Source: Candidatus Omnitrophota bacterium (GTDB lineage Bacteria > Omnitrophota > Gorgyraeia > JAFGIU01). From it: 47,968 bases of DNA. Numbering within the stretch: position 1 is the first letter of the stretch; every line of letters starts with the position of its first letter. The notes beneath the pieces were generated by a model. It had not been told where the DNA came from. It saw only the letters and a program-made list of their open reading frames with translations, and ran no database searches. The DNA is taken from assembly GCA_016929445.1 (NCBI GenBank), contig JAFGIU010000001.1:1-47968 (forward strand), given 5' to 3'. Positions 1 to 47,968 of the stretch are shown here, one piece after another. The position numbers were made by a program, and so were the translations under genes.

Positions 1-230
1 AAGCCATAACGGTTCACATCCGCGCCCGTACCGACCCCGGCCGTAAGCAATGCTGCCTGAAGACTGGGAACCATGGTTTGGAGCCAGGCATGCTCTCCGC
101 CCATGGAACTGGATTCATCCACAACCAACACAACATCCGCATAGGTTGCGGCAAAAACATTTGTGGAAAGCCCTAAAAGAAACCCAAGGGCCACGAAACC
201 ACCTAGAATATTTTTTAGTCTTCTTTTCAT
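1..230 (-). CDS. Secreted von Willebrand factor A domain protein (partial, 3' end beyond window)
   Basis: Reading the minus strand from an ATG at 230 gives 76 residues before the window edge. A basic N-terminus (MKRRLKNILGG) and a hydrophobic stretch ending in NVFAA form a clear signal peptide. It is followed at once by ADVVLVVDESSSM, the first strand of a vWA domain with the metal-ion-dependent adhesion (MIDAS) motif DxSxS. A purine-rich GGGGGATGGT stretch precedes the start. The C-terminal part is missing, so attached domains such as a sorting signal cannot be judged. It is likely an exported metal-dependent binding protein; substrate unknown. The gene has its own signal peptide and lies 32 bases downstream of the exchanger gene on the same strand. 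Confidence 0.72.
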   Translation of the reverse strand, partial: MKRRLKNILGGFVALGFLLGLSTNVFAATYADVVLVVDESSSMGGEHAWLQTMVPSLQAALLTAGVGTGADVNRYG

Positions 231-262
231 ACCATCCCCCGATCATTCGTGAAGTATCCCAT

Positions 263-1246
263 CTAAATTGAAGCAAAACTCGTGCCAAAAACCAAATAGG
301 CAACGTACACAAGATAACACAACAGAAAAAATCCCCCTTCTAATCGTCCGATACGCCAGCCTGAGCGGAAGATAGGAAAACAAATGAAGCCAACAAGAAT
401 CATGACCGGGATATCCACCCGCAAAGCAATAGAAGAAACGGCCAGCCCTCCCGGAACCACCCATCCCGCAATCCCCAAAACAAAAGCAATGTTAAAAAAA
501 CAGCTGCCCACAATATTACCCACTGCCAAATCCCGGTGCCCGTGCACACTCGCCACAACCGAAGTCGCCAACTCCGGCAAGGAAGTCCCCACAGCCACCA
601 CCGTAAGCCCGATGACCAGTTCGCTCAGCCCCAAGGCGCGCGCCATGGACACAGCCCCATCGACCAACCAGTCCGCCCCGACCACAATCAGAACCAAACC
701 GCACAAGACCATCCCCACATAAAAGAAAACGGGGCGCACGGGTTTGCCCCCTGTTTCGCTGTACTCCTCGTCAAGCTCTTGGGCAAGCGCATCGTCTCTG
801 CGGCCCAGAGAAACCCTGCAGCCTGTGTAGAGCAGACCGCCCGCCACAAGAATCACCCCGTCCCACATGCCCAAAGCCCCGTCCAGAGACAAGACCCAGA
901 CCAGGACAAAGGAACCGGCCATAGCCGGCAAATCAAACTGATAAAGACGTTTGGAAACCGGCATGGCAGCCACCACAGCGGAAAGGCCCAATACAAGCAG
1001 AATATTCATGATATTGCTGCCAACGGCATTGCCCAAACCCACATCCGCGCGTCCGGCCAGCCCGGATTGCACACTCACGGCAAGCTCCGGAAGGCTTGTT
1101 CCATAAGCCACCACCGTCAGGCCGATCACCAAAGAAGACATGCCGACCAACGCGGCCAAGCGCACCGATCCGCGCACCAACACCTCGGCCCCGCCGACCA
1201 AAAGCACGAGACCTGCAATAAATAGTAGGAGCGCTAGGACGCTCAC
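263..1246 (-). CDS. CaCA-family calcium/sodium (or calcium/proton) exchanger, YrbG-like
   Basis: This 327-residue membrane protein has the two alpha repeats of the Ca2+:cation antiporter family. Repeat 1 is at about residues 41-84 (GLTVVAYGTSLPELAVS, then GNAVGSNIMN) and repeat 2 at about 211-256 (GLTVVAVGTSLPELATS, then GNIVGSCFFN). The acidic residues in GTSLPE and the GN..GS motifs form the ion site. About ten membrane helices are visible, with a charged cytoplasmic loop near 146-170. Length matches the bacterial family. The GTG start overlaps the stop of the preceding small gene by four bases (GTGA), so it is translationally coupled as the last member of a four-gene minus-strand cluster. 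It probably exports Ca2+ in exchange for Na+ or H+; the counter-ion cannot be read from sequence. Confidence 0.88.
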   Translation of the reverse strand: MSVLALLLFIAGLVLLVGGAEVLVRGSVRLAALVGMSSLVIGLTVVAYGTSLPELAVSVQSGLAGRADVGLGNAVGSNIMNILLVLGLSAVVAAMPVSKRLYQFDLPAMAGSFVLVWVLSLDGALGMWDGVILVAGGLLYTGCRVSLGRRDDALAQELDEEYSETGGKPVRPVFFYVGMVLCGLVLIVVGADWLVDGAVSMARALGLSELVIGLTVVAVGTSLPELATSVVASVHGHRDLAVGNIVGSCFFNIAFVLGIAGWVVPGGLAVSSIALRVDIPVMILVGFICFPIFRSGWRIGRLEGGFFLLCYLVYVAYLVFGTSFASI

Positions 1247-1581
1247 GGAGATAGGCCTTTCTGCATTTCAACCGACGCAATTTGGATTTGGCTACGGGCC
1301 TTCTCCATGATTTCCCGGGCCTTTTCGGACGCATCGTCTAGATTTTGCAACACATACAGAGCTACCGCATAGGCCTCCTGAAATTCCCGGGAACGGTAGA
1401 ACTCGCGAGCCTGGAGGGTTAGGTAATCGGTCTTTTCCCGCAGGGTTTCAATACGCTGGGCAATCTGGATCGCTTCGTCCGCTGTTTGGGGACCCGCCTG
1501 TTGCCACAGATTCTGATTCTCAATCCAGTACCACTGAATCAAGCAAAAAGTCACGATGGACGCGATAAGGATCCGTTTCAT
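1243..1581 (-). CDS. Small membrane-anchored helical protein, unknown function
   Basis: This 112-residue protein is not recognised. It starts with a single hydrophobic segment (MKRILIASIVTFCLIQWYW) that could be an uncleaved signal anchor. The rest is a charged, probably alpha-helical region rich in Ala, Gln and Glu (about residues 32-110), with a tetratricopeptide-like feel around FYRSREFQEAYAVALYVL. It sits one base after the DUF488 gene and overlaps the exchanger gene, so it is part of the same operon. Its reality rests on the tight spacing, ATG start and lack of a competing frame rather than on homology. Confidence 0.6.
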   Translation of the reverse strand: MKRILIASIVTFCLIQWYWIENQNLWQQAGPQTADEAIQIAQRIETLREKTDYLTLQAREFYRSREFQEAYAVALYVLQNLDDASEKAREIMEKARSQIQIASVEMQKGLSP

Positions 1582-1582
1582 G

Positions 1583-2032
1583 TCAAATGTGCCTGATCTG
1601 CAGTTTTCCCTCTTCCAGCTCCTTTAAACGCTCAGCGACCATGAGCCGGTGGCAGTGCGCCGGATCGCGGGCGCGGCCCATCAAACACACCTTCGCATAT
1701 TTGGCGCTCTGCAAGACCGTATGCAGAGCCTCTCCCTGGCTGTGGAGATGTTTCATATAGACCTGGCGAAAGGACTGCCAATTGCCTGTTTCACAAAAGT
1801 CTTCTCGCGCGGCCCTAGGACTCCCCAAAGCCTCAATGTGCACATACCCAATCCCCTCGTGCGCCAATACTTGTTCCAAATTCTCACCCGAAAATTCGGA
1901 CTTCACGGCCTTGGGGTCGAGCCGCAAATCGAACAGAATCTCAACACAGCTTGCCTTGAGGCGGTCCACAAAATCGCTCAAGTCCATGTCTTCACATCCG
2001 ATCGTGCAAATCGATCTTCTTTCCGGATCCAT
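1583..2032 (-). CDS. DUF488 family protein
   Basis: This 149-residue cytoplasmic protein matches the DUF488 pattern. It has an N-terminal CTIGCED like the family's TIGYS, a LFDLRLDPKAVKSEF segment like the VDVR..P.S...F motif, IGYVHIEALGSPRA like the Y.h...LGG motif, and a C-terminal CHRLMVAERL. The family's usual CaE before the CHR motif is replaced by CLMGRARDPAHCHR. Biochemical role is unknown; the CHR cysteine/histidine pair suggests a catalytic or metal-binding function. It lies three bases after the CPA1 antiporter gene and one base before the small helical protein. Confidence 0.75.
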   Translation of the reverse strand: MDPERRSICTIGCEDMDLSDFVDRLKASCVEILFDLRLDPKAVKSEFSGENLEQVLAHEGIGYVHIEALGSPRAAREDFCETGNWQSFRQVYMKHLHSQGEALHTVLQSAKYAKVCLMGRARDPAHCHRLMVAERLKELEEGKLQIRHI

Positions 2033-2035
2033 GCA

Positions 2036-3832
2036 TTACTCCAAGGGGCTGATCAAACTGATCAGAGTGTGGCGCTCCGGCCGCGGTGTGGGAGGATTGT
2101 CCTCGGTAAAGAATGTGAGCGCCCCGGTTTCATCAATCACACAAAGGGTTACGGCACGGTCCCCATACAAAGCTTGAAAATACTCGTAACCAAACTCCTT
2201 CGTCAACGTAGCCTTAGTGAGCACTGCCCCGGACAGAAAGCGCTTTTCCAAATCCGAGTAATTCGAGCGCGGGCCAAATAGAATGCGCCCCCTCAGGTGC
2301 CTCAGATGAGATCGCTGGCGTCCCGTATATCCCGTCTCCGGAGGGAGCTGATAGACCTCGGCCCTGCCGAAATCATCCACAAAATGCAGAGCCGCCAAAG
2401 AATTGACTTCGTCGTTGGAGGTCAGCGCCACTAAGCGGCCGAAGTCCTCAAAGTCGATTTCATCTTTCACGTAAGGCGACCGGATATCAATGCAATAGCT
2501 TTGAAGTCCCTCCTGCTGCGCGAGTTCCACATGCTCGCGGTTGGTATCCACCAACCCGACCAAATAGCCTTCGTCGTGCAAAAACTTGGCCAAGTAGCGA
2601 GCCCAGTCATGCGCCCCGACCAGAAGCATCCCCTTGGCGCCGGAGCGCTGAATCTGCAGCCATCGCGCCAAAGGCCCCCCGAAGATACCATAGAAAAGCA
2701 CGGTGATCACAATCACCACAAAAGTGACATTGGAAATTTCTTCGGCCCGGGCATAGCCTCTTTCCGCCAAACGCAAGGTAAAGAGAGTGGCCATTGCTGC
2801 CGCCACAATCCCCCGCGGAGCCATAAAAGCCAGGAAGATCTTTTCTTTGATATCAAAGTCGGAGCCCTTGGCCGACAGAAATACCGCAGCCGGCCGCACG
2901 ACAAGAATAAGGAAGAAGACAAAAAGGAGATTGCGCCAAGTCAGAAGCTGCAAGAATCCTGCGTGCAGACGCGCGGCCAAAATAATAAAAAGCATGGAGA
3001 TAATCAGAACGCGCAGATTCTCTTTAAACTCAATAATGTGTTTGACCACCACGCTTCCCTGGTTAGCCAACACAATGCCCATCACCGTAACGGCCAACAA
3101 GCCGGATTCGGCCTGGAGCATGTTGGAGCCCGCAAAAACCGCCACAACGGCCATGAGCGTGAATGCGCTCTGCAGGAACTCGGGAATCAGATAGCGCTGC
3201 AGCATAAGCACCATAATCCACGCGCCCAGGGTCCCCACCGCCGCCCCGGCCAAAACCGTCTGAGTCAACCCCATGACTGCCAGGGCCGTGGCTTTTTGCC
3301 ATCCTCCCACCAGAATCCCTTCAAAGACTAAGACCGCGAGGATGGCCCCGATGGGGTCGTTGAGCATGCCCTCCCACTTGAGGGCTGAGGAAATGCGCTG
3401 AGTAGGCCTTACCTGACGGAGCAAGGGGCCGATCACCGTGGGGCCGGTCACCACCAAGGTCACACCCAGCAAAAGAGCCAAAGAGAAACTGAGGTTCAGC
3501 AGAAGAGAAGCCGCAAGAACGGTCAAACCTGCAGTCACCACAATACCCACGGTAATGAGGTTGCGGACCACCCCCCCGACCACACGCAATTCCGAAAGGT
3601 TTAGGGAGAGACCCCCCTCAAAAAGAACCAGGGCAACCGAAATGGAAACTACCGGGAAGAGCAGGTCCCCCAGGAAATGGTCGGGATTGAGAAAGCCCGT
3701 GACAGGACCTGCCACAAAGCCGAATAGGAGCAAGAGCAGGATGGCCGGCAAATGCATCCGCCAGGCCAGCCACTGGGCCGTCACCCCCAGGATAAGGACG
3801 CTCACAAGATCCGCAAGTAAAGGATTAATCAA
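2036..3832 (-). CDS. CPA1-type cation/proton antiporter with C-terminal RCK (TrkA-N) domain
   Basis: This 598-residue protein has about 12 membrane helices (residues 5-390), then a cytoplasmic Rossmann-type RCK domain from about 400 (GMLLVGAHDWARYLAKFL, then VDTNREH) to 520, and a short C-terminal domain. The antiporter core carries FEGGL near residue 71, TGPTVIGPLL near 129 and EGMLNDP near 154-160, where the Asn-Asp pair is the likely cation/proton site. Attached RCK domains usually sense nucleotides or ions and gate K+ or Na+ efflux. The start is a TTG at 3832, chosen because the first helix begins at once and GGAG lies seven bases upstream; the next in-frame ATG would cut into helix 1. 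It heads the cluster with DUF488, the small helical protein and the CaCA exchanger. Whether it moves Na+ or K+ is not decidable. Confidence 0.88.
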   Translation of the reverse strand: MINPLLADLVSVLILGVTAQWLAWRMHLPAILLLLLFGFVAGPVTGFLNPDHFLGDLLFPVVSISVALVLFEGGLSLNLSELRVVGGVVRNLITVGIVVTAGLTVLAASLLLNLSFSLALLLGVTLVVTGPTVIGPLLRQVRPTQRISSALKWEGMLNDPIGAILAVLVFEGILVGGWQKATALAVMGLTQTVLAGAAVGTLGAWIMVLMLQRYLIPEFLQSAFTLMAVVAVFAGSNMLQAESGLLAVTVMGIVLANQGSVVVKHIIEFKENLRVLIISMLFIILAARLHAGFLQLLTWRNLLFVFFLILVVRPAAVFLSAKGSDFDIKEKIFLAFMAPRGIVAAAMATLFTLRLAERGYARAEEISNVTFVVIVITVLFYGIFGGPLARWLQIQRSGAKGMLLVGAHDWARYLAKFLHDEGYLVGLVDTNREHVELAQQEGLQSYCIDIRSPYVKDEIDFEDFGRLVALTSNDEVNSLAALHFVDDFGRAEVYQLPPETGYTGRQRSHLRHLRGRILFGPRSNYSDLEKRFLSGAVLTKATLTKEFGYEYFQALYGDRAVTLCVIDETGALTFFTEDNPPTPRPERHTLISLISPLE

Positions 3833-3858
3833 GGGTTACTCCAGGGCACAATCAATCA

Positions 3859-3864
3859 TATAAT
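3859..3864 (+). promoter_or_regulatory. Possible -10 box giving a leaderless transcript
   Basis: A perfect TATAAT ends seven bases before the ATG at 3871. If used, transcription would begin at or next to the start codon. No convincing -35 box is seen and no Shine-Dalgarno sequence fits between box and ATG. Confidence 0.35.
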
Positions 3865-3870
3865 AATTCC

Positions 3871-4233
3871 ATGAAACTCTCACCCATCGTCATCGCAGGT
3901 CTTCTCGTCAGCCTGGGCCTCACGGTCTTCGGATGGACCTGCATCCAAGTGTATCAATACCAGGTCCATCAGCTCCCTGGAGTCGTGCCCCCGGAGGTGG
4001 CTGAGAAGCTTGCCCAAGGACTGGTCAGCTTTTGCGTGGCTGCCAGCATTCTCGCCCTGGCCACAGGCATCCATATCGGTCAACGCGCCGCAGGTTCCCG
4101 CTACAAAATGCTGGGCCGCGTCCTTTCGGTAACACTGATTGTGTTGGGACTGGTCACGCCATTCTTCGCCTGGCGCGCAGGAGAGATTATCTCCACGCAA
4201 GGAAAGATGTGGGCAAGCTTAATAGGAATTTAA
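3871..4233 (+). CDS. Small integral membrane protein, unknown function
   Basis: This 120-residue protein is not recognised. It has three hydrophobic segments: about residues 5-27, 49-66 and 83-101. The loop after the first helix contains the pattern YQYQVHQLPGVVPPEVAEKL. The ATG start follows a TATAAT box by only seven bases with no ribosome-binding site, suggesting a leaderless message. It is transcribed divergently from the CPA1 antiporter gene. A decayed copy of its promoter and first codons appears at 7606-7641, so it may once have been duplicated. Function unknown. Confidence 0.6.
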   Translation: MKLSPIVIAGLLVSLGLTVFGWTCIQVYQYQVHQLPGVVPPEVAEKLAQGLVSFCVAASILALATGIHIGQRAAGSRYKMLGRVLSVTLIVLGLVTPFFAWRAGEIISTQGKMWASLIGI

Positions 4234-4378
4234 GTTCATTATTGCGCCCACCTCAGTCTCCCACCGGCTGCACAGACACACCGCAGGCTGGTTGCAAGAA
4301 TCCCGTTAATAGTGTTCAATATGCTTGTTCTGATCTTAGCTATTCGGATATCCTCATCACTGTCAACCGAGAAGAACC

Positions 4379-4870
4379 ATGGAAGATTTTCAATCTGAGC
4401 AAGAAGTATTCGTAGATAGGGCCCACGATTCTCCGCTCATACGGAAACTTGAAGCAGCGATTCGTGTGGCAGTGCGCGCCCTTGCCGTTCTGATGACCGT
4501 CGTCATTATCTTGGGGGTCGTCGATGTTATTTGGGTGCTTTACGAAAAACTTATGAGCCCACCCAAGTTTCTGCTTCAGATTAGTGATATATTGGCCACG
4601 TTTGGGGCCTTCATGGCAGTCTTGATCGCCATCGAAATCTTTGTCAACATTACAATCTATCTGAGAGAAGATGTCATCCATGTCAAAATCGTTATGGCCA
4701 CAGCTCTTATGGCCATAGCCCGAAAAGTGATCATCTTGGACATGAAAGAAGTCCAGGCTGCTGATTTGTGGGGGCTGGCAGGGGTTGTGTTAGCTACCAG
4801 CATCGCATACTGGATTGTCGTGGTCTCGCCGGGAAAAGAGAGTTCTTCAGGCGCGACGAAGCTGCATTGA
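4379..4870 (+). CDS. PsiE-family (phosphate-starvation-inducible) membrane protein
   Basis: This 163-residue protein has four membrane helices after a charged N-terminus (helix 1 about residues 31-55). The last two thirds match the PsiE family: a FVNITIYLRED segment after helix 2, then MATALMAIARKVIILDM, then a final hydrophobic helix ending in AYWIVVV. PsiE genes respond to phosphate limitation in enterobacteria but the protein's activity is unknown. The last 24 bases overlap the 3' end of the convergent P-type ATPase gene. The 145 bases between it and the previous gene show no recognisable site. Confidence 0.75.
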   Translation: MEDFQSEQEVFVDRAHDSPLIRKLEAAIRVAVRALAVLMTVVIILGVVDVIWVLYEKLMSPPKFLLQISDILATFGAFMAVLIAIEIFVNITIYLREDVIHVKIVMATALMAIARKVIILDMKEVQAADLWGLAGVVLATSIAYWIVVVSPGKESSSGATKLH

Positions 4871-7537
4871 TTTCCTAAGCTTTTTTTCCAATCCCACCAG
4901 AGCGTAGATAGCCAGGCCGACCCCAAAGCCTTTTGCCCATCCAACCCATCCAACCGGATGGCTATGAAACAGGTAGTTCATCGGCGGCAGATAAGCATAT
5001 AAAGCATGAGCCAACAACATGGCGCCGATACCGACCCATATCCACAAGTTCGAGAAAATGCCGATCTCCAAAATAGATTTATCCAAGGAGCGGCAGTTTA
5101 GGAGATAGAAGAGTTGACCCCACACAAACACGCCCACTGATACCGTTCTGGCCGCTTCAACGTTTCCACCCATCCAAATCGCAAGCTCAAAAAGACCAAA
5201 GGCCCCGGCCATCAGGGCAACTCCAACCGTGAATAGACGGATGAGCATATCTGGACTCAAAAGCGCGGCGCTGGGATCTCTGGGAGGTTTGTTCATGATA
5301 TCCGGTTCCTTAGCTTCGAATGCAAGCGACAACCCCAAAAAGATAGCCGTCGTCATATTGATCCATAGAATCTGAACAGGCAAAATCGGTAGCGGCAGAC
5401 CGGTTAATATGGCGGCAAAAATGACCAGCCCCTGGCCCAAATTTGTAGGCAGAATCCATGCAATGAATTTTTTCAAATTGTCAAAAACTCCTCTACCTTC
5501 CTCTATCGCCTTTTCAATCGTCGAAAAATTGTCATCGGTCAAGATCATGTCAGCAGCCTCCTTAGCCACTTCCGTACCTGAAATGCCCATTGCGATTCCA
5601 ATATCAGCCCTTTTAAGGGCTGGGGCATCATTGACCCCATCGCCGGTCATTGCAACGACATGCCCCCGTGCTTGAAGCGCCTCAACAATTCTCAGCTTCT
5701 GCTCAGGGGTAACACGGGCGAAAACACTGGTCTCCTCGACACAATCGATGAGGCCTGCGTCGTTAAGCTTTTCAAGTTGGGAGCCTGTCAGAGCAACGAT
5801 TCTCTTTCCCTCTTTTGACGGCCGGCCTAAACCAAGCTCTGCCGCAATTGCATGTGCTGTGACCACGTGATCACCCGTAATCATTTTGATATCAATTCCG
5901 GCACTCTGGCAGACTGCCACCGCACTAATGGCCTCTGCCCGGGGAGGATCAATCATCCCCTGCAGGCCGATAAAACTCAGCCCAGAGGAAATCGAATCAT
6001 GGTTAAGCCTAAAATCAGCATCACGGACACCCATCTTTGCAAAAGCCAGCACGCGCAATCCGCGTTCTGCCATCTGCTGTTGGTTTGCCAAGGCTTTCTC
6101 GCGAGCCGCTTTGCTTAGCTCGCATCTCTCCAGGATCTTTTCAACAGCTCCTTTCACATAAACATTCTTGCTGTGCTTCTGAGTATCCTCTGTAACGACT
6201 GCCATGTACTGGTATTGAGATTCAAAGGGAATCGAGTCTAATCTCTTCGTATGCGCATCCAACTCAGATTTCTGGATCCGTGCTTTGGCTGCAGACACAA
6301 TAAGCGCCACTTCAGTCGGATCTCCCTGGGCCTTCCAGAGTCCTCCCTCATTAACCAGCTGGCTATCGTTACACAACAAACCAGCCATCATACATTCTCT
6401 AAGGGAAGCATCGTCCAATGGGGCGCCTGCCGAAGACAAAACTTCACCTTCAGGCTGATAGCCAGAACCCGTCAATTGGTAGAACTCCCCCCCGGCAAAG
6501 ACCTCCGTGACGGTCATTTGATTCTCGGTCAGAGTGCCGGTCTTGTCAGAGCAGATAACTGTTGTGCTACCCAACGTCTCCACAGCAGGCAACTTGCGAA
6601 TCAGGCTCCCCTTTTTGGCCATTCTATTAACACCAATTGCGAGGGTAATGGTAACCACCGCCGGCAAACCTTCCGGGATTGCCGCCACCGCAAGCGCAAC
6701 GGCAGCAATAAAGGTCTGTACCATCTCTTGGCCTCGTAAAATTCCTATCGCAAAAGTGACTCCAGTGAGCCCCAATATCCAATAAAGCAATATGTGGCTG
6801 AATCGCTCAATCTTCTTTGTCAGAGGTGTCTGCAACTCGTCAGTCGCCTCCAACAATTCGGAGATCCTTCCAACTTCTGTTTGGTGACCCGTAGCAATAA
6901 CTAACCCTCGAGCCTGACCAAAGGTCACAAGGGTAGAGGCGTAGGCGATATTCTGGCGATCCGCCAATAAAGTCTCCTGAGGAAGCGTTTCTTGTGACTT
7001 CTGGACCGGAGCGGATTCTCCTGTCAAAGAGGCTTCTTCTGTCTGGAGATTATTTACCTCGATAAGCCGCACATCCGCTGGAACTTTGTCACCTGATTGG
7101 AGATAAACCACATCCCCTGGGACGATTTGGTCGGAAGAAATCACGCATTTTTCTCCCGAGCGCAAAACAGTCGCCTGTGTGATCACTGTTTTTGCCAAAG
7201 CCTCAATAGCCTGGACCGCTTTGGCCTCCTGAGCAAAACCTATAACTGCGTTGATGATGACTACAGCCAATATGACGGCTGCGTCCACAGTCCCTTTAAA
7301 CAGAGCTGTAACAATAGCTGCTGCAAGCAGAATATAGATCAGAGGCTGATGAAACTGGAGAATAAATCGAACAAAAGGACTCTTGCCTTTTTTCCCTTTG
7401 AGGAGATTCGCCCCAAAATGGGCTCTCCGGTTTTCAATCTCAAACCTGTCTAAGCCACGATTAAGATCCACTTCGAGAATTTGGACCACTTCCTCTGTTG
7501 GTAAGTGATGCCAGTGCTTGCCAAGTAACGTATACAT
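4847..7537 (-). CDS. P-type cation-transporting ATPase, P2A (Ca2+-ATPase-like)
   Basis: This 896-residue ATP-driven cation pump is full length for the P2A group. An N-terminal cation-ATPase domain (residues 5-75) precedes two helices. The actuator domain has TGES at 172-175, helix 4 has PEGLP at 288-292, and the phosphorylation motif DKTGTLT has Asp331. The hinge motif GDGVNDAPAL follows. The C-terminal helices include NLGQGLVIF and ILWINMTTAIFLGLSLAFE. In SERCA-type pumps helix 6 reads N..TD; here the acidic residue is absent, as in the mycobacterial CtpF-like subgroup as I remember it. Ca2+ is therefore likely but other cations are possible. GGAGG lies ten bases before the ATG. It is monocistronic and convergent with the PsiE-like gene. 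Confidence 0.9.
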   Translation of the reverse strand: MYTLLGKHWHHLPTEEVVQILEVDLNRGLDRFEIENRRAHFGANLLKGKKGKSPFVRFILQFHQPLIYILLAAAIVTALFKGTVDAAVILAVVIINAVIGFAQEAKAVQAIEALAKTVITQATVLRSGEKCVISSDQIVPGDVVYLQSGDKVPADVRLIEVNNLQTEEASLTGESAPVQKSQETLPQETLLADRQNIAYASTLVTFGQARGLVIATGHQTEVGRISELLEATDELQTPLTKKIERFSHILLYWILGLTGVTFAIGILRGQEMVQTFIAAVALAVAAIPEGLPAVVTITLAIGVNRMAKKGSLIRKLPAVETLGSTTVICSDKTGTLTENQMTVTEVFAGGEFYQLTGSGYQPEGEVLSSAGAPLDDASLRECMMAGLLCNDSQLVNEGGLWKAQGDPTEVALIVSAAKARIQKSELDAHTKRLDSIPFESQYQYMAVVTEDTQKHSKNVYVKGAVEKILERCELSKAAREKALANQQQMAERGLRVLAFAKMGVRDADFRLNHDSISSGLSFIGLQGMIDPPRAEAISAVAVCQSAGIDIKMITGDHVVTAHAIAAELGLGRPSKEGKRIVALTGSQLEKLNDAGLIDCVEETSVFARVTPEQKLRIVEALQARGHVVAMTGDGVNDAPALKRADIGIAMGISGTEVAKEAADMILTDDNFSTIEKAIEEGRGVFDNLKKFIAWILPTNLGQGLVIFAAILTGLPLPILPVQILWINMTTAIFLGLSLAFEAKEPDIMNKPPRDPSAALLSPDMLIRLFTVGVALMAGAFGLFELAIWMGGNVEAARTVSVGVFVWGQLFYLLNCRSLDKSILEIGIFSNLWIWVGIGAMLLAHALYAYLPPMNYLFHSHPVGWVGWAKGFGVGLAIYALVGLEKKLRKSMQLRRA

Positions 7538-7605
7538 CCTCTTTAAACCTCCGATTTCTACAACATCAGGAAAAGTCTGACTTTAATGGGCTAACGCTGC
7601 GCTGT

Positions 7606-7641
7606 ATCATATAATAACCCCACGAAACTCTCACACATCAC
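7606..7641 (+). repeat. Decayed copy of the promoter and 5' end of the gene at 3871
   Basis: The stretch from ATCATATAATAA through GAAACTCTCAC to CATC matches 3855-3889 with only a few changes. The start codon region CCATGAAACTC at the first site reads CCACGAAACTC here, so no gene begins. It is the only structure I see in the 281-base gap 7538-7818 between the P-type ATPase and the methyltransferase gene; the rest of that gap shows nothing recognisable. Confidence 0.6.
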
Positions 7642-7818
7642 CCCGGGCGGGTCAATCGCAACCAGAATCCTGGTCTGGATATTGCATGAGAACTCCATAG
7701 AGCAATTCCTCCACAAGCATTCATGCCAGATGACGCGCAGTTGGAAAGCCGCTGAGGGCCCGGCAATTCAATAGATGGTCTGGGGCAATTTGCCGGGGTT
7801 TTAGATTACAGGACACGG

Positions 7819-8778
7819 CTATCCATAGATCTCGTGGGCTGCCCTCTTGCGCAGGCGCAGGATGCAAAATCCGTCCAAGACCGCGCTGGGCAGGATGCGC
7901 CAGAACTTGCGCGTTTCAGGATGGAGTTCCTTGCCGTCCCAGTGAATGAGCCCCTGCTTGCCGCGAGGCAAGGGTATGTCGAGCTTGTCCACCTCTACCT
8001 GTCCTCCAATGCGTCTCAGGACCCAGTCCAGAACCAACTCATTCTCCTCGGGAGCAAAGGTACACGTGGAATAGACCAGGACCCCACCCGGCCTCAGGGC
8101 ATTAACTCCGGCCAACAGAAGCCTTTTCTGCACTCCGGCCATCTCCTTGATTTTGCGGGGCGACCAATAGCGATAGGACTCCTTCTTCGCCAATAAGAAA
8201 CGGCCTTCGGAACTGCAGGGAGCATCCACTAAGACCCGGTCAAAACAATTTGCGTGAGTACGCCCAAAGGCCGCGCCGTTCTTGAGAGTGCACTGCACAA
8301 TACCCGAGGCTTGCTGCTCCACATTGGCTTTGAGTCTGAAGAACCGCTTCCGGTTCTTGTCATTGGCCACGATTTCTCCGCGACCCTTCATCATGCAGGC
8401 CAACTGCGTGGTCTTGCTCCCCGGGGCCGCCGCCATATCCAGGACCTTCTCTCCGGGCTTCGGATCCAAAATCAACACAGGTAACATGCTGGAGAGCCGT
8501 TGGATATAAATCTCACCGTTGCGAAAGACACTCGTGCTCTGCAAATCGCGTATCGTCCCGGTACGCAAAATAAAGGCACTGGGATACCACGCCACAGGAA
8601 CCGCATCGACTTTCTCCCGGGCCAGGCGGGAACGCACCTCGTCCGGACGCACATCCAGCCAGTTAATGCGAAAGGTGACGGGCTTAGGAACTAAAAATGT
8701 CTGGACAACGGATTCGTAGATATCAGCGGGGAAGATACGCTGCAGGCGCTGCAAAAATTTGGGGGGAAGAGCCGGCAT
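7819..8778 (-). CDS. RsmB/NOP-family RNA (cytosine-5) methyltransferase
   Basis: This 319-residue enzyme of the SAM-dependent m5C RNA methyltransferase family lacks the N-terminal NusB domain of RsmB itself. It contains a short RNA-binding region (1-95), the SAM motif I VLDMAAAPGSKTTQ (112-125), and both catalytic cysteines: Pro187-Cys188 in VDAPCSSEG and Thr238-Cys239 in YSTCTFAPEEN. A basic C-terminal extension (about 275-319) ends the protein. The target could be rRNA or tRNA; sequence alone does not tell. Six bases separate it from an upstream paralogue of the same length and layout, and the two form one operon. Confidence 0.9.
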   Translation of the reverse strand: MPALPPKFLQRLQRIFPADIYESVVQTFLVPKPVTFRINWLDVRPDEVRSRLAREKVDAVPVAWYPSAFILRTGTIRDLQSTSVFRNGEIYIQRLSSMLPVLILDPKPGEKVLDMAAAPGSKTTQLACMMKGRGEIVANDKNRKRFFRLKANVEQQASGIVQCTLKNGAAFGRTHANCFDRVLVDAPCSSEGRFLLAKKESYRYWSPRKIKEMAGVQKRLLLAGVNALRPGGVLVYSTCTFAPEENELVLDWVLRRIGGQVEVDKLDIPLPRGKQGLIHWDGKELHPETRKFWRILPSAVLDGFCILRLRKRAAHEIYG

Positions 8779-8784
8779 AGAAAA

Positions 8785-9723
8785 CTACCGCTTTCGCAGG
8801 CGGGCTAAGAAAAGGCCTTCCAAGACCGCGGAAGGCAACACCCGCCGCACCTTAGACAGCTCCGGCAAATACTCCGTCCCGGACCATTGGCACAGGCCCC
8901 CGGACACATTGGGGATAGGCAATTCAAACTCCTCCAGTTCGACGCGGCCGTCATTCTCCTGGAGCACCGTGTTCACCACAGCCTCGTTCTCCTCAGGCGC
9001 AAAGGTGTTCGTGGAATAGACCAGGACCCCGCCCGGCTTCAAAGCCTGCACACCGGCGCGGAGCAGGCTGAGTTGACCGGGCACCATGGCGCCGATCTCC
9101 TCTTCACTCCAAGACAGATAGGTGCGCGGATCGGCCAAGTAGAAGCGGCTTTCCTCCGTGCTGCCGGCATCCACCATCACCTTGTCAAAGCAATCGCCGT
9201 TGGCAGCGGCAAATTCGGAGGCATCTTGGTGAACGCAGGTTACGTTGCCCGCCTCTTGCATGCGCACGCCCGCACTCAAGTCGCGAAAACGCAGGCGATC
9301 CTTTTCAGCGGCCACTAACCGTCCCTGGCCCCGCATCAAACAGGCCATTTGCGTGGCTTTGGCCCCGGGCCCTGCTCCCAAATCCAGGACCTGCTCCCCG
9401 GGCTGGGGGTCCAGCACCAATGCCGGCAACATCTGAGACAAGGTCTGCACGCAAATATCCCCGCTGCGGAAGCTCGGGGTCCGCTCCAGCTCGCTGATCG
9501 AACCCAGGCGCAAGATAAAGGCCCCCGGGTACCAGGCCACGGGCACAACCTCCAGTCCCTGGGAGGAAACACGCAGCCGGATCTCCTCCGGATGGAGGCC
9601 CGCGCGATTAAGGCGAAAACTCGGGGGTTTGGCAAAGGTAAAGGTCTCCAGGACCGCGATCTTACGGTCTTGGGGAAGGATCTGGCGGAGCCGGTCTAGA
9701 AATTGGCTTGGGATCTCTGGCAT
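8785..9723 (-). CDS. RsmB/NOP-family paralogue lacking both catalytic cysteines (probable pseudoenzyme)
   Basis: This 312-residue protein aligns without gaps to its downstream neighbour over at least the first 240 residues. The two residues that define the family chemistry are changed: the neighbour's Cys188 (VDAPCSSEG) is Ser188 here (VDAGSTEES) and Cys239 (YSTCT) is Asn239 (YSTNT). Motif I is altered but keeps the glycine pattern (VLDLGAGPGAKATQ), so SAM binding may persist. The frame is intact, arguing for a retained role such as a partner subunit or RNA binder. I start at the ATG at 9723, whose sequence (MPEIPSQFLDRLRQ) matches the neighbour's start; the open frame extends upstream but would overlap the divergent mnhE gene. 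Confidence 0.85.
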   Translation of the reverse strand: MPEIPSQFLDRLRQILPQDRKIAVLETFTFAKPPSFRLNRAGLHPEEIRLRVSSQGLEVVPVAWYPGAFILRLGSISELERTPSFRSGDICVQTLSQMLPALVLDPQPGEQVLDLGAGPGAKATQMACLMRGQGRLVAAEKDRLRFRDLSAGVRMQEAGNVTCVHQDASEFAAANGDCFDKVMVDAGSTEESRFYLADPRTYLSWSEEEIGAMVPGQLSLLRAGVQALKPGGVLVYSTNTFAPEENEAVVNTVLQENDGRVELEEFELPIPNVSGGLCQWSGTEYLPELSKVRRVLPSAVLEGLFLARLRKR

Positions 9724-9760
9724 ATAAGGTTTCCGGCATCGACTAAGAATGCGCTGTCTG

Positions 9761-9766
9761 TATAAT
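9761..9766 (+). promoter_or_regulatory. Possible -10 box of the Mrp operon
   Basis: A perfect TATAAT lies about 48 bases upstream of the mnhE start in the 90-base divergent gap between the methyltransferase pair and the Mrp operon. No good -35 hexamer sits 16-18 bases upstream, so the call is tentative. Confidence 0.35.
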
Positions 9767-9813
9767 AGTATGATTCTGTTTTGGCCGTCCACTGGTGAAA
9801 GGATTAGACCCCT

Positions 9814-10425
9814 TTGTTTTCCGAAGGTCCCAAGACTCCAATCAAGCATTCCCGTGCCTCCGAGGCTGTTCACGAAATCATGGCCGGCCTGGCCATGTTC
9901 GGGCTCTGGGTGAGCCTCTCCGGAAAGCTCGACCGCTTTCACCTGCTCATGGGCGTCTTGAGTGCGCTCATTGTGGCCCGGCTTACCGGCCCGCTCCTAA
10001 CAACTCGAGTACACGGGCAGAAAGGAACCCGCGAAGAGTACCTCACAAGCCATCCCGGCATGTGGCTGAGATTCTGGGCCTATGTGCCCTGGCTTATCCG
10101 GGAAGTGATCCTGGCCAACATTCATGTGGCCCTGCTTGTTCTCCGGCCCAAATCCGCTCTTGATCCCCTGATTCTCCGCTTTGGCACAAACCTGGATTCG
10201 GATCTGTCTCAAACGACGCTGGCCAACTCCATCACACTGACTCCGGGGACTATCACAATCGAGGTCGAGGAAAGCGGCGAGTTTCTGGTACACGCAATCA
10301 CACCCGCAGCCGCGCAAAGCCTGATGACCCTGGACATGCAGAGCCGCGTGGGACGCATCTTCAAATTGCCCAAAGGCCAGGACCTGCCCCGGATTGCGCG
10401 AAAGCATGAGGAGATGGACCTGTGA
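9814..10425 (+). CDS. mnhE: Mrp antiporter subunit E (MnhE family)
   Basis: This is a 203-residue subunit of the Mrp-type multisubunit Na+/H+ antiporter in the inner membrane. Two to three N-terminal helices begin at MAGLAMFGLWVSL. They precede the family's cytoplasmic ferredoxin-like domain, seen in FGTNLDSDLSQTTLANSITL, then TPGTITIEVE, then a helix ending in RVGRIF. The start is uncertain: a TTG at 9814 has AAAGGA ten bases upstream, while an in-frame ATG at 9880 would give 181 residues, closer to the family's usual 160-170. The stop overlaps the mnhF GTG by four bases. It opens the operon, as in the split-MrpA Mrp clusters of other anaerobes. Confidence 0.88.
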   Translation: MFSEGPKTPIKHSRASEAVHEIMAGLAMFGLWVSLSGKLDRFHLLMGVLSALIVARLTGPLLTTRVHGQKGTREEYLTSHPGMWLRFWAYVPWLIREVILANIHVALLVLRPKSALDPLILRFGTNLDSDLSQTTLANSITLTPGTITIEVEESGEFLVHAITPAAAQSLMTLDMQSRVGRIFKLPKGQDLPRIARKHEEMDL

Positions 10426-10691
10426 GCGATTTCTTCACCTCCCTCTGCTTTGTGATCATTCTCTACATCCTCTTTCTCTTGTACCGCGCCTTGCGGGGCC
10501 CCACGCTCTTTGACCGGCTCCTGGCCGTGGGCACCATGGGCACCAAAACCGTTGTCCTCATCTGCTTGTTGGGGTTTGCTTATGGCCGTATTGACATGTT
10601 CGTGGATATCGCCATTGGCTACGCCCTGCTCAACTTTATCGGGACCATTGCTTTTGCCAAGTATTTGGAGAGAAGAGGTTCAAGCATATGA
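10422..10691 (+). CDS. mnhF: Mrp antiporter subunit F (MnhF/MrpF)
   Basis: This is an 89-residue three-helix subunit of the Mrp complex. The family signature is clear: YRALRGPTLFDRLLAVGTMGTK after helix 1, then a final helix with DMFVDIAIGYALLNFIGT and a short basic tail. The GTG start overlaps the mnhE stop (GTGA), and the stop overlaps the mnhG ATG (ATGA), so the three are translationally coupled. Length is typical. Confidence 0.92.
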   Translation: MSDFFTSLCFVIILYILFLLYRALRGPTLFDRLLAVGTMGTKTVVLICLLGFAYGRIDMFVDIAIGYALLNFIGTIAFAKYLERRGSSI

Positions 10692-11011
10692 CGGCCTTCA
10701 GCCTGGTTCTCGTCTGTTTAGGAATGCTCGTGTTAGGCCTGGGATCCCTGGGTGTGTTGCGGCTGCCTGATCTCTATTCCCGCGTGCACGCGGCAGGAAT
10801 GTCCGACACCCTGGGCATTAGCTTGCTCTGTCTGGGGCTGGCCCTGCACCACGGGTGGAGCATCGATAGCGTAAAGCTGGCGCTGATCCCGGTTTTTCTC
10901 TGGCTGGCAAACCCTGTGGCAACGCACGCGGTTGTGCACGCTGCTTGGCACCGCGGGCTTAAGCCCTGGACTCTCGAATCCAAGCCCGGACATGAGGAGA
11001 GCCAGCTGTGA
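10688..11011 (+). CDS. mnhG: Mrp antiporter subunit G (MnhG/MrpG)
   Basis: This 107-residue, three-helix subunit matches the MnhG/PhaG family. The signature GSLGVLRLPDLYSRVHAAGMSDTLG follows helix 1 (its core LPDLYSRVHAAG is diagnostic), and helix 3 contains FLWLANPVATHAVVHAAW. It overlaps its neighbours by four bases on both sides. It is thought to help assemble or stabilise the Mrp complex. Confidence 0.92.
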   Translation: MTAFSLVLVCLGMLVLGLGSLGVLRLPDLYSRVHAAGMSDTLGISLLCLGLALHHGWSIDSVKLALIPVFLWLANPVATHAVVHAAWHRGLKPWTLESKPGHEESQL

Positions 11012-11577
11012 TCCTGCTTTACATCCCCCTGTTTGCGCTTTTGGTGCTCCTGGCCGTTGCCTCGCTCACGACCCGGAGTCTGACCGGAGCAGCCATGCTG
11101 CTCGGTTTCTTCAGTTTTGTGATCGCCTCCCTGTTTGCCGTCATGGATGCGGTGGATGTGAGCTTCACCGAGGCCGTGGTCGGGGCCGCCATCTCATCTC
11201 TCTTTTTTATAGCCGCGTTAATGCGCATGCCTAAGCCCACGGGCATCAGCCGACCTATCTCCCCAGGAGATGTGTCTCCTGAGAGTCCGAAAACCTCCGG
11301 GATCGTCCTCACGCTTGGCACCCTGGCGGGCTTCGGGATCTTGTTGATGCTTGCCGCGGCCGCGTACCCGGACTTTGGGAGTTCCGTGAATCCTGCCATG
11401 CAACATGTGGCCCCCGAATATATCGAACGCGCCTATGACGACACCCACACGCCCAACATGGTGACCGCCGTGCTCGCCGACTACCGGAGTTATGACACCT
11501 TGGGAGAAACCACGGTGGTCTTTACGGCCGGCATGGCCGCGTTTCTTCTGCTCGGGGGAAGGACCAGGAAATCATGA
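11008..11577 (+). CDS. DUF4040/MbhE-type Mrp subunit (equivalent of the MrpA C-terminal region)
   Basis: This 189-residue protein corresponds to the C-terminal part of MrpA (hydrogenase MbhD plus MbhE). An N-terminal DUF4040-like unit of three helices (about residues 3-72, with FTEAVVGAAISSLFFIAALMRM) is followed by a linker. A second unit (about 98-189) has the MbhE pattern VTAVLADYRSYDTLGETTVVFTAG. The conserved glutamates in FTEAV and LGET lie on the predicted lateral ion path. The linker, about residues 82-91, is encoded by a copy of a short palindromic element. The GTG start overlaps the mnhG stop. Confidence 0.85.
   Translation: MILLYIPLFALLVLLAVASLTTRSLTGAAMLLGFFSFVIASLFAVMDAVDVSFTEAVVGAAISSLFFIAALMRMPKPTGISRPISPGDVSPESPKTSGIVLTLGTLAGFGILLMLAAAAYPDFGSSVNPAMQHVAPEYIERAYDDTHTPNMVTAVLADYRSYDTLGETTVVFTAGMAAFLLLGGRTRKS
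11251..11280. repeat. Decayed GGGACG/ATCTCC palindromic element inside the DUF4040 gene
   Basis: TATCTCC (11256-11262), a three-base CCA loop and GGAGATG (11266-11272) form the core hairpin, with TGTCTCC continuing the right flank. The core matches the copies at 13732, 13802 and 21723. It lies in frame in the linker between two membrane domains. Confidence 0.5.
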
Positions 11578-12026
11578 TCACAAAACACACCAGCCTCGTG
11601 GTCAACCAAAGTTGCCGGATCATGCTGCCCTTTATCCAGCTCTTTGCGCTCTATGTTATCGGTCACGGGCATTACAGCCCGGGCGGAGGATTCCAGGGCG
11701 GCGTGCTCTTGGCCGCGGCAGCCCTGCTTTTGAGACTCACGCTCGGCCCCGGGCCTGCGGGCCGCTTGGCCCGCCCGGCCATTGCGCCTCTTTTGGGCGC
11801 AGCCGGAGTCATGATCTACGCCGGGACCGGTTTGCCGGCCCTGCTGTACGGATTACCGTATCTGGACTATCACTGGCTGGCAGAGGCCATGGGCGCACAC
11901 TCCCATGCCGGGCTGGCTGCGTGGCGCGGCCATGGCATCCTCATGGTGGAAATCGGCGTGGGCCTGGCTGTTTACTCTGTGCTTGCCCTGATCTTTGATG
12001 CGTTGGTGGGGAGGGCGGAAGCATGA
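11574..12026 (+). CDS. mnhB: Mrp antiporter subunit B (MnhB)
   Basis: This 150-residue, four-helix subunit of the MnhB family starts with ITKHTSLVVNQSCRIMLPFI and carries the family motif GHGHYSPGGGFQGGVLLAAA in the first loop. A second motif, HSHAGLAAWRGHGILMVEIGVG, sits in the last third. Length and layout fit. The ATG overlaps the preceding stop and the TGA overlaps the mnhC ATG, each by four bases. Confidence 0.92.
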   Translation: MITKHTSLVVNQSCRIMLPFIQLFALYVIGHGHYSPGGGFQGGVLLAAAALLLRLTLGPGPAGRLARPAIAPLLGAAGVMIYAGTGLPALLYGLPYLDYHWLAEAMGAHSHAGLAAWRGHGILMVEIGVGLAVYSVLALIFDALVGRAEA

Positions 12027-12382
12027 TCGCATTTTTCACGGACCGTTACGCCTATATCGCCACCGTGGTGCTGCTCTTGATCGGGCTGGGAGGAATGCTC
12101 CTGCACCCCAACCTTTTGAAAAAGCTCATCGGACTGGGGATTTTCCAGTCCGGGATTATCCTCTTCTACATCAATGTCGCGGCCAATCACCAAGGCACAG
12201 TCCCCGTACTCATGCAGGGCGTGAAAGATGCGCATTACACAAATCCCTTGCCGCATGTCCTGATGCTCACCGCCATTGTGGTGGGGGTCGCAACGCTGGG
12301 CGTGGGACTGGCCCTTTTGATTTCCCTCCACAGCCGGTACAAAACTCTCGAAGAGCCGCAGCTTCTGGAAAGCCTTAAATGA
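12023..12382 (+). CDS. mnhC: Mrp antiporter subunit C (NuoK-like)
   Basis: This 119-residue, three-helix protein is homologous to NuoK of complex I. GMLLHPNLLKKLIGLGIFQSG and the final helix NPLPHVLMLTAIVVGVATLGVGLAL are characteristic of MnhC. The subunit forms part of the ion channel alongside the D-like subunits. It overlaps mnhB and the first D gene by four bases at each end. Confidence 0.92.
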   Translation: MIAFFTDRYAYIATVVLLLIGLGGMLLHPNLLKKLIGLGIFQSGIILFYINVAANHQGTVPVLMQGVKDAHYTNPLPHVLMLTAIVVGVATLGVGLALLISLHSRYKTLEEPQLLESLK

Positions 12383-13956
12383 CCCTCGTCCATTACCCCT
12401 TGCTCACGGTCTTCATACCCCTGTTTGCGGCGGTTCTGATCCCGCTGCTCGCATGGAAACGGCCGCATGCGGCGTTTGGGCTTGCGCTCTCGGGCAGCTT
12501 AGGTTCTGCGGCTTGTGCTTTGGCCGGGCTTCGTTACGTATTGATGAACGGCCCCTTGTCCTATGCCATCGCCAGCTGGGCCCCTCCGCTGGGCATTGAG
12601 TACGTGCTGGATCCTATTGCCGGGTACGTGAGCAGCGTGATTGCCTGCGTTGCCGCGGCTGTGGTGCTTTTTACCAAGGCCCGCATGTTGCCTCGGCTCG
12701 GTGCGCGGGCGGGAGCTTTCTATGCCCTGGTGCTGCTGCTGATCGCGGGGTTGTTGGGCATAGTCATCACCGGAGACCTGTTCAATCTCTATGTGTTTTT
12801 GGAAATCTCCTCCTTGGCCGCCTATGCACTCATCGCTCTCGGCAGCGCGCGTTCCGCGTTTGCGGCCTTCCGCTACCTGCTCTTGGGGACTCTGGCCGGC
12901 TCCCTCTATTTGCTCGGAGTCGGACAGCTTTATGTGCTGACCGGCACGCTCAACATGGCGGATATGGCAATGCTCTTGCCCGGGGTGTGGAGTTCCCCTG
13001 TGATCCAGCTCGGGCTGATTTTAATTGTGAGCGGCCTGTGCTTGAAGATGGCACTCTTTCCTTTGCATACCTGGTTGCCCGATGCCTACAGCTATGCGCC
13101 CACGGGTATTTCTGCGCTGATCTCCTCGACCATGAGCAAGGTGGCGGCCTATGCGCTGGTGCGCGTTTTGTTTTGGGTCTTTAATGCCGGGCACGGGAAT
13201 TACTGCGACCCTGTCCTGCAAGTAATCGCCGGACTCGGAGCAGTGGCCATCGTGGCAGGCTCCGTGCTGGCTATTGCTCAACAAGAGTACAAACGCATGC
13301 TCGCCTACAGCAGCGTGGCGCAGGTGGGCTATATCGCCGTGGGGATCGGGATGGCCAATCCCTGGGCCTTGACCGGCGCGCTTTTCCATATATTGGCCCA
13401 TGCCGTGGCCAAGGCCTTGCTGTTCTTGGTGGGGGGACAGGCGCAGGGGCCGGAGACGGTTCTGGGACCGGAAGAGCCTGACACCCTCCCCATCCGTTCC
13501 TTAACCGGACTGGGCAAACGGCAACCTATGGTGGCAGCCTGCTTTACCGTGGCAGCACTCTCCATGGTGGGCGTACCGCCGCTGGCCGGGTTTTTCAGCA
13601 AGTGGTATTTGGTGCTGGGCGCATTGCACGGAAGGCATTGGGTCCTCCTTATTGCCATTCTTTCGAGCACTCTGCTCAATGCCGTCTATTTCTTCCGCAT
13701 TTTGGAGCGTATGTATTTGCACGCAGGGGCCAGGGAGGTATCTCCGGAGGAGATACGTCCCTGTGAGTCAAATGCTGAGGGACACACCTCTGCAGACCTT
13801 AAGGGACGCATCTCCTCCGGAGATACGTCCCTCCCCGAGGCTCTGGCGATAACGATCCCCATCGTGGGCTTGGCGATCGCCGTGCTGGCTGCGGGCGTTT
13901 TGAGCTCGGGGATCGTATCCGGTGTAATTTTGAAGGGAATACAGGGAATCCTATGA
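12379..13956 (+). CDS. mnhD: Mrp antiporter subunit D, first copy (NuoN/MrpD-like)
   Basis: This 525-residue ion-pumping subunit of the Proton_antipo_M superfamily has about 14 helices. It carries the conserved glutamate of helix 5 (Glu142 in FLEISSLAAYALIAL) and the helix 7-8 segment KMALFPLHTWLPDAYSYAPT, followed by a lysine in STMSKVAAYALVRV. The loop near the C-terminus, about residues 451-485, is unusual: two copies of a short palindromic DNA element encode it in frame, adding Ser/Glu/Gly-rich sequence before the last helix. The ATG overlaps mnhC by four bases. Confidence 0.9.
   Translation: MTLVHYPLLTVFIPLFAAVLIPLLAWKRPHAAFGLALSGSLGSAACALAGLRYVLMNGPLSYAIASWAPPLGIEYVLDPIAGYVSSVIACVAAAVVLFTKARMLPRLGARAGAFYALVLLLIAGLLGIVITGDLFNLYVFLEISSLAAYALIALGSARSAFAAFRYLLLGTLAGSLYLLGVGQLYVLTGTLNMADMAMLLPGVWSSPVIQLGLILIVSGLCLKMALFPLHTWLPDAYSYAPTGISALISSTMSKVAAYALVRVLFWVFNAGHGNYCDPVLQVIAGLGAVAIVAGSVLAIAQQEYKRMLAYSSVAQVGYIAVGIGMANPWALTGALFHILAHAVAKALLFLVGGQAQGPETVLGPEEPDTLPIRSLTGLGKRQPMVAACFTVAALSMVGVPPLAGFFSKWYLVLGALHGRHWVLLIAILSSTLLNAVYFFRILERMYLHAGAREVSPEEIRPCESNAEGHTSADLKGRISSGDTSLPEALAITIPIVGLAIAVLAAGVLSSGIVSGVILKGIQGIL
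13732..13832. repeat. Two copies of a GGGACG-type palindrome within the first mnhD
   Basis: Copy 1 spans 13732-13762: AGGGAGGTATCTCC, loop GGA, GGAGATACGTCCCT. Copy 2 spans 13802-13832: AGGGACGCATCTCC, loop TCC, GGAGATACGTCCCT. Each pair of 14-base arms has one mismatch. Both lie inside the reading frame near the C-terminus. A partial third copy may lie between them (GAGGGACACACCTC). Confidence 0.85.
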
Positions 13957-13958
13957 CA

Positions 13959-14012
13959 GGGACGGTTCCCGCCAGCCCTTTTTGCTACAGCGGGTTATGT
14001 GAGAACCGTCCC
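13959..14012. repeat. GGGACGGTTC inverted repeat between two D-subunit genes
   Basis: GGGACGGTTC (13959-13968) and GAACCGTCCC (14003-14012) are perfect ten-base inverted arms enclosing 34 bases. The element starts two bases after the first mnhD stop and ends 19 bases before the next start. The terminal GGGACG links it to the copies inside mnhD. Other roles (a processing hairpin) are possible. Confidence 0.8.
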
Positions 14013-14031
14013 CGGCATCTGAGATAACAGA

Positions 14032-15510
14032 ATGAACCAGACGACATCCGCTATACCAATTTTAGCAGTGGCTGTGAGCCTCGCCGCTGTGCCGCTTATT
14101 GTGGCCAGCAGCCGGCGGCCGAACCTGCGTGAGTTCTGGACCCTGGCAGCGGCAGTGATCAAGTTCGGGCTGGTCTTTTCCTTGCTTGGCCCAGTCCTCA
14201 GCGGTGAAACCCCCATCGCGCGTTTGGGCTCCCTGGCCCCGGGACTTCCCTTATATCTGCGCGTGGACGCCTTTGGACTCTTCTTTGCGCTGGTGGCTTC
14301 TGCCTTGTGGATACTCACCTCCGTCTATTCCATTGGATATATCCGCGGACTGGACTCGCCAAAGCAAACCCGGTACTTTGCCAGCTTTGCCGTATGCCTG
14401 GGCTCGACCATCGGCCTTGCCTTTTCCGGAAATCTCATCACTTTCCTCATCTTCTACGAAATGCTATCGATAGCGACTTATCCACTAGTTATCCACAAGG
14501 AGAATCAGGAGTCCCTCGCCGCAGGGCGTAAGTATTTGACCTATGCCCTGAGCGCCGGACTCCTGCTCATCCTGGCCACAGCCTGGACCTCCCAACTCGC
14601 GCCCACATTGGAATTTAAGGCCGGGGGCTTCCTGGTCCCCGCTATGACCGGCAAGGGTGAGCTTCGTATCTTGTTTAGTTTGTTTATCTTAGGTGTCGGA
14701 GTCAAAGCAGCCATCATGCCCCTGCATTCTTGGCTGCCCACCGCCATGGCCGCGCCCACCCCTGTGTCCGCGCTGCTGCACGCCGTGGCCGTGGTCAAGG
14801 CCGGGGTCTTTGGGGTGGTCCGGGTGGTGTTCTTTATTTTTGGTCCCAACACCTTATCCTCAATCGGGGTTGCGGATATTTTGGCCTGGTCTGGGGCCAT
14901 CACCTTTGTGCTGGCGAGCTTTGTAGCGCTGCGCCAGGACCATCTCAAGCGACGGCTTGCCTATTCCACCATTGGCCACCTTTCTTATATTGTGATGGGG
15001 GCTGCGGTGCTGACGCCTGCGGCCCTGACCGGAGCCACCCTGCACCTGGCCTTTCACGCAGTCATGAAGATCACCCTCTTTTTCTGCGCCGGGGCCATTT
15101 ACGTAAAAGCCCATTTGGAGAATATCTCGGATATGGACGGGCTGGGCAGGCAAATGCCCTTTACCTTTGGGGCGTTCACCGTCGGGGCCCTGGGGCTGGC
15201 CGGCGTGCCTCCTGTGTGCGGCTTTGTCAGCAAGTGGTACCTGGGCAAGGGCACGGTGGATGCCGGGGACTTCTGGTTCCTGGGCTTTCTCCTGTTGAGC
15301 GGGCTGCTCAATGCCGCGTATTTCTTCCCCGTGTTCCTGAGGGGATTCTTTGGAGCGCCTGCAAAGGAGATACGCGTAAACGAGGCCTCGGCTCCGATGG
15401 TGGTGCCGCTGACGATCACAGCCGCGGCCGCCTTGGTGTTGGGAATCGCCCCCAATGCCGTGTTTCACTTTGTGGACTTGGCTCAGCTCGTGGTCAAGTC
15501 CGCATTCTGA
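14032..15510 (+). CDS. Mrp antiporter D-like subunit, second copy
   Basis: This 492-residue protein is the second Proton_antipo_M membrane subunit of the operon. The helix 5 glutamate is Glu143 (FYEMLSIATYPLV), and the helix 7-8 region reads KAAIMPLHSWLPTAMAAPTP, then a lysine in AVAVVKAGVFGVVRV. The arrangement HLKRRLAYSTIGHLSYI precedes the second half of the channel. It is closer in feel to MbhH/MrpD-type than to NuoL, lacking the long C-terminal lateral helix. The start at 14032 has a weak GAGATAACAG stretch upstream. It is separated from its neighbours by palindromic elements rather than overlapping them. Confidence 0.88.
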   Translation: MNQTTSAIPILAVAVSLAAVPLIVASSRRPNLREFWTLAAAVIKFGLVFSLLGPVLSGETPIARLGSLAPGLPLYLRVDAFGLFFALVASALWILTSVYSIGYIRGLDSPKQTRYFASFAVCLGSTIGLAFSGNLITFLIFYEMLSIATYPLVIHKENQESLAAGRKYLTYALSAGLLLILATAWTSQLAPTLEFKAGGFLVPAMTGKGELRILFSLFILGVGVKAAIMPLHSWLPTAMAAPTPVSALLHAVAVVKAGVFGVVRVVFFIFGPNTLSSIGVADILAWSGAITFVLASFVALRQDHLKRRLAYSTIGHLSYIVMGAAVLTPAALTGATLHLAFHAVMKITLFFCAGAIYVKAHLENISDMDGLGRQMPFTFGAFTVGALGLAGVPPVCGFVSKWYLGKGTVDAGDFWFLGFLLLSGLLNAAYFFPVFLRGFFGAPAKEIRVNEASAPMVVPLTITAAAALVLGIAPNAVFHFVDLAQLVVKSAF

Positions 15511-15522
15511 CCCGGTGTGACC

Positions 15523-15563
15523 CGGTGTCAGGCACTGGTGCCAGGCACCGGTGTCAGGCACCG
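15523..15563. repeat. GGTGCCAGGCACC-type repeat cluster after the second D gene
   Basis: Alternating GGTGTCAGGCACT, GGTGCCAGGCACC and GGTGTCAGGCACC units fill 41 bases starting 12 bases after the stop at 15510. Related copies lie at 31139-31179 and 34161-34186, each just downstream of a stop codon. The units can fold into GC-rich hairpins. Confidence 0.8.
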
Positions 15564-15576
15564 TGATTGGAGAAAT

Positions 15577-15765
15577 ATGATGACGGTCACGTCGTTTCCT
15601 GGATTTTGGTCGGTATTCGGGCTCATCGGATGCTTGGTCATCATTGTGGTGAGCAAGTGGATGGGAAAGCTCTTCCTGCAAAAAGATGAGCATTACTACT
15701 CAGGGGCTAGGGACGGTTCTCAATCGTCTGGCAGCCTCCCTAACAGTCGAGAAGCGTCCCTGTGA
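15577..15765 (+). CDS. Mrp-associated single-helix mini-subunit
   Basis: This 62-residue protein is encoded between two D-like subunit genes. GGAGAA lies just upstream of the ATG at 15577; a second ATG follows at once. One membrane helix (about residues 10-28, FWSVFGLIGCLVIIVVSKW) leads into a short polar tail KLFLQKDEHYY. The following 18 or so residues (GARDGSQSSGSLPNSREASL) are translated from a palindromic element, so the ancestral protein probably ended near YY. Small helix proteins of this kind occur between D genes of Mrp/Mbh-type clusters and are usually unannotated; that comparison is from memory. The stop overlaps the next GTG by four bases. Confidence 0.65.
   Translation: MMTVTSFPGFWSVFGLIGCLVIIVVSKWMGKLFLQKDEHYYSGARDGSQSSGSLPNSREASL
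15709..15761. repeat. GGGACG inverted repeat overlapping the mini-subunit 3' end
   Basis: AGGGACGGTTCTC (15709-15721) and GAGAAGCGTCCCT (15749-15761) form 13-base arms with one mismatch around a 27-base centre. The right arm ends at the base before the GTG start of the third D gene, so the element supplies both the end of one gene and the upstream region of the next. Confidence 0.8.
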
Positions 15766-17420
15766 CTTTACACCCTGCACTACCCCTGCTTTTGGGAGCG
15801 GTCTTTCTCTGGGTCTTGCCGCCAAAGCTGCGCCCATGGCTCAGTGTGCTTGCCGGGGCACTGGCCCTCTGGATGATCACGGGCCTCGGCGCAGAGTCCT
15901 CGCTGTCCCTAAATCTGATGAGCTTTAATCTGCAGCTCCTGGCCGTGGACAAGCTCAGCCGCGTGTTCGGTTTTATCTTTGCGCTCATCACGGCCCTCGG
16001 ATCTGTCTACGCCCTGCACAACAAGGATGCCAAGGAACAGACAGCCGTCCTCCTGTATGCCGCAGGCACTCAGATTGTGTGCTTTGCCGGGGATCTGCTC
16101 ACCCTGTATGCGGGATGGGAGGTCATGGCCGTAACCGCAGCCACCCTGGTCTGGCTGCGCCGTAACCCGGAATCCCTGGCCGCCGGCCTGCGTTACCTCC
16201 TCATGCACCTCTTTGGCGGCACGGTGATGCTGGCCGGGATCCTTTTGCACTGGAATGCCACAGGCTCTCTCGCCTTTGTGGGGGCCCATTTTAGCGGCCT
16301 TTCAGGCGGAATGATCCTGTTTGGTTTCCTCCTGAACGCGGCTGTACCGCCTTTGGGGGCCTGGCTCCCGGACGCATACCCTCAAGCCACGGTCACAGGC
16401 ACGGTCTTCCTCAGCGCCTTTACCACCAAGGCCGGAGTCTACTGCCTGGCACGCGCCTTCCCGGGCACGGAACTTCTATTGTGGCTGGGGGTGATGATGG
16501 CTCTGTACGGCGTGGTGTTTGCGGTCCTGGAAAACGATATCCGCCGCCTCTTGGGCTATCACATCATTTCCCAGGTGGGATACATGGTCGCAGGAGTGGG
16601 CCTGGGCACAGAAATGGCCATCAACGGCGCCACGGCACACGCCTTTTGCCACATCCTCTACAAAGCCTTGCTCTTGATGGGTGCAGGCACAGTGCTCTAC
16701 TCCACCGGAAAATCCAAACTCACCGAACTCGGCGGCCTGTACAACCGCATGCGCCTGGCCTTTTGGCTCTATATGATCGGCGCCTTTTCGATCAGCGGCT
16801 TCCCTCTTTTCAACGGATTCATTTCCAAGAGCATGGTCGTGGCAGCGGCTCATCACGAACACCACTACTGGATGTTCTACGGCCTCCAGCTCGCTTCCGT
16901 AGGAACCTTCTTGAGTATCGGCCTCAAACTGCCCTGGTTTGCCTGGGCGGGCAAGTCGCTATCTCCGCTGGAAGTCAAACCTCTACCGCAAAATATGGTT
17001 TGGGGAATGGGGGCTGTTGCCGCGCTTTGCTTTGTTTCAGGCGTGATGCCGGCTCTCTTGTATCCGCACCTGCCTTATGCCGTGCATTACCAACCCTACA
17101 CAGCGCATCATCTCGCGGAGATGATGCAAATCTTGATCTTCACGGCCGCCGGATTCTTCTTGCTTCTCAAGAAACTCAAAATCCAAGACACCCTTACAGT
17201 TGATACTGATTGGTTCTACCGAAAACCAGGCCTGGCTGCCGCAAGCGCCTTGGTCGGAGGCGTTAACGCGGTCTTCTCCAAGAGTCTTCAGGCACTGCTC
17301 AACGCCGCCCACGCAATTGTGCTGCCTGTCTGGAATCCGGATGAAAACCGGATGTCCCTGCAAAACTCCGGCATGCTGCTGATCCTATTCCTGGTTGTCT
17401 TGGGAATTTTGTGTTTGTGA
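15762..17420 (+). CDS. Mrp antiporter D-like subunit, third copy
   Basis: This 552-residue membrane subunit, the last of the operon, has the Proton_antipo_M core. The helix 5 glutamate is Glu120 (LYAGWEVMAVTAATLVWL). The helix 7-8 region AAVPPLGAWLPDAYPQATVT is followed by a lysine in SAFTTKAGVYCLARAF and later by HIISQVGYMVAGVGLG. An extra C-terminal part (about 445-552) has two further helices. Start is a GTG overlapping the mini-subunit stop; the region before it is repeat sequence with no good ribosome-binding site, so translation may depend on coupling. It ends 32 bases from the convergent giant gene. Confidence 0.87.
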   Translation: MTLHPALPLLLGAVFLWVLPPKLRPWLSVLAGALALWMITGLGAESSLSLNLMSFNLQLLAVDKLSRVFGFIFALITALGSVYALHNKDAKEQTAVLLYAAGTQIVCFAGDLLTLYAGWEVMAVTAATLVWLRRNPESLAAGLRYLLMHLFGGTVMLAGILLHWNATGSLAFVGAHFSGLSGGMILFGFLLNAAVPPLGAWLPDAYPQATVTGTVFLSAFTTKAGVYCLARAFPGTELLLWLGVMMALYGVVFAVLENDIRRLLGYHIISQVGYMVAGVGLGTEMAINGATAHAFCHILYKALLLMGAGTVLYSTGKSKLTELGGLYNRMRLAFWLYMIGAFSISGFPLFNGFISKSMVVAAAHHEHHYWMFYGLQLASVGTFLSIGLKLPWFAWAGKSLSPLEVKPLPQNMVWGMGAVAALCFVSGVMPALLYPHLPYAVHYQPYTAHHLAEMMQILIFTAAGFFLLLKKLKIQDTLTVDTDWFYRKPGLAAASALVGGVNAVFSKSLQALLNAAHAIVLPVWNPDENRMSLQNSGMLLILFLVVLGILCL

Positions 17421-17452
17421 GGATTTCAGTGTTTTGTGGCGCAAAGTGGACG

Positions 17453-20400
17453 TTACAATCCCAGTTCAAGAATGCCGGCAGTATTTGCCTGCTCTAAGAG
17501 AGTGTCTGAAGCATTGTAATTTCTATACCCCTGCCCGCCGGAATCCTCACCAGCCCTCAGTTGCTTTACAAGCCTTTGAACAACCACTGTCATCCCGATC
17601 CGCTTCGGGCCTGCGGTCTTGATTTCCATTGCATTAAGACGTGTGATTGCCCCTGCCGCATTCGCTGAGTTTTCCAAAATATCCAGAATCGTGGCGACAT
17701 CTTGAGCATGCGCTCCCAGAATCGCGGCCTCGATCCCCTGGTTCATCAAGTCGAATCTCTCCCAGAGCATTACCACCAGGTCCTTTCTCATCCGCAGTTG
17801 GTGCGCATAGGCGATTATGGTTCCAAGAAGGTCTGTATTCACGACACCGTGTTTTCTCAAGAAGGCAACGACAGGATCTCTCTTCACTGCTTCTTGTCCA
17901 AAAAGCAAAATATTCGCCGCTGCCACAGCGAGATCTCCGCGCTCAAAATCCCTGTGTTCCAATTCCTCCCCCACCTCTTTCAGGAAATCAACAGCCGATA
18001 AAACTCTTATCTTGCCCACCTGATCAAAAAACGCTCCGGAATCGCTGTGCAAAAACCTTTCGTACTCATGGTCCAAGGCAGCCGCAATGTTTTCTCCGGT
18101 ATTGGGGTCCACGGAAGCTTCCGTCATTAAGAACTGCACCTCGTTAATCCATAACAAGGCCTCACGCACAATTCGGGCCTTGCCCGAATCGGAGTAGACA
18201 TAATTTGTCTGCATTTGATCGAATGCTCCCTCACTAAAGAGTGGTTGGCTTGCTCCACCCAAAGGAAACAGGCTGTTGACCAGCCTTAACGTCCGAAAAA
18301 AGCGTTCTCCGGGGATCTCATCCTGATCCCCTGGGGACATGGAGGCGCGCACATTTCCGGCAAGCCCTTCCAGATCTGCCAGATCTGCCACATCCTCAAA
18401 TCCCATATCCTGCATCAGCTGCTGCCGGTCCGCACGCTGAGTGAACCAGTCCTGCTGTTCCAGTTCAGCCAAGGCCACAGCCGCAAATCGGGCCCTGGAA
18501 ACATCGGGATGATCTTGATTCTGCCCGGCAATATCAATCCATTTCAAGATCAAGAGGATAATACTGTCCTGCTTCAGGACATCATGCACACCCAGTTCGC
18601 CCAGGATTTGCCTGACTCCAGGGTGGATCAACGGAGAACCTTCTTGAAAAGCACGATCAAATAATTGCGCTGCCAAGCTCGCCAATTCAACATTCTGTTG
18701 CCAATCCCAGTACACGCCGGCTAGAGCTTTCAGCTGCCTTGAACTGTAGTCAAAAGGATTATCCGGGGCATCCAGCCCTTGCCCGGATCTCTGGATTTTT
18801 TCGAAGGCTTCCGATACCTGGGCAGTGACGAACTCAAGGTCCTTCCACCTCTTGGTAAGGATGGCGTTAACGGCCCTGTCTTCCATAACTTTGAGCGCCA
18901 CACTTTGCGACAGAGTAGCTTCAAAGGTTTGCACAAAAGCGGTCGCATGCAGAGCTGCTTCTTGTGGATTCACTACAGCAACGGCATAGTCCTCCTGCAG
19001 GAGCATATACTGATGCTGCACAAGGTAATTGGCCCATTCAAGAATTTCAGTCTTAAGCAGCGCATACCGCACACCGTCCCCGCTGGTTGCCGCCTGCATG
19101 ACATCCCTGACAATATCCGAAGGCATAAGAATCCCCGGAATCCGGAGGTCTCGCAAACGCTCCGCATAGACTTCCCGGCGAACCTGCTCATAGGCTTCCC
19201 CAATTCTGGAGCCCGTTGTCTCAACCAGGGCTTTTATACGAACATATGTCTCCGCGTCTTCCTTCTCGCTGGGAATATCGTTGCGCCGGACATGATCTTC
19301 CAACCACTGCCTGCTTTCTCCATAAAGCTGAAAGAGCGTGGCCAAGTCCTTGGCGCGCACCAGCGCTTGCAGGCGCAGCTCAAAGGAATCCGACGGCAGG
19401 CCTCTCGTGGGATCGTGGGACAGGCGCGCAAAACTCGATGCCAGGGAATGGCTCCAATTCATGGGAGGAACCCGAGACATCCCTTCAAACACAGCGCCTG
19501 GAAGCAATTCAAGATTCTCGAAGATCTCTTCAAAGAGAGCCTCCAGCTGCACCTCTTCACTGAGATTTGAAGCCAGGTAAATATCGAGGCCGCCACCCTC
19601 TCGCGGAATACTACAGGCTGTGGCCAATTGGCCGGGATTGGGCCCCAGATTACTCTGAGGACTGATGAAGAGACGAACTTCCCGACGATCTAAAGAGCGC
19701 GCCAGAACCTCCAGAATTTGGGACTCCTTTTCTGTCACACTGCCGGATGCAGTCCACCCGGAAAGCTTGGCTCGAACGGCTTCTGCATGATCCCCGCCTG
19801 CTTCGTATTCCCTCTGGGCCCCCATCCTTGCCCGGACTCCCATTTCTTTATTGGCTGCTTCGCGCTGGGAGCCGGACGAAAAGGCGGCCATATAGCCTGA
19901 GGCGACTAACCCAGCCGCTTTTTGTTCCTCCGTGCGCCGGTAAGCTTTCCCGGAAACATAGCTGACCCCTTGAACATTGGGTACTGGAAGACGGTGATCT
20001 ATCCCCCGCACTCCGTCTGTCATCCCTTGCAGCACAGCCCATGAAGCCCTAGGTTTGCCGGAGCGAATTCCACGAAGCACTCTCACTGCGTTTATGGCCG
20101 AATACTGAAACAGCCATTTAAGTGAAACCCCTCCAAAACTTCGCACCACAGCAATGTGGTTTCGCGCGCTATTCCTTAGCACGAATGGACTGGAAGGGCC
20201 TCCCGTGCTTCCTCCTCCCCGGGTATGCTGAACTCGGCTGTCACTGACCAGCACTGTGCACAATCCTGCATCTTGCAACTTCCCTCCCAGAAAGCTTTCC
20301 TCAGCATAGGCAAAAAAATGGCCTGGCCAGCCTCCAATCCCGTGCCAGACTTTTTCCCTAATAAGAATCGCCGCTCCAGAAACAGTATCCACCGTCATTG

Positions 20401-21712
20401 CTGGTTGAGAAGGATCGATCGTGCGAATCCCCGGCCGTTTTAACCATGTGCTCCCTAGAAATCTGGATCCCGCATTAAGAATCTCGTCCGGCTTCTCCAA
20501 GGAGACAATGACACTGCCAAGCACCCCGATGTCATCTGCGGGCACGTCCTCCGCTCCCTCCTGAAGCACACGCACTAAGGCGGCAAGAGCGCCTGGTTGA
20601 ACCGCCGCGTCGTTATTCAGACACCATATTGCCTCCGCGACCAATACATCGCACCCGAATTCAGCAGCAACATTGTGGCCTTCATCAAAACCCAAATTCG
20701 TATCAGACCGCAGCAGGTGGGTCGCGCACAGATTCGGGAACTTCTCCAGGAGGCTTGCTTTGTGTGTTTCATAAAATTTATCCTCAGTGGACCCGTTGTC
20801 CAGTATCACGAGTTCCACATAGGGATACTCAAGTTGCTCCAGACTCCGGAGCAACTTTTCTGTCTCCTTCCCGCCATTCCAATTGAGTGTGGTGATCACA
20901 ATCTTCGGAGGGGCGTTCAAAGAAAACAGTTCTGCGGAAAAGGATCGCAAGTCAAATGAATTCTCCACGACAATCCGGCCGGAAAGGACATCGTAGCGAA
21001 CGGGTATTCCCTTGACTAAGATGGCTTGCCCCTTGATCCACTTACTCCAGACTGCGGGCCAATTCCCGGACAAACTCTTGCCAAAGGCCGGAACCTCATC
21101 TGGACGCAGAATTCCCATTTCAAGAAGTTGATCGGACAGCATTGTCTTTGCTTTGGCGGAGCGGATACCGTCTCCCAAAGCCATTTGCCTAAGAAGAGAA
21201 AGGCGAAGATCTTTGACATACCGCCGGTGACCCGCATAGTCGTGAGGAGCAAGATGTTGCAAGCGTATATCAAAAGCCTTCCGGACATCCGCATTTAGAT
21301 AGTGATGCGCAGCACAAATCGCGCGGGGAATTGCGGCAGAGTTAATTTCAGGAAGCAGGCACTGAAGGTCCCACTCCAGGAGATCTTTGAGGACATCTTC
21401 CAGGGGAATTAACTCACCAGAACCATGACGATCAAAAGCAGTCAAAAGCGCCTTACGAAACGCTTCCGCCATGACAGGCGCATTGTCGATTCTCCGAGAC
21501 CACTGAATCGGCTCCGCAGTTGAGGCAGCGGCCTCCATTACCTGTATCATTCTCTGCATTGCGGGACCGGCATCCTGTCCCATAACGGGGATATTCACAG
21601 AAGGAGGAATGCAGGCAGACTCCCGCATCTGCGCCCAGCCGGGAGTGATGCTGGTCACCAAGAAGACTTGCGTAAATAGGAGTGCGACGAGGCGTGTGGC
21701 TGAATTGCTCAT
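17453..21712 (-). CDS. Giant secreted protein with internal family 2 glycosyltransferase-like domain
   Basis: This 1419-residue protein starts with a clear signal peptide (MSNSATRLVALLFTQVFLVT, ending near PGWAQ). Residues about 30-265 are a helical region of no known family. About 269-530 is a GT-A, GT2-like domain: PKIVITTLNWNG, VELVILDNGSTED, the WCLNNDAAV motif as the DxD equivalent (about residues 366-368), then VSGAAILIREKVW and FFAYAEESF. The best resemblance is to rhamnosyltransferases of the WbbL kind. The remaining 850 or so residues are mostly helical and unrecognised. GT2 enzymes normally work in the cytoplasm on nucleotide sugars, so a signal peptide in front is odd. The ATG at 21712 is preferred over an in-frame GTG at 21727, which lies inside a palindromic element. 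Confidence 0.8.
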   Translation of the reverse strand: MSNSATRLVALLFTQVFLVTSITPGWAQMRESACIPPSVNIPVMGQDAGPAMQRMIQVMEAAASTAEPIQWSRRIDNAPVMAEAFRKALLTAFDRHGSGELIPLEDVLKDLLEWDLQCLLPEINSAAIPRAICAAHHYLNADVRKAFDIRLQHLAPHDYAGHRRYVKDLRLSLLRQMALGDGIRSAKAKTMLSDQLLEMGILRPDEVPAFGKSLSGNWPAVWSKWIKGQAILVKGIPVRYDVLSGRIVVENSFDLRSFSAELFSLNAPPKIVITTLNWNGGKETEKLLRSLEQLEYPYVELVILDNGSTEDKFYETHKASLLEKFPNLCATHLLRSDTNLGFDEGHNVAAEFGCDVLVAEAIWCLNNDAAVQPGALAALVRVLQEGAEDVPADDIGVLGSVIVSLEKPDEILNAGSRFLGSTWLKRPGIRTIDPSQPAMTVDTVSGAAILIREKVWHGIGGWPGHFFAYAEESFLGGKLQDAGLCTVLVSDSRVQHTRGGGSTGGPSSPFVLRNSARNHIAVVRSFGGVSLKWLFQYSAINAVRVLRGIRSGKPRASWAVLQGMTDGVRGIDHRLPVPNVQGVSYVSGKAYRRTEEQKAAGLVASGYMAAFSSGSQREAANKEMGVRARMGAQREYEAGGDHAEAVRAKLSGWTASGSVTEKESQILEVLARSLDRREVRLFISPQSNLGPNPGQLATACSIPREGGGLDIYLASNLSEEVQLEALFEEIFENLELLPGAVFEGMSRVPPMNWSHSLASSFARLSHDPTRGLPSDSFELRLQALVRAKDLATLFQLYGESRQWLEDHVRRNDIPSEKEDAETYVRIKALVETTGSRIGEAYEQVRREVYAERLRDLRIPGILMPSDIVRDVMQAATSGDGVRYALLKTEILEWANYLVQHQYMLLQEDYAVAVVNPQEAALHATAFVQTFEATLSQSVALKVMEDRAVNAILTKRWKDLEFVTAQVSEAFEKIQRSGQGLDAPDNPFDYSSRQLKALAGVYWDWQQNVELASLAAQLFDRAFQEGSPLIHPGVRQILGELGVHDVLKQDSIILLILKWIDIAGQNQDHPDVSRARFAAVALAELEQQDWFTQRADRQQLMQDMGFEDVADLADLEGLAGNVRASMSPGDQDEIPGERFFRTLRLVNSLFPLGGASQPLFSEGAFDQMQTNYVYSDSGKARIVREALLWINEVQFLMTEASVDPNTGENIAAALDHEYERFLHSDSGAFFDQVGKIRVLSAVDFLKEVGEELEHRDFERGDLAVAAANILLFGQEAVKRDPVVAFLRKHGVVNTDLLGTIIAYAHQLRMRKDLVVMLWERFDLMNQGIEAAILGAHAQDVATILDILENSANAAGAITRLNAMEIKTAGPKRIGMTVVVQRLVKQLRAGEDSGGQGYRNYNASDTLLEQANTAGILELGL

Positions 21713-21722
21713 GACATTAGGG

Positions 21723-21747
21723 GACACATCTCCGTTGGAGATATGTC
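21723..21747. repeat. ATCTCC palindrome upstream of the giant secreted protein
   Basis: GACACATCTCC (21723-21733), loop GTT and GGAGATATGTC (21737-21747) form 11-base arms with one mismatch. It belongs to the same family as the copies in mnhD and sits in the 5' leader of the giant gene, where a hairpin could mask or replace the ribosome-binding site. Confidence 0.75.
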
Positions 21748-21789
21748 TCCTGAAGCTCGGAGATAGCTGCCCCTATAGATTTAGGGAAA

Positions 21790-21818
21790 AGTGTAGCATG
21801 GGCACCGCACTAAAACAA
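21790..21818 (-). promoter_or_regulatory. Predicted promoter of the giant secreted protein gene
   Basis: On the minus strand TTGTTT (21818-21813) is followed after 17 bases by TACACT (21795-21790). Each hexamer matches the sigma-70 consensus at four positions. It lies directly downstream of the ATP synthase terminator and about 80 bases before the start codon. Confidence 0.45.
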
Positions 21819-21820
21819 GG

Positions 21821-21847
21821 TATAATAAAAGTCTTTTTCCAAAAGAC
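21821..21847 (-). terminator. Rho-independent-type terminator after the atp operon
   Basis: On the minus strand GTCTTTT and AAAAGAC form a perfect seven-base stem with a three-base GGA loop (21847-21831), followed by TTTTATTATA. It lies 40 bases past the atpC stop. The stem is AT-rich, so efficiency may be modest. Confidence 0.55.
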
Positions 21848-21886
21848 AACAAACCCTTATCACTATTACTAACAACGGGTTACATA

Positions 21887-22180
21887 TTAAGCGTAAGGGC
21901 CCGCGACTGCGGCGGACTCCCCTTCCACGCTCTCCAGGAGCAGTGTCAGGGTATTCCGGGCCATCTCCAGCACGCCGGGGCCTACCTGGAGGGACTGCCA
22001 ACTGCCTCCGGCAGGCTGGTACCGGAGAGATCCGCCGGCAAGGGCGGAGACCAGGGGAGCATGATCCGCCCAGACCCCGATCGCGCCTTGGGTCGAAGGC
22101 GCAATCACGGAGGTGACTTGGCCTTCATACGCCATGCGGTCAGGGGTGAGGATGTTGAGGGTAAAGGGTTTCGTTGACAT
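21887..22180 (-). CDS. atpC: ATP synthase epsilon subunit, short form
   Basis: This 97-residue central-stalk subunit of F1 contains the N-terminal beta-sandwich domain: FTLNILTPDRMAYEGQVTSV, then APSTQGAIGVWADHAPLVSAL. The C-terminal helical hairpin that inhibits ATP hydrolysis in E. coli and Bacillus is absent; the protein stops about 15 residues after the sandwich. The ATG at 22180 is chosen because it starts directly before the first strand; the longer upstream frame has no homology. It is the last gene of the operon. Confidence 0.85.
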   Translation of the reverse strand: MSTKPFTLNILTPDRMAYEGQVTSVIAPSTQGAIGVWADHAPLVSALAGGSLRYQPAGGSWQSLQVGPGVLEMARNTLTLLLESVEGESAAVAGPYA

Positions 22181-22267
22181 ATCACTGGGTCCCGTCATCC
22201 CGAGGAGCAAAGCGACGTGGGGATCTTTGTTCCGCAAAGACCGCCACGCTGCGCTCGCGGTGACAAT

Positions 22268-23686
<1,419 letters not shown>

Positions 23687-24589
23687 TTAACTCAGCGACT
23701 CCGCGCCGGAAATGACTTCGATTAATTCCCTTGTAATATTGGCCTGGCGCGCCTTATTGCGCTGCAGCACCAAGGCATCCAAAACCTCCGTGGCATTGTC
23801 CGTGGCTTGGCGCATGGCTGAAACACGAGCCGCTTGTTCGGAGGCAAAAGACTCCAGTAAGACCAAACGCAGCAAAGCCCTTAAGTATTGCGGCAGCAAG
23901 CTCTTCACCACGCTCTCCCGATCAGGCTCCACCAGATAGTGTAATTGCGCCCCGTCAGATTGCTTGGCCGCATCGCCACTCGCGCCGACGGTCTCAGCAA
24001 CCAGGCGCTCCGGATCGATGGGCAAGAGCTGCTTAACAGCCGGCGCATAGCGCGAGGCGCTCTTGAAGTGCGTGTGCGCCGCAAACACTTCCTGGACTTC
24101 TCCCTTGGAAAAGAGCTCCACAGCCAGGTCTGCCAACCCGGAAAGAACCTCTTCATTTATCTGGCCGCGAAGGTCCGTCCATTGAGCCCTGATTTCACCC
24201 AAGGGACGGCGCCGGCAAATGCTCACACCCTTCTTACCCACCAGCGCGAAGACACTTATAACACCTGGATCTTCATGGATGAGCTCCTGGACATGTTTGA
24301 TCAAATTCAGGTTATAAGCCCCACAAAGCCCGGTGTCTGAAGTGAAGACCAAATACAGACGTCTCCGGATTTCCTCGGACTTCAGCAGAAACGGATGTTC
24401 ACCAGGTTCTGCGCCTGAAAGCAACCGCGCCACAATGCCCTCAAGGCTGCTCTGGTAGACCTGATATGTAGACAGCGCCTTCTCAAAGATTTTGAGTTTG
24501 GCGCCCGCCACCATGCGCATGGCCCGTGTAATCTGCTTGGTGTTTTCAACGCTGCGAATGCGGCGGCGGATCTGCCTGAGAGTGGCCAT
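23687..24589 (-). CDS. atpG: ATP synthase F1 gamma subunit
   Basis: This 300-residue rotor shaft has the conserved N-terminal coil (ATLRQIRRRIRSVENTKQIT, then AMRMVAGAKL) and C-terminal coil ASEQAARVSAMRQATDNA, ending RQANITRELIEVISGAESL. A GLCGAYN motif is seen in the middle. Its ATG overlaps the atpA stop by one base (TAATG), indicating coupling. Length is normal. Confidence 0.96.
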   Translation of the reverse strand: MATLRQIRRRIRSVENTKQITRAMRMVAGAKLKIFEKALSTYQVYQSSLEGIVARLLSGAEPGEHPFLLKSEEIRRRLYLVFTSDTGLCGAYNLNLIKHVQELIHEDPGVISVFALVGKKGVSICRRRPLGEIRAQWTDLRGQINEEVLSGLADLAVELFSKGEVQEVFAAHTHFKSASRYAPAVKQLLPIDPERLVAETVGASGDAAKQSDGAQLHYLVEPDRESVVKSLLPQYLRALLRLVLLESFASEQAARVSAMRQATDNATEVLDALVLQRNKARQANITRELIEVISGAESLS

Positions 24590-26100
24590 TATGTCTCCAC
24601 AAACTTGGCCTTGAACTCGGCGATCGCTTTGTCCAGCTTCTGCGCAATCGCATCGGATACCACCTCGTCCTTGGCAATGGTGTGAGGGATGTCCGCGTAG
24701 CGCTCATGAATAGACTTGCGCAGACCCTTATCAAATTCGGCTATCCGGGAAACATCCAAGTCATCCAGATAGCCTTTCACCCCGGCATAAATGGAAACAA
24801 CCTGCTCCTCCAAACTCAGCGGCTCGTACTGCGCTTGCTTGAGAAGCTCTACCATGCGTTCACCGCGCGTCAGCTGCGATTGGGTGGACTTGTCCAGCTC
24901 CGTGCCGAACTGCGCAAAACTGGCGAGCTCCCGATACTGAGCCAAGTCCAAACGCAAACGGCCCGCAACCGTCTTCATGGCCTTGGTTTGGGCGTTCCCG
25001 CCCACCCGCGAAACCGAAAGCCCCACATTAATGGCCGGACGCACGCCGTTATAAAAAAGATCGCTCTCCAAATAAATTTGTCCGTCCGTAATGGAAATAA
25101 CATTGGTGGGAATATAGGCGGAAACGTCTCCGGCTTGAGTCTCAATAACCGGCAGCGCAGTCAAGGAACCGCCGCCCAGGTCATCCCGTAGCTTAGCCGC
25201 GCGCTCCAAAAGCCTGGAATGTAAATAGAAAACATCGCCGGGATAGGCTTCGCGTCCGGGCGGACGCCGCAAAAGCAAGGAAAGCTGGCGGTACGATTGG
25301 GCGTGCTTGGATAAGTCATCGTAGATGACCAAGGCATGCCCACCGTTATACATGGTCTCTTCGCCGATTGCGCAACCAGCGTAAGGAGCAATGTACAAGA
25401 GCGGGGCGGGATCGTCGGCCGAGGCAACCACAATGGTGGTGTATTCCATGGCCCCGTGTTTTTCCAAAGTGTCGGCCACACTGACCACGGAAGAAAGTTT
25501 TTGGCCGATCGCAACATAGATGCAGTGAACATTCCCGCTTTTCTGATTGATGATCGTGTCAACGCCGATCGCGGTCTTTCCGGTTTGGCGGTCGCCGATA
25601 ATCAACTCCCGCTGTCCGCGGCCGATCGGAATCATCGAATCAATGGCCTTGAGTCCGGTCATCAGGGGTTTCTTCACAGACTGCCGCGCAATCACTCCGG
25701 GCGCGCGCCCTTCCAAAGGCCGGGTACTCTTTGCCGGCACAGGTCCCTTGCCGTCTATCGGCCGCCCCAAAGGATCCACGACCCGGCCCTTCAGAGCTTC
25801 ACCCACAGGAATCTCCACAAGTTTGCCTGTGCGCTTAACGGTTTGGCCCTCCTCAATCTCCGTGTCGTCTCCCAGAATTACCACACCCACATTGCTCTCT
25901 TCCAGGTTTTGGGCCATACCCAAAGTGCCGTCCTCAAATTCCAGGAGCTCGCTGACCTGACAATCATCCAACCCGTAAACGCGAGAAATCCCGTCGCCGA
26001 CCTCCAGGACCGTGCCTACAGAATCCACCCGCATCTTTTCCTGAAATCCCTCGAGCTCCTTTTGGAGTATGGAGGTGACTTCCTCGGGCTTTAGTGCCAT
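24589..26100 (-). CDS. atpA: ATP synthase F1 alpha subunit
   Basis: This 503-residue nucleotide-binding, non-catalytic subunit of the F1 hexamer is full length. Walker A is GDRQTGKT at 169-176; the alpha signature reads [14 protein letters not shown]. The N-terminal segment that contacts the delta subunit is present (residues 1-25). It lies ten bases after atpH and overlaps atpG by one base. Confidence 0.97.
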
Positions 26101-26110
26101 TTCAAGCCTC

Positions 26111-26662
26111 CTAAATATCGACTTTTACTACAGACAGCCTGCGGCGCAGGCTATCCAGCCCAGTACGCACCGTGCTGTCCACCACCTGATTCCCAATGCG
26201 CGCTTCAATGCCGCCGAGCAACCGGGGATCCACGGCAAATTCCACCTCCAGATCCCAGCCCGAGAGCTTCTTCAGTTTATCAATCACTCGTGCGCGCATA
26301 TCCGGCTCCAGCTCCACTGCCGTGCACACATGAGCCTGCTTCAAACCTTGCGATGCCTTAAGGAGTTCGGTGAACGCGCTCACGATTTCGGGAAGCAATC
26401 CGATACGCTTCTTCTGAATCAATAGACCCAGAAAATCCGCCGTCAATTCGCTCATTGATCCGGTCGTGATTTTTTCCAGAAAGGAATCCTTGTCATTCTT
26501 GGCAAGTCTCGGGCTTGCGAAGACCTCTAAAATGTCCGGTGAGAGCGCGACAAGGGTCTGCAGAGCAGCCAGATCCCCGGACACCTTCTTTTCCTCTCCC
26601 GATTTCCGGGCCTGATTCAGAAGAGCCAGCGCATAGCGCTTCACAAGCCGGAAATTGTCCAT
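26111..26662 (-). CDS. atpH: ATP synthase delta subunit (OSCP)
   Basis: This 183-residue peripheral-stalk subunit connects F1 alpha to subunit b. The family pattern is an N-terminal six-helix domain starting [16 protein letters not shown] and a C-terminal strand region with [18 protein letters not shown] before [17 protein letters not shown]. The ATG at 26662 overlaps the atpF stop by one base (TGATG); a GTG one codon earlier is also possible. Confidence 0.93.
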
Positions 26663-27150
26663 CACGAATCCTTCTCAAATTCTTCTGTCACAAACTCCTC
26701 CACCAACCGTTTGTGGTCCTGGGCCGTCATCTCCCGGCGAATGAGCTTTTCCGCTGAGGCCAGCGCAGCTTCCACAACATAATCTCGCACTTGGATTTTG
26801 GCCTTTTCCAACTCCAAAACCATATTCTGTTTGGCTTTCTCCAATATGGCGCGCGCATCCGCACGGGCCTTTTCCTGCACTTCAGCGGAGGCTTGTTTGC
26901 CTTGCTCTAACGCCTCTTGGATTCTTGCGCGGGCCTCTTCCTCAATATGAACCAGTCGCGCCTGATAATCCGCGCGGAAATGCTCCGCTTCTTCCTTGGC
27001 CCGGGCAATGCTCTTGAGCTCGTTCGCCACGTTCTCACTGCGCGCGTCCAAAGCCTGTAACAAAGGCCCCCAGGCATATTTCTTCATCAGAAGAAAGAGA
27101 ACCAGGAAAGCGAGTGCGTGCACAAGGACTTCCTGCCAAATAATATTCAT
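26662..27150 (-). CDS. atpF: ATP synthase Fo subunit b
   Basis: This 162-residue peripheral-stalk subunit has one N-terminal membrane helix (about residues 7-22, VLVHALAFLVLFLLMKK) and then a long charged coiled coil rich in Ala, Glu, Lys and Arg. Only one b gene is present, so the stalk is probably a homodimer. It lies nine bases after atpE and overlaps atpH by one base. Confidence 0.94.
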   Translation of the reverse strand: MNIIWQEVLVHALAFLVLFLLMKKYAWGPLLQALDARSENVANELKSIARAKEEAEHFRADYQARLVHIEEEARARIQEALEQGKQASAEVQEKARADARAILEKAKQNMVLELEKAKIQVRDYVVEAALASAEKLIRREMTAQDHKRLVEEFVTEEFEKDS

Positions 27151-27159
27151 GGTCTTTGC

Positions 27160-27393
27160 CTATACCTTTGAGCCCAAAACAAACACAACCACCAGGCCGT
27201 AGATCGCAATCGCTTCGATCAATGCGCATCCGATGATCATGGCTAACTGAATGCGAGGCGCTGCCTCAGGCTGCCGGCCCATGGCATCCATAGCAGAGGC
27301 TACTGCTTTGCCCAAACCGAAAGCCGCGCCAAATGCCGCCATTGCAAAACCCAGGGGCAAGGTCAGGCCCAACCAATTCGTTGCTTGTTCCAT
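27160..27393 (-). CDS. atpE: ATP synthase Fo subunit c (proteolipid)
   Basis: This 77-residue rotor-ring subunit forms two helices joined by the polar loop DAMGRQPEAAP. The ion-binding carboxylate is the glutamate of CALIEAIAIYG in helix 2. The residues after it are Ala-Ile rather than Ser-Thr, and helix 1 (GAAFGLGKAVASA) lacks the glutamine of Na+-type rings, so H+ coupling is the simpler reading. The ATG at 27393 has GGAGG at ideal spacing; the longer upstream frame is ignored. It follows atpB by 43 bases, room for the strong ribosome-binding site needed for high expression. Confidence 0.94.
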   Translation of the reverse strand: MEQATNWLGLTLPLGFAMAAFGAAFGLGKAVASAMDAMGRQPEAAPRIQLAMIIGCALIEAIAIYGLVVVFVLGSKV

Positions 27394-27436
27394 TTGTTCC
27401 TCCGTCAGTGTCACGCTGCGCTCGCCATGACGTGTG

Positions 27437-28279
27437 TTAATGATCCTCCCCATGAGGAAGAACCATTGAGATGTACACCGTACTCAACAAACTAAAGACC
27501 AAGGCCTGTAATGTGCTGAAGATAAAGATCAGCGGATACACCAAAACATGCAGCGGAAACCCCACAGGAAAGTGCACCAAGGCCATCAGGCTGATTCCGA
27601 GCCCGGCGAACACGGCCATTAAGGCATCCTCTCCCGTGATATTCCCAAAAAGCCGGATGGCCAGGCTCAAAGGCTTGGCGATCTCCCCGACAATGTGGAT
27701 CACAAACATCAACGGCGACAAAATCCAAGTCACAAGGTCCCTGGGCTCGCCCATCAGATGATAGAGGTAGCCCAAGAACCCGAAACTTTTGAGGGCCAGG
27801 CCTTGCACAATCACAAACACGCAAAGGGCCAGGCCTGCGGTGAGATTAATGCTGGCCGTGGGCGACTTGAGCAAAGGCACCACCCCGAAAAGATTCATGG
27901 TGATGATATAGATAAAGAAAGTGCCGATAAGCGGAGTAAATTTGCGGCCGCTCGATCCCAACACGCTCACTACAAAACCTTCGATGGTACTCACGATGAG
28001 CTCCACAAAGGACTGGAGCCTGCCGGGCACTTGATGAATATTGCGCGACACGTGGCGAAAGACGAGTGTGAGCACCATGATCGCAACCAAGGCAAAAAAC
28101 ACATTCTCCCAGCGGTGCAACAGGTGCACAAAGGGGCCCCAAACAGGGTCATCCCCGAATTGCAGGTTCAGGACAGTGACAAGGTTGGGCAGTTCGGGCA
28201 CCATGTGCCCGCCCTCGGCGGCAGCGCTATGGGCCATTTCTGCCGCATGTGGGGCTGTTTCAGCAGCGTAGGCGATCAT
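27437..28279 (-). CDS. atpB: ATP synthase Fo subunit a
   Basis: This 280-residue static half-channel subunit is next to the c-ring. The essential arginine is in LSLAIRLFGNITGEDAL; further signatures are FVVSVLGSSGRKFTPLIGTF and VVPLLKSPTASINLT. The N-terminal 40 residues are Ala/His/Glu-rich and precede helix 1. The ATG at 28279 is chosen because it overlaps the stop of the upstream atpZ/I gene by four bases (ATGA). A longer frame upstream encodes unrelated sequence. Confidence 0.95.
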   Translation of the reverse strand: MIAYAAETAPHAAEMAHSAAAEGGHMVPELPNLVTVLNLQFGDDPVWGPFVHLLHRWENVFFALVAIMVLTLVFRHVSRNIHQVPGRLQSFVELIVSTIEGFVVSVLGSSGRKFTPLIGTFFIYIITMNLFGVVPLLKSPTASINLTAGLALCVFVIVQGLALKSFGFLGYLYHLMGEPRDLVTWILSPLMFVIHIVGEIAKPLSLAIRLFGNITGEDALMAVFAGLGISLMALVHFPVGFPLHVLVYPLIFIFSTLQALVFSLLSTVYISMVLPHGEDH

Positions 28280-28542
28280 TTCTTGGTGTCTTGTATGCGT
28301 TGTGCCGTTTTGACCAGGCGCTGTGTTTCGACAACTCCCGCTGCCAGACCGACAAAGGTTAGGATTAGGGCACCCCAGGGAGCACACCCAAACTTGCGAT
28401 CCACCCATTGGCCTGCGAAAAGGCCCACGAGCGGCGCCACGGCCAGCAGGATAGGCAGGGTCAGCCAGAGACCTAACTGCCTCATAGCAGAGGAGTAATC
28501 TTCTGCCTCAGGGCGAGGCCCTTGGTCAGGACGATGAGTCAT
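28276..28542 (-). CDS. AtpZ/AtpI-family Fo assembly protein
   Basis: This 88-residue protein has two helices: about residues 22-41 (LGLWLTLPILLAVAPLVGLF) and 54-72. The motif GLFAGQWVDRKFGCAPWGALI between them matches the AtpZ/AtpI group, which lies first in many atp operons and helps c-ring assembly or Mg2+/Ca2+ handling. The ATG at 28542 has AAGGA nine bases upstream. It overlaps atpB by four bases. An earlier ATG would add nine residues with no better ribosome-binding site. Confidence 0.82.
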   Translation of the reverse strand: MTHRPDQGPRPEAEDYSSAMRQLGLWLTLPILLAVAPLVGLFAGQWVDRKFGCAPWGALILTFVGLAAGVVETQRLVKTAQRIQDTKK

Positions 28543-28609
28543 TATAGCGGGATCCTTGGGGGGTGGCAACTCAAGCTGCGCTAAATCATACGACAGGCAA
28601 CAAACGCAT

Positions 28610-28618
28610 ATTATAGCA
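28610..28618 (-). promoter_or_regulatory. Predicted extended -10 promoter of the atp operon
   Basis: On the minus strand TGCTATAAT is a perfect extended -10 element (TGnTATAAT). Transcription would start near 28603, giving a leader of about 60 bases before the atpZ/I start. No good -35 box is seen, as is usual for extended -10 promoters. Confidence 0.55.
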
Positions 28619-28652
28619 TGGAGTGGTGGGCCGCGCCGGGCCCTGGGAGGAC

Positions 28653-30257
28653 TTACAGGCTTTCTAACAGCAGGCTCATCGCAGTGGAGCCTTGTTTGAT
28701 GGCCTCCGCTTGCCGAAGACTTTTAAGATTGTCCCTGTCGGGTAACGCCTTTATGCCCTTTCTTGCCCAGAGGGCCTGTGTTCGATAAACAGAATACTGG
28801 CCGGCTGCCCTGAGAACACTTCCTCCATCAAAGGAGACCATGTGTTCCTGAAGTGCTCGAATAATCCCGAAAGCATGACGTGTGTGTGTCACCACAAGCA
28901 CGTCTTCTTCCGCATTAAGAATTTGCCAAGCCATATGGCGGTCTCGCATATCATTTTCGATGCGCACATCCTCCTCCGAATCTCGAATCCCTTCATATTC
29001 CTCGTAGAGCTCTCGCATCGCTGGGAGAGACACCTGAATTCCCAAATCCTGGAACCATCTGGCGGCAATTTCAGGCATTGGCACCTGCCAAGCAAAAACG
29101 TGAGAGCTGATCTCTCTGTACGCATAGAAAGCCGCGCTCCGCAAACCAAGCTCATCGTAGACAGCACGCAAACCGCCATGGCTTGCTCTGATATCCACAT
29201 TCACGGCTCTCCGGCCGGTACTCAGGGCATGGTCCACCGCGTAGCTCATTTCGTTCTCGAACCAAACAGTCTTGAGCCCCTCTTGAACGGCATTCCCGAG
29301 ACTGCTGCCATCTCGAGACAATTCAAGGATCCAGCCGTGGAGGGAGCTTTCGGCATGGGTATTGCCTTCTTCAACCATCAGCACCCGCGCCTTGGGATGG
29401 GCAGCCATTCCCTCCTTGATATGACTCTTCTCAGAGTCCGTCGGCTTGGTTAACTCGCCCTCCAAAGAGTATCCGTCCCGGTAAACAAAGTTGGCTGCTT
29501 CCCGGTCATGCACCGTGCTCACAAAATGCACCTCCCGGAGAGCTCCTGAGGGTGACTGAATGGTCACAGTGGCAGTCATCCGGTTTACAATGTGTCCCGG
29601 CACAAGGACCTCTGTTCCTTCCAGGCTGACCGGAGCCTCCACCTTTCGACAAAATGCTTGTGCTTCGGGCTGCGTCATTGTTTCAAGCGGATAGGGCTCT
29701 ACCCCAAAGATCACTCCCTCCATTGACCGCATTACTGCAGCCGGGGACACGTGCTCCGTCTCCGTGCCGGTTCCCCCAGAGGGCGCATCCTCGCTGCGCA
29801 AAACTTCCTCCTCAGGATTGCCCCCCTGGTACCATTCAACGAGCGTCTTTTCACGGTCCTGCCCCAAATTTTTAAATCCCACCCGGTCTCTCAGCAGGGC
29901 GAAGGCACGAGCACCTACATCAAGATTCTCAGAATGAGTTCGACCCGCATCTTGTACAATTGTCTGGGTTGGGAAATCGTATGCGGGTTCAGCAGCCGCG
30001 GCAAGCATCAGCGCAGTATAGAAGGCTTCGGCATCCGGTCCCTCTTTAGCGCCGAAGTACTGCGAAAGTTCACCATGAGTTCGCAAGACCGATTCCATCC
30101 CTCCTCGCTCGAGAAGCCAAGAGGTCCATGATCGTCGAATACCTTCCTCAAAGGTGGAAGTAACGGCAAGTTGTGCGGGCTGTGCTGCCCATATCCCGGT
30201 AGGAAGAATACAGGAGACGGCAATACAAAAAATGAAAATCAGGCTGCGGAAGGACAT
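28653..30257 (-). CDS. Secreted protein of unknown function, possibly TraB/GumN-like
   Basis: This 534-residue protein starts with a signal peptide (SLIFIFCIAVSCILPTGIWA, cleavage near AAQPA). The first 200 residues are helical and unrecognised. In the second half VHFVSTVHD (243-251), VLMVEEG (292-298), NDMRDRHMAWQI (435-446) and VLVVTHTRHAFGI (453-465) occur in an order that recalls the TraB/GumN/PrgY fold: a GxxH motif, a buried glutamate, an R..M helix and a final G.xH.xG motif. The match is by eye and weak. GAGGTG lies before the ATG. It is monocistronic, between pyrF and the atp operon. Its secretion and helical N-terminus are shared with the giant protein at 17.4 kb. Confidence 0.65.
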   Translation of the reverse strand: MSFRSLIFIFCIAVSCILPTGIWAAQPAQLAVTSTFEEGIRRSWTSWLLERGGMESVLRTHGELSQYFGAKEGPDAEAFYTALMLAAAAEPAYDFPTQTIVQDAGRTHSENLDVGARAFALLRDRVGFKNLGQDREKTLVEWYQGGNPEEEVLRSEDAPSGGTGTETEHVSPAAVMRSMEGVIFGVEPYPLETMTQPEAQAFCRKVEAPVSLEGTEVLVPGHIVNRMTATVTIQSPSGALREVHFVSTVHDREAANFVYRDGYSLEGELTKPTDSEKSHIKEGMAAHPKARVLMVEEGNTHAESSLHGWILELSRDGSSLGNAVQEGLKTVWFENEMSYAVDHALSTGRRAVNVDIRASHGGLRAVYDELGLRSAAFYAYREISSHVFAWQVPMPEIAARWFQDLGIQVSLPAMRELYEEYEGIRDSEEDVRIENDMRDRHMAWQILNAEEDVLVVTHTRHAFGIIRALQEHMVSFDGGSVLRAAGQYSVYRTQALWARKGIKALPDRDNLKSLRQAEAIKQGSTAMSLLLESL

Positions 30258-30414
30258 GGCGGCGGCACCTCACTCTGTTTCTGGACAAAGTGTACCACCT
30301 TCCTGCTCACAGGACTGCTGAATATTACTTAGTTATACCCTTTAATAGCAAGACAACAAGACACTTGGGAGCCCCGCACCCGCAAAAAGGAAGGCCTTGT
30401 ATCAGATGATGCCT

Positions 30415-31125
30415 CTACGGGTTGGTGCAGAATTCCTCCCGAATCACCGCGGCAGCCGCAGCCGGATCTGAGGCATCCAAAATGGGGCGACCCACCACAA
30501 TGTAATCGGCCCCGGCCGAAGCTGCCTCGGCCGGCGTGGCGATGCGCTTTTGGTCTCCCGCGGCAGAGTTTGCGGGCCGGATGCCCGGCACTACCAGCAC
30601 AGCATCCTTGCCCAAGACCTGGCGCAGTTTTTTCAGCTCCTGGGCCGAACAAACCAAGCCGTCGAGCCCTGCACCCAAAGCTTGTTTGCCCAGATGGAGG
30701 ACACTCCCTCTTACGCTGCGCATGATGCCCATGGAATTCAGGGCCTGGCGGTCGTGACTGGTGAGAATGGTCACGGCAATCAGGAGAGGTTTGGGAATGC
30801 CCAGGCGCCCGGATTCCCTGCGGCAGGCATCGGCTGCGGCGCACATCATATCCGCACCCCCCAGGGCATGCACATCGATGAGGGCGACCTGGTGGCGAGT
30901 GGCCTCAATGACCGCTCCCTTTACGGTTTGGGGAATGTCATGATATTTGAGATCGAGAAAAACCTGCGCGCCGGCCGCGTGCACCGCCTTAATGGCCGCC
31001 GGACCACAGGTGGTGAAAAGCCGCGAACCGATTTTGTAGAAGCGGCAGTGTTCTCCGATCCGCTCCATGAGGCGCTTGGCTTCGTCCAGGGTCTCCACAT
31101 CAAGGGCAGTGATGAGTTGGGTCAT
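30415..31125 (-). CDS. pyrF: Orotidine 5'-phosphate decarboxylase
   Basis: This 236-residue enzyme makes UMP from OMP, the last step of de novo pyrimidine synthesis. It is a single TIM barrel with the catalytic DxKxxD signature in VFLDLKYHDIPQTV, and phosphate-gripper sequences VVPGIRP and DYIVVGRPI near the C-terminus. The ATG at 31125 is preceded by GGAG four bases upstream; the region further upstream is a repeat. It is the last gene of the pyr operon. The 157 bases downstream to the next gene show no clear terminator. Confidence 0.93.
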   Translation of the reverse strand: MTQLITALDVETLDEAKRLMERIGEHCRFYKIGSRLFTTCGPAAIKAVHAAGAQVFLDLKYHDIPQTVKGAVIEATRHQVALIDVHALGGADMMCAAADACRRESGRLGIPKPLLIAVTILTSHDRQALNSMGIMRSVRGSVLHLGKQALGAGLDGLVCSAQELKKLRQVLGKDAVLVVPGIRPANSAAGDQKRIATPAEAASAGADYIVVGRPILDASDPAAAAAVIREEFCTNP

Positions 31126-31138
31126 AAAACTCCAACAG

Positions 31139-31179
31139 CGGTGCCAGGCACCGGTGCCAGGCACCAGTGCCTGACACCG
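31139..31179. repeat. GGTGCCAGGCACC-type repeat cluster between pyrC and pyrF
   Basis: GGTGCCAGGCACC, GGTGCCAGGCACC and AGTGCCTGACACC units abut the pyrC stop (31180-31182) on its downstream side and end 13 bases before the pyrF start. The same family occurs at 15523-15563 and 34161-34186. Confidence 0.85.
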
Positions 31180-32454
31180 TTATTTTCGATACACAATCTT
31201 GCCGCGGCACAGGGTCATTTCAATAACCCCGGGCAAAGTCATTCCCATAAACGGAGTGTTCTTGGATTTAGAATGAATCTCTTCTTCTTTCACGGTCCAC
31301 TCGGACTCTAAATCCACCAGGGCAACATCAGCATCAACCCCCTCGCTCAACGATCCCGCAGGAAGAGCGAAAATCTTGGCCGGGGCCGAGCTCATTTTAT
31401 CAATGAGCTGCGAAAGCGTCAGAATCTTCGTGTGGACCAGTTCCTTTAGAGACAAAGAGAATGCTGTTTCCAGTCCGATGATTCCGCAAGGCGCCACATT
31501 GTATTCCATTTCCTTTTCCCACTGAGTATGGGGAGCATGGTCCGTGGCAATACAATCCACAGTGCCGTCGGCCAGACCCTCTTTGATCGCAATGATGTCT
31601 TCCTGCGTGCGCAGAGGCGGATACATTTTCGTACAGGGGTCATAGTTGCGGACGGCCTCATGGGAAAGGCTAAAGTGGTGAGGACAGACTTCACAGGTCA
31701 CATCCACACCCCGCGCCTTGGCCTCGCGCACCTGCCATATCGACCCTGCGCAACTGGCGTGCGCAATGTGCAATTTTCCGCCGGTCATTTCCGCCAGCTC
31801 AATATCCCGGGCCACCATCACGGTTTCGCTGGCCGCGGGCATCCCCTTAAGCCCCAGCTCGGTGGATACGACACCCTCGTGCATCACCGCACCCTCGGAC
31901 AAATCCAGGTCTTGGCAGTGGTCGGAGATCCGCAGATCAAACATTTTGGCATATTCCAAGGCGTGTCGCATGACCTTGCTGGAATACACCGGGCGGCCGT
32001 CATCGGAGAGGGCGACCACACCCGCATCTTTGAGTTCGCCGATCTCCGACAGCAACTTGCCTTCCAAGTTTTTGGTCACGGCTCCGAAAGGAAACACTTT
32101 GATGAGTCCTACCCGCTCGGCCTCTGCATAGATCATCTGCACCAGAGAGCGCTCATCAATCACCGGCTTGGTGTTGGGCATACAGCAAACACTTGTAAAA
32201 CCGCCCTTGGCTGCGGCCCGGCTGCCGCTCTCGATGGTTTCCTTTCCTTCCTGTCCCGGCTGTCTCAGATGAGTGTGCACATCGACCAGGCCCGGAAACA
32301 CATGCTTGCCCGAGGCATTGATAATCTCGTCCACGGCTTCTTTGATATTCTTTTGCACCTTTACGATCCGGCCGTCCTGGATCAATACATCGCGCAGCTC
32401 GTCAATTTTATTGGCCGGATCCACCACATGGCCGCCCTTAATCAGAATACGCAT
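31180..32454 (-). CDS. pyrC: Dihydroorotase (type I)
   Basis: This 424-residue zinc amidohydrolase closes carbamoyl aspartate to dihydroorotate, the third step of UMP synthesis. The metal-binding HxH is His60-x-His62 in GLVDVHTHLRQPGQE, and other signatures are VALSDDGRPVYSSKVM and CIATDHAPHTQWEKE. The C-terminal beta domain contains GVDADVALVDLE. Length and motifs fit the class I group that pairs with a separate ATCase. It lies 13 bases after pyrB. A repeat element is fused to its stop codon. Confidence 0.95.
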   Translation of the reverse strand: MRILIKGGHVVDPANKIDELRDVLIQDGRIVKVQKNIKEAVDEIINASGKHVFPGLVDVHTHLRQPGQEGKETIESGSRAAAKGGFTSVCCMPNTKPVIDERSLVQMIYAEAERVGLIKVFPFGAVTKNLEGKLLSEIGELKDAGVVALSDDGRPVYSSKVMRHALEYAKMFDLRISDHCQDLDLSEGAVMHEGVVSTELGLKGMPAASETVMVARDIELAEMTGGKLHIAHASCAGSIWQVREAKARGVDVTCEVCPHHFSLSHEAVRNYDPCTKMYPPLRTQEDIIAIKEGLADGTVDCIATDHAPHTQWEKEMEYNVAPCGIIGLETAFSLSLKELVHTKILTLSQLIDKMSSAPAKIFALPAGSLSEGVDADVALVDLESEWTVKEEEIHSKSKNTPFMGMTLPGVIEMTLCRGKIVYRK

Positions 32455-32467
32455 CGTTCAACTCTCC

Positions 32468-33424
32468 TCACTCTCCGGCCTTCACTCCTGCAATCAAATA
32501 CAAACAAGCCATGCGAACCGCAATCCCATTAGTAACCTGCTCCAAAATAACCGAGTGCGACCCGTCAGCCACGTCCGGAGACAACTCAATCCCCCGGTTG
32601 ATCGGACCCGGGTGCATCACTAACGCCGTGGGCTTAGCCCTCTGCATCTTGGCACTGTTAATGCCGAAGGTCGCAGCATATTCCCGGATGGAAGGGAAGA
32701 GTCCTTCGTCCTGTCTCTCCAGTTGCAGGCGCAACACATAAATCACATCCGCATCCTCAATGGCTTCGTGTACGTCATACGTCACATCCACACCCTGCTG
32801 TTCAATACCCCTTGGTATGAGCGTGGGCGGTCCGCACACGGTCACCTTGGCACCGAGCTTGGTCATGCCCGCGATATTGGAACGCGCCACACGCGAGTGC
32901 GCGATGTCGCCAATGATACTAACTTTGAGTCCCTCGATGTGGCCGATGTGTTCGCGGATGGTAAATAGATCCAGCAAAGCTTGGGTGGGGTGTTCGTGAG
33001 AGCCGTCGCCCCCGTTGACGATCGAGCAGGACACAACACGCGCCAGCTGATGGGGCACACCGCTTGCACCGTGCCGCACAACCAAGATGTCTGCGCGCAT
33101 GGCCTCAATATTACGGGCCGTATCGTGCAGGCTTTCGCCCTTGACCAAACTCGATTGAGCTGTCTGGACGCTGATGATATCCGCACTCAGCCGCTTGGCT
33201 GCCAATTCAAAAGAGATCCGGGTGCGCGTGGAAGGCTCGGAAAAGAGTATTGCCACAGTCTTACCACGCAGGGCAGGCACCTTCTTAACGGCCCGTGTAG
33301 TGACTTCGCGAAAAGAACGCGCCGTATCCAGAATCAACAGAATCTCCTCAGCACTCATCTCCCGTAACTCAAGCAGATCCTTGCGACTCCATTTGGCTGC
33401 GGGTTTTTCTTGGAGTCTACTCAT
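32468..33424 (-). CDS. pyrB: Aspartate carbamoyltransferase, catalytic chain
   Basis: This 318-residue enzyme joins carbamoyl phosphate and aspartate. The carbamoyl-phosphate motif is ILFSEPSTRTRISFELAA; others are VVRHGASGVPHQLA and GDGSHEHPTQALLDLFTI, with ALVMHPGPINRGIEL near the C-terminus. The ATG at 33424 overlaps the pyrR end by eight bases and has GGAGG upstream, so the two are coupled. No pyrI regulatory-chain gene is present in the window, consistent with control by PyrR attenuation instead. Confidence 0.95.
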   Translation of the reverse strand: MSRLQEKPAAKWSRKDLLELREMSAEEILLILDTARSFREVTTRAVKKVPALRGKTVAILFSEPSTRTRISFELAAKRLSADIISVQTAQSSLVKGESLHDTARNIEAMRADILVVRHGASGVPHQLARVVSCSIVNGGDGSHEHPTQALLDLFTIREHIGHIEGLKVSIIGDIAHSRVARSNIAGMTKLGAKVTVCGPPTLIPRGIEQQGVDVTYDVHEAIEDADVIYVLRLQLERQDEGLFPSIREYAATFGINSAKMQRAKPTALVMHPGPINRGIELSPDVADGSHSVILEQVTNGIAVRMACLYLIAGVKAGE

Positions 33425-33959
33425 TGGAAACCTCCACCATGACTTCGTCGGAGTCGTCGATCTCCCGCACATTCACATGCACCACATCCCGGAAATTGGT
33501 AGGCAGATTCTTTCCCACATAATCCGGACGTATCGGAAGTTCCCGGTGCCCGCGATCCACTAATACGGCCAGCTGGATGTATTGGGGCCGGCCAAAGTCC
33601 ATAAGAGCCACAAGCGCTGAGCGAATCGTGCGCCCTGTGAAGAGAACATCGTCAACCACAACCACCTTCTGGTCCTTGAGATCCAATGGGATTTCGGTTT
33701 CGCGCACAATGGGTTGACTCGCCACTGTAGAGAGATCATCCCGATACAGGTTGATGTCGATGGCCCCCACCGGAGGAGGCGTACCGTCAATACTCTTGAT
33801 GAGCTCGGCCAGGCGTTCTGCCAGCACCGCCCCCCGCCGACGAACCCCGATCAAGATTAAGTTTTCAATGCTCTTGTTTCGTTCCAGGATTTCATGGGCC
33901 ATGCGCGTGAGCGCCCGGTTCATCCCCTCGGAATCCATAATCTGGTGTCCAGAATTCAT
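33417..33959 (-). CDS. pyrR: PyrR: pyrimidine operon attenuation regulator / uracil phosphoribosyltransferase
   Basis: This 180-residue protein binds the pyr leader RNA when UMP is high and promotes termination; it may also have weak UPRTase activity. The PRPP-binding loop is VVVVDDVLFTGRTIRSAL. The start at 33959 (MNSGHQIMDSEGMNRALTRM) aligns residue for residue with the start of Bacillus PyrR, with ALTR.AHE..ERN following, and GGGAG sits five bases upstream; an in-frame TTG/ATG pair 12-15 bases earlier is less likely. It is the first gene of the operon and lies directly downstream of its own attenuator. Confidence 0.95.
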   Translation of the reverse strand: MNSGHQIMDSEGMNRALTRMAHEILERNKSIENLILIGVRRRGAVLAERLAELIKSIDGTPPPVGAIDINLYRDDLSTVASQPIVRETEIPLDLKDQKVVVVDDVLFTGRTIRSALVALMDFGRPQYIQLAVLVDRGHRELPIRPDYVGKNLPTNFRDVVHVNVREIDDSDEVMVEVSNE

Positions 33960-33977
33960 TCCCTCTCCCATCAAGGC

Positions 33978-34023
33978 AAAAAAATACCCCGTCCCCTGCG
34001 CGCACCCTGCACAGAGCCGGGGT
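33978..34023 (-). terminator. Attenuator terminator in the pyr leader
   Basis: On the minus strand a hairpin from 34023 to 33986 begins ACCCCGG and ends GGGGACGGGGT, with a long GC-rich stem interrupted by small bulges. It is followed by seven T residues (33984-33978), 18 bases before the pyrR start. This is a classic intrinsic terminator placed between the promoter and the first gene, so it must be read through for expression. Confidence 0.85.
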
Positions 34024-34060
34024 TAAAACTCGTTTGTTTTCTAAGGTTTAGCATTTCTCT

Positions 34061-34091
34061 CTGACCTTCTCAGCCTCTCCGGACCGAGTTA
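34061..34091 (-). promoter_or_regulatory. PyrR-binding loop (PYR element)
   Basis: On the minus strand CTCGGTC, a CGGAGA loop and GGCTGAG form a hairpin followed by AAGG. This matches the known PyrR-binding consensus (AGUCC.GAGAGGCUGAGAAGG in Bacillus) almost base for base. The 5' part (AACTCG, 34090-34085) can alternatively pair with CGAGTT at 34032-34027, which would break this hairpin and could serve as the antiterminator. Confidence 0.85.
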
Positions 34092-34114
34092 AAGGTTGGC
34101 GTGGATTGTTGTTA

Positions 34115-34143
34115 AGCGTATCACTCGATCGCATCGGGGTCAA
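34115..34143 (-). promoter_or_regulatory. Predicted promoter of the pyr operon
   Basis: TTGACC (34143-34138), a 17-base spacer and TACGCT (34120-34115) on the minus strand. It would give a leader of about 150 bases containing the PyrR hairpin and terminator in the right order. Confidence 0.6.
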
Positions 34144-34160
34144 GCCTCGGTGTCCCACTC

Positions 34161-34186
34161 GGTGCCAGGCACCGGTGCCTGGCACC
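34161..34186. repeat. Perfect GGTGCCAGGCACC palindrome after rsmI
   Basis: GGTGCCAGGCACC is directly followed by its reverse complement GGTGCCTGGCACC, a 26-base perfect palindrome. It ends two bases from the rsmI stop and lies just upstream of the pyr promoter. It is the cleanest copy of the family in the window and could act as a transcript-end hairpin for rsmI. Confidence 0.9.
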
Positions 34187-34187
34187 G

Positions 34188-34880
34188 TTATTTCTTAGCG
34201 CCGGAAATGACGAGCACAAGTTCGCCTTTGGGGGCTTTGGTCTGCACATGGTCCAGCAGTTCCGGCAAGGTACCGTGCAGGGTCTCTTCGAACTTCTTGG
34301 TGAGTTCACGGGAAAGACTGGCAGGACGATCGCCCAGGATCTCCGCCGCATCGATCAGGGCCTTCACAATGCGGTGAGGGCTTTCAAAAAAGACCAGCGT
34401 GTGGCTGTACTCCGAAAGTTCTTTGAGCCTGCGGCGCCGGGTAGCGCCTTTGTTGGAGAGAAATCCTTCAAAATGGAATCGGTCCGTGGGCAGGCCCGAC
34501 ACAACCAACGCAGCCAAGAGAGAGGACGGGCCGGGAACAGCCGCCACCTTCAGGCTCTCTTTGATCGCGAGCCGCACCAAAGGGAATCCCGGGTCGCTAA
34601 TGGATGGCGTGCCCGCGTCGCAAACCAGCGCCACGCGGCGTCCGCATTTCATGGCAGCCACAAGCCCCGGGGCTTTGTCGCGCTCGTTGTGTTCGTGAAA
34701 GCTCTGGATGTCGGTGGAGATATTCCAGTGCGCGCAAAGCTTGCGTGTATGCCGGGTGTCTTCTGCGGCAATGAGATCCACCCCTTGAAGAACCTCCACG
34801 GCCCGCGGGCTCATGTCCTGCAGATTCCCGATGGGAGTGGCTACCAAATACAAATCATGATCCAGCGGAACGCTAGGCAT
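34188..34880 (-). CDS. rsmI: 16S rRNA 2'-O-methyltransferase RsmI
   Basis: This 230-residue tetrapyrrole-methylase-fold enzyme methylates the ribose of C1402 in 16S rRNA. Signatures include DHDLYLVATPIGNLQDMSPRA at the N-terminus, LIAAEDTRHTRKL, RVALVCDAGTPSISDPGFPL and LVFFESPHRIVKAL. It is shorter than the E. coli protein (about 286 residues) because the C-terminal helical extension is missing, a common variant. It overlaps the upstream NUDIX gene by eight bases. Confidence 0.95.
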   Translation of the reverse strand: MPSVPLDHDLYLVATPIGNLQDMSPRAVEVLQGVDLIAAEDTRHTRKLCAHWNISTDIQSFHEHNERDKAPGLVAAMKCGRRVALVCDAGTPSISDPGFPLVRLAIKESLKVAAVPGPSSLLAALVVSGLPTDRFHFEGFLSNKGATRRRRLKELSEYSHTLVFFESPHRIVKALIDAAEILGDRPASLSRELTKKFEETLHGTLPELLDHVQTKAPKGELVLVISGAKK

Positions 34881-35562
34881 GCTTCACAAGGAGATGTTGG
34901 GTCACCAGAATCTGAGACCACGTCTCCATCTTCTCAACCAATGTTTCGATCTCATCCAAAGGCCGGGTCTGTCCGAGCAACTCCTGCACTTCGGCCGACC
35001 GCTTCACCGGGCCCCAAGCATCGATCTCAAAAACCAAACCCAGATGAACCCGGCCCACCTCGTTAGAATCGTCGTTGAGAAAGCCCGCCAGACTCACCTC
35101 CGTGCGTTCCGGCAAGCTGACTTCTTCCCCCAACTCCCGCAAAAATCCAGCAAAGAGAGGTCCCTTCAAAAAGGTCCGGCTGTCCTTTCCCAGCTGTTGC
35201 TCCAGCTGCCCGGTCTCCAGGCCCAACGGAACTTCGATCACTCCTTCATCCTCTTGAGAAATGTGTCCTCCGATCCCGATGGAAAACAGGTCATGCAAGC
35301 GATTCTCCCCCGCCTTTTTGGTGCGCTGAAACACAAAGTAACGCGGGGCCGCCCCAGGATCGCCCATCTCACGGATCATGACATAAGGAATAATCTGTTT
35401 GAACGAAGGGTCTGACTCTACCTCGCCGCGCACCCTATACTGATACGAATTCAAAATCGTCGCCAGGTAATCCCGGTCATTCAGCGCACAAAAGCCCTGC
35501 AAAGCCTCTTTGGCAAAAAGTTCCGTTCGCGGCACCACCAAGATACGCTCATCCATCCCCAT
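34873..35562 (-). CDS. NUDIX-family hydrolase, COG4112-like
   Basis: This 229-residue protein begins with DERILVVPRTELF and contains YFVFQRTK, then HDLFSIGIGGHISQEDEG, and later FLRELGEEVSLPERTEV, which carries the NUDIX box core REuxEExGu. A larger than usual gap lies between the GG and RE parts of the box. This combination is that of the predicted MutT-like phosphoesterases in COG4112, as I recall it. Substrate unknown. The ATG at 35562 has GGAG eight bases upstream. Its coupling to rsmI is seen in several lineages only as an operon neighbour, not as a known partner. Confidence 0.75.
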   Translation of the reverse strand: MGMDERILVVPRTELFAKEALQGFCALNDRDYLATILNSYQYRVRGEVESDPSFKQIIPYVMIREMGDPGAAPRYFVFQRTKKAGENRLHDLFSIGIGGHISQEDEGVIEVPLGLETGQLEQQLGKDSRTFLKGPLFAGFLRELGEEVSLPERTEVSLAGFLNDDSNEVGRVHLGLVFEIDAWGPVKRSAEVQELLGQTRPLDEIETLVEKMETWSQILVTQHLLVKHA

Positions 35563-35577
35563 GTAATTTCTCCTCTC

Positions 35578-35614
35578 AGAAGAAAGCCCCTCGCCCACAA
35601 TCGTGGGGAAGGGC
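35578..35614 (-). terminator. Stem-loop terminator after the ferredoxin gene
   Basis: On the minus strand GCCCTTCCCCAC (35614 side), loop GATT, GTGGGCGAGGGGC forms a strong stem with one bulge, followed by TTTCTTCT. It separates the ferredoxin gene from the NUDIX-rsmI pair. Confidence 0.6.
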
Positions 35615-35668
35615 CCTATTTACACAGATCCTTCTTCGCTGCGCTTCTCAGGTCATCGGTCTCGCCCG

Positions 35669-35962
35669 TCATTCCGGACGGGGCGGCGCGGTTGGGAGAG
35701 CGTCTTTCGACTCCGTGATTTCAGGACACTCTGCAGCCTTCAACGCGTTCAGCTCGATTTGGTCCTGTTGCCCTTCAGGAAGATCGTCCTCGCTGTAAAT
35801 TGCATGCACAGGACACTCCGGCACGCACAATTCGCAGTCAATGCACGTATCCGGATCAATATAGAGCCGGTTTTCGCCCTCGCGAAACGCATCCACCGGA
35901 CAAACCGCCACACAATCCGTGTATTTGCAGTTCTCACAAACAGAGGTTACTACATGAGCCAT
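35669..35962 (-). CDS. 7Fe-type ferredoxin (FdxA-like)
   Basis: This 97-residue electron carrier has cysteines in the order C9xxC12xxxxC17xxxC21P and C40xxC43xxC46xxxC50P. The first group's expanded spacing is typical of the [3Fe-4S]/[4Fe-4S] ferredoxins of the FdxA group. The body ([20 protein letters not shown], then [20 protein letters not shown]) matches closely. The C-terminal tail is Glu/Pro-rich. GGAGG lies before the ATG. It is 12 bases downstream-adjacent to the Bax-inhibitor-like gene on the same strand; no redox partner is in the window. Confidence 0.9.
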
Positions 35963-35974
35963 CTTATCCTCCGA

Positions 35975-36664
35975 CTATCTTCTAGAGCCCATAATCCGCA
36001 AAATAAAAAGAAAGAGATTGATGAAATCCAGGTAGAGCCTTAGTGCACCCAAAATTGCGGCTTTCTGGTAGCTCTCCTCACCTGAGTAGGACATCTGGTC
36101 CATCGCCTTAATGCGCTGAACATCATAGGCAGTCAGGGCCACAAAAATCAAGACACCGAGATAAGTGGTCGCCCAGTAAACAGCCGGACTGTGCATGAAC
36201 ATATTCACCAGACTCGCCAGAATAATACCGATTAAGCCCATAAAAGCCAAATTACCCACACTGGTCAAATCGCGCTTGGTGCTAAATCCATAGACCGCAG
36301 TCAGGGCGAAAGTCCCGGCTGTCACGGTAAACGCGGAGGTGAGGGTGGCGCGCGCATAGATGATAAAAATGGAGGAGAGGGTCAGGCCCATCAGACCGCT
36401 ATAGACAAAAAAGGCCCCCATGGCCGCCTGTAGAGACATGGCTTGGATACGAGCGGAGAGATAAATGACCAACCCAATCTGTGCAACAAAAAGCCCGATC
36501 ATAAGGATTGGATTGCTGAACAGGAGCCGGAGCAAGGCCTCGTTGTGCGCCGTGGCCCAAGCCAGGAGCGCGGTCACGCCCAGGCCTATTGCCATCCAAC
36601 CGAAGGCGCTGGAGACAAGATTGCGCTCGCGGATTTGCGCTTGTGTGAGTGCGGCAGTGTGCAT
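35975..36664 (-). CDS. Bax inhibitor-1/YccA family membrane protein
   Basis: This 229-residue protein has seven membrane helices. The family motifs are SAFGWMAIGLGVTALLAWAT at helix 1, VTAGTFALTAVYGFSTKRDL after helix 4, and IFVALTAYDVQRIKAM with ALRLYLDFINLFLFILRI at the end. Members are pH-sensitive Ca2+ leak channels or protease partners. The ATG at 36664 has AAAGGA six bases upstream. Given the Ca2+ transporters elsewhere in the window, a role in ion balance is plausible but unproven. Confidence 0.9.
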   Translation of the reverse strand: MHTAALTQAQIRERNLVSSAFGWMAIGLGVTALLAWATAHNEALLRLLFSNPILMIGLFVAQIGLVIYLSARIQAMSLQAAMGAFFVYSGLMGLTLSSIFIIYARATLTSAFTVTAGTFALTAVYGFSTKRDLTSVGNLAFMGLIGIILASLVNMFMHSPAVYWATTYLGVLIFVALTAYDVQRIKAMDQMSYSGEESYQKAAILGALRLYLDFINLFLFILRIMGSRR

Positions 36665-36695
36665 AATGTTTCCTTTGTTGTCTGACACCCAAAAA

Positions 36696-36773
36696 TGGCG
36701 ACCCCAGGGGGATTCGAACCCCCGTCGACGGCTCGAAAGGCCGTTGTCTTAGGCCAGGCTAGACGATGGGGTC
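36696..36773 (-). tRNA. tRNA-Glu (anticodon TTC), CCA encoded
   Basis: The minus strand folds into a standard cloverleaf. The acceptor stem is GACCCCA/TGGGGTC with discriminator G and an encoded CCA. The D arm is GTCT/AGAC, the anticodon stem ACGGC/GCCGT with loop CTTTCGA (anticodon TTC), and the T arm GGGGG/CCCCC with TTCGAAT. It begins 16 bases after the gyrA stop, so it may be transcribed with the gyrase genes. Confidence 0.97.
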
Positions 36774-36789
36774 GCAGAAAATACGCTAA

Positions 36790-39486
36790 TTACCGGCTCT
36801 TCTTCTTGGAGGACTTCTTCTTGACGGCTTTTGGGGCCGGCGCCTTCTTGGGAGCAGCCTTCTTCACAACTTTCTTAGCAGCCGGCGACTTCTTTGCAGT
36901 CGCCTTCTTTTTTGCAGGCTCGGGCTCAGATCCGGCATCAAGCGCCCCGGCCCCCGCATCCTCCAAATCATCCGGCTCTTCTTCAAGATCGCCAGGAAGC
37001 TCGGCGTGCACCGCCGGGGTCTCTGTTTGGATGACTGCCCCATTCAACTGATCCGGCTCCGTGCCCGCCACAGGAAGCTTCGCGATCCCTGTAATCCGGT
37101 CTCCTTCCTTGAGCCGCATGACCCGCACTCCCTGGGTGCTGCGGCCCGAAGTCCGGATATCGGAAACAGACATTCTAACAATCATGCCCCCGCTCGTCAT
37201 CGCCAAAATTTCGTCCTCATCTGTCACCATGGCCAGGCCGGTTACGAGGCCGCTCTTGGCAGCTAACTTGATATTGGTAATCCCTTTACCGCCCCGGGTC
37301 TGTACACGATACTGGCTGAGCTTAGTGCGTTTACCCAAGCCGCCTGAAGTCACCGTCAGCAGGCTTTGGTCCGACTGCACGACCTCCAGGGCGATCACCT
37401 TTTCCTTCTTGCCCACCACAATCCCCCGCACGCCGCGCGCGCTCCGGCCCATGGACCGCACATCGGTCTCATGAAAACGAATCGCCCGCCCGTCTTGAGT
37501 GCACAACATAAGGTCCTGATCGCCATCCGTGATCTCCACCCCGATGAGCTCCTCTTCCTTCTCCAAAGTCATGGCAATAATGCCTCCCTTGCGCGGGTTG
37601 GCAAAGGCCGCAAGAGGGGTCTTTTTGATCACGCCCATGCTCGTGGCCATGACAACATACCTGTCTTCCGCAAACTCACGAATCGCCAGGTACGAGGCGA
37701 TCTTCTCGTTGCCCTCCAGTTGCAGAAAGTTCACAATCGCTTTGCCGCGCGAGGTGCGTCCGGCATGCGGAATCTCGTGGACTTTGATCCAGTGGAGCTT
37801 GCCCGTAGTCGTAAAGATAAGCATGTAATCATGGGTGGAGGCTATCGAAAGACTCTCGATAAAATCGTCTTCCTTGGTTCCCGCTCCAGAGATTCCGACA
37901 CCTCCCCTGTTCTGTTTTCTGTAGGCGCTCACCGGAAGTCTCTTCACATAGCCCGCATGGCTGACTGTGATGACCACATCTTCCTCTGCAATCAAATCCT
38001 CTATCGAGAACTCGCCGGCATCGGCCACAATTTCCGTTCGCCGCGCATCCCCGAACTTTTCATTGAGCTCTTCGAGTTCGGTTTTTATTATCTGGAGGAT
38101 TTTGGCCTCGCTCTTGAGGATCGACTCCAGGTATTCAATCCTCTTGATGAGCTCGAGATATTCGTTATCGATCTTGTCCCGTTCCAGCGCCGTTAAACGC
38201 TGAAGCTGCATCTCCAGGATGGCCTGTGACTGGACATCCGAAAGCTTGAAGCGTTGCATCAGTCCGTCTTTGGCTTCCTGCGGAGTTTTGGAGCGGCGGA
38301 TCAACCGAATCACCTCGTCCAAAAACTTTATTGCAATTTTAAAGCCTTCCAAAATATGCGCTCTCCGGCGCGCCTTATCCAACTCAAACTGCGTGCGCCG
38401 GATAATGATCTGTTTACGATGGCGCAGATACTCCTCCATCATCCCCTTGAGCGTCAGAATCTTCGGGCGGTTATCCACCAACGCCAGCATGATTACACCA
38501 AAGCTGGTGCGCATCTGGGTGTGCTTGTAAAGCTGGTTCAGAACCACATCTGCGATCACATCGCGCTTCAGATCTATCACAACGCGCAAACCGTCCCTGT
38601 CAGACTCATCACGGATATCACTGATTCCATCAATCTTTTTGGTCTGCACTAAATTGGCAATCGACTCGATGAGGTTGGCCTTATTCACCTGATAAGGAAT
38701 TGCCGTAATGATAATGGACTGCCGGTTGTTCTTTTGTGTTTCGATGTGGGCTTTGGCCCTTACCTTGATGCTCCCGCGTCCGGTTTCGTAAGCGGACTTG
38801 ATGCCCTCGCGCCCGCTGATCAGCGCTCCGGTAGGAAAATCCGGACCTTTCACAAAACGCATCAGGTCCTTGACCGTACAATCCGGATTGTCGATCAGAT
38901 GGCAAATCCCCTTCACAACCTCGGTGAGATTCTGCGGCGGGATATTTGTGGCCATTCCCACGGCAATACCCCCGGATCCGTTGACCAACAAATTCGGTAA
39001 CATCCCGGGCATAACCGTGGGTTCTTGCAGGCTTTCGTCGAAATTCGGAACAAAGTCGACCGTCTCTTTGTCGATATCTTCGAGGATCAGCTGGCTCGGC
39101 CGCGCCATACGGGCTTCGGTATACCGCATAGCGGCGGCAGAGTCTCCGTCAATAGAACCGAAGTTTCCCTGGCCGTCCACAAGCGGGTAACGCAATGAGA
39201 AATCTTGAACCATACGCACGAGCGCATCGTATACGGCGGAATCACCGTGTGGGTGGTATTTACCCAAAACCTCACCGACAATACGCGCGCTCTTCTTGTA
39301 GGGTTTGTTGGCCTCGAGAGCCAGTTCCTTCATCGCGTAAAGAATACGCCGGTGTACCGGTTTAAGACCATCACGCACATCGGGCAGCGCACGGCCGACA
39401 ATCACACTCATGGCATACGTAATATACGAGTCCCGCATTTCGTCTTCGATATAAATTGGAATGATTTTTTCGTTGCGTGTGTACAT
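36790..39486 (-). CDS. gyrA: DNA gyrase subunit A with lysine-rich tail
   Basis: This 898-residue breakage-reunion subunit of gyrase has the quinolone region [17 protein letters not shown] with the wild-type Ser and Asp, and the active tyrosine in [10 protein letters not shown]. The C-terminal beta-pinwheel carries a degenerate GyrA box QNRGGVG in the first blade (37894-37914), where QRRGGKG is typical, and QTRGGKG in the last blade (37282-37302). The final 41 residues (36790-36915) are a Lys/Ala/Pro tail with 18 lysines, preceded by an acidic stretch. The tail resembles histone H1-like peptides and is unusual for GyrA. It lies one base after gyrB. Confidence 0.97.
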
Positions 39487-39487
39487 T

Positions 39488-42221
<2,734 letters not shown>

Positions 42222-42225
<4 letters not shown>

Positions 42226-43316
42226 CTCAGTTGCATAGGTAATACGATATAAACGTATCGGTCCTCTAGACGAATCACCCCCGGCTTATCCGAAGCCACT
42301 AATTCCAATTCCAATGTCTCGTCTTTAATGTTCTTCAAAACATCGATAAGATATCCGGGATTAAATCCGATCGAAAATTCGCCCCCCGCATACTCTGCGG
42401 CAATCTCTTCTCTCAACTCGCCTAGACTCGGAGTATTCTTCAAAAGAATCAACCGGTCACTTCGCACCTCGATTCGCACAGATTGGGAATCGGGTGTGGT
42501 GAAAACACTTGCCCGGCGCACGGCGGAGAGAAAATTCTCCGTATTTACCGTGACTTTTTGCTTCGCTTCCGGAGGAACAACTTTCTCATAGTCTGGAAAC
42601 TCGCCATCTACCAGCCGGGCAACAATGGACGTATTCTCACTCCAGAAACCAATTTGACCCTCTGCAAAACGAATCCCTACGGTTTCGCATTCTCCCAGCA
42701 TACGTGAGAGTTCATTCACCGCTTTGACCGGGATAATTACTCTCTTACTATCTTTGAAGGGCTTTTCGAGTTCTTCGCGAACCAGCGCCATCCGGCGGCC
42801 ATCGGTGGCAACCAGCCTCAATTCTTTCCCGCGGAGTTCTAATAGAATACCATTCAAGACATAGCGCGTCTCGTCGTGAGACATGGCGATTGACGTTAGA
42901 GCAACCAGTTCCTTTAGCCGCGAGGCATTCATCCGCACTTCGGCCGCGTTTTCCAACTCCGGAATCTTTGGAAACTCTTCCTTTGGAATTCCTAGAAGCC
43001 TGCATACACTTTGACCGCTTTCGATTGTAAAACTATTATTTTTCCGGGCTGCCAACAAAACCTTTCCGGGCGGCAAGGCTTTGATAATCTCCCCGAACTT
43101 ACGCGCCGGAATTGTGAGGGATCCTTCGTCCAAAACGTTGGCGCAAACAGTCGCGCAGATCCCGATATCCAGATCCGTAGCCGTCAGAGTCAAGCCGGAG
43201 CTCTGGGTCTCTACCAGCACATTCGCCAGGATGGGCAAAGTGGTTCGTGTCGAGATGGCCGACTGAATTGTCAGGCTTGCGTTGAGCAAGTCCTCTTTTT
43301 CGATTTCAACACGCAT
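42222..43316 (-). CDS. dnaN: DNA polymerase III beta sliding clamp
   Basis: This 364-residue ring-forming processivity clamp has three repeats: MRVEIEKEDLLNASLTIQSA at the start, TRYVLNGILLEL in the second, and the terminal VYIVLPMQLS resembling the usual MPMRL. Length and layout are normal. GGAGGGG lies ahead of the ATG. It is separated from dnaA by 205 bases, an unusually wide gap that contains an AT-rich palindrome and a dyad. Confidence 0.97.
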
Positions 43317-43339
43317 GCGTTTTCCCCTCCGGTTATACG

Positions 43340-43353
43340 TATTTAATTAAATA
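43340..43353. repeat. 14-base AT palindrome in the dnaA-dnaN gap
   Basis: TATTTAATTAAATA is a perfect palindrome 24 bases upstream of the dnaN start. It could be an easily melted segment or part of the dnaN promoter; nothing in the sequence decides which. Confidence 0.4.
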
Positions 43354-43475
43354 AAACCCATAGTCATCGTAATAGGGCTGGGGATTCCTTGAACAAAGCC
43401 ATAAACGATGATAATGCAACGGTGTTGTCGTGTGAACAACCCTGTGGAGCATTCGTCCCGGGAGTCCCCAGTATT

Positions 43476-43498
43476 CCGTATCACGGACTGTGATACGG
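43476..43498. repeat. Perfect dyad in the dnaA-dnaN gap
   Basis: CCGTATCAC and GTGATACGG form nine-base inverted arms around GGACT. It lies 24 bases past the dnaA stop. No T-run follows on the minus strand, so it is not a standard terminator. Its right arm extends into TGATACGGTT (43491-43500), a motif repeated at 46129, 47907 and 47919. The gap also holds CTGTGGAGC and TTCTCCACA, too far from the DnaA consensus to count as boxes. Confidence 0.55.
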
Positions 43499-43521
43499 TT
43501 CGGTTTCGCGGGTTCTCCACA

Positions 43522-44898
43522 CTACAGAGACGGCTTGAGGATCTCATTGCGCAATCTATCCACAAGGTTCCTCACCTGTGTCGTTGCTGCGATCTCTTTT
43601 TGAATCTTGCCGTAGGCGTGCATTACGGTCGTGTGATCTTTGCCGCCAAAGAACTCCCCAATCTCAGGGAGCGAAAAGTCTGTCATTTCCCTGCATAAAT
43701 ACATTGCGATTTGTCGCGGGTAAGCTACGGCTCGCGTGCGTTTCCGGGATTTCATGTCCGAGAGCCGGATATCAAAATGGTCTGCGACCTTCTTTTGAAT
43801 GGCATCCACGCTGATCCTGCGCTGTTCGTTGTTGATTGTGTCCCGCAGGACCTCCTCCACAAGAGGGATGCTTACCTCTCTATTAATAAGCGTGGAGTAG
43901 GCCACGACCCGGATTAAAGCCCCTTCGAGTTCACGGATATTGGCTGTGATTCGTTCGGCAATGAAGTGGATGACATCCGGGGGCAGCTCGATCCCCTCTG
44001 CCTGGGACTTTTTCCCCATAATGGCGATACGCGTTTCAATGTCCGGGGGCTGAATATCCGTAACCAGGCCCCACTCAAAGCGGGAGACCAGGCGGTCCTC
44101 CAGGGACGGAATCTGTTTGGGCGAGCGGTCGCTCGACATCACGATCTGCTTGTGCGCGTCGTACAGAGCGTTAAACGTATGAAAGAACTCTTCTTGAGTG
44201 GATTCTTTGCCCGCGATGAATTGGATATCATCCACGAGCAGCACATCCACTGAGCGGTACTTATTGCGAAAGGCTTCGGTGGACCGGTGCTGAATGGCCT
44301 TGATGAGTTCGTTCGTAAACTCCTCCCCCGACATATACAGAACGCGTGTTTGCGGATCCCTCTCCAAAAGATAATTGCCGATTGCTTGCATCAAGTGCGT
44401 TTTGCCCAGGCCCACGCCCCCGTACAGAAAAAGCGGGTTATACGCGCGTCCCGGAGATTCGGCAATGGCCATGCAAGCCGCATGGGCAAATCGGTTGCTT
44501 GGGCCCACGACAAAATTGTCAAAGGCATACTTTTCGTTTAAGGGACGTTCTGTTCGCCGGGTTTGTTGTCCTGAATAGGTTGTCTGTGGGTGCGTCTGCA
44601 AGGGAGGTGCGTGGAGAGATTGATTTTTTTCTACAGCGCGTGGGGCCTGAATCTCCGGAGAGGTGACAAACTCGACATCCATCACGGTTCCTGCCACCGT
44701 GGTGCAGGCCTTTTCCAAGGCCTCCGTGTAGTGATCTTCCAGCCAATCCCTCAGGAACTGATTGGGGACTGCAATCGTGACGCCGGCGTCCGTCCAGCTG
44801 TGGAGCCGTGTCGGGCCGAACCAAGTCTGGAGGTTTCGGTCCCCGATGCTATTGCCCAAGAGGGCTAAAGATTTCTCCCAAAGCTCGGATGTGGTCAT
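43522..44898 (-). CDS. dnaA: Chromosomal replication initiator DnaA
   Basis: This 458-residue AAA+ initiator contains domain I (residues 1-80, with NRNLQTWFGPT-like helix), a short linker, Walker A GGVGLGKT (160-167), Walker B VDVLLVDDIQF, and domain IV with SLPEIGEFFGGKDHTTVMHA, the DnaA-box-reading helix-turn-helix. The ATG at 44898 is followed by TTSELWEKSLALL. The gene points away from a DnaA-box cluster just upstream, two boxes of which lie within 32 bases of its start, suggesting self-repression. Confidence 0.98.
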   Translation of the reverse strand: MTTSELWEKSLALLGNSIGDRNLQTWFGPTRLHSWTDAGVTIAVPNQFLRDWLEDHYTEALEKACTTVAGTVMDVEFVTSPEIQAPRAVEKNQSLHAPPLQTHPQTTYSGQQTRRTERPLNEKYAFDNFVVGPSNRFAHAACMAIAESPGRAYNPLFLYGGVGLGKTHLMQAIGNYLLERDPQTRVLYMSGEEFTNELIKAIQHRSTEAFRNKYRSVDVLLVDDIQFIAGKESTQEEFFHTFNALYDAHKQIVMSSDRSPKQIPSLEDRLVSRFEWGLVTDIQPPDIETRIAIMGKKSQAEGIELPPDVIHFIAERITANIRELEGALIRVVAYSTLINREVSIPLVEEVLRDTINNEQRRISVDAIQKKVADHFDIRLSDMKSRKRTRAVAYPRQIAMYLCREMTDFSLPEIGEFFGGKDHTTVMHAYGKIQKEIAATTQVRNLVDRLRNEILKPSL

Positions 44899-45085
44899 GA
44901 TATCTAGAGGTTATCCACCGGTTATCCCAGGAGAGCTAGTATAACCTGGATCCCACACAACCCTATTGTAGGTAACAGGTTAAAAGGAGCGACCCCCCTG
45001 GCTTATTCCAGGTATTCCCAAGGCCCTTATCCACAGTATCCACAGAGTTTCCACAGAAAGCCTGGGATGGCCAGGGGTGCTAGGT

Positions 45086-45115
45086 AGTATAGCAAGGGGC
45101 TTTGATACAAGGCAA
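45086..45115 (-). promoter_or_regulatory. Predicted dnaA promoter
   Basis: TTGCCT (45115-45110), 18 bases, TATACT (45091-45086) on the minus strand. Transcripts would run through all DnaA boxes before dnaA. A second TATACT at 44943-44938, close to the gene, lacks a -35 box. Confidence 0.5.
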
Positions 45116-45129
45116 GGGGCAATGCTCGA

Positions 45130-45158
45130 TTGACTCCGCTGGGGCGCATAGATATAAT
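45130..45158 (+). promoter_or_regulatory. Strong promoter of rpmH (near-leaderless)
   Basis: TTGACT (45130-45135), exactly 17 bases, and a perfect TATAAT (45153-45158). The best sigma-70-type promoter in the window. The rpmH ATG is nine bases past the -10 box, so the transcript would have only about three untranslated bases. Confidence 0.8.
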
Positions 45159-45167
45159 GTCCGGATT

Positions 45168-45305
45168 ATGAAAAAGAACCTGAAGACCATATCTATCTTG
45201 AAAAGAAAGCGAAGCCACGGATTCCGGCTGCGGATGGCGAGTCGCGGAGGCCGTTTGGTTTTGGCGTCGCGCCGTCGCAAAGGGAGAGCGCGCCTGGGTG
45301 TATGA
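45168..45305 (+). CDS. rpmH: Ribosomal protein L34
   Basis: This 45-residue large-subunit protein, arginine- and lysine-rich, matches L34 in length and sequence: [18 protein letters not shown], then [12 protein letters not shown]. The start is fixed by alignment to the family (44-46 residues). Lacks a Shine-Dalgarno sequence; the promoter lies directly before it. The stop overlaps the rnpA ATG by four bases. Confidence 0.97.
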
Positions 45306-45676
45306 CCGGCAAGAGGCCTTCTCGCCGTGGCTCAAGACGTCGCGCTCGAACTCGCTTGGGGGCGGAGGTGTCGCGGATTTTGCGCGAAGGCGAGCGATTC
45401 GAGAGTCCTACCTTGACCTTAGTGCTTTGCCAAGAAGCGGGCGATCGCACAATACCCCCTGTCTTCGTGATTCCCAAACGGAGGGTTTCCGCTAGTGTGG
45501 AGCGTAATCGGCTCCGTCGCAGACTGAAGGAGATCCTGCGTCTGGATGGAGTCCCTTTGGAAGGGGCTTCCCTTGTCTTTCTGTATCGGGGAGACGGGGA
45601 CCTTGCTTGGGGGAGATTAAGATATGAAATGCAAGCCCTTATTGGACAAGCAGTTAAGTCTCCCCTGCCCCGCTGA
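45302..45676 (+). CDS. rnpA: Ribonuclease P protein component
   Basis: This 124-residue protein is the protein subunit of RNase P, which trims tRNA 5' ends. The RNR signature is clear: [19 protein letters not shown], and an early [10 protein letters not shown] segment corresponds to the central cleft. The N-terminus is strongly basic. The ATG overlaps the rpmH stop. Its 3' end overlaps yidD by 53 bases, a common feature of this gene pair. Confidence 0.92.
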
Positions 45677-45905
45677 TTTCTTGCGGGCTATAGTACGGGG
45701 CTACCAGATTTTGGTTCGTCCGCTGCTGGGCCCGCACTGTCGATTCCACCCAACGTGTTCCGAGTACTGTCGGGAAGCTCTTGCCCAAAAGGGGCTTATC
45801 AAGGGCCTTGGCCTGACCCTTTGGCGTGTTGCCAGGTGCCACCCTCTCCATCCCGGAGGGGTTGACCCTGTGCCCTCGCCGGCCCATAGGAAGACACGTC
45901 CATGA
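45624..45905 (+). CDS. yidD: Membrane protein insertion efficiency factor YidD
   Basis: This 93-residue protein has the family core [20 protein letters not shown], then [19 protein letters not shown], then the C-terminal [20 protein letters not shown]. It works at the inner face of the membrane with YidC. It starts inside rnpA and its stop overlaps the yidC ATG by four bases. Confidence 0.93.
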
Positions 45906-47548
45906 AGCAACCCAGACTTTTTCTTGCAATCGTTCTCTCCCTTGCGGTTCTTGTGGGATACCGCTTTTACTTGCAACAATTCATTCCTGCCGAACAGAGC
46001 CCTGCGCCCAGGACTGAGAAGGGCCTTGGGGATCAAGGCGCCAGCTATTCCGAAATGGAACACCCTGTGGATAAGTCCAAGGCGCCAAAAGCAGAAGACG
46101 ACGTGTTTACAACGGGTTACAACGAAGATGATACGGTTTGGCCGGGCCCCCAACTGAAGGTCTATTTTGATAAGACCTATGGGTTTATTAAAGTAATAGA
46201 GATGTCAGAATACGAGAAGCGTGAGGGAGAGGGTTTAGTGGAGGTGCTGGCGGTGAAGCGCGGTATGCCGGGTCCGGGAGCAATGAGCTTGAATGAGGAA
46301 TCCCTTGTGCTGCGCCAAGCCCCAAGGGTTGGTGAGAATCAAGTCCTGCTGGACTATGCGCCTGTAGGAGAGATTCATGTGCAGGCCAGGTGGCAGGCGG
46401 ATCCTCAGCTTATGCCGTATGGTATGCGGGTGGAGTGGAGCATCCGGAATACAGGGCAAGACGCGAAGAGGGTTTCCGTACAGCGGCTGGCCCTGGCCGG
46501 TCTTGTTTTGGACGGTAAGAGAGACCAGCATTATACACAGCTGCGGGTGGGAGATTCTGTCGAAGGTCAGAAGGTGAAGCTGAGCAAGAACTTGGAGAAG
46601 GGGTGGTCCGAAGAGGTGAGTTGGGTGGGCATGGCCAACAAGTACTTTGTTGTGGCCTGGAAAGAAAGTCAACTCAAGGATGGGATGCGCTGGCGGGCAG
46701 AAGGGCGTGGGAGAGAAGATCTTCGTGTGTGGGAGCTCGTTGATGATATTGTGTTGGATGGTGGTGAAACGATAAGTATTGCAAACTTAATGTATATCGG
46801 CCCTTATGAACTGCAAAGCCTGGGAGCCGTGAGCCCTGACTTTCAAGGAATGATCGATAGCGGGGTTTTTGGCCGCTTGGCCAAGGCCTTGCGCTGGATT
46901 CTTGGGAGCCTGGAAAGAGTATTTAAGAACTACGGTGTCGCCATTATTGTTCTCACGATTATGGTGAACATTATTTTGGCTCCGCTCAGTCTGAAGAGTC
47001 TGAGCTCCATGCGGAAAATGCAGCAGATCCAGCCGCTGATCGAGGGGATCCGGACCAAGTACAAGGAAAGCCCCGAGCGGATGAGTAAGGAGATGATGGC
47101 CCTATATAAGGAACACCGGGTCAATCCGATGGGAGGTTGTTTGCCTTTGCTTATTCAAATGCCCATTTTCATTGCGCTGTATCGAGTTCTGGGCCAGTCC
47201 GTTGAGTTGTGGGGGGCGGGTTTTCTCTGGATCAAAGACCTGTCTGCGCCTGACCATTTTTGGAAAATACCTGCAGCCTTACCCATTGTGGGAGAGTACG
47301 TTAATCTGCTTCCGTTGATGATGATGGGAGCAATGGTGATGCAGCAACGATTGTCCCAGAAAAATATCGGGTCAGGGGGCACGGATCAGCAGCAACAGAT
47401 GCAAAAGATGATGACATGGTTCCCCCTGATGCTGGGTTTTGTGTTCTACAATCTTCCTTCCGGGCTGGTACTCTACTGGCTCACCAACACGATTGTGATG
47501 ATCGGGAACCAGCTGCTTTTTGCTCAAAAAGTCGGAGCAAACGCATAG
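45902..47548 (+). CDS. yidC: Membrane protein insertase YidC
   Basis: This 548-residue protein has an N-terminal helix (about residues 5-23), a large periplasmic beta domain (to about 330) and the five-helix Oxa1 core. In the core, [20 protein letters not shown] leads to [20 protein letters not shown], and [15 protein letters not shown] lies near the end. The periplasmic domain places it with Gram-negative YidC rather than the short Gram-positive form. A polar Gly/Gln-rich stretch separates the last helices. It is 12 bases from the next gene. Confidence 0.96.
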
Positions 47549-47560
47549 AAGGAGACGCTC

Positions 47561-47773
47561 TTGAGTGAGCCAAGAAGAATGGTTGAGGTCGAGGGCCGGA
47601 CTGCTAAGGAAGCGATAGACGAAGGGTTGCGGCAGTTGGGCGTAGGACGTGATCAAGTCGAAATCAGAGTCTTGGCAGAAGAAAATAGGGGCCTCTTTGG
47701 AATGGGCGGCGCGAAGCTTGCCAAAGTCCGCATTTCTGTTAAGGAGTCTGATGTACCCCAGACAGAATTCTAG
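47561..47773 (+). CDS. Stand-alone Jag N-terminal domain protein
   Basis: This 70-residue protein covers only the Jag_N domain of Jag/KhpB: VEVEGRTAKEAIDEGLRQLG, then VEIRVLAEENRGLFGMGGAK and a last strand. The KH and R3H RNA-binding domains that follow in usual Jag (over 200 residues) are missing; a stop comes straight after and no other frame downstream encodes them. The TTG start is supported by GGAG seven bases upstream; an ATG at 47579 is possible. Position after yidC is conserved for jag. Confidence 0.85.
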   Translation: MSEPRRMVEVEGRTAKEAIDEGLRQLGVGRDQVEIRVLAEENRGLFGMGGAKLAKVRISVKESDVPQTEF

Positions 47774-47777
47774 TTAC

Positions 47778-47793
47778 TGTTTCATGTGAAATC
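47778..47793. promoter_or_regulatory. Degenerate parS-like ParB site
   Basis: TGTTTCATGTGAAATC matches the parS consensus TGTTTCACGTGAAACA at 13 of 16 positions, differing at one central and two terminal bases. Parsing as parS fits the origin-proximal position, but the central mismatch breaks the symmetry and weakens the call. Confidence 0.45.
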
Positions 47794-47813
47794 TGTTTAC
47801 GATTTTGGTTAAC

Positions 47814-47852
47814 AAAGGAGCTGGTGGCCTATAAAGGTCCTGATGCTCCTTT
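47814..47852 (+). terminator. Stem-loop after the rpmH-jag operon
   Basis: AAAGGAGC (47814-47821) and GCTCCTTT (47845-47852) are perfect eight-base arms, with an inner GGCCT/AGGTC stem. The T-run after it is short and broken (TTTAATTAACTTT), so it is a weak intrinsic terminator or an RNA-stabilising hairpin. Confidence 0.5.
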
Positions 47853-47906
47853 AATTAACTTTGGGGAATGCAAAGATATATAAAGAAGAACCACTAAAGA
47901 GCTTAA

Positions 47907-47928
47907 TGATACGGTTCGTGATACGGTT
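47907..47928 (+). repeat. Tandem TGATACGGTT motif
   Basis: TGATACGGTT occurs at 47907-47916 and again at 47919-47928. The same ten bases are found at 43491-43500 and 46129-46138, all in the same orientation. The purpose is unknown. The rest of 47774-47968 holds only the parS-like site and the stem-loop. Confidence 0.6.
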
Positions 47929-47968
47929 TGCTGCATAATACTGCATGCGGCCGGACCTGACAGGAAGA

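Follow-up and report, generated by a model that had tools for sequence, protein, structure and literature searches.

A tandem pair of RNA m5C methyltransferase homologues in a Candidatus Omnitrophota bacterium, one of which lacks both catalytic cysteines

Pairs of active and inactive methyltransferases, or fused dead domains, have been established for Gcd10/Gcd14, Kar4/Ime4, RsmC, and DNMT3L (PMC1282579), and DNMT3L was described as an inactive partner in a second source (PMC11514484). The roles of both catalytic cysteines and of the motif IV proline in RNA m5C methyltransferases have been reported (PMC6409601), and loss of the release cysteine alone leaves the RNA trapped covalently on the enzyme (PMC6409601, PMC9561284). 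A sequence-only reading of the DNA analyzed here knew of no bacterial active/inactive pair of the RsmB/RsmF type, and our full-text literature search, in a limited library, likewise found none described. To our knowledge, the RsmB/RsmF enzymes of bacteria are regarded as acting singly.

The window (the whole stretch of DNA analyzed, 47,968 nucleotides; Candidatus Omnitrophota bacterium, GCA_016929445.1, contig JAFGIU010000001.1, positions 1-47,968, forward strand) contains two paralogous genes in tandem, both on the minus strand, with gene A upstream and gene B following, and both ORFs are intact (Table 1). The intact frame of A and the operon gap of six bases were as first read, and the gap-free alignment of the two proteins, claimed earlier through at least residue 240, was found by BLASTP to extend over 312 residues, which is all of A (0 gaps, 49% identity). 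B is in frame with A (TAG TTT TCT ATG), and no Shine-Dalgarno sequence was evident 5′ of the B start. As the A stop lies in frame with the B start two codons on (8776-8787, minus strand), read-through would yield a fused product of approximately 634 residues. Shortly before B begins, the 3′-terminal part of A contains a terminator-like hairpin with a T-rich tail (8836-8815, minus strand), which could serve attenuation or coupling; four terminator-like sites were found in the scan and 2.3 were expected, which is near chance level.

Table 1. Coordinates of the two genes, the gap between them, and the sites discussed in the text (positions in the window).
Feature	Positions	Strand	Description	Basis
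Gene A	8785..9723	-	RsmB/RsmF/Nop2-family pseudo-methyltransferase (putative), 312 aa, without both catalytic Cys	PF01189 111.1 bits; pLDDT 95.2
Gene B	7819..8778	-	TIGR00446 RNA m5C methyltransferase, 319 aa, both Cys present	PF01189 136.5 bits; pLDDT 94.3
A-B gap	8779..8784	-	TTTTCT, 6 bases, from A stop TAG to B start	Sequence
A motif I	9358..9384	-	DLGAGPGAK, residues 114-122; Asp114, Ala117, Pro119, Gly120, and Lys122 of SAM pocket kept	Alignment
A codon 239	9007..9009	-	AAC (Asn), motif VI, replaces nucleophile Cys (B 8062-8064, TGT)	Family Cys 137/139 with residue there
A codon 188	9160..9162	-	AGC (Ser), motif IV, replaces release Cys (B 8215-8217, TGC); Pro187 to Gly	Family Cys 140/140
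A codon 97	9433..9435	-	CAG (Gln), motif X, replaces near-invariant Ser; counterpart of PhNSun6 Ser190 by spacing	Ser 136/139; PMC6393295
A codon 91	9451..9453	-	TGC (Cys), motif X, replaces Tyr/Glu/Phe; otherwise Cys only in homologue L111	Alignment

The profile scores led us to revise the RsmB type named by the earlier reading. B scored 211.9 bits against TIGR00446 (cutoff 210.45) and 154.6 bits against the RsmB model (cutoff 269), and its best subfamily is therefore TIGR00446 (Nop2/RsmF-like). B possesses the PF01189 core above the cutoff, motif I, and the cysteines of DAPC and TC that define the m5C methyltransferase family. A scored 156.4 bits against TIGR00446, below the cutoff of 210.45; it shares the homology and fold of the family and lacks the motif VI nucleophile and the motif IV release cysteine. 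Judged by its sequence, A is a family homologue, and we do not count it among the active m5C enzymes. A and B are the only strong RsmB/RsmF-type proteins found in the genome, the remaining PF01189 matches being weak.

The replacement of the two catalytic cysteines of B by Ser188 and Asn239 in A, as noted from the letters alone, was confirmed (DAGST and STNTF in A; DAPCS and STCTF in B). In the family alignment (139 of approximately 140 fetched homologues, plus A and B), the changes in A included C239N, C188S, P187G, S189T, G192S, and S97Q. Sequencing error as the source of the cysteine losses was rejected, as the codons (GGC AGC ACG and AAC in A; CCC TGC AGT and TGT in B) differ by multiple bases at several sites. 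Ser97 precedes the motif I lysine by 25 residues, which is exactly the spacing between Ser190 and Lys215 of PhNSun6; in the published binding model, Ser190 contacts the phosphate beside the target base, and the S190A variant is nearly inactive (PMC6393295). The losses in A were not significantly enriched at the active site compared with other conserved sites (6/23 vs 13/65, p=0.56), and thus our claim concerns which residues A lost and does not extend to losses confined to the active site. From the family chemistry, A, which has no nucleophile, is very unlikely to make m5C.

Among all the aligned homologues, Cys188 of motif IV was present, and Cys239 of motif VI was present in all those with a residue there except two, L111 and L052. 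A pattern scan of 84,980 species for non-Cys residues in motif VI, which covered codons not starting with T and therefore misses TCN-Ser, Phe, Tyr, Trp, and TTR-Leu, gave three matches, two of them by chance and one real (L052). L052 (5977-6012, minus strand) is RsmF-like and carries TST in motif VI (nucleophile Cys replaced by Ser) with PC intact; its contig is labelled as a Staphylococcus epidermidis MAG, and it shares only approximately 30% identity with B in the core. L111, a single copy in genome G307 (L150:8095-9171), has an intact frame and keeps PC, but its motif I has decayed to VFGLCASLGAQ and its motif VI (AAST) is without the cysteine. Relatives in the family of G307 that aligned with a residue at the motif VI position have Cys there, and omega=1 was rejected for the L111 branch too. 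Judged by its sequence, L111 is pseudoenzyme-like and independent of A, in a different family of the same class. The two proteins share a Tyr91-to-Cys change, and near-invariant Ser97 is changed in both, to Gln in A and to Lys in L111. Because loss of the release cysteine alone traps RNA, inactivation is expected to begin with the motif VI cysteine; L111 and L052, which lack only the motif VI cysteine and keep that of motif IV, and A, which lacks both, agree with this order of loss, and the pattern is informative in that it fits the harm of losing the release cysteine alone.

The pair was sought in related genomes, as the sequence-only reading had proposed, and it is known from one genome only. 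No second tandem pair was found in several hundred genomes, comprising 384 of the class, 384 of the phylum (overlapping), 49 of the neighboring class, and 37 of the family of G307. A search of the source's order returned its own genome only, and scanning the proteins of 84,980 species yielded no relative. A family match was present in 68 of the 221 high-quality genomes of the class; most lack the protein, and the RsmB/RsmF-type family is therefore dispensable in the class. One homologue (L102, genome G330) contains an in-frame TGA.

A and B were recovered as sisters with a support of 0.992 in FastTree and with a bootstrap of 99 and an SH-aLRT of 96 under the LG+C20 site-mixture model, and the tandem duplication is therefore specific to the lineage of the source. 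Peculiarities common to both proteins, such as the absence of the family Lys42, agree with this origin. Gene conversion between A and B was considered and rejected, as no tract of strongly raised identity was present. The end branches (LG+C20) were 0.96 for A and 0.42 for B, so that the A branch is approximately 2.2 times as long.

Purifying selection on A, which had been proposed as a check, was supported by the rejection of omega=1 in five codon-model fits with four outgroup sets (2dlnL 13.7-21.2; p 4e-6 to 2e-4), for one A sequence from one genome. The omega values of the A branch (0.015 to 0.17) are unreliable owing to near-saturated synonymous sites, only the rejection of 1 being stable, and they average the entire branch, including any time before inactivation. 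When neutral drift was simulated from B until 60-70% of the residues were left, the sequences acquired 4 to 5 stops on average and 99-100% of them carried stops; at the divergence of A, neutral drift would give approximately 3-5 stops, and A has none. At sites where B matches the outgroup consensus, A retains 52 of the 65 conserved sites (80%, outside the active site) compared with 24 of the 43 variable sites (56%; p=0.01). Polarized codon-position counts were uninformative owing to the low conservation of third positions among the outgroups. A has been kept as a protein over at least most of its branch, and recent relaxation is possible.

These results bear directly on the possibility that A is a decaying duplicate, which was inactivated, released from constraint, and is being lost. 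The longer A branch, the common gene losses in the class, and the occurrence in one genome only, with an inactivation that could be recent, are consistent with decay. Against this, omega=1 was rejected in all five fits, A has neither stops nor frameshifts where neutral drift predicts several stops, the structure is predicted to be intact, conserved positions beyond the active site are kept, and several independent active-site changes argue for a long stay in the inactive state. We consider decay unlikely, although it is the rival that survives best, and the same evidence supports the retained pseudoenzyme of the sequence-only reading.

A keeps the counterparts of the PhNSun6 cofactor pocket outside motif I as well (E140, D167, and D185, in addition to D114, A117, P119, G120, and K122), and Q217, Y236, T238, and E245-N246-E247 are also retained. 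Most of the SAM pocket thus appears to be retained in A, as read from the alignment. B has Asn at residue 167 (8278-8280, minus strand), a SAM-pocket position of motif III that is Asp in A and most homologues. The AlphaFold models had a pLDDT of 95.2 for A and 94.3 for B with identical secondary structures, and the best PDB matches of the A model were Nop2 (in pre-60S particles), PH1374, and RsmF, with TM scores of 0.8-0.9 to Nop2 and RsmF; the fold of A is therefore predicted to be intact. The two proteins differ in charge: A has a pI of 5.17, the lowest among 134 homologues, and a net charge of -7, whereas B has a pI of 9.90 (rank 133 of 134) and a net charge of +19. Family-basic positions lost in A are 148, 150, 173, 208, 209, 211, 216, 218, 256, and 283. 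The contrast in charge between A and B may simply follow from loss of RNA binding.

The fold matches raise the alternative that A is a stand-alone, non-catalytic factor for ribosome assembly or RNA folding, as Nop2/NSUN1 is apart from methylation. The yeast Nop2 double-Cys mutant grows normally without m5C, the protein and not m5C being needed for pre-rRNA processing (PMC4510066), and human NOP2 C513A rescues rRNA processing (PMC9561284). The viability of the yeast mutant implies that a catalytically dead member of this family can still serve as a useful protein, and the best fold matches of A include Nop2 within pre-60S particles. The loss of Ser97 and of ten basic positions, together with the lowest pI of the 134 homologues, makes the usual RNA surface unlikely, however, and we regard such a factor as improbable. 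The same evidence (S97Q, the many lost family-basic residues, and the pI) weakened the RNA-binding regulator that had been suggested from the letters alone; as a role for A, it is less likely than a protein partner of B.

Our preferred explanation, held tentatively, is that A is a retained pseudo-methyltransferase and most likely a non-catalytic protein partner of the co-operonic B. A partnership of the two proteins is suggested by the operon order, the sisterhood, and the opposite charges. A tandem duplication in the bacterium's own lineage would have left B with RNA m5C catalysis. In A, the nucleophile of motif VI, the release cysteine of motif IV, and the grip on the substrate RNA would have disappeared, while the fold and the greater part of the SAM pocket persisted. 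The two would be co-translated from one operon, and acidic A would bind basic B. A may then stabilize B, tune its activity, or set its substrate choice, by analogy with DNMT3L, Trm6, and the dead domain of RsmC. The occurrence in one genome only, the roughly twofold faster amino acid evolution of A, and the dispensability of the family in the class count against this explanation. In a stronger and improbable version, the m5C methyltransferase would be an obligate heterodimer of A and B, with A taking no part in the chemistry on the substrate and using its retained SAM pocket to sense SAM and switch B on or off; if true, this would be a two-subunit m5C enzyme of a kind undescribed in bacteria.

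The arrangement of the genes admits another role for A, in which its ORF is mainly a translational leader and B, without a ribosome-binding site of its own, is translated by coupling to A. The six-base gap, the lack of a visible Shine-Dalgarno sequence for B, and the hairpin with its T run at the end of A are compatible with coupling, but such a role would preserve the frame and not the amino acids, and neutral protein evolution was rejected; terminator-like sites also occur near chance level. We consider a leader role decidedly improbable. Least probable of all is an enzyme with altered chemistry, for example with Cys91 as the nucleophile or a non-cytosine target. Cys91, new in A, is the one respect in which the objection named by the sequence-only reading, a cysteine supplied elsewhere in the active site, might apply. 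The largely kept SAM pocket and the occurrence of Cys91 only in A and L111, both without Cys239, are in favor of such an enzyme. Against it, two cases are few, A lacks the motif IV proline and cysteine and the substrate serine, and L111 has lost SAM motif I, so that Cys91 is unlikely to serve SAM-dependent methylation there and a common loss of active-site constraint is simpler than a relocated nucleophile.

If A is indeed a retained pseudo-methyltransferase partnered with B, the dead sister would extend to the RsmB/RsmF family the active/inactive pairing seen in Trm6/Trm61 and DNMT3L, and A/B would offer a small, testable system for the transition from a methyltransferase to a partner protein. 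Compared with the TIGR00446/PF01189 enzymes (RsmF, PH1374, aTrm4, and Nop2), the pair agrees in whole length, in fold, in the order of the motifs, and at most invariant residues, and B fits fully, whereas A is acidic and without the motif VI nucleophile, the motif IV release cysteine and proline, and the substrate Ser97.

RsmC, the 16S m2G1207 methyltransferase, likewise combines a dead copy with an active one, both derived from a single methyltransferase by duplication. Its dead domain is the N-terminal one, as A precedes B, and it has lost SAM binding, while A seems to keep most of the pocket. RsmC is, however, one polypeptide of another family and another chemistry, whereas A and B share a reading frame and are parted by a stop and two codons. 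Trm6/Trm61 (Gcd10/Gcd14), METTL3/METTL14, and DNMT3A/DNMT3L are active and inactive paralogues acting as heteromers, and A and B are likewise a pair of paralogues, one member being without catalytic residues and retained by selection. Those pairs are eukaryotic, belong to other families, and are proven partners, whereas the partnership of A and B is inferred. The catalysis-independent role of Nop2/NSUN1 lies within the same family and concerns a protein that is useful without its cysteines; there, one protein performs both jobs, whereas A and B would divide them between paralogues.

Follow-up and report, generated by a model that had tools for sequence, protein, structure and literature searches.

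It has been known for some years that Omnitrophota have giant proteins. Their giant ORFs, described with Ca. Velamenicoccus archaeovorus (Seymour et al. 2023, PMC10066038), encode, like the locus examined here, large products with few recognised domains from the same phylum. A role at the surface or in predation has been proposed for them, and they show little conservation and are difficult to assign (PMC10066038). The same work reports an epibiotic or predatory lifestyle and the induction of giant proteins on attachment, in relatives of another named class and not in our source organism. Ca. Menyafoubacter, of a PVC-related lineage, also has a large exported protein, which is headed by a standard signal peptide (PMC12057145). 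Conserved leaders on otherwise unrelated large exported proteins are represented by the YSIRK/GXXS signal peptides of staphylococci (PMC5962339), and the extended signal peptides of autotransporters are likewise conserved in sequence on large exported proteins that are otherwise unrelated. A GT-A fold, the motifs VxDNGS, NxG.....N, LNND and EE, an invariant His and an RN pair are common to the GT2 glycosyltransferases (PF00535; rhamnosyl/galactofuranosyl-type, e.g. GlfT2) and to the protein studied herein. Soluble GT2/GT-A domains of this kind use nucleotide donors, lipid-linked donors being typical of GT-C enzymes, and the periplasm and cell exterior are normally without nucleotide sugars.

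We analysed a stretch of 47,968 nucleotides (the window) from an Omnitrophota metagenome-assembled genome, identified by gyrA. An earlier note, made by reading the letters, had marked in it a secreted protein of 1419 residues with a GT2 domain inside. The reading frame stood as described, on the minus strand, with the following features.

21720..21750, no strand: one of 3 copies in the window of a dispersed palindromic element, placed just before the ATG
17453..21712, minus strand: gene for the 1419-aa exported GT2 protein (export predicted), ATG at 21712, stop at 17453-17455
21632..21712, minus strand: predicted signal peptide, residues 1-27, class module (R7, Q15, F17, W26-A27), profiles A2 and A4
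20918..21631, minus strand: N-terminal flank, residues 28-265 (238 aa), helical in the model, homologue not found
19988..20917, minus strand: GT2 domain and its C-terminal helices, residues 266-575 (PF00535, alignment A1, AlphaFold2, Foldseek)
17480..19987, minus strand: C-terminal flank, residues 576-1411, probably helical, homologue not found
17456..17479, minus strand: C-terminal tag AGILELGL, class signature

The ORF is single and unbroken over 4.26 kb (1419 aa plus stop, with no internal stop). Starting from an in-frame GTG at 21727 would lengthen the product to 1424 aa; since this codon sits within the palindromic element, ATG 21712 is the likelier start. A start at M29, which would omit the signal peptide, was rejected given that the leader is conserved genome-wide. 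Measured per 100 codons, GC3 stayed even across the ORF at 0.40-0.60 (0.51-0.72 in the neighbours). This evenness, and a signal peptide from a family spread through the genome, indicate that the ORF is a real gene. A simple phage or viral origin was rejected, as no PHROGs match was present, and so was a recent copy of a cytosolic GT2, as evidenced by the nearest own-genome paralogue being only 32% identical.

The GT2 assignment was confirmed by several approaches. The PF00535 match scored 27.8 bits against a curated cut-off of 23.3, the weakest passing score of the 26 matches in the genome. The structure prediction that the earlier note had asked for found a GT-A fold, with a core modelled by AlphaFold2 at a pLDDT of about 90-96, and a Foldseek search with this core returned GT-A enzymes (E down to 3e-11; GlfT2, E 1e-10). 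The GT2 motifs aligned with those of 19 homologues, and the C-terminal helices of stand-alone GT2 homologues aligned with the query's. The residues of interest, all on the minus strand, are as follows.

20798..20800, minus strand: D305 of VILDNGST, nucleotide-binding Asp of GT-A, D in 18/19 homologues
20609..20620, minus strand: LNND, residues 365-368, DXD-equivalent metal site (D368), D368 in 19/19
20297..20302, minus strand: E471-E472, ED/EE catalytic-base motif from the homologue alignment; where the homologues have D474 and R478 close by, the query has F and K
20225..20227, minus strand: H496, invariant His, 19/19 homologues
20159..20164, minus strand: R517-N518, conserved RN, R in 15/19 and N in 19/19

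By comparison with GlfT2, H496 may be a metal ligand. In the alignment with the 19 homologues, D305, N339, N347, NND, EE, H496 and RN are all kept, and three near-invariant positions are changed (D463 to P, D474 to F and R478 to K). The acceptor-side residues (D of LDE, D of ExxD, and R) are thus not kept, being P463, F474 and K478; these are conserved in close homologues and are not a defining feature of the family as a whole. We consider that D463P, D474F and R478K may have changed the acceptor site, or altered or abolished the activity, and that the domain is probably active, to judge from its residues.

The low profile score and these substitutions could also mean that an exported GT-A domain is no longer a sugar-nucleotide enzyme and, having been taken up by a large surface protein, now has a structural or glycan-binding role in the envelope or coat. 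The normal lack of nucleotide sugars outside the cytoplasm favours this idea. A coat or adhesin function has been proposed for giant Omnitrophota proteins (PMC10066038), which also fits. However, a drifting pseudoenzyme would not be expected to keep D305, N339, N347, NND, EE, H496 and RN, and the active sites of unrelated enzymes are kept in other proteins of the class described below. We regard this loss of enzymatic function as a minority prospect. The non-catalytic sugar-binding role raised in the earlier note is likewise less likely, since the query retains its donor and metal residues, though three near-invariant positions have changed.

The flanks were as unrecognisable as had been claimed: profile searches of the N- and C-terminal regions gave no Pfam or NCBIfam match, and there was none in PHROGs or among PDB sequences. 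Peptide patterns found no flank homologue in the own genome, 59 relatives or GTDB, and the C-terminal flank (about 845 aa) had no credible match across 384 class genomes. Its best match (E 0.0085, in a 5690-aa frame) looks spurious, as it falls in the start of a starch synthase. By eye, residues 680-740 suggested a degenerate zincin-like stretch, but profile searches gave this no support. The description of the flanks as mostly helical agrees with the AlphaFold2 models, but these are weak (N-terminal flank, pLDDT about 30-79; C-terminal flank, mean 38, a model that we did not interpret).

By inspection and hydropathy, the N-terminus is a cleavable-type signal peptide, MSNSATRLVALLFTQVFLVTSITPGWA followed by Q after the predicted cut. 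The n, h and c regions and a small-x-Ala cleavage site are present, and hydropathy found no further transmembrane segment in the 1419-aa protein at the threshold used. The query scored against signal-module profiles A2 (E=1e-15) and A4 (E=7.7e-12), of which it is itself a training row. The module profile gave the query 39.6 bits and the genome's ordinary signal-peptide proteins no score, and the notion that all Omnitrophota signal peptides are alike was therefore rejected. Inspection, hydropathy and the class profile all agree with the secreted type originally read from the letters, and predicted export of the GT2 protein is well supported.

The shared module reads R..[IV][AS]L..AQ[VI]F[LF].[TS]S....WA|AP. 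An eight-sequence profile found it at the head of 20 own-genome proteins, mostly of 500-5,400 aa, whose mature parts form 8 unrelated groups; the class in this genome amounts to at least 20 proteins, 110 kb and 4.5% of the genome. In other genomes, the top matches of this profile head frames of 20415, 8666, 7288 and 7021 aa, and the module marks giant frames again across 384 related genomes. A 36-sequence profile matched 98 of the 384 at E<=0.01; among the matches listed, 112 in 57 genomes were non-training, with a median frame of 1320 aa and 70 of at least 1000 aa. Nine non-Omnitrophota control genomes gave nothing comparable (best E, 0.026; longest frame, 686 aa). Complete members tend to carry a hydrophobic C-terminal tag: 37/46 end in L, I or V compared with 19/82 controls (p=2.6e-10), and 9/46 do not. 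The query's end, ILELGL, is hydrophobic, with a penultimate G instead of A/S, so that LGL matches [AS][LI] imperfectly. A second class-related protein lies in the window.

28653..30257, minus strand: 534-aa protein with a different signal peptide and a shared FEEGIR N-domain, ending SLLLESL

Membership of the query in an Omnitrophota signal-tagged class is well supported. A limited literature search found no published description of the shared tags, and this large class of exported proteins with a common leader and often a similar C-terminus is apparently previously undescribed. The earlier interpretation was right about the secreted type, the GT2 inside and the orphan flanks, and it also guessed correctly that such a design may be typical of a phylum without cultivated members, here the Omnitrophota; it missed the class of at least 20 members.

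In many members the cargo is of cytosol type and looks intact: NDK (HASDS, LKPD), HATPase boxes, a Cys cluster of glutamate synthase, the GDG and EQ motifs of transketolase, FBPase/aldolase, TreT and phosphorylase. A sigma/LuxR regulator and other glycosyltransferases belong to the same set. The nucleotide-sugar paradox is thus class-wide. One member is RHS/YD-repeat-like (a weak Pfam match), and TPR members are also present.

The class cargo requires ATP, SAM, thiamine diphosphate and DNA, and the leader has a conserved polar Q/E inside its hydrophobic core, unusual for a plain signal peptide. Both features would suit a dedicated membrane-targeting helix in place of an export signal, with the body kept on the cytoplasmic side of the membrane or inside some internal compartment, within reach of cofactors, which would account for cytosol-type enzymes behind the same leader. 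We think this unlikely. The R/K ahead of the core predicts an N-in/C-out orientation, the small-x-Ala|AP cleavage site is conserved in most members, RHS-like and TPR members occur, and a sister lineage has a Sec/SPI giant protein without a transmembrane segment (PMC12057145). The N-in charge and SPase I-like sites similarly disfavour the uncleaved anchor with a cytoplasmic body that had been named as a refutation.

A periplasmic GT2 with a lipid-linked or other non-nucleotide donor, acting in envelope glycan assembly, would give the protein an ordinary envelope role in a genome with 26 PF00535 matches. We consider it very improbable, since soluble domains of this type take nucleotide donors, the gene adjoins the atp operon with no envelope glycan operon around it, and the other class members would be left unexplained.

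Our preferred explanation, to which we give an even chance, is that the protein is an exported and probably active GT2, one of a tagged class specific to Omnitrophota, and that it uses nucleotide sugars from another cell. The protein would cross the inner membrane unfolded via Sec, have its signal peptide cut after GWA, fold outside and keep a working donor/metal site. Its donor would be the nucleotide sugars at the delivery site, whether in the cytoplasm of a prey or host cell to which the bacterium is attached or in what such a cell has spilled; an epibiotic or predatory life in Omnitrophota would lead one to expect this. The ORF, class-module leader, GT-A fold, kept catalytic residues, C-terminal bias and cytosol-type cargo elsewhere are shown by the analysis; we infer export and cleavage, and the donor source, destination and activity. 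More speculatively, and doubtful in our view, a dedicated two-tag route (leader plus hydrophobic C-terminal tag) may deliver many intact metabolic and regulatory enzymes, this GT included, into attached cells or a private compartment, placing a sizeable metabolism and regulation outside the own cytoplasm.

The shared leader and C-terminal tag provide a sequence handle for listing the whole class and asking what exports and sorts it. Intact NDK, transketolase, glutamate synthase, sigma/LuxR and GT domains behind an export signal leave two options: the enzymes work in the cytoplasm of another cell, or the leader takes them somewhere other than a space devoid of cofactors. In both cases the picture of how the abundant uncultured Omnitrophota live would change.

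Compared with known GT2 enzymes, the query's domain is embedded in a 1419-aa signal-peptide protein with orphan flanks and carries D463P, D474F and R478K. At 4.26 kb and 1419 aa, the query falls short of the >20 kb ORF criterion of the published giants, whereas its leader is common to frames of up to 20415 aa; a shared signal peptide, a C-terminal tag and cytosol-type cargo are not described there (PMC10066038). The Ca. Menyafoubacter protein (PMC12057145), likened here by description, has a carbohydrate-binding beta-helix and RHS content and is without GT2. The Omnitrophota module differs from the leaders of staphylococci and autotransporters in several ways: it lacks YSIRK/GXXS, belongs to another phylum, has the core Q/E motif and is paired with a hydrophobic C-terminal tag.

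The minus-strand frame 21712-17453 was open throughout its 1419 codons, with no internal stop, as the earlier note had read it, and third-position GC was level along the whole gene. We preferred ATG 21712 as the start because the in-frame upstream GTG at 21727 falls inside a dispersed palindromic element. The source genome is an Omnitrophota MAG (2.43 Mb, 97% complete). In a gyrA comparison with 36 relatives, the closest were labelled Candidatus Omnitrophota (59-81% identity); no second genome of the same family was found among the relatives searched.

22237-21887, minus: atpC of the atp operon; the GT2 gene follows on the same strand
13732-13762, 13802-13832, 21720-21750: the palindromic element AGGGA..ATCTCC..GGAGAT..TCCCT, three copies in the window
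15523-15569, 31139-31185, 34160-34193: GGTGCCAGGCACC repeats at gene borders

Some GGTGCCAGGCACC repeats are apparently translated within ORFs (GARHRCQAPVSGTG in stretch L108), and stretch L104 carries a duplicated segment, VIASASESVIARSDSDEAI..QRSLRFA.DD. These sequences resemble palindromic elements inserted in coding sequence.

The internal GT2-type domain with a GT-A fold, also proposed earlier, was borne out in several ways. PF00535 covered residues 271-423 above the Pfam cut-off; among the 26 PF00535 matches in the genome, it scored lowest of those to clear the cut-off, and the closest paralogue there shares only 32% identity. AlphaFold2, given 24 viral GT2 rows, predicted a GT-A core (pLDDT about 90-96), which Foldseek matched to polypeptide GalNAc-transferases, GlfT2, PcManGT and hyaluronan synthase. 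Alignment with 19 Omnitrophota GT2 proteins (22-30% identity) showed that N277, N279, D305, N306, N339, N347, NND 366-368, E471, H496, R517 and N518 are retained, with E472 as in several homologues. The replacements are P463 (D in 18 of 19), F474 (D in 17 of 19), K478 (R in all 19) and S490 (P in the homologues). By analogy with GlfT2, we take D368 and H496 to be the would-be metal ligands and E471/E472 the would-be base. Judged by these residues, the sites for donor and metal appear competent, and the acceptor side appears altered. A captured structural domain would have to be reconciled with the former and could accommodate the latter; we predict that the GT2 domain is probably enzymatically active.

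Both flanks (residues 28-265 and 576-1419) had been called unrecognised and mostly helical. Searches against Pfam, NCBIfam, PHROGs and PDB sequences gave no match to either flank, and nothing convincing came from the own genome, related genomes or other members of the tagged class; the models were helical, but of low confidence.

The signal peptide belongs to a stereotyped leader. A DNA pattern built from this leader and one other found more copies in the genome, preceding proteins of 605 to >4,800 aa where readable. An eight-sequence profile (A2) gave 20 matches there. Ordinary signal-peptide proteins of the genome were not recognised. The consensus reads K/R, two residues, S/A, L, about three residues and A, then Q/E, V/I, F, L/F, x, T/S, variable, W/x-A|AP; the polar Q/E inside the hydrophobic core is unusual. 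The mature parts of the 20 members form eight unrelated groups, and 10 members share a domain with HIQDxHxHxEAQ. The combined length of the 20, at least 36.8 kaa, corresponds to 110 kb, or 4.5% of the genome.

Elsewhere, the best A2 matches headed frames of 20415, 8666, 7288, 7021 and 5344 aa. A 36-sequence profile (A4) matched 98 of 384 genomes of one GTDB class (E<=0.01). Among the matches listed outside the training set and own genome (112 in 57 genomes), 89 headed frames of at least 500 aa and 70 of at least 1000 aa (median 1320), many truncated by MAG contig ends. Nine non-Omnitrophota control genomes gave a best E of 0.026 and a longest frame of 686 aa, with profiles derived partly from the own genome.

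Complete own-genome members end in TSAL, QSSL, ERSL, QSAL, DRMV, AASL, ARQV, ESAL, QSAL, AEAL and ESSI, and the GT2 protein in ELGL; endings in other species include EQAI, GQAI, GSAI, LKSL and RSAL. A terminal L/I/V was found in 37 of 46 complete members and 19 of 82 control ORFs (p=2.6e-10), and [AS][LIV] in 27 and 8 (p=5e-9), related species among the 46 being partly non-independent. Because homology within the own-genome groups lies mainly in the N-terminal 500-600 residues, the tag is not merely inherited with a common C-terminal domain. A 534-aa signal-peptide protein elsewhere in the window (28653-30257, minus) was detected independently of the leader profile. Its leader is of another kind, it has an ATFEEGIR N-domain in common with class members, and its last residues are SLLLESL.

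Cargo of other class members
C4 (this and the next six are own-genome contigs): NTPase and NDK
C41, 76993 on: HATPase, sigma-70 region 4, LuxR HTH
C85: FAD oxidase, Fe-S, glutamate synthase
C46: SIS
C82: ARMT1 phosphatase
C41, 42494 on: methyltransferase
C70: RHS/YD-like repeats
Other species: FBPase, aldolase and TIM; transketolase, alanine dehydrogenase and aminotransferase; trehalose synthase GT1; glycogen phosphorylase; AAA helicase

Active-site motifs appeared intact by eye in the NDK, HATPase, glutamate synthase and transketolase members. The puzzle raised earlier, an enzyme with cytosolic substrates behind an export signal, therefore holds and is general in the tagged class. Such cargo would also suit a leader acting as a membrane-targeting helix, with the body in the cytoplasm or a compartment; the leader itself reads as a signal peptide.

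Further large proteins were observed. On a 17-kb contig from another Omnitrophota, a 5690-aa frame (L048, 3-17072) stays open from end to end and carries cytosol-type enzyme domains in tandem, among them starch synthase, SAM methyltransferase, CofD, shikimate dehydrogenase and DUF4922. L103 (2-3331, minus) encodes an RHS/YD-repeat-like protein with the class leader, truncated by the contig end before its C-terminus. In a 1968-aa class member (L106, 1620-7523, plus), three features stayed below Pfam cut-offs: a region reminiscent of GT-A (VLFAIPTYN, MVDGAP), a weak match to a methyltransferase and an HEVPGH motif. The own genome also encodes a 1052-aa fusion of a processive GT2 (PF13632) and a polysaccharide deacetylase (L109, 3303-6458, minus).

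As a rival reading, a periplasmic GT would fit the signal peptide and would need an unusual donor. The best supported reading is an exported GT2 of the tagged class using nucleotide sugars from another cell: the protein would leave the Omnitrophota cell, and the other cell would provide the donor. This is in line with the epibiotic and predatory lifestyle of some Omnitrophota, in which a giant protein is up 3-fold upon attachment (PMC10066038). Giant and large exported proteins are already published for Omnitrophota and sister phyla (PMC10066038, PMC11573180, PMC12057145); in the mostly open-access journal papers searched, we found no description of a shared leader, of a tag at the C-terminus or of cytosolic enzymes as cargo. 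Among known systems, the YSIRK/GXXS signal (PMC5962339) offers an analogy to the class leader, and nothing more.
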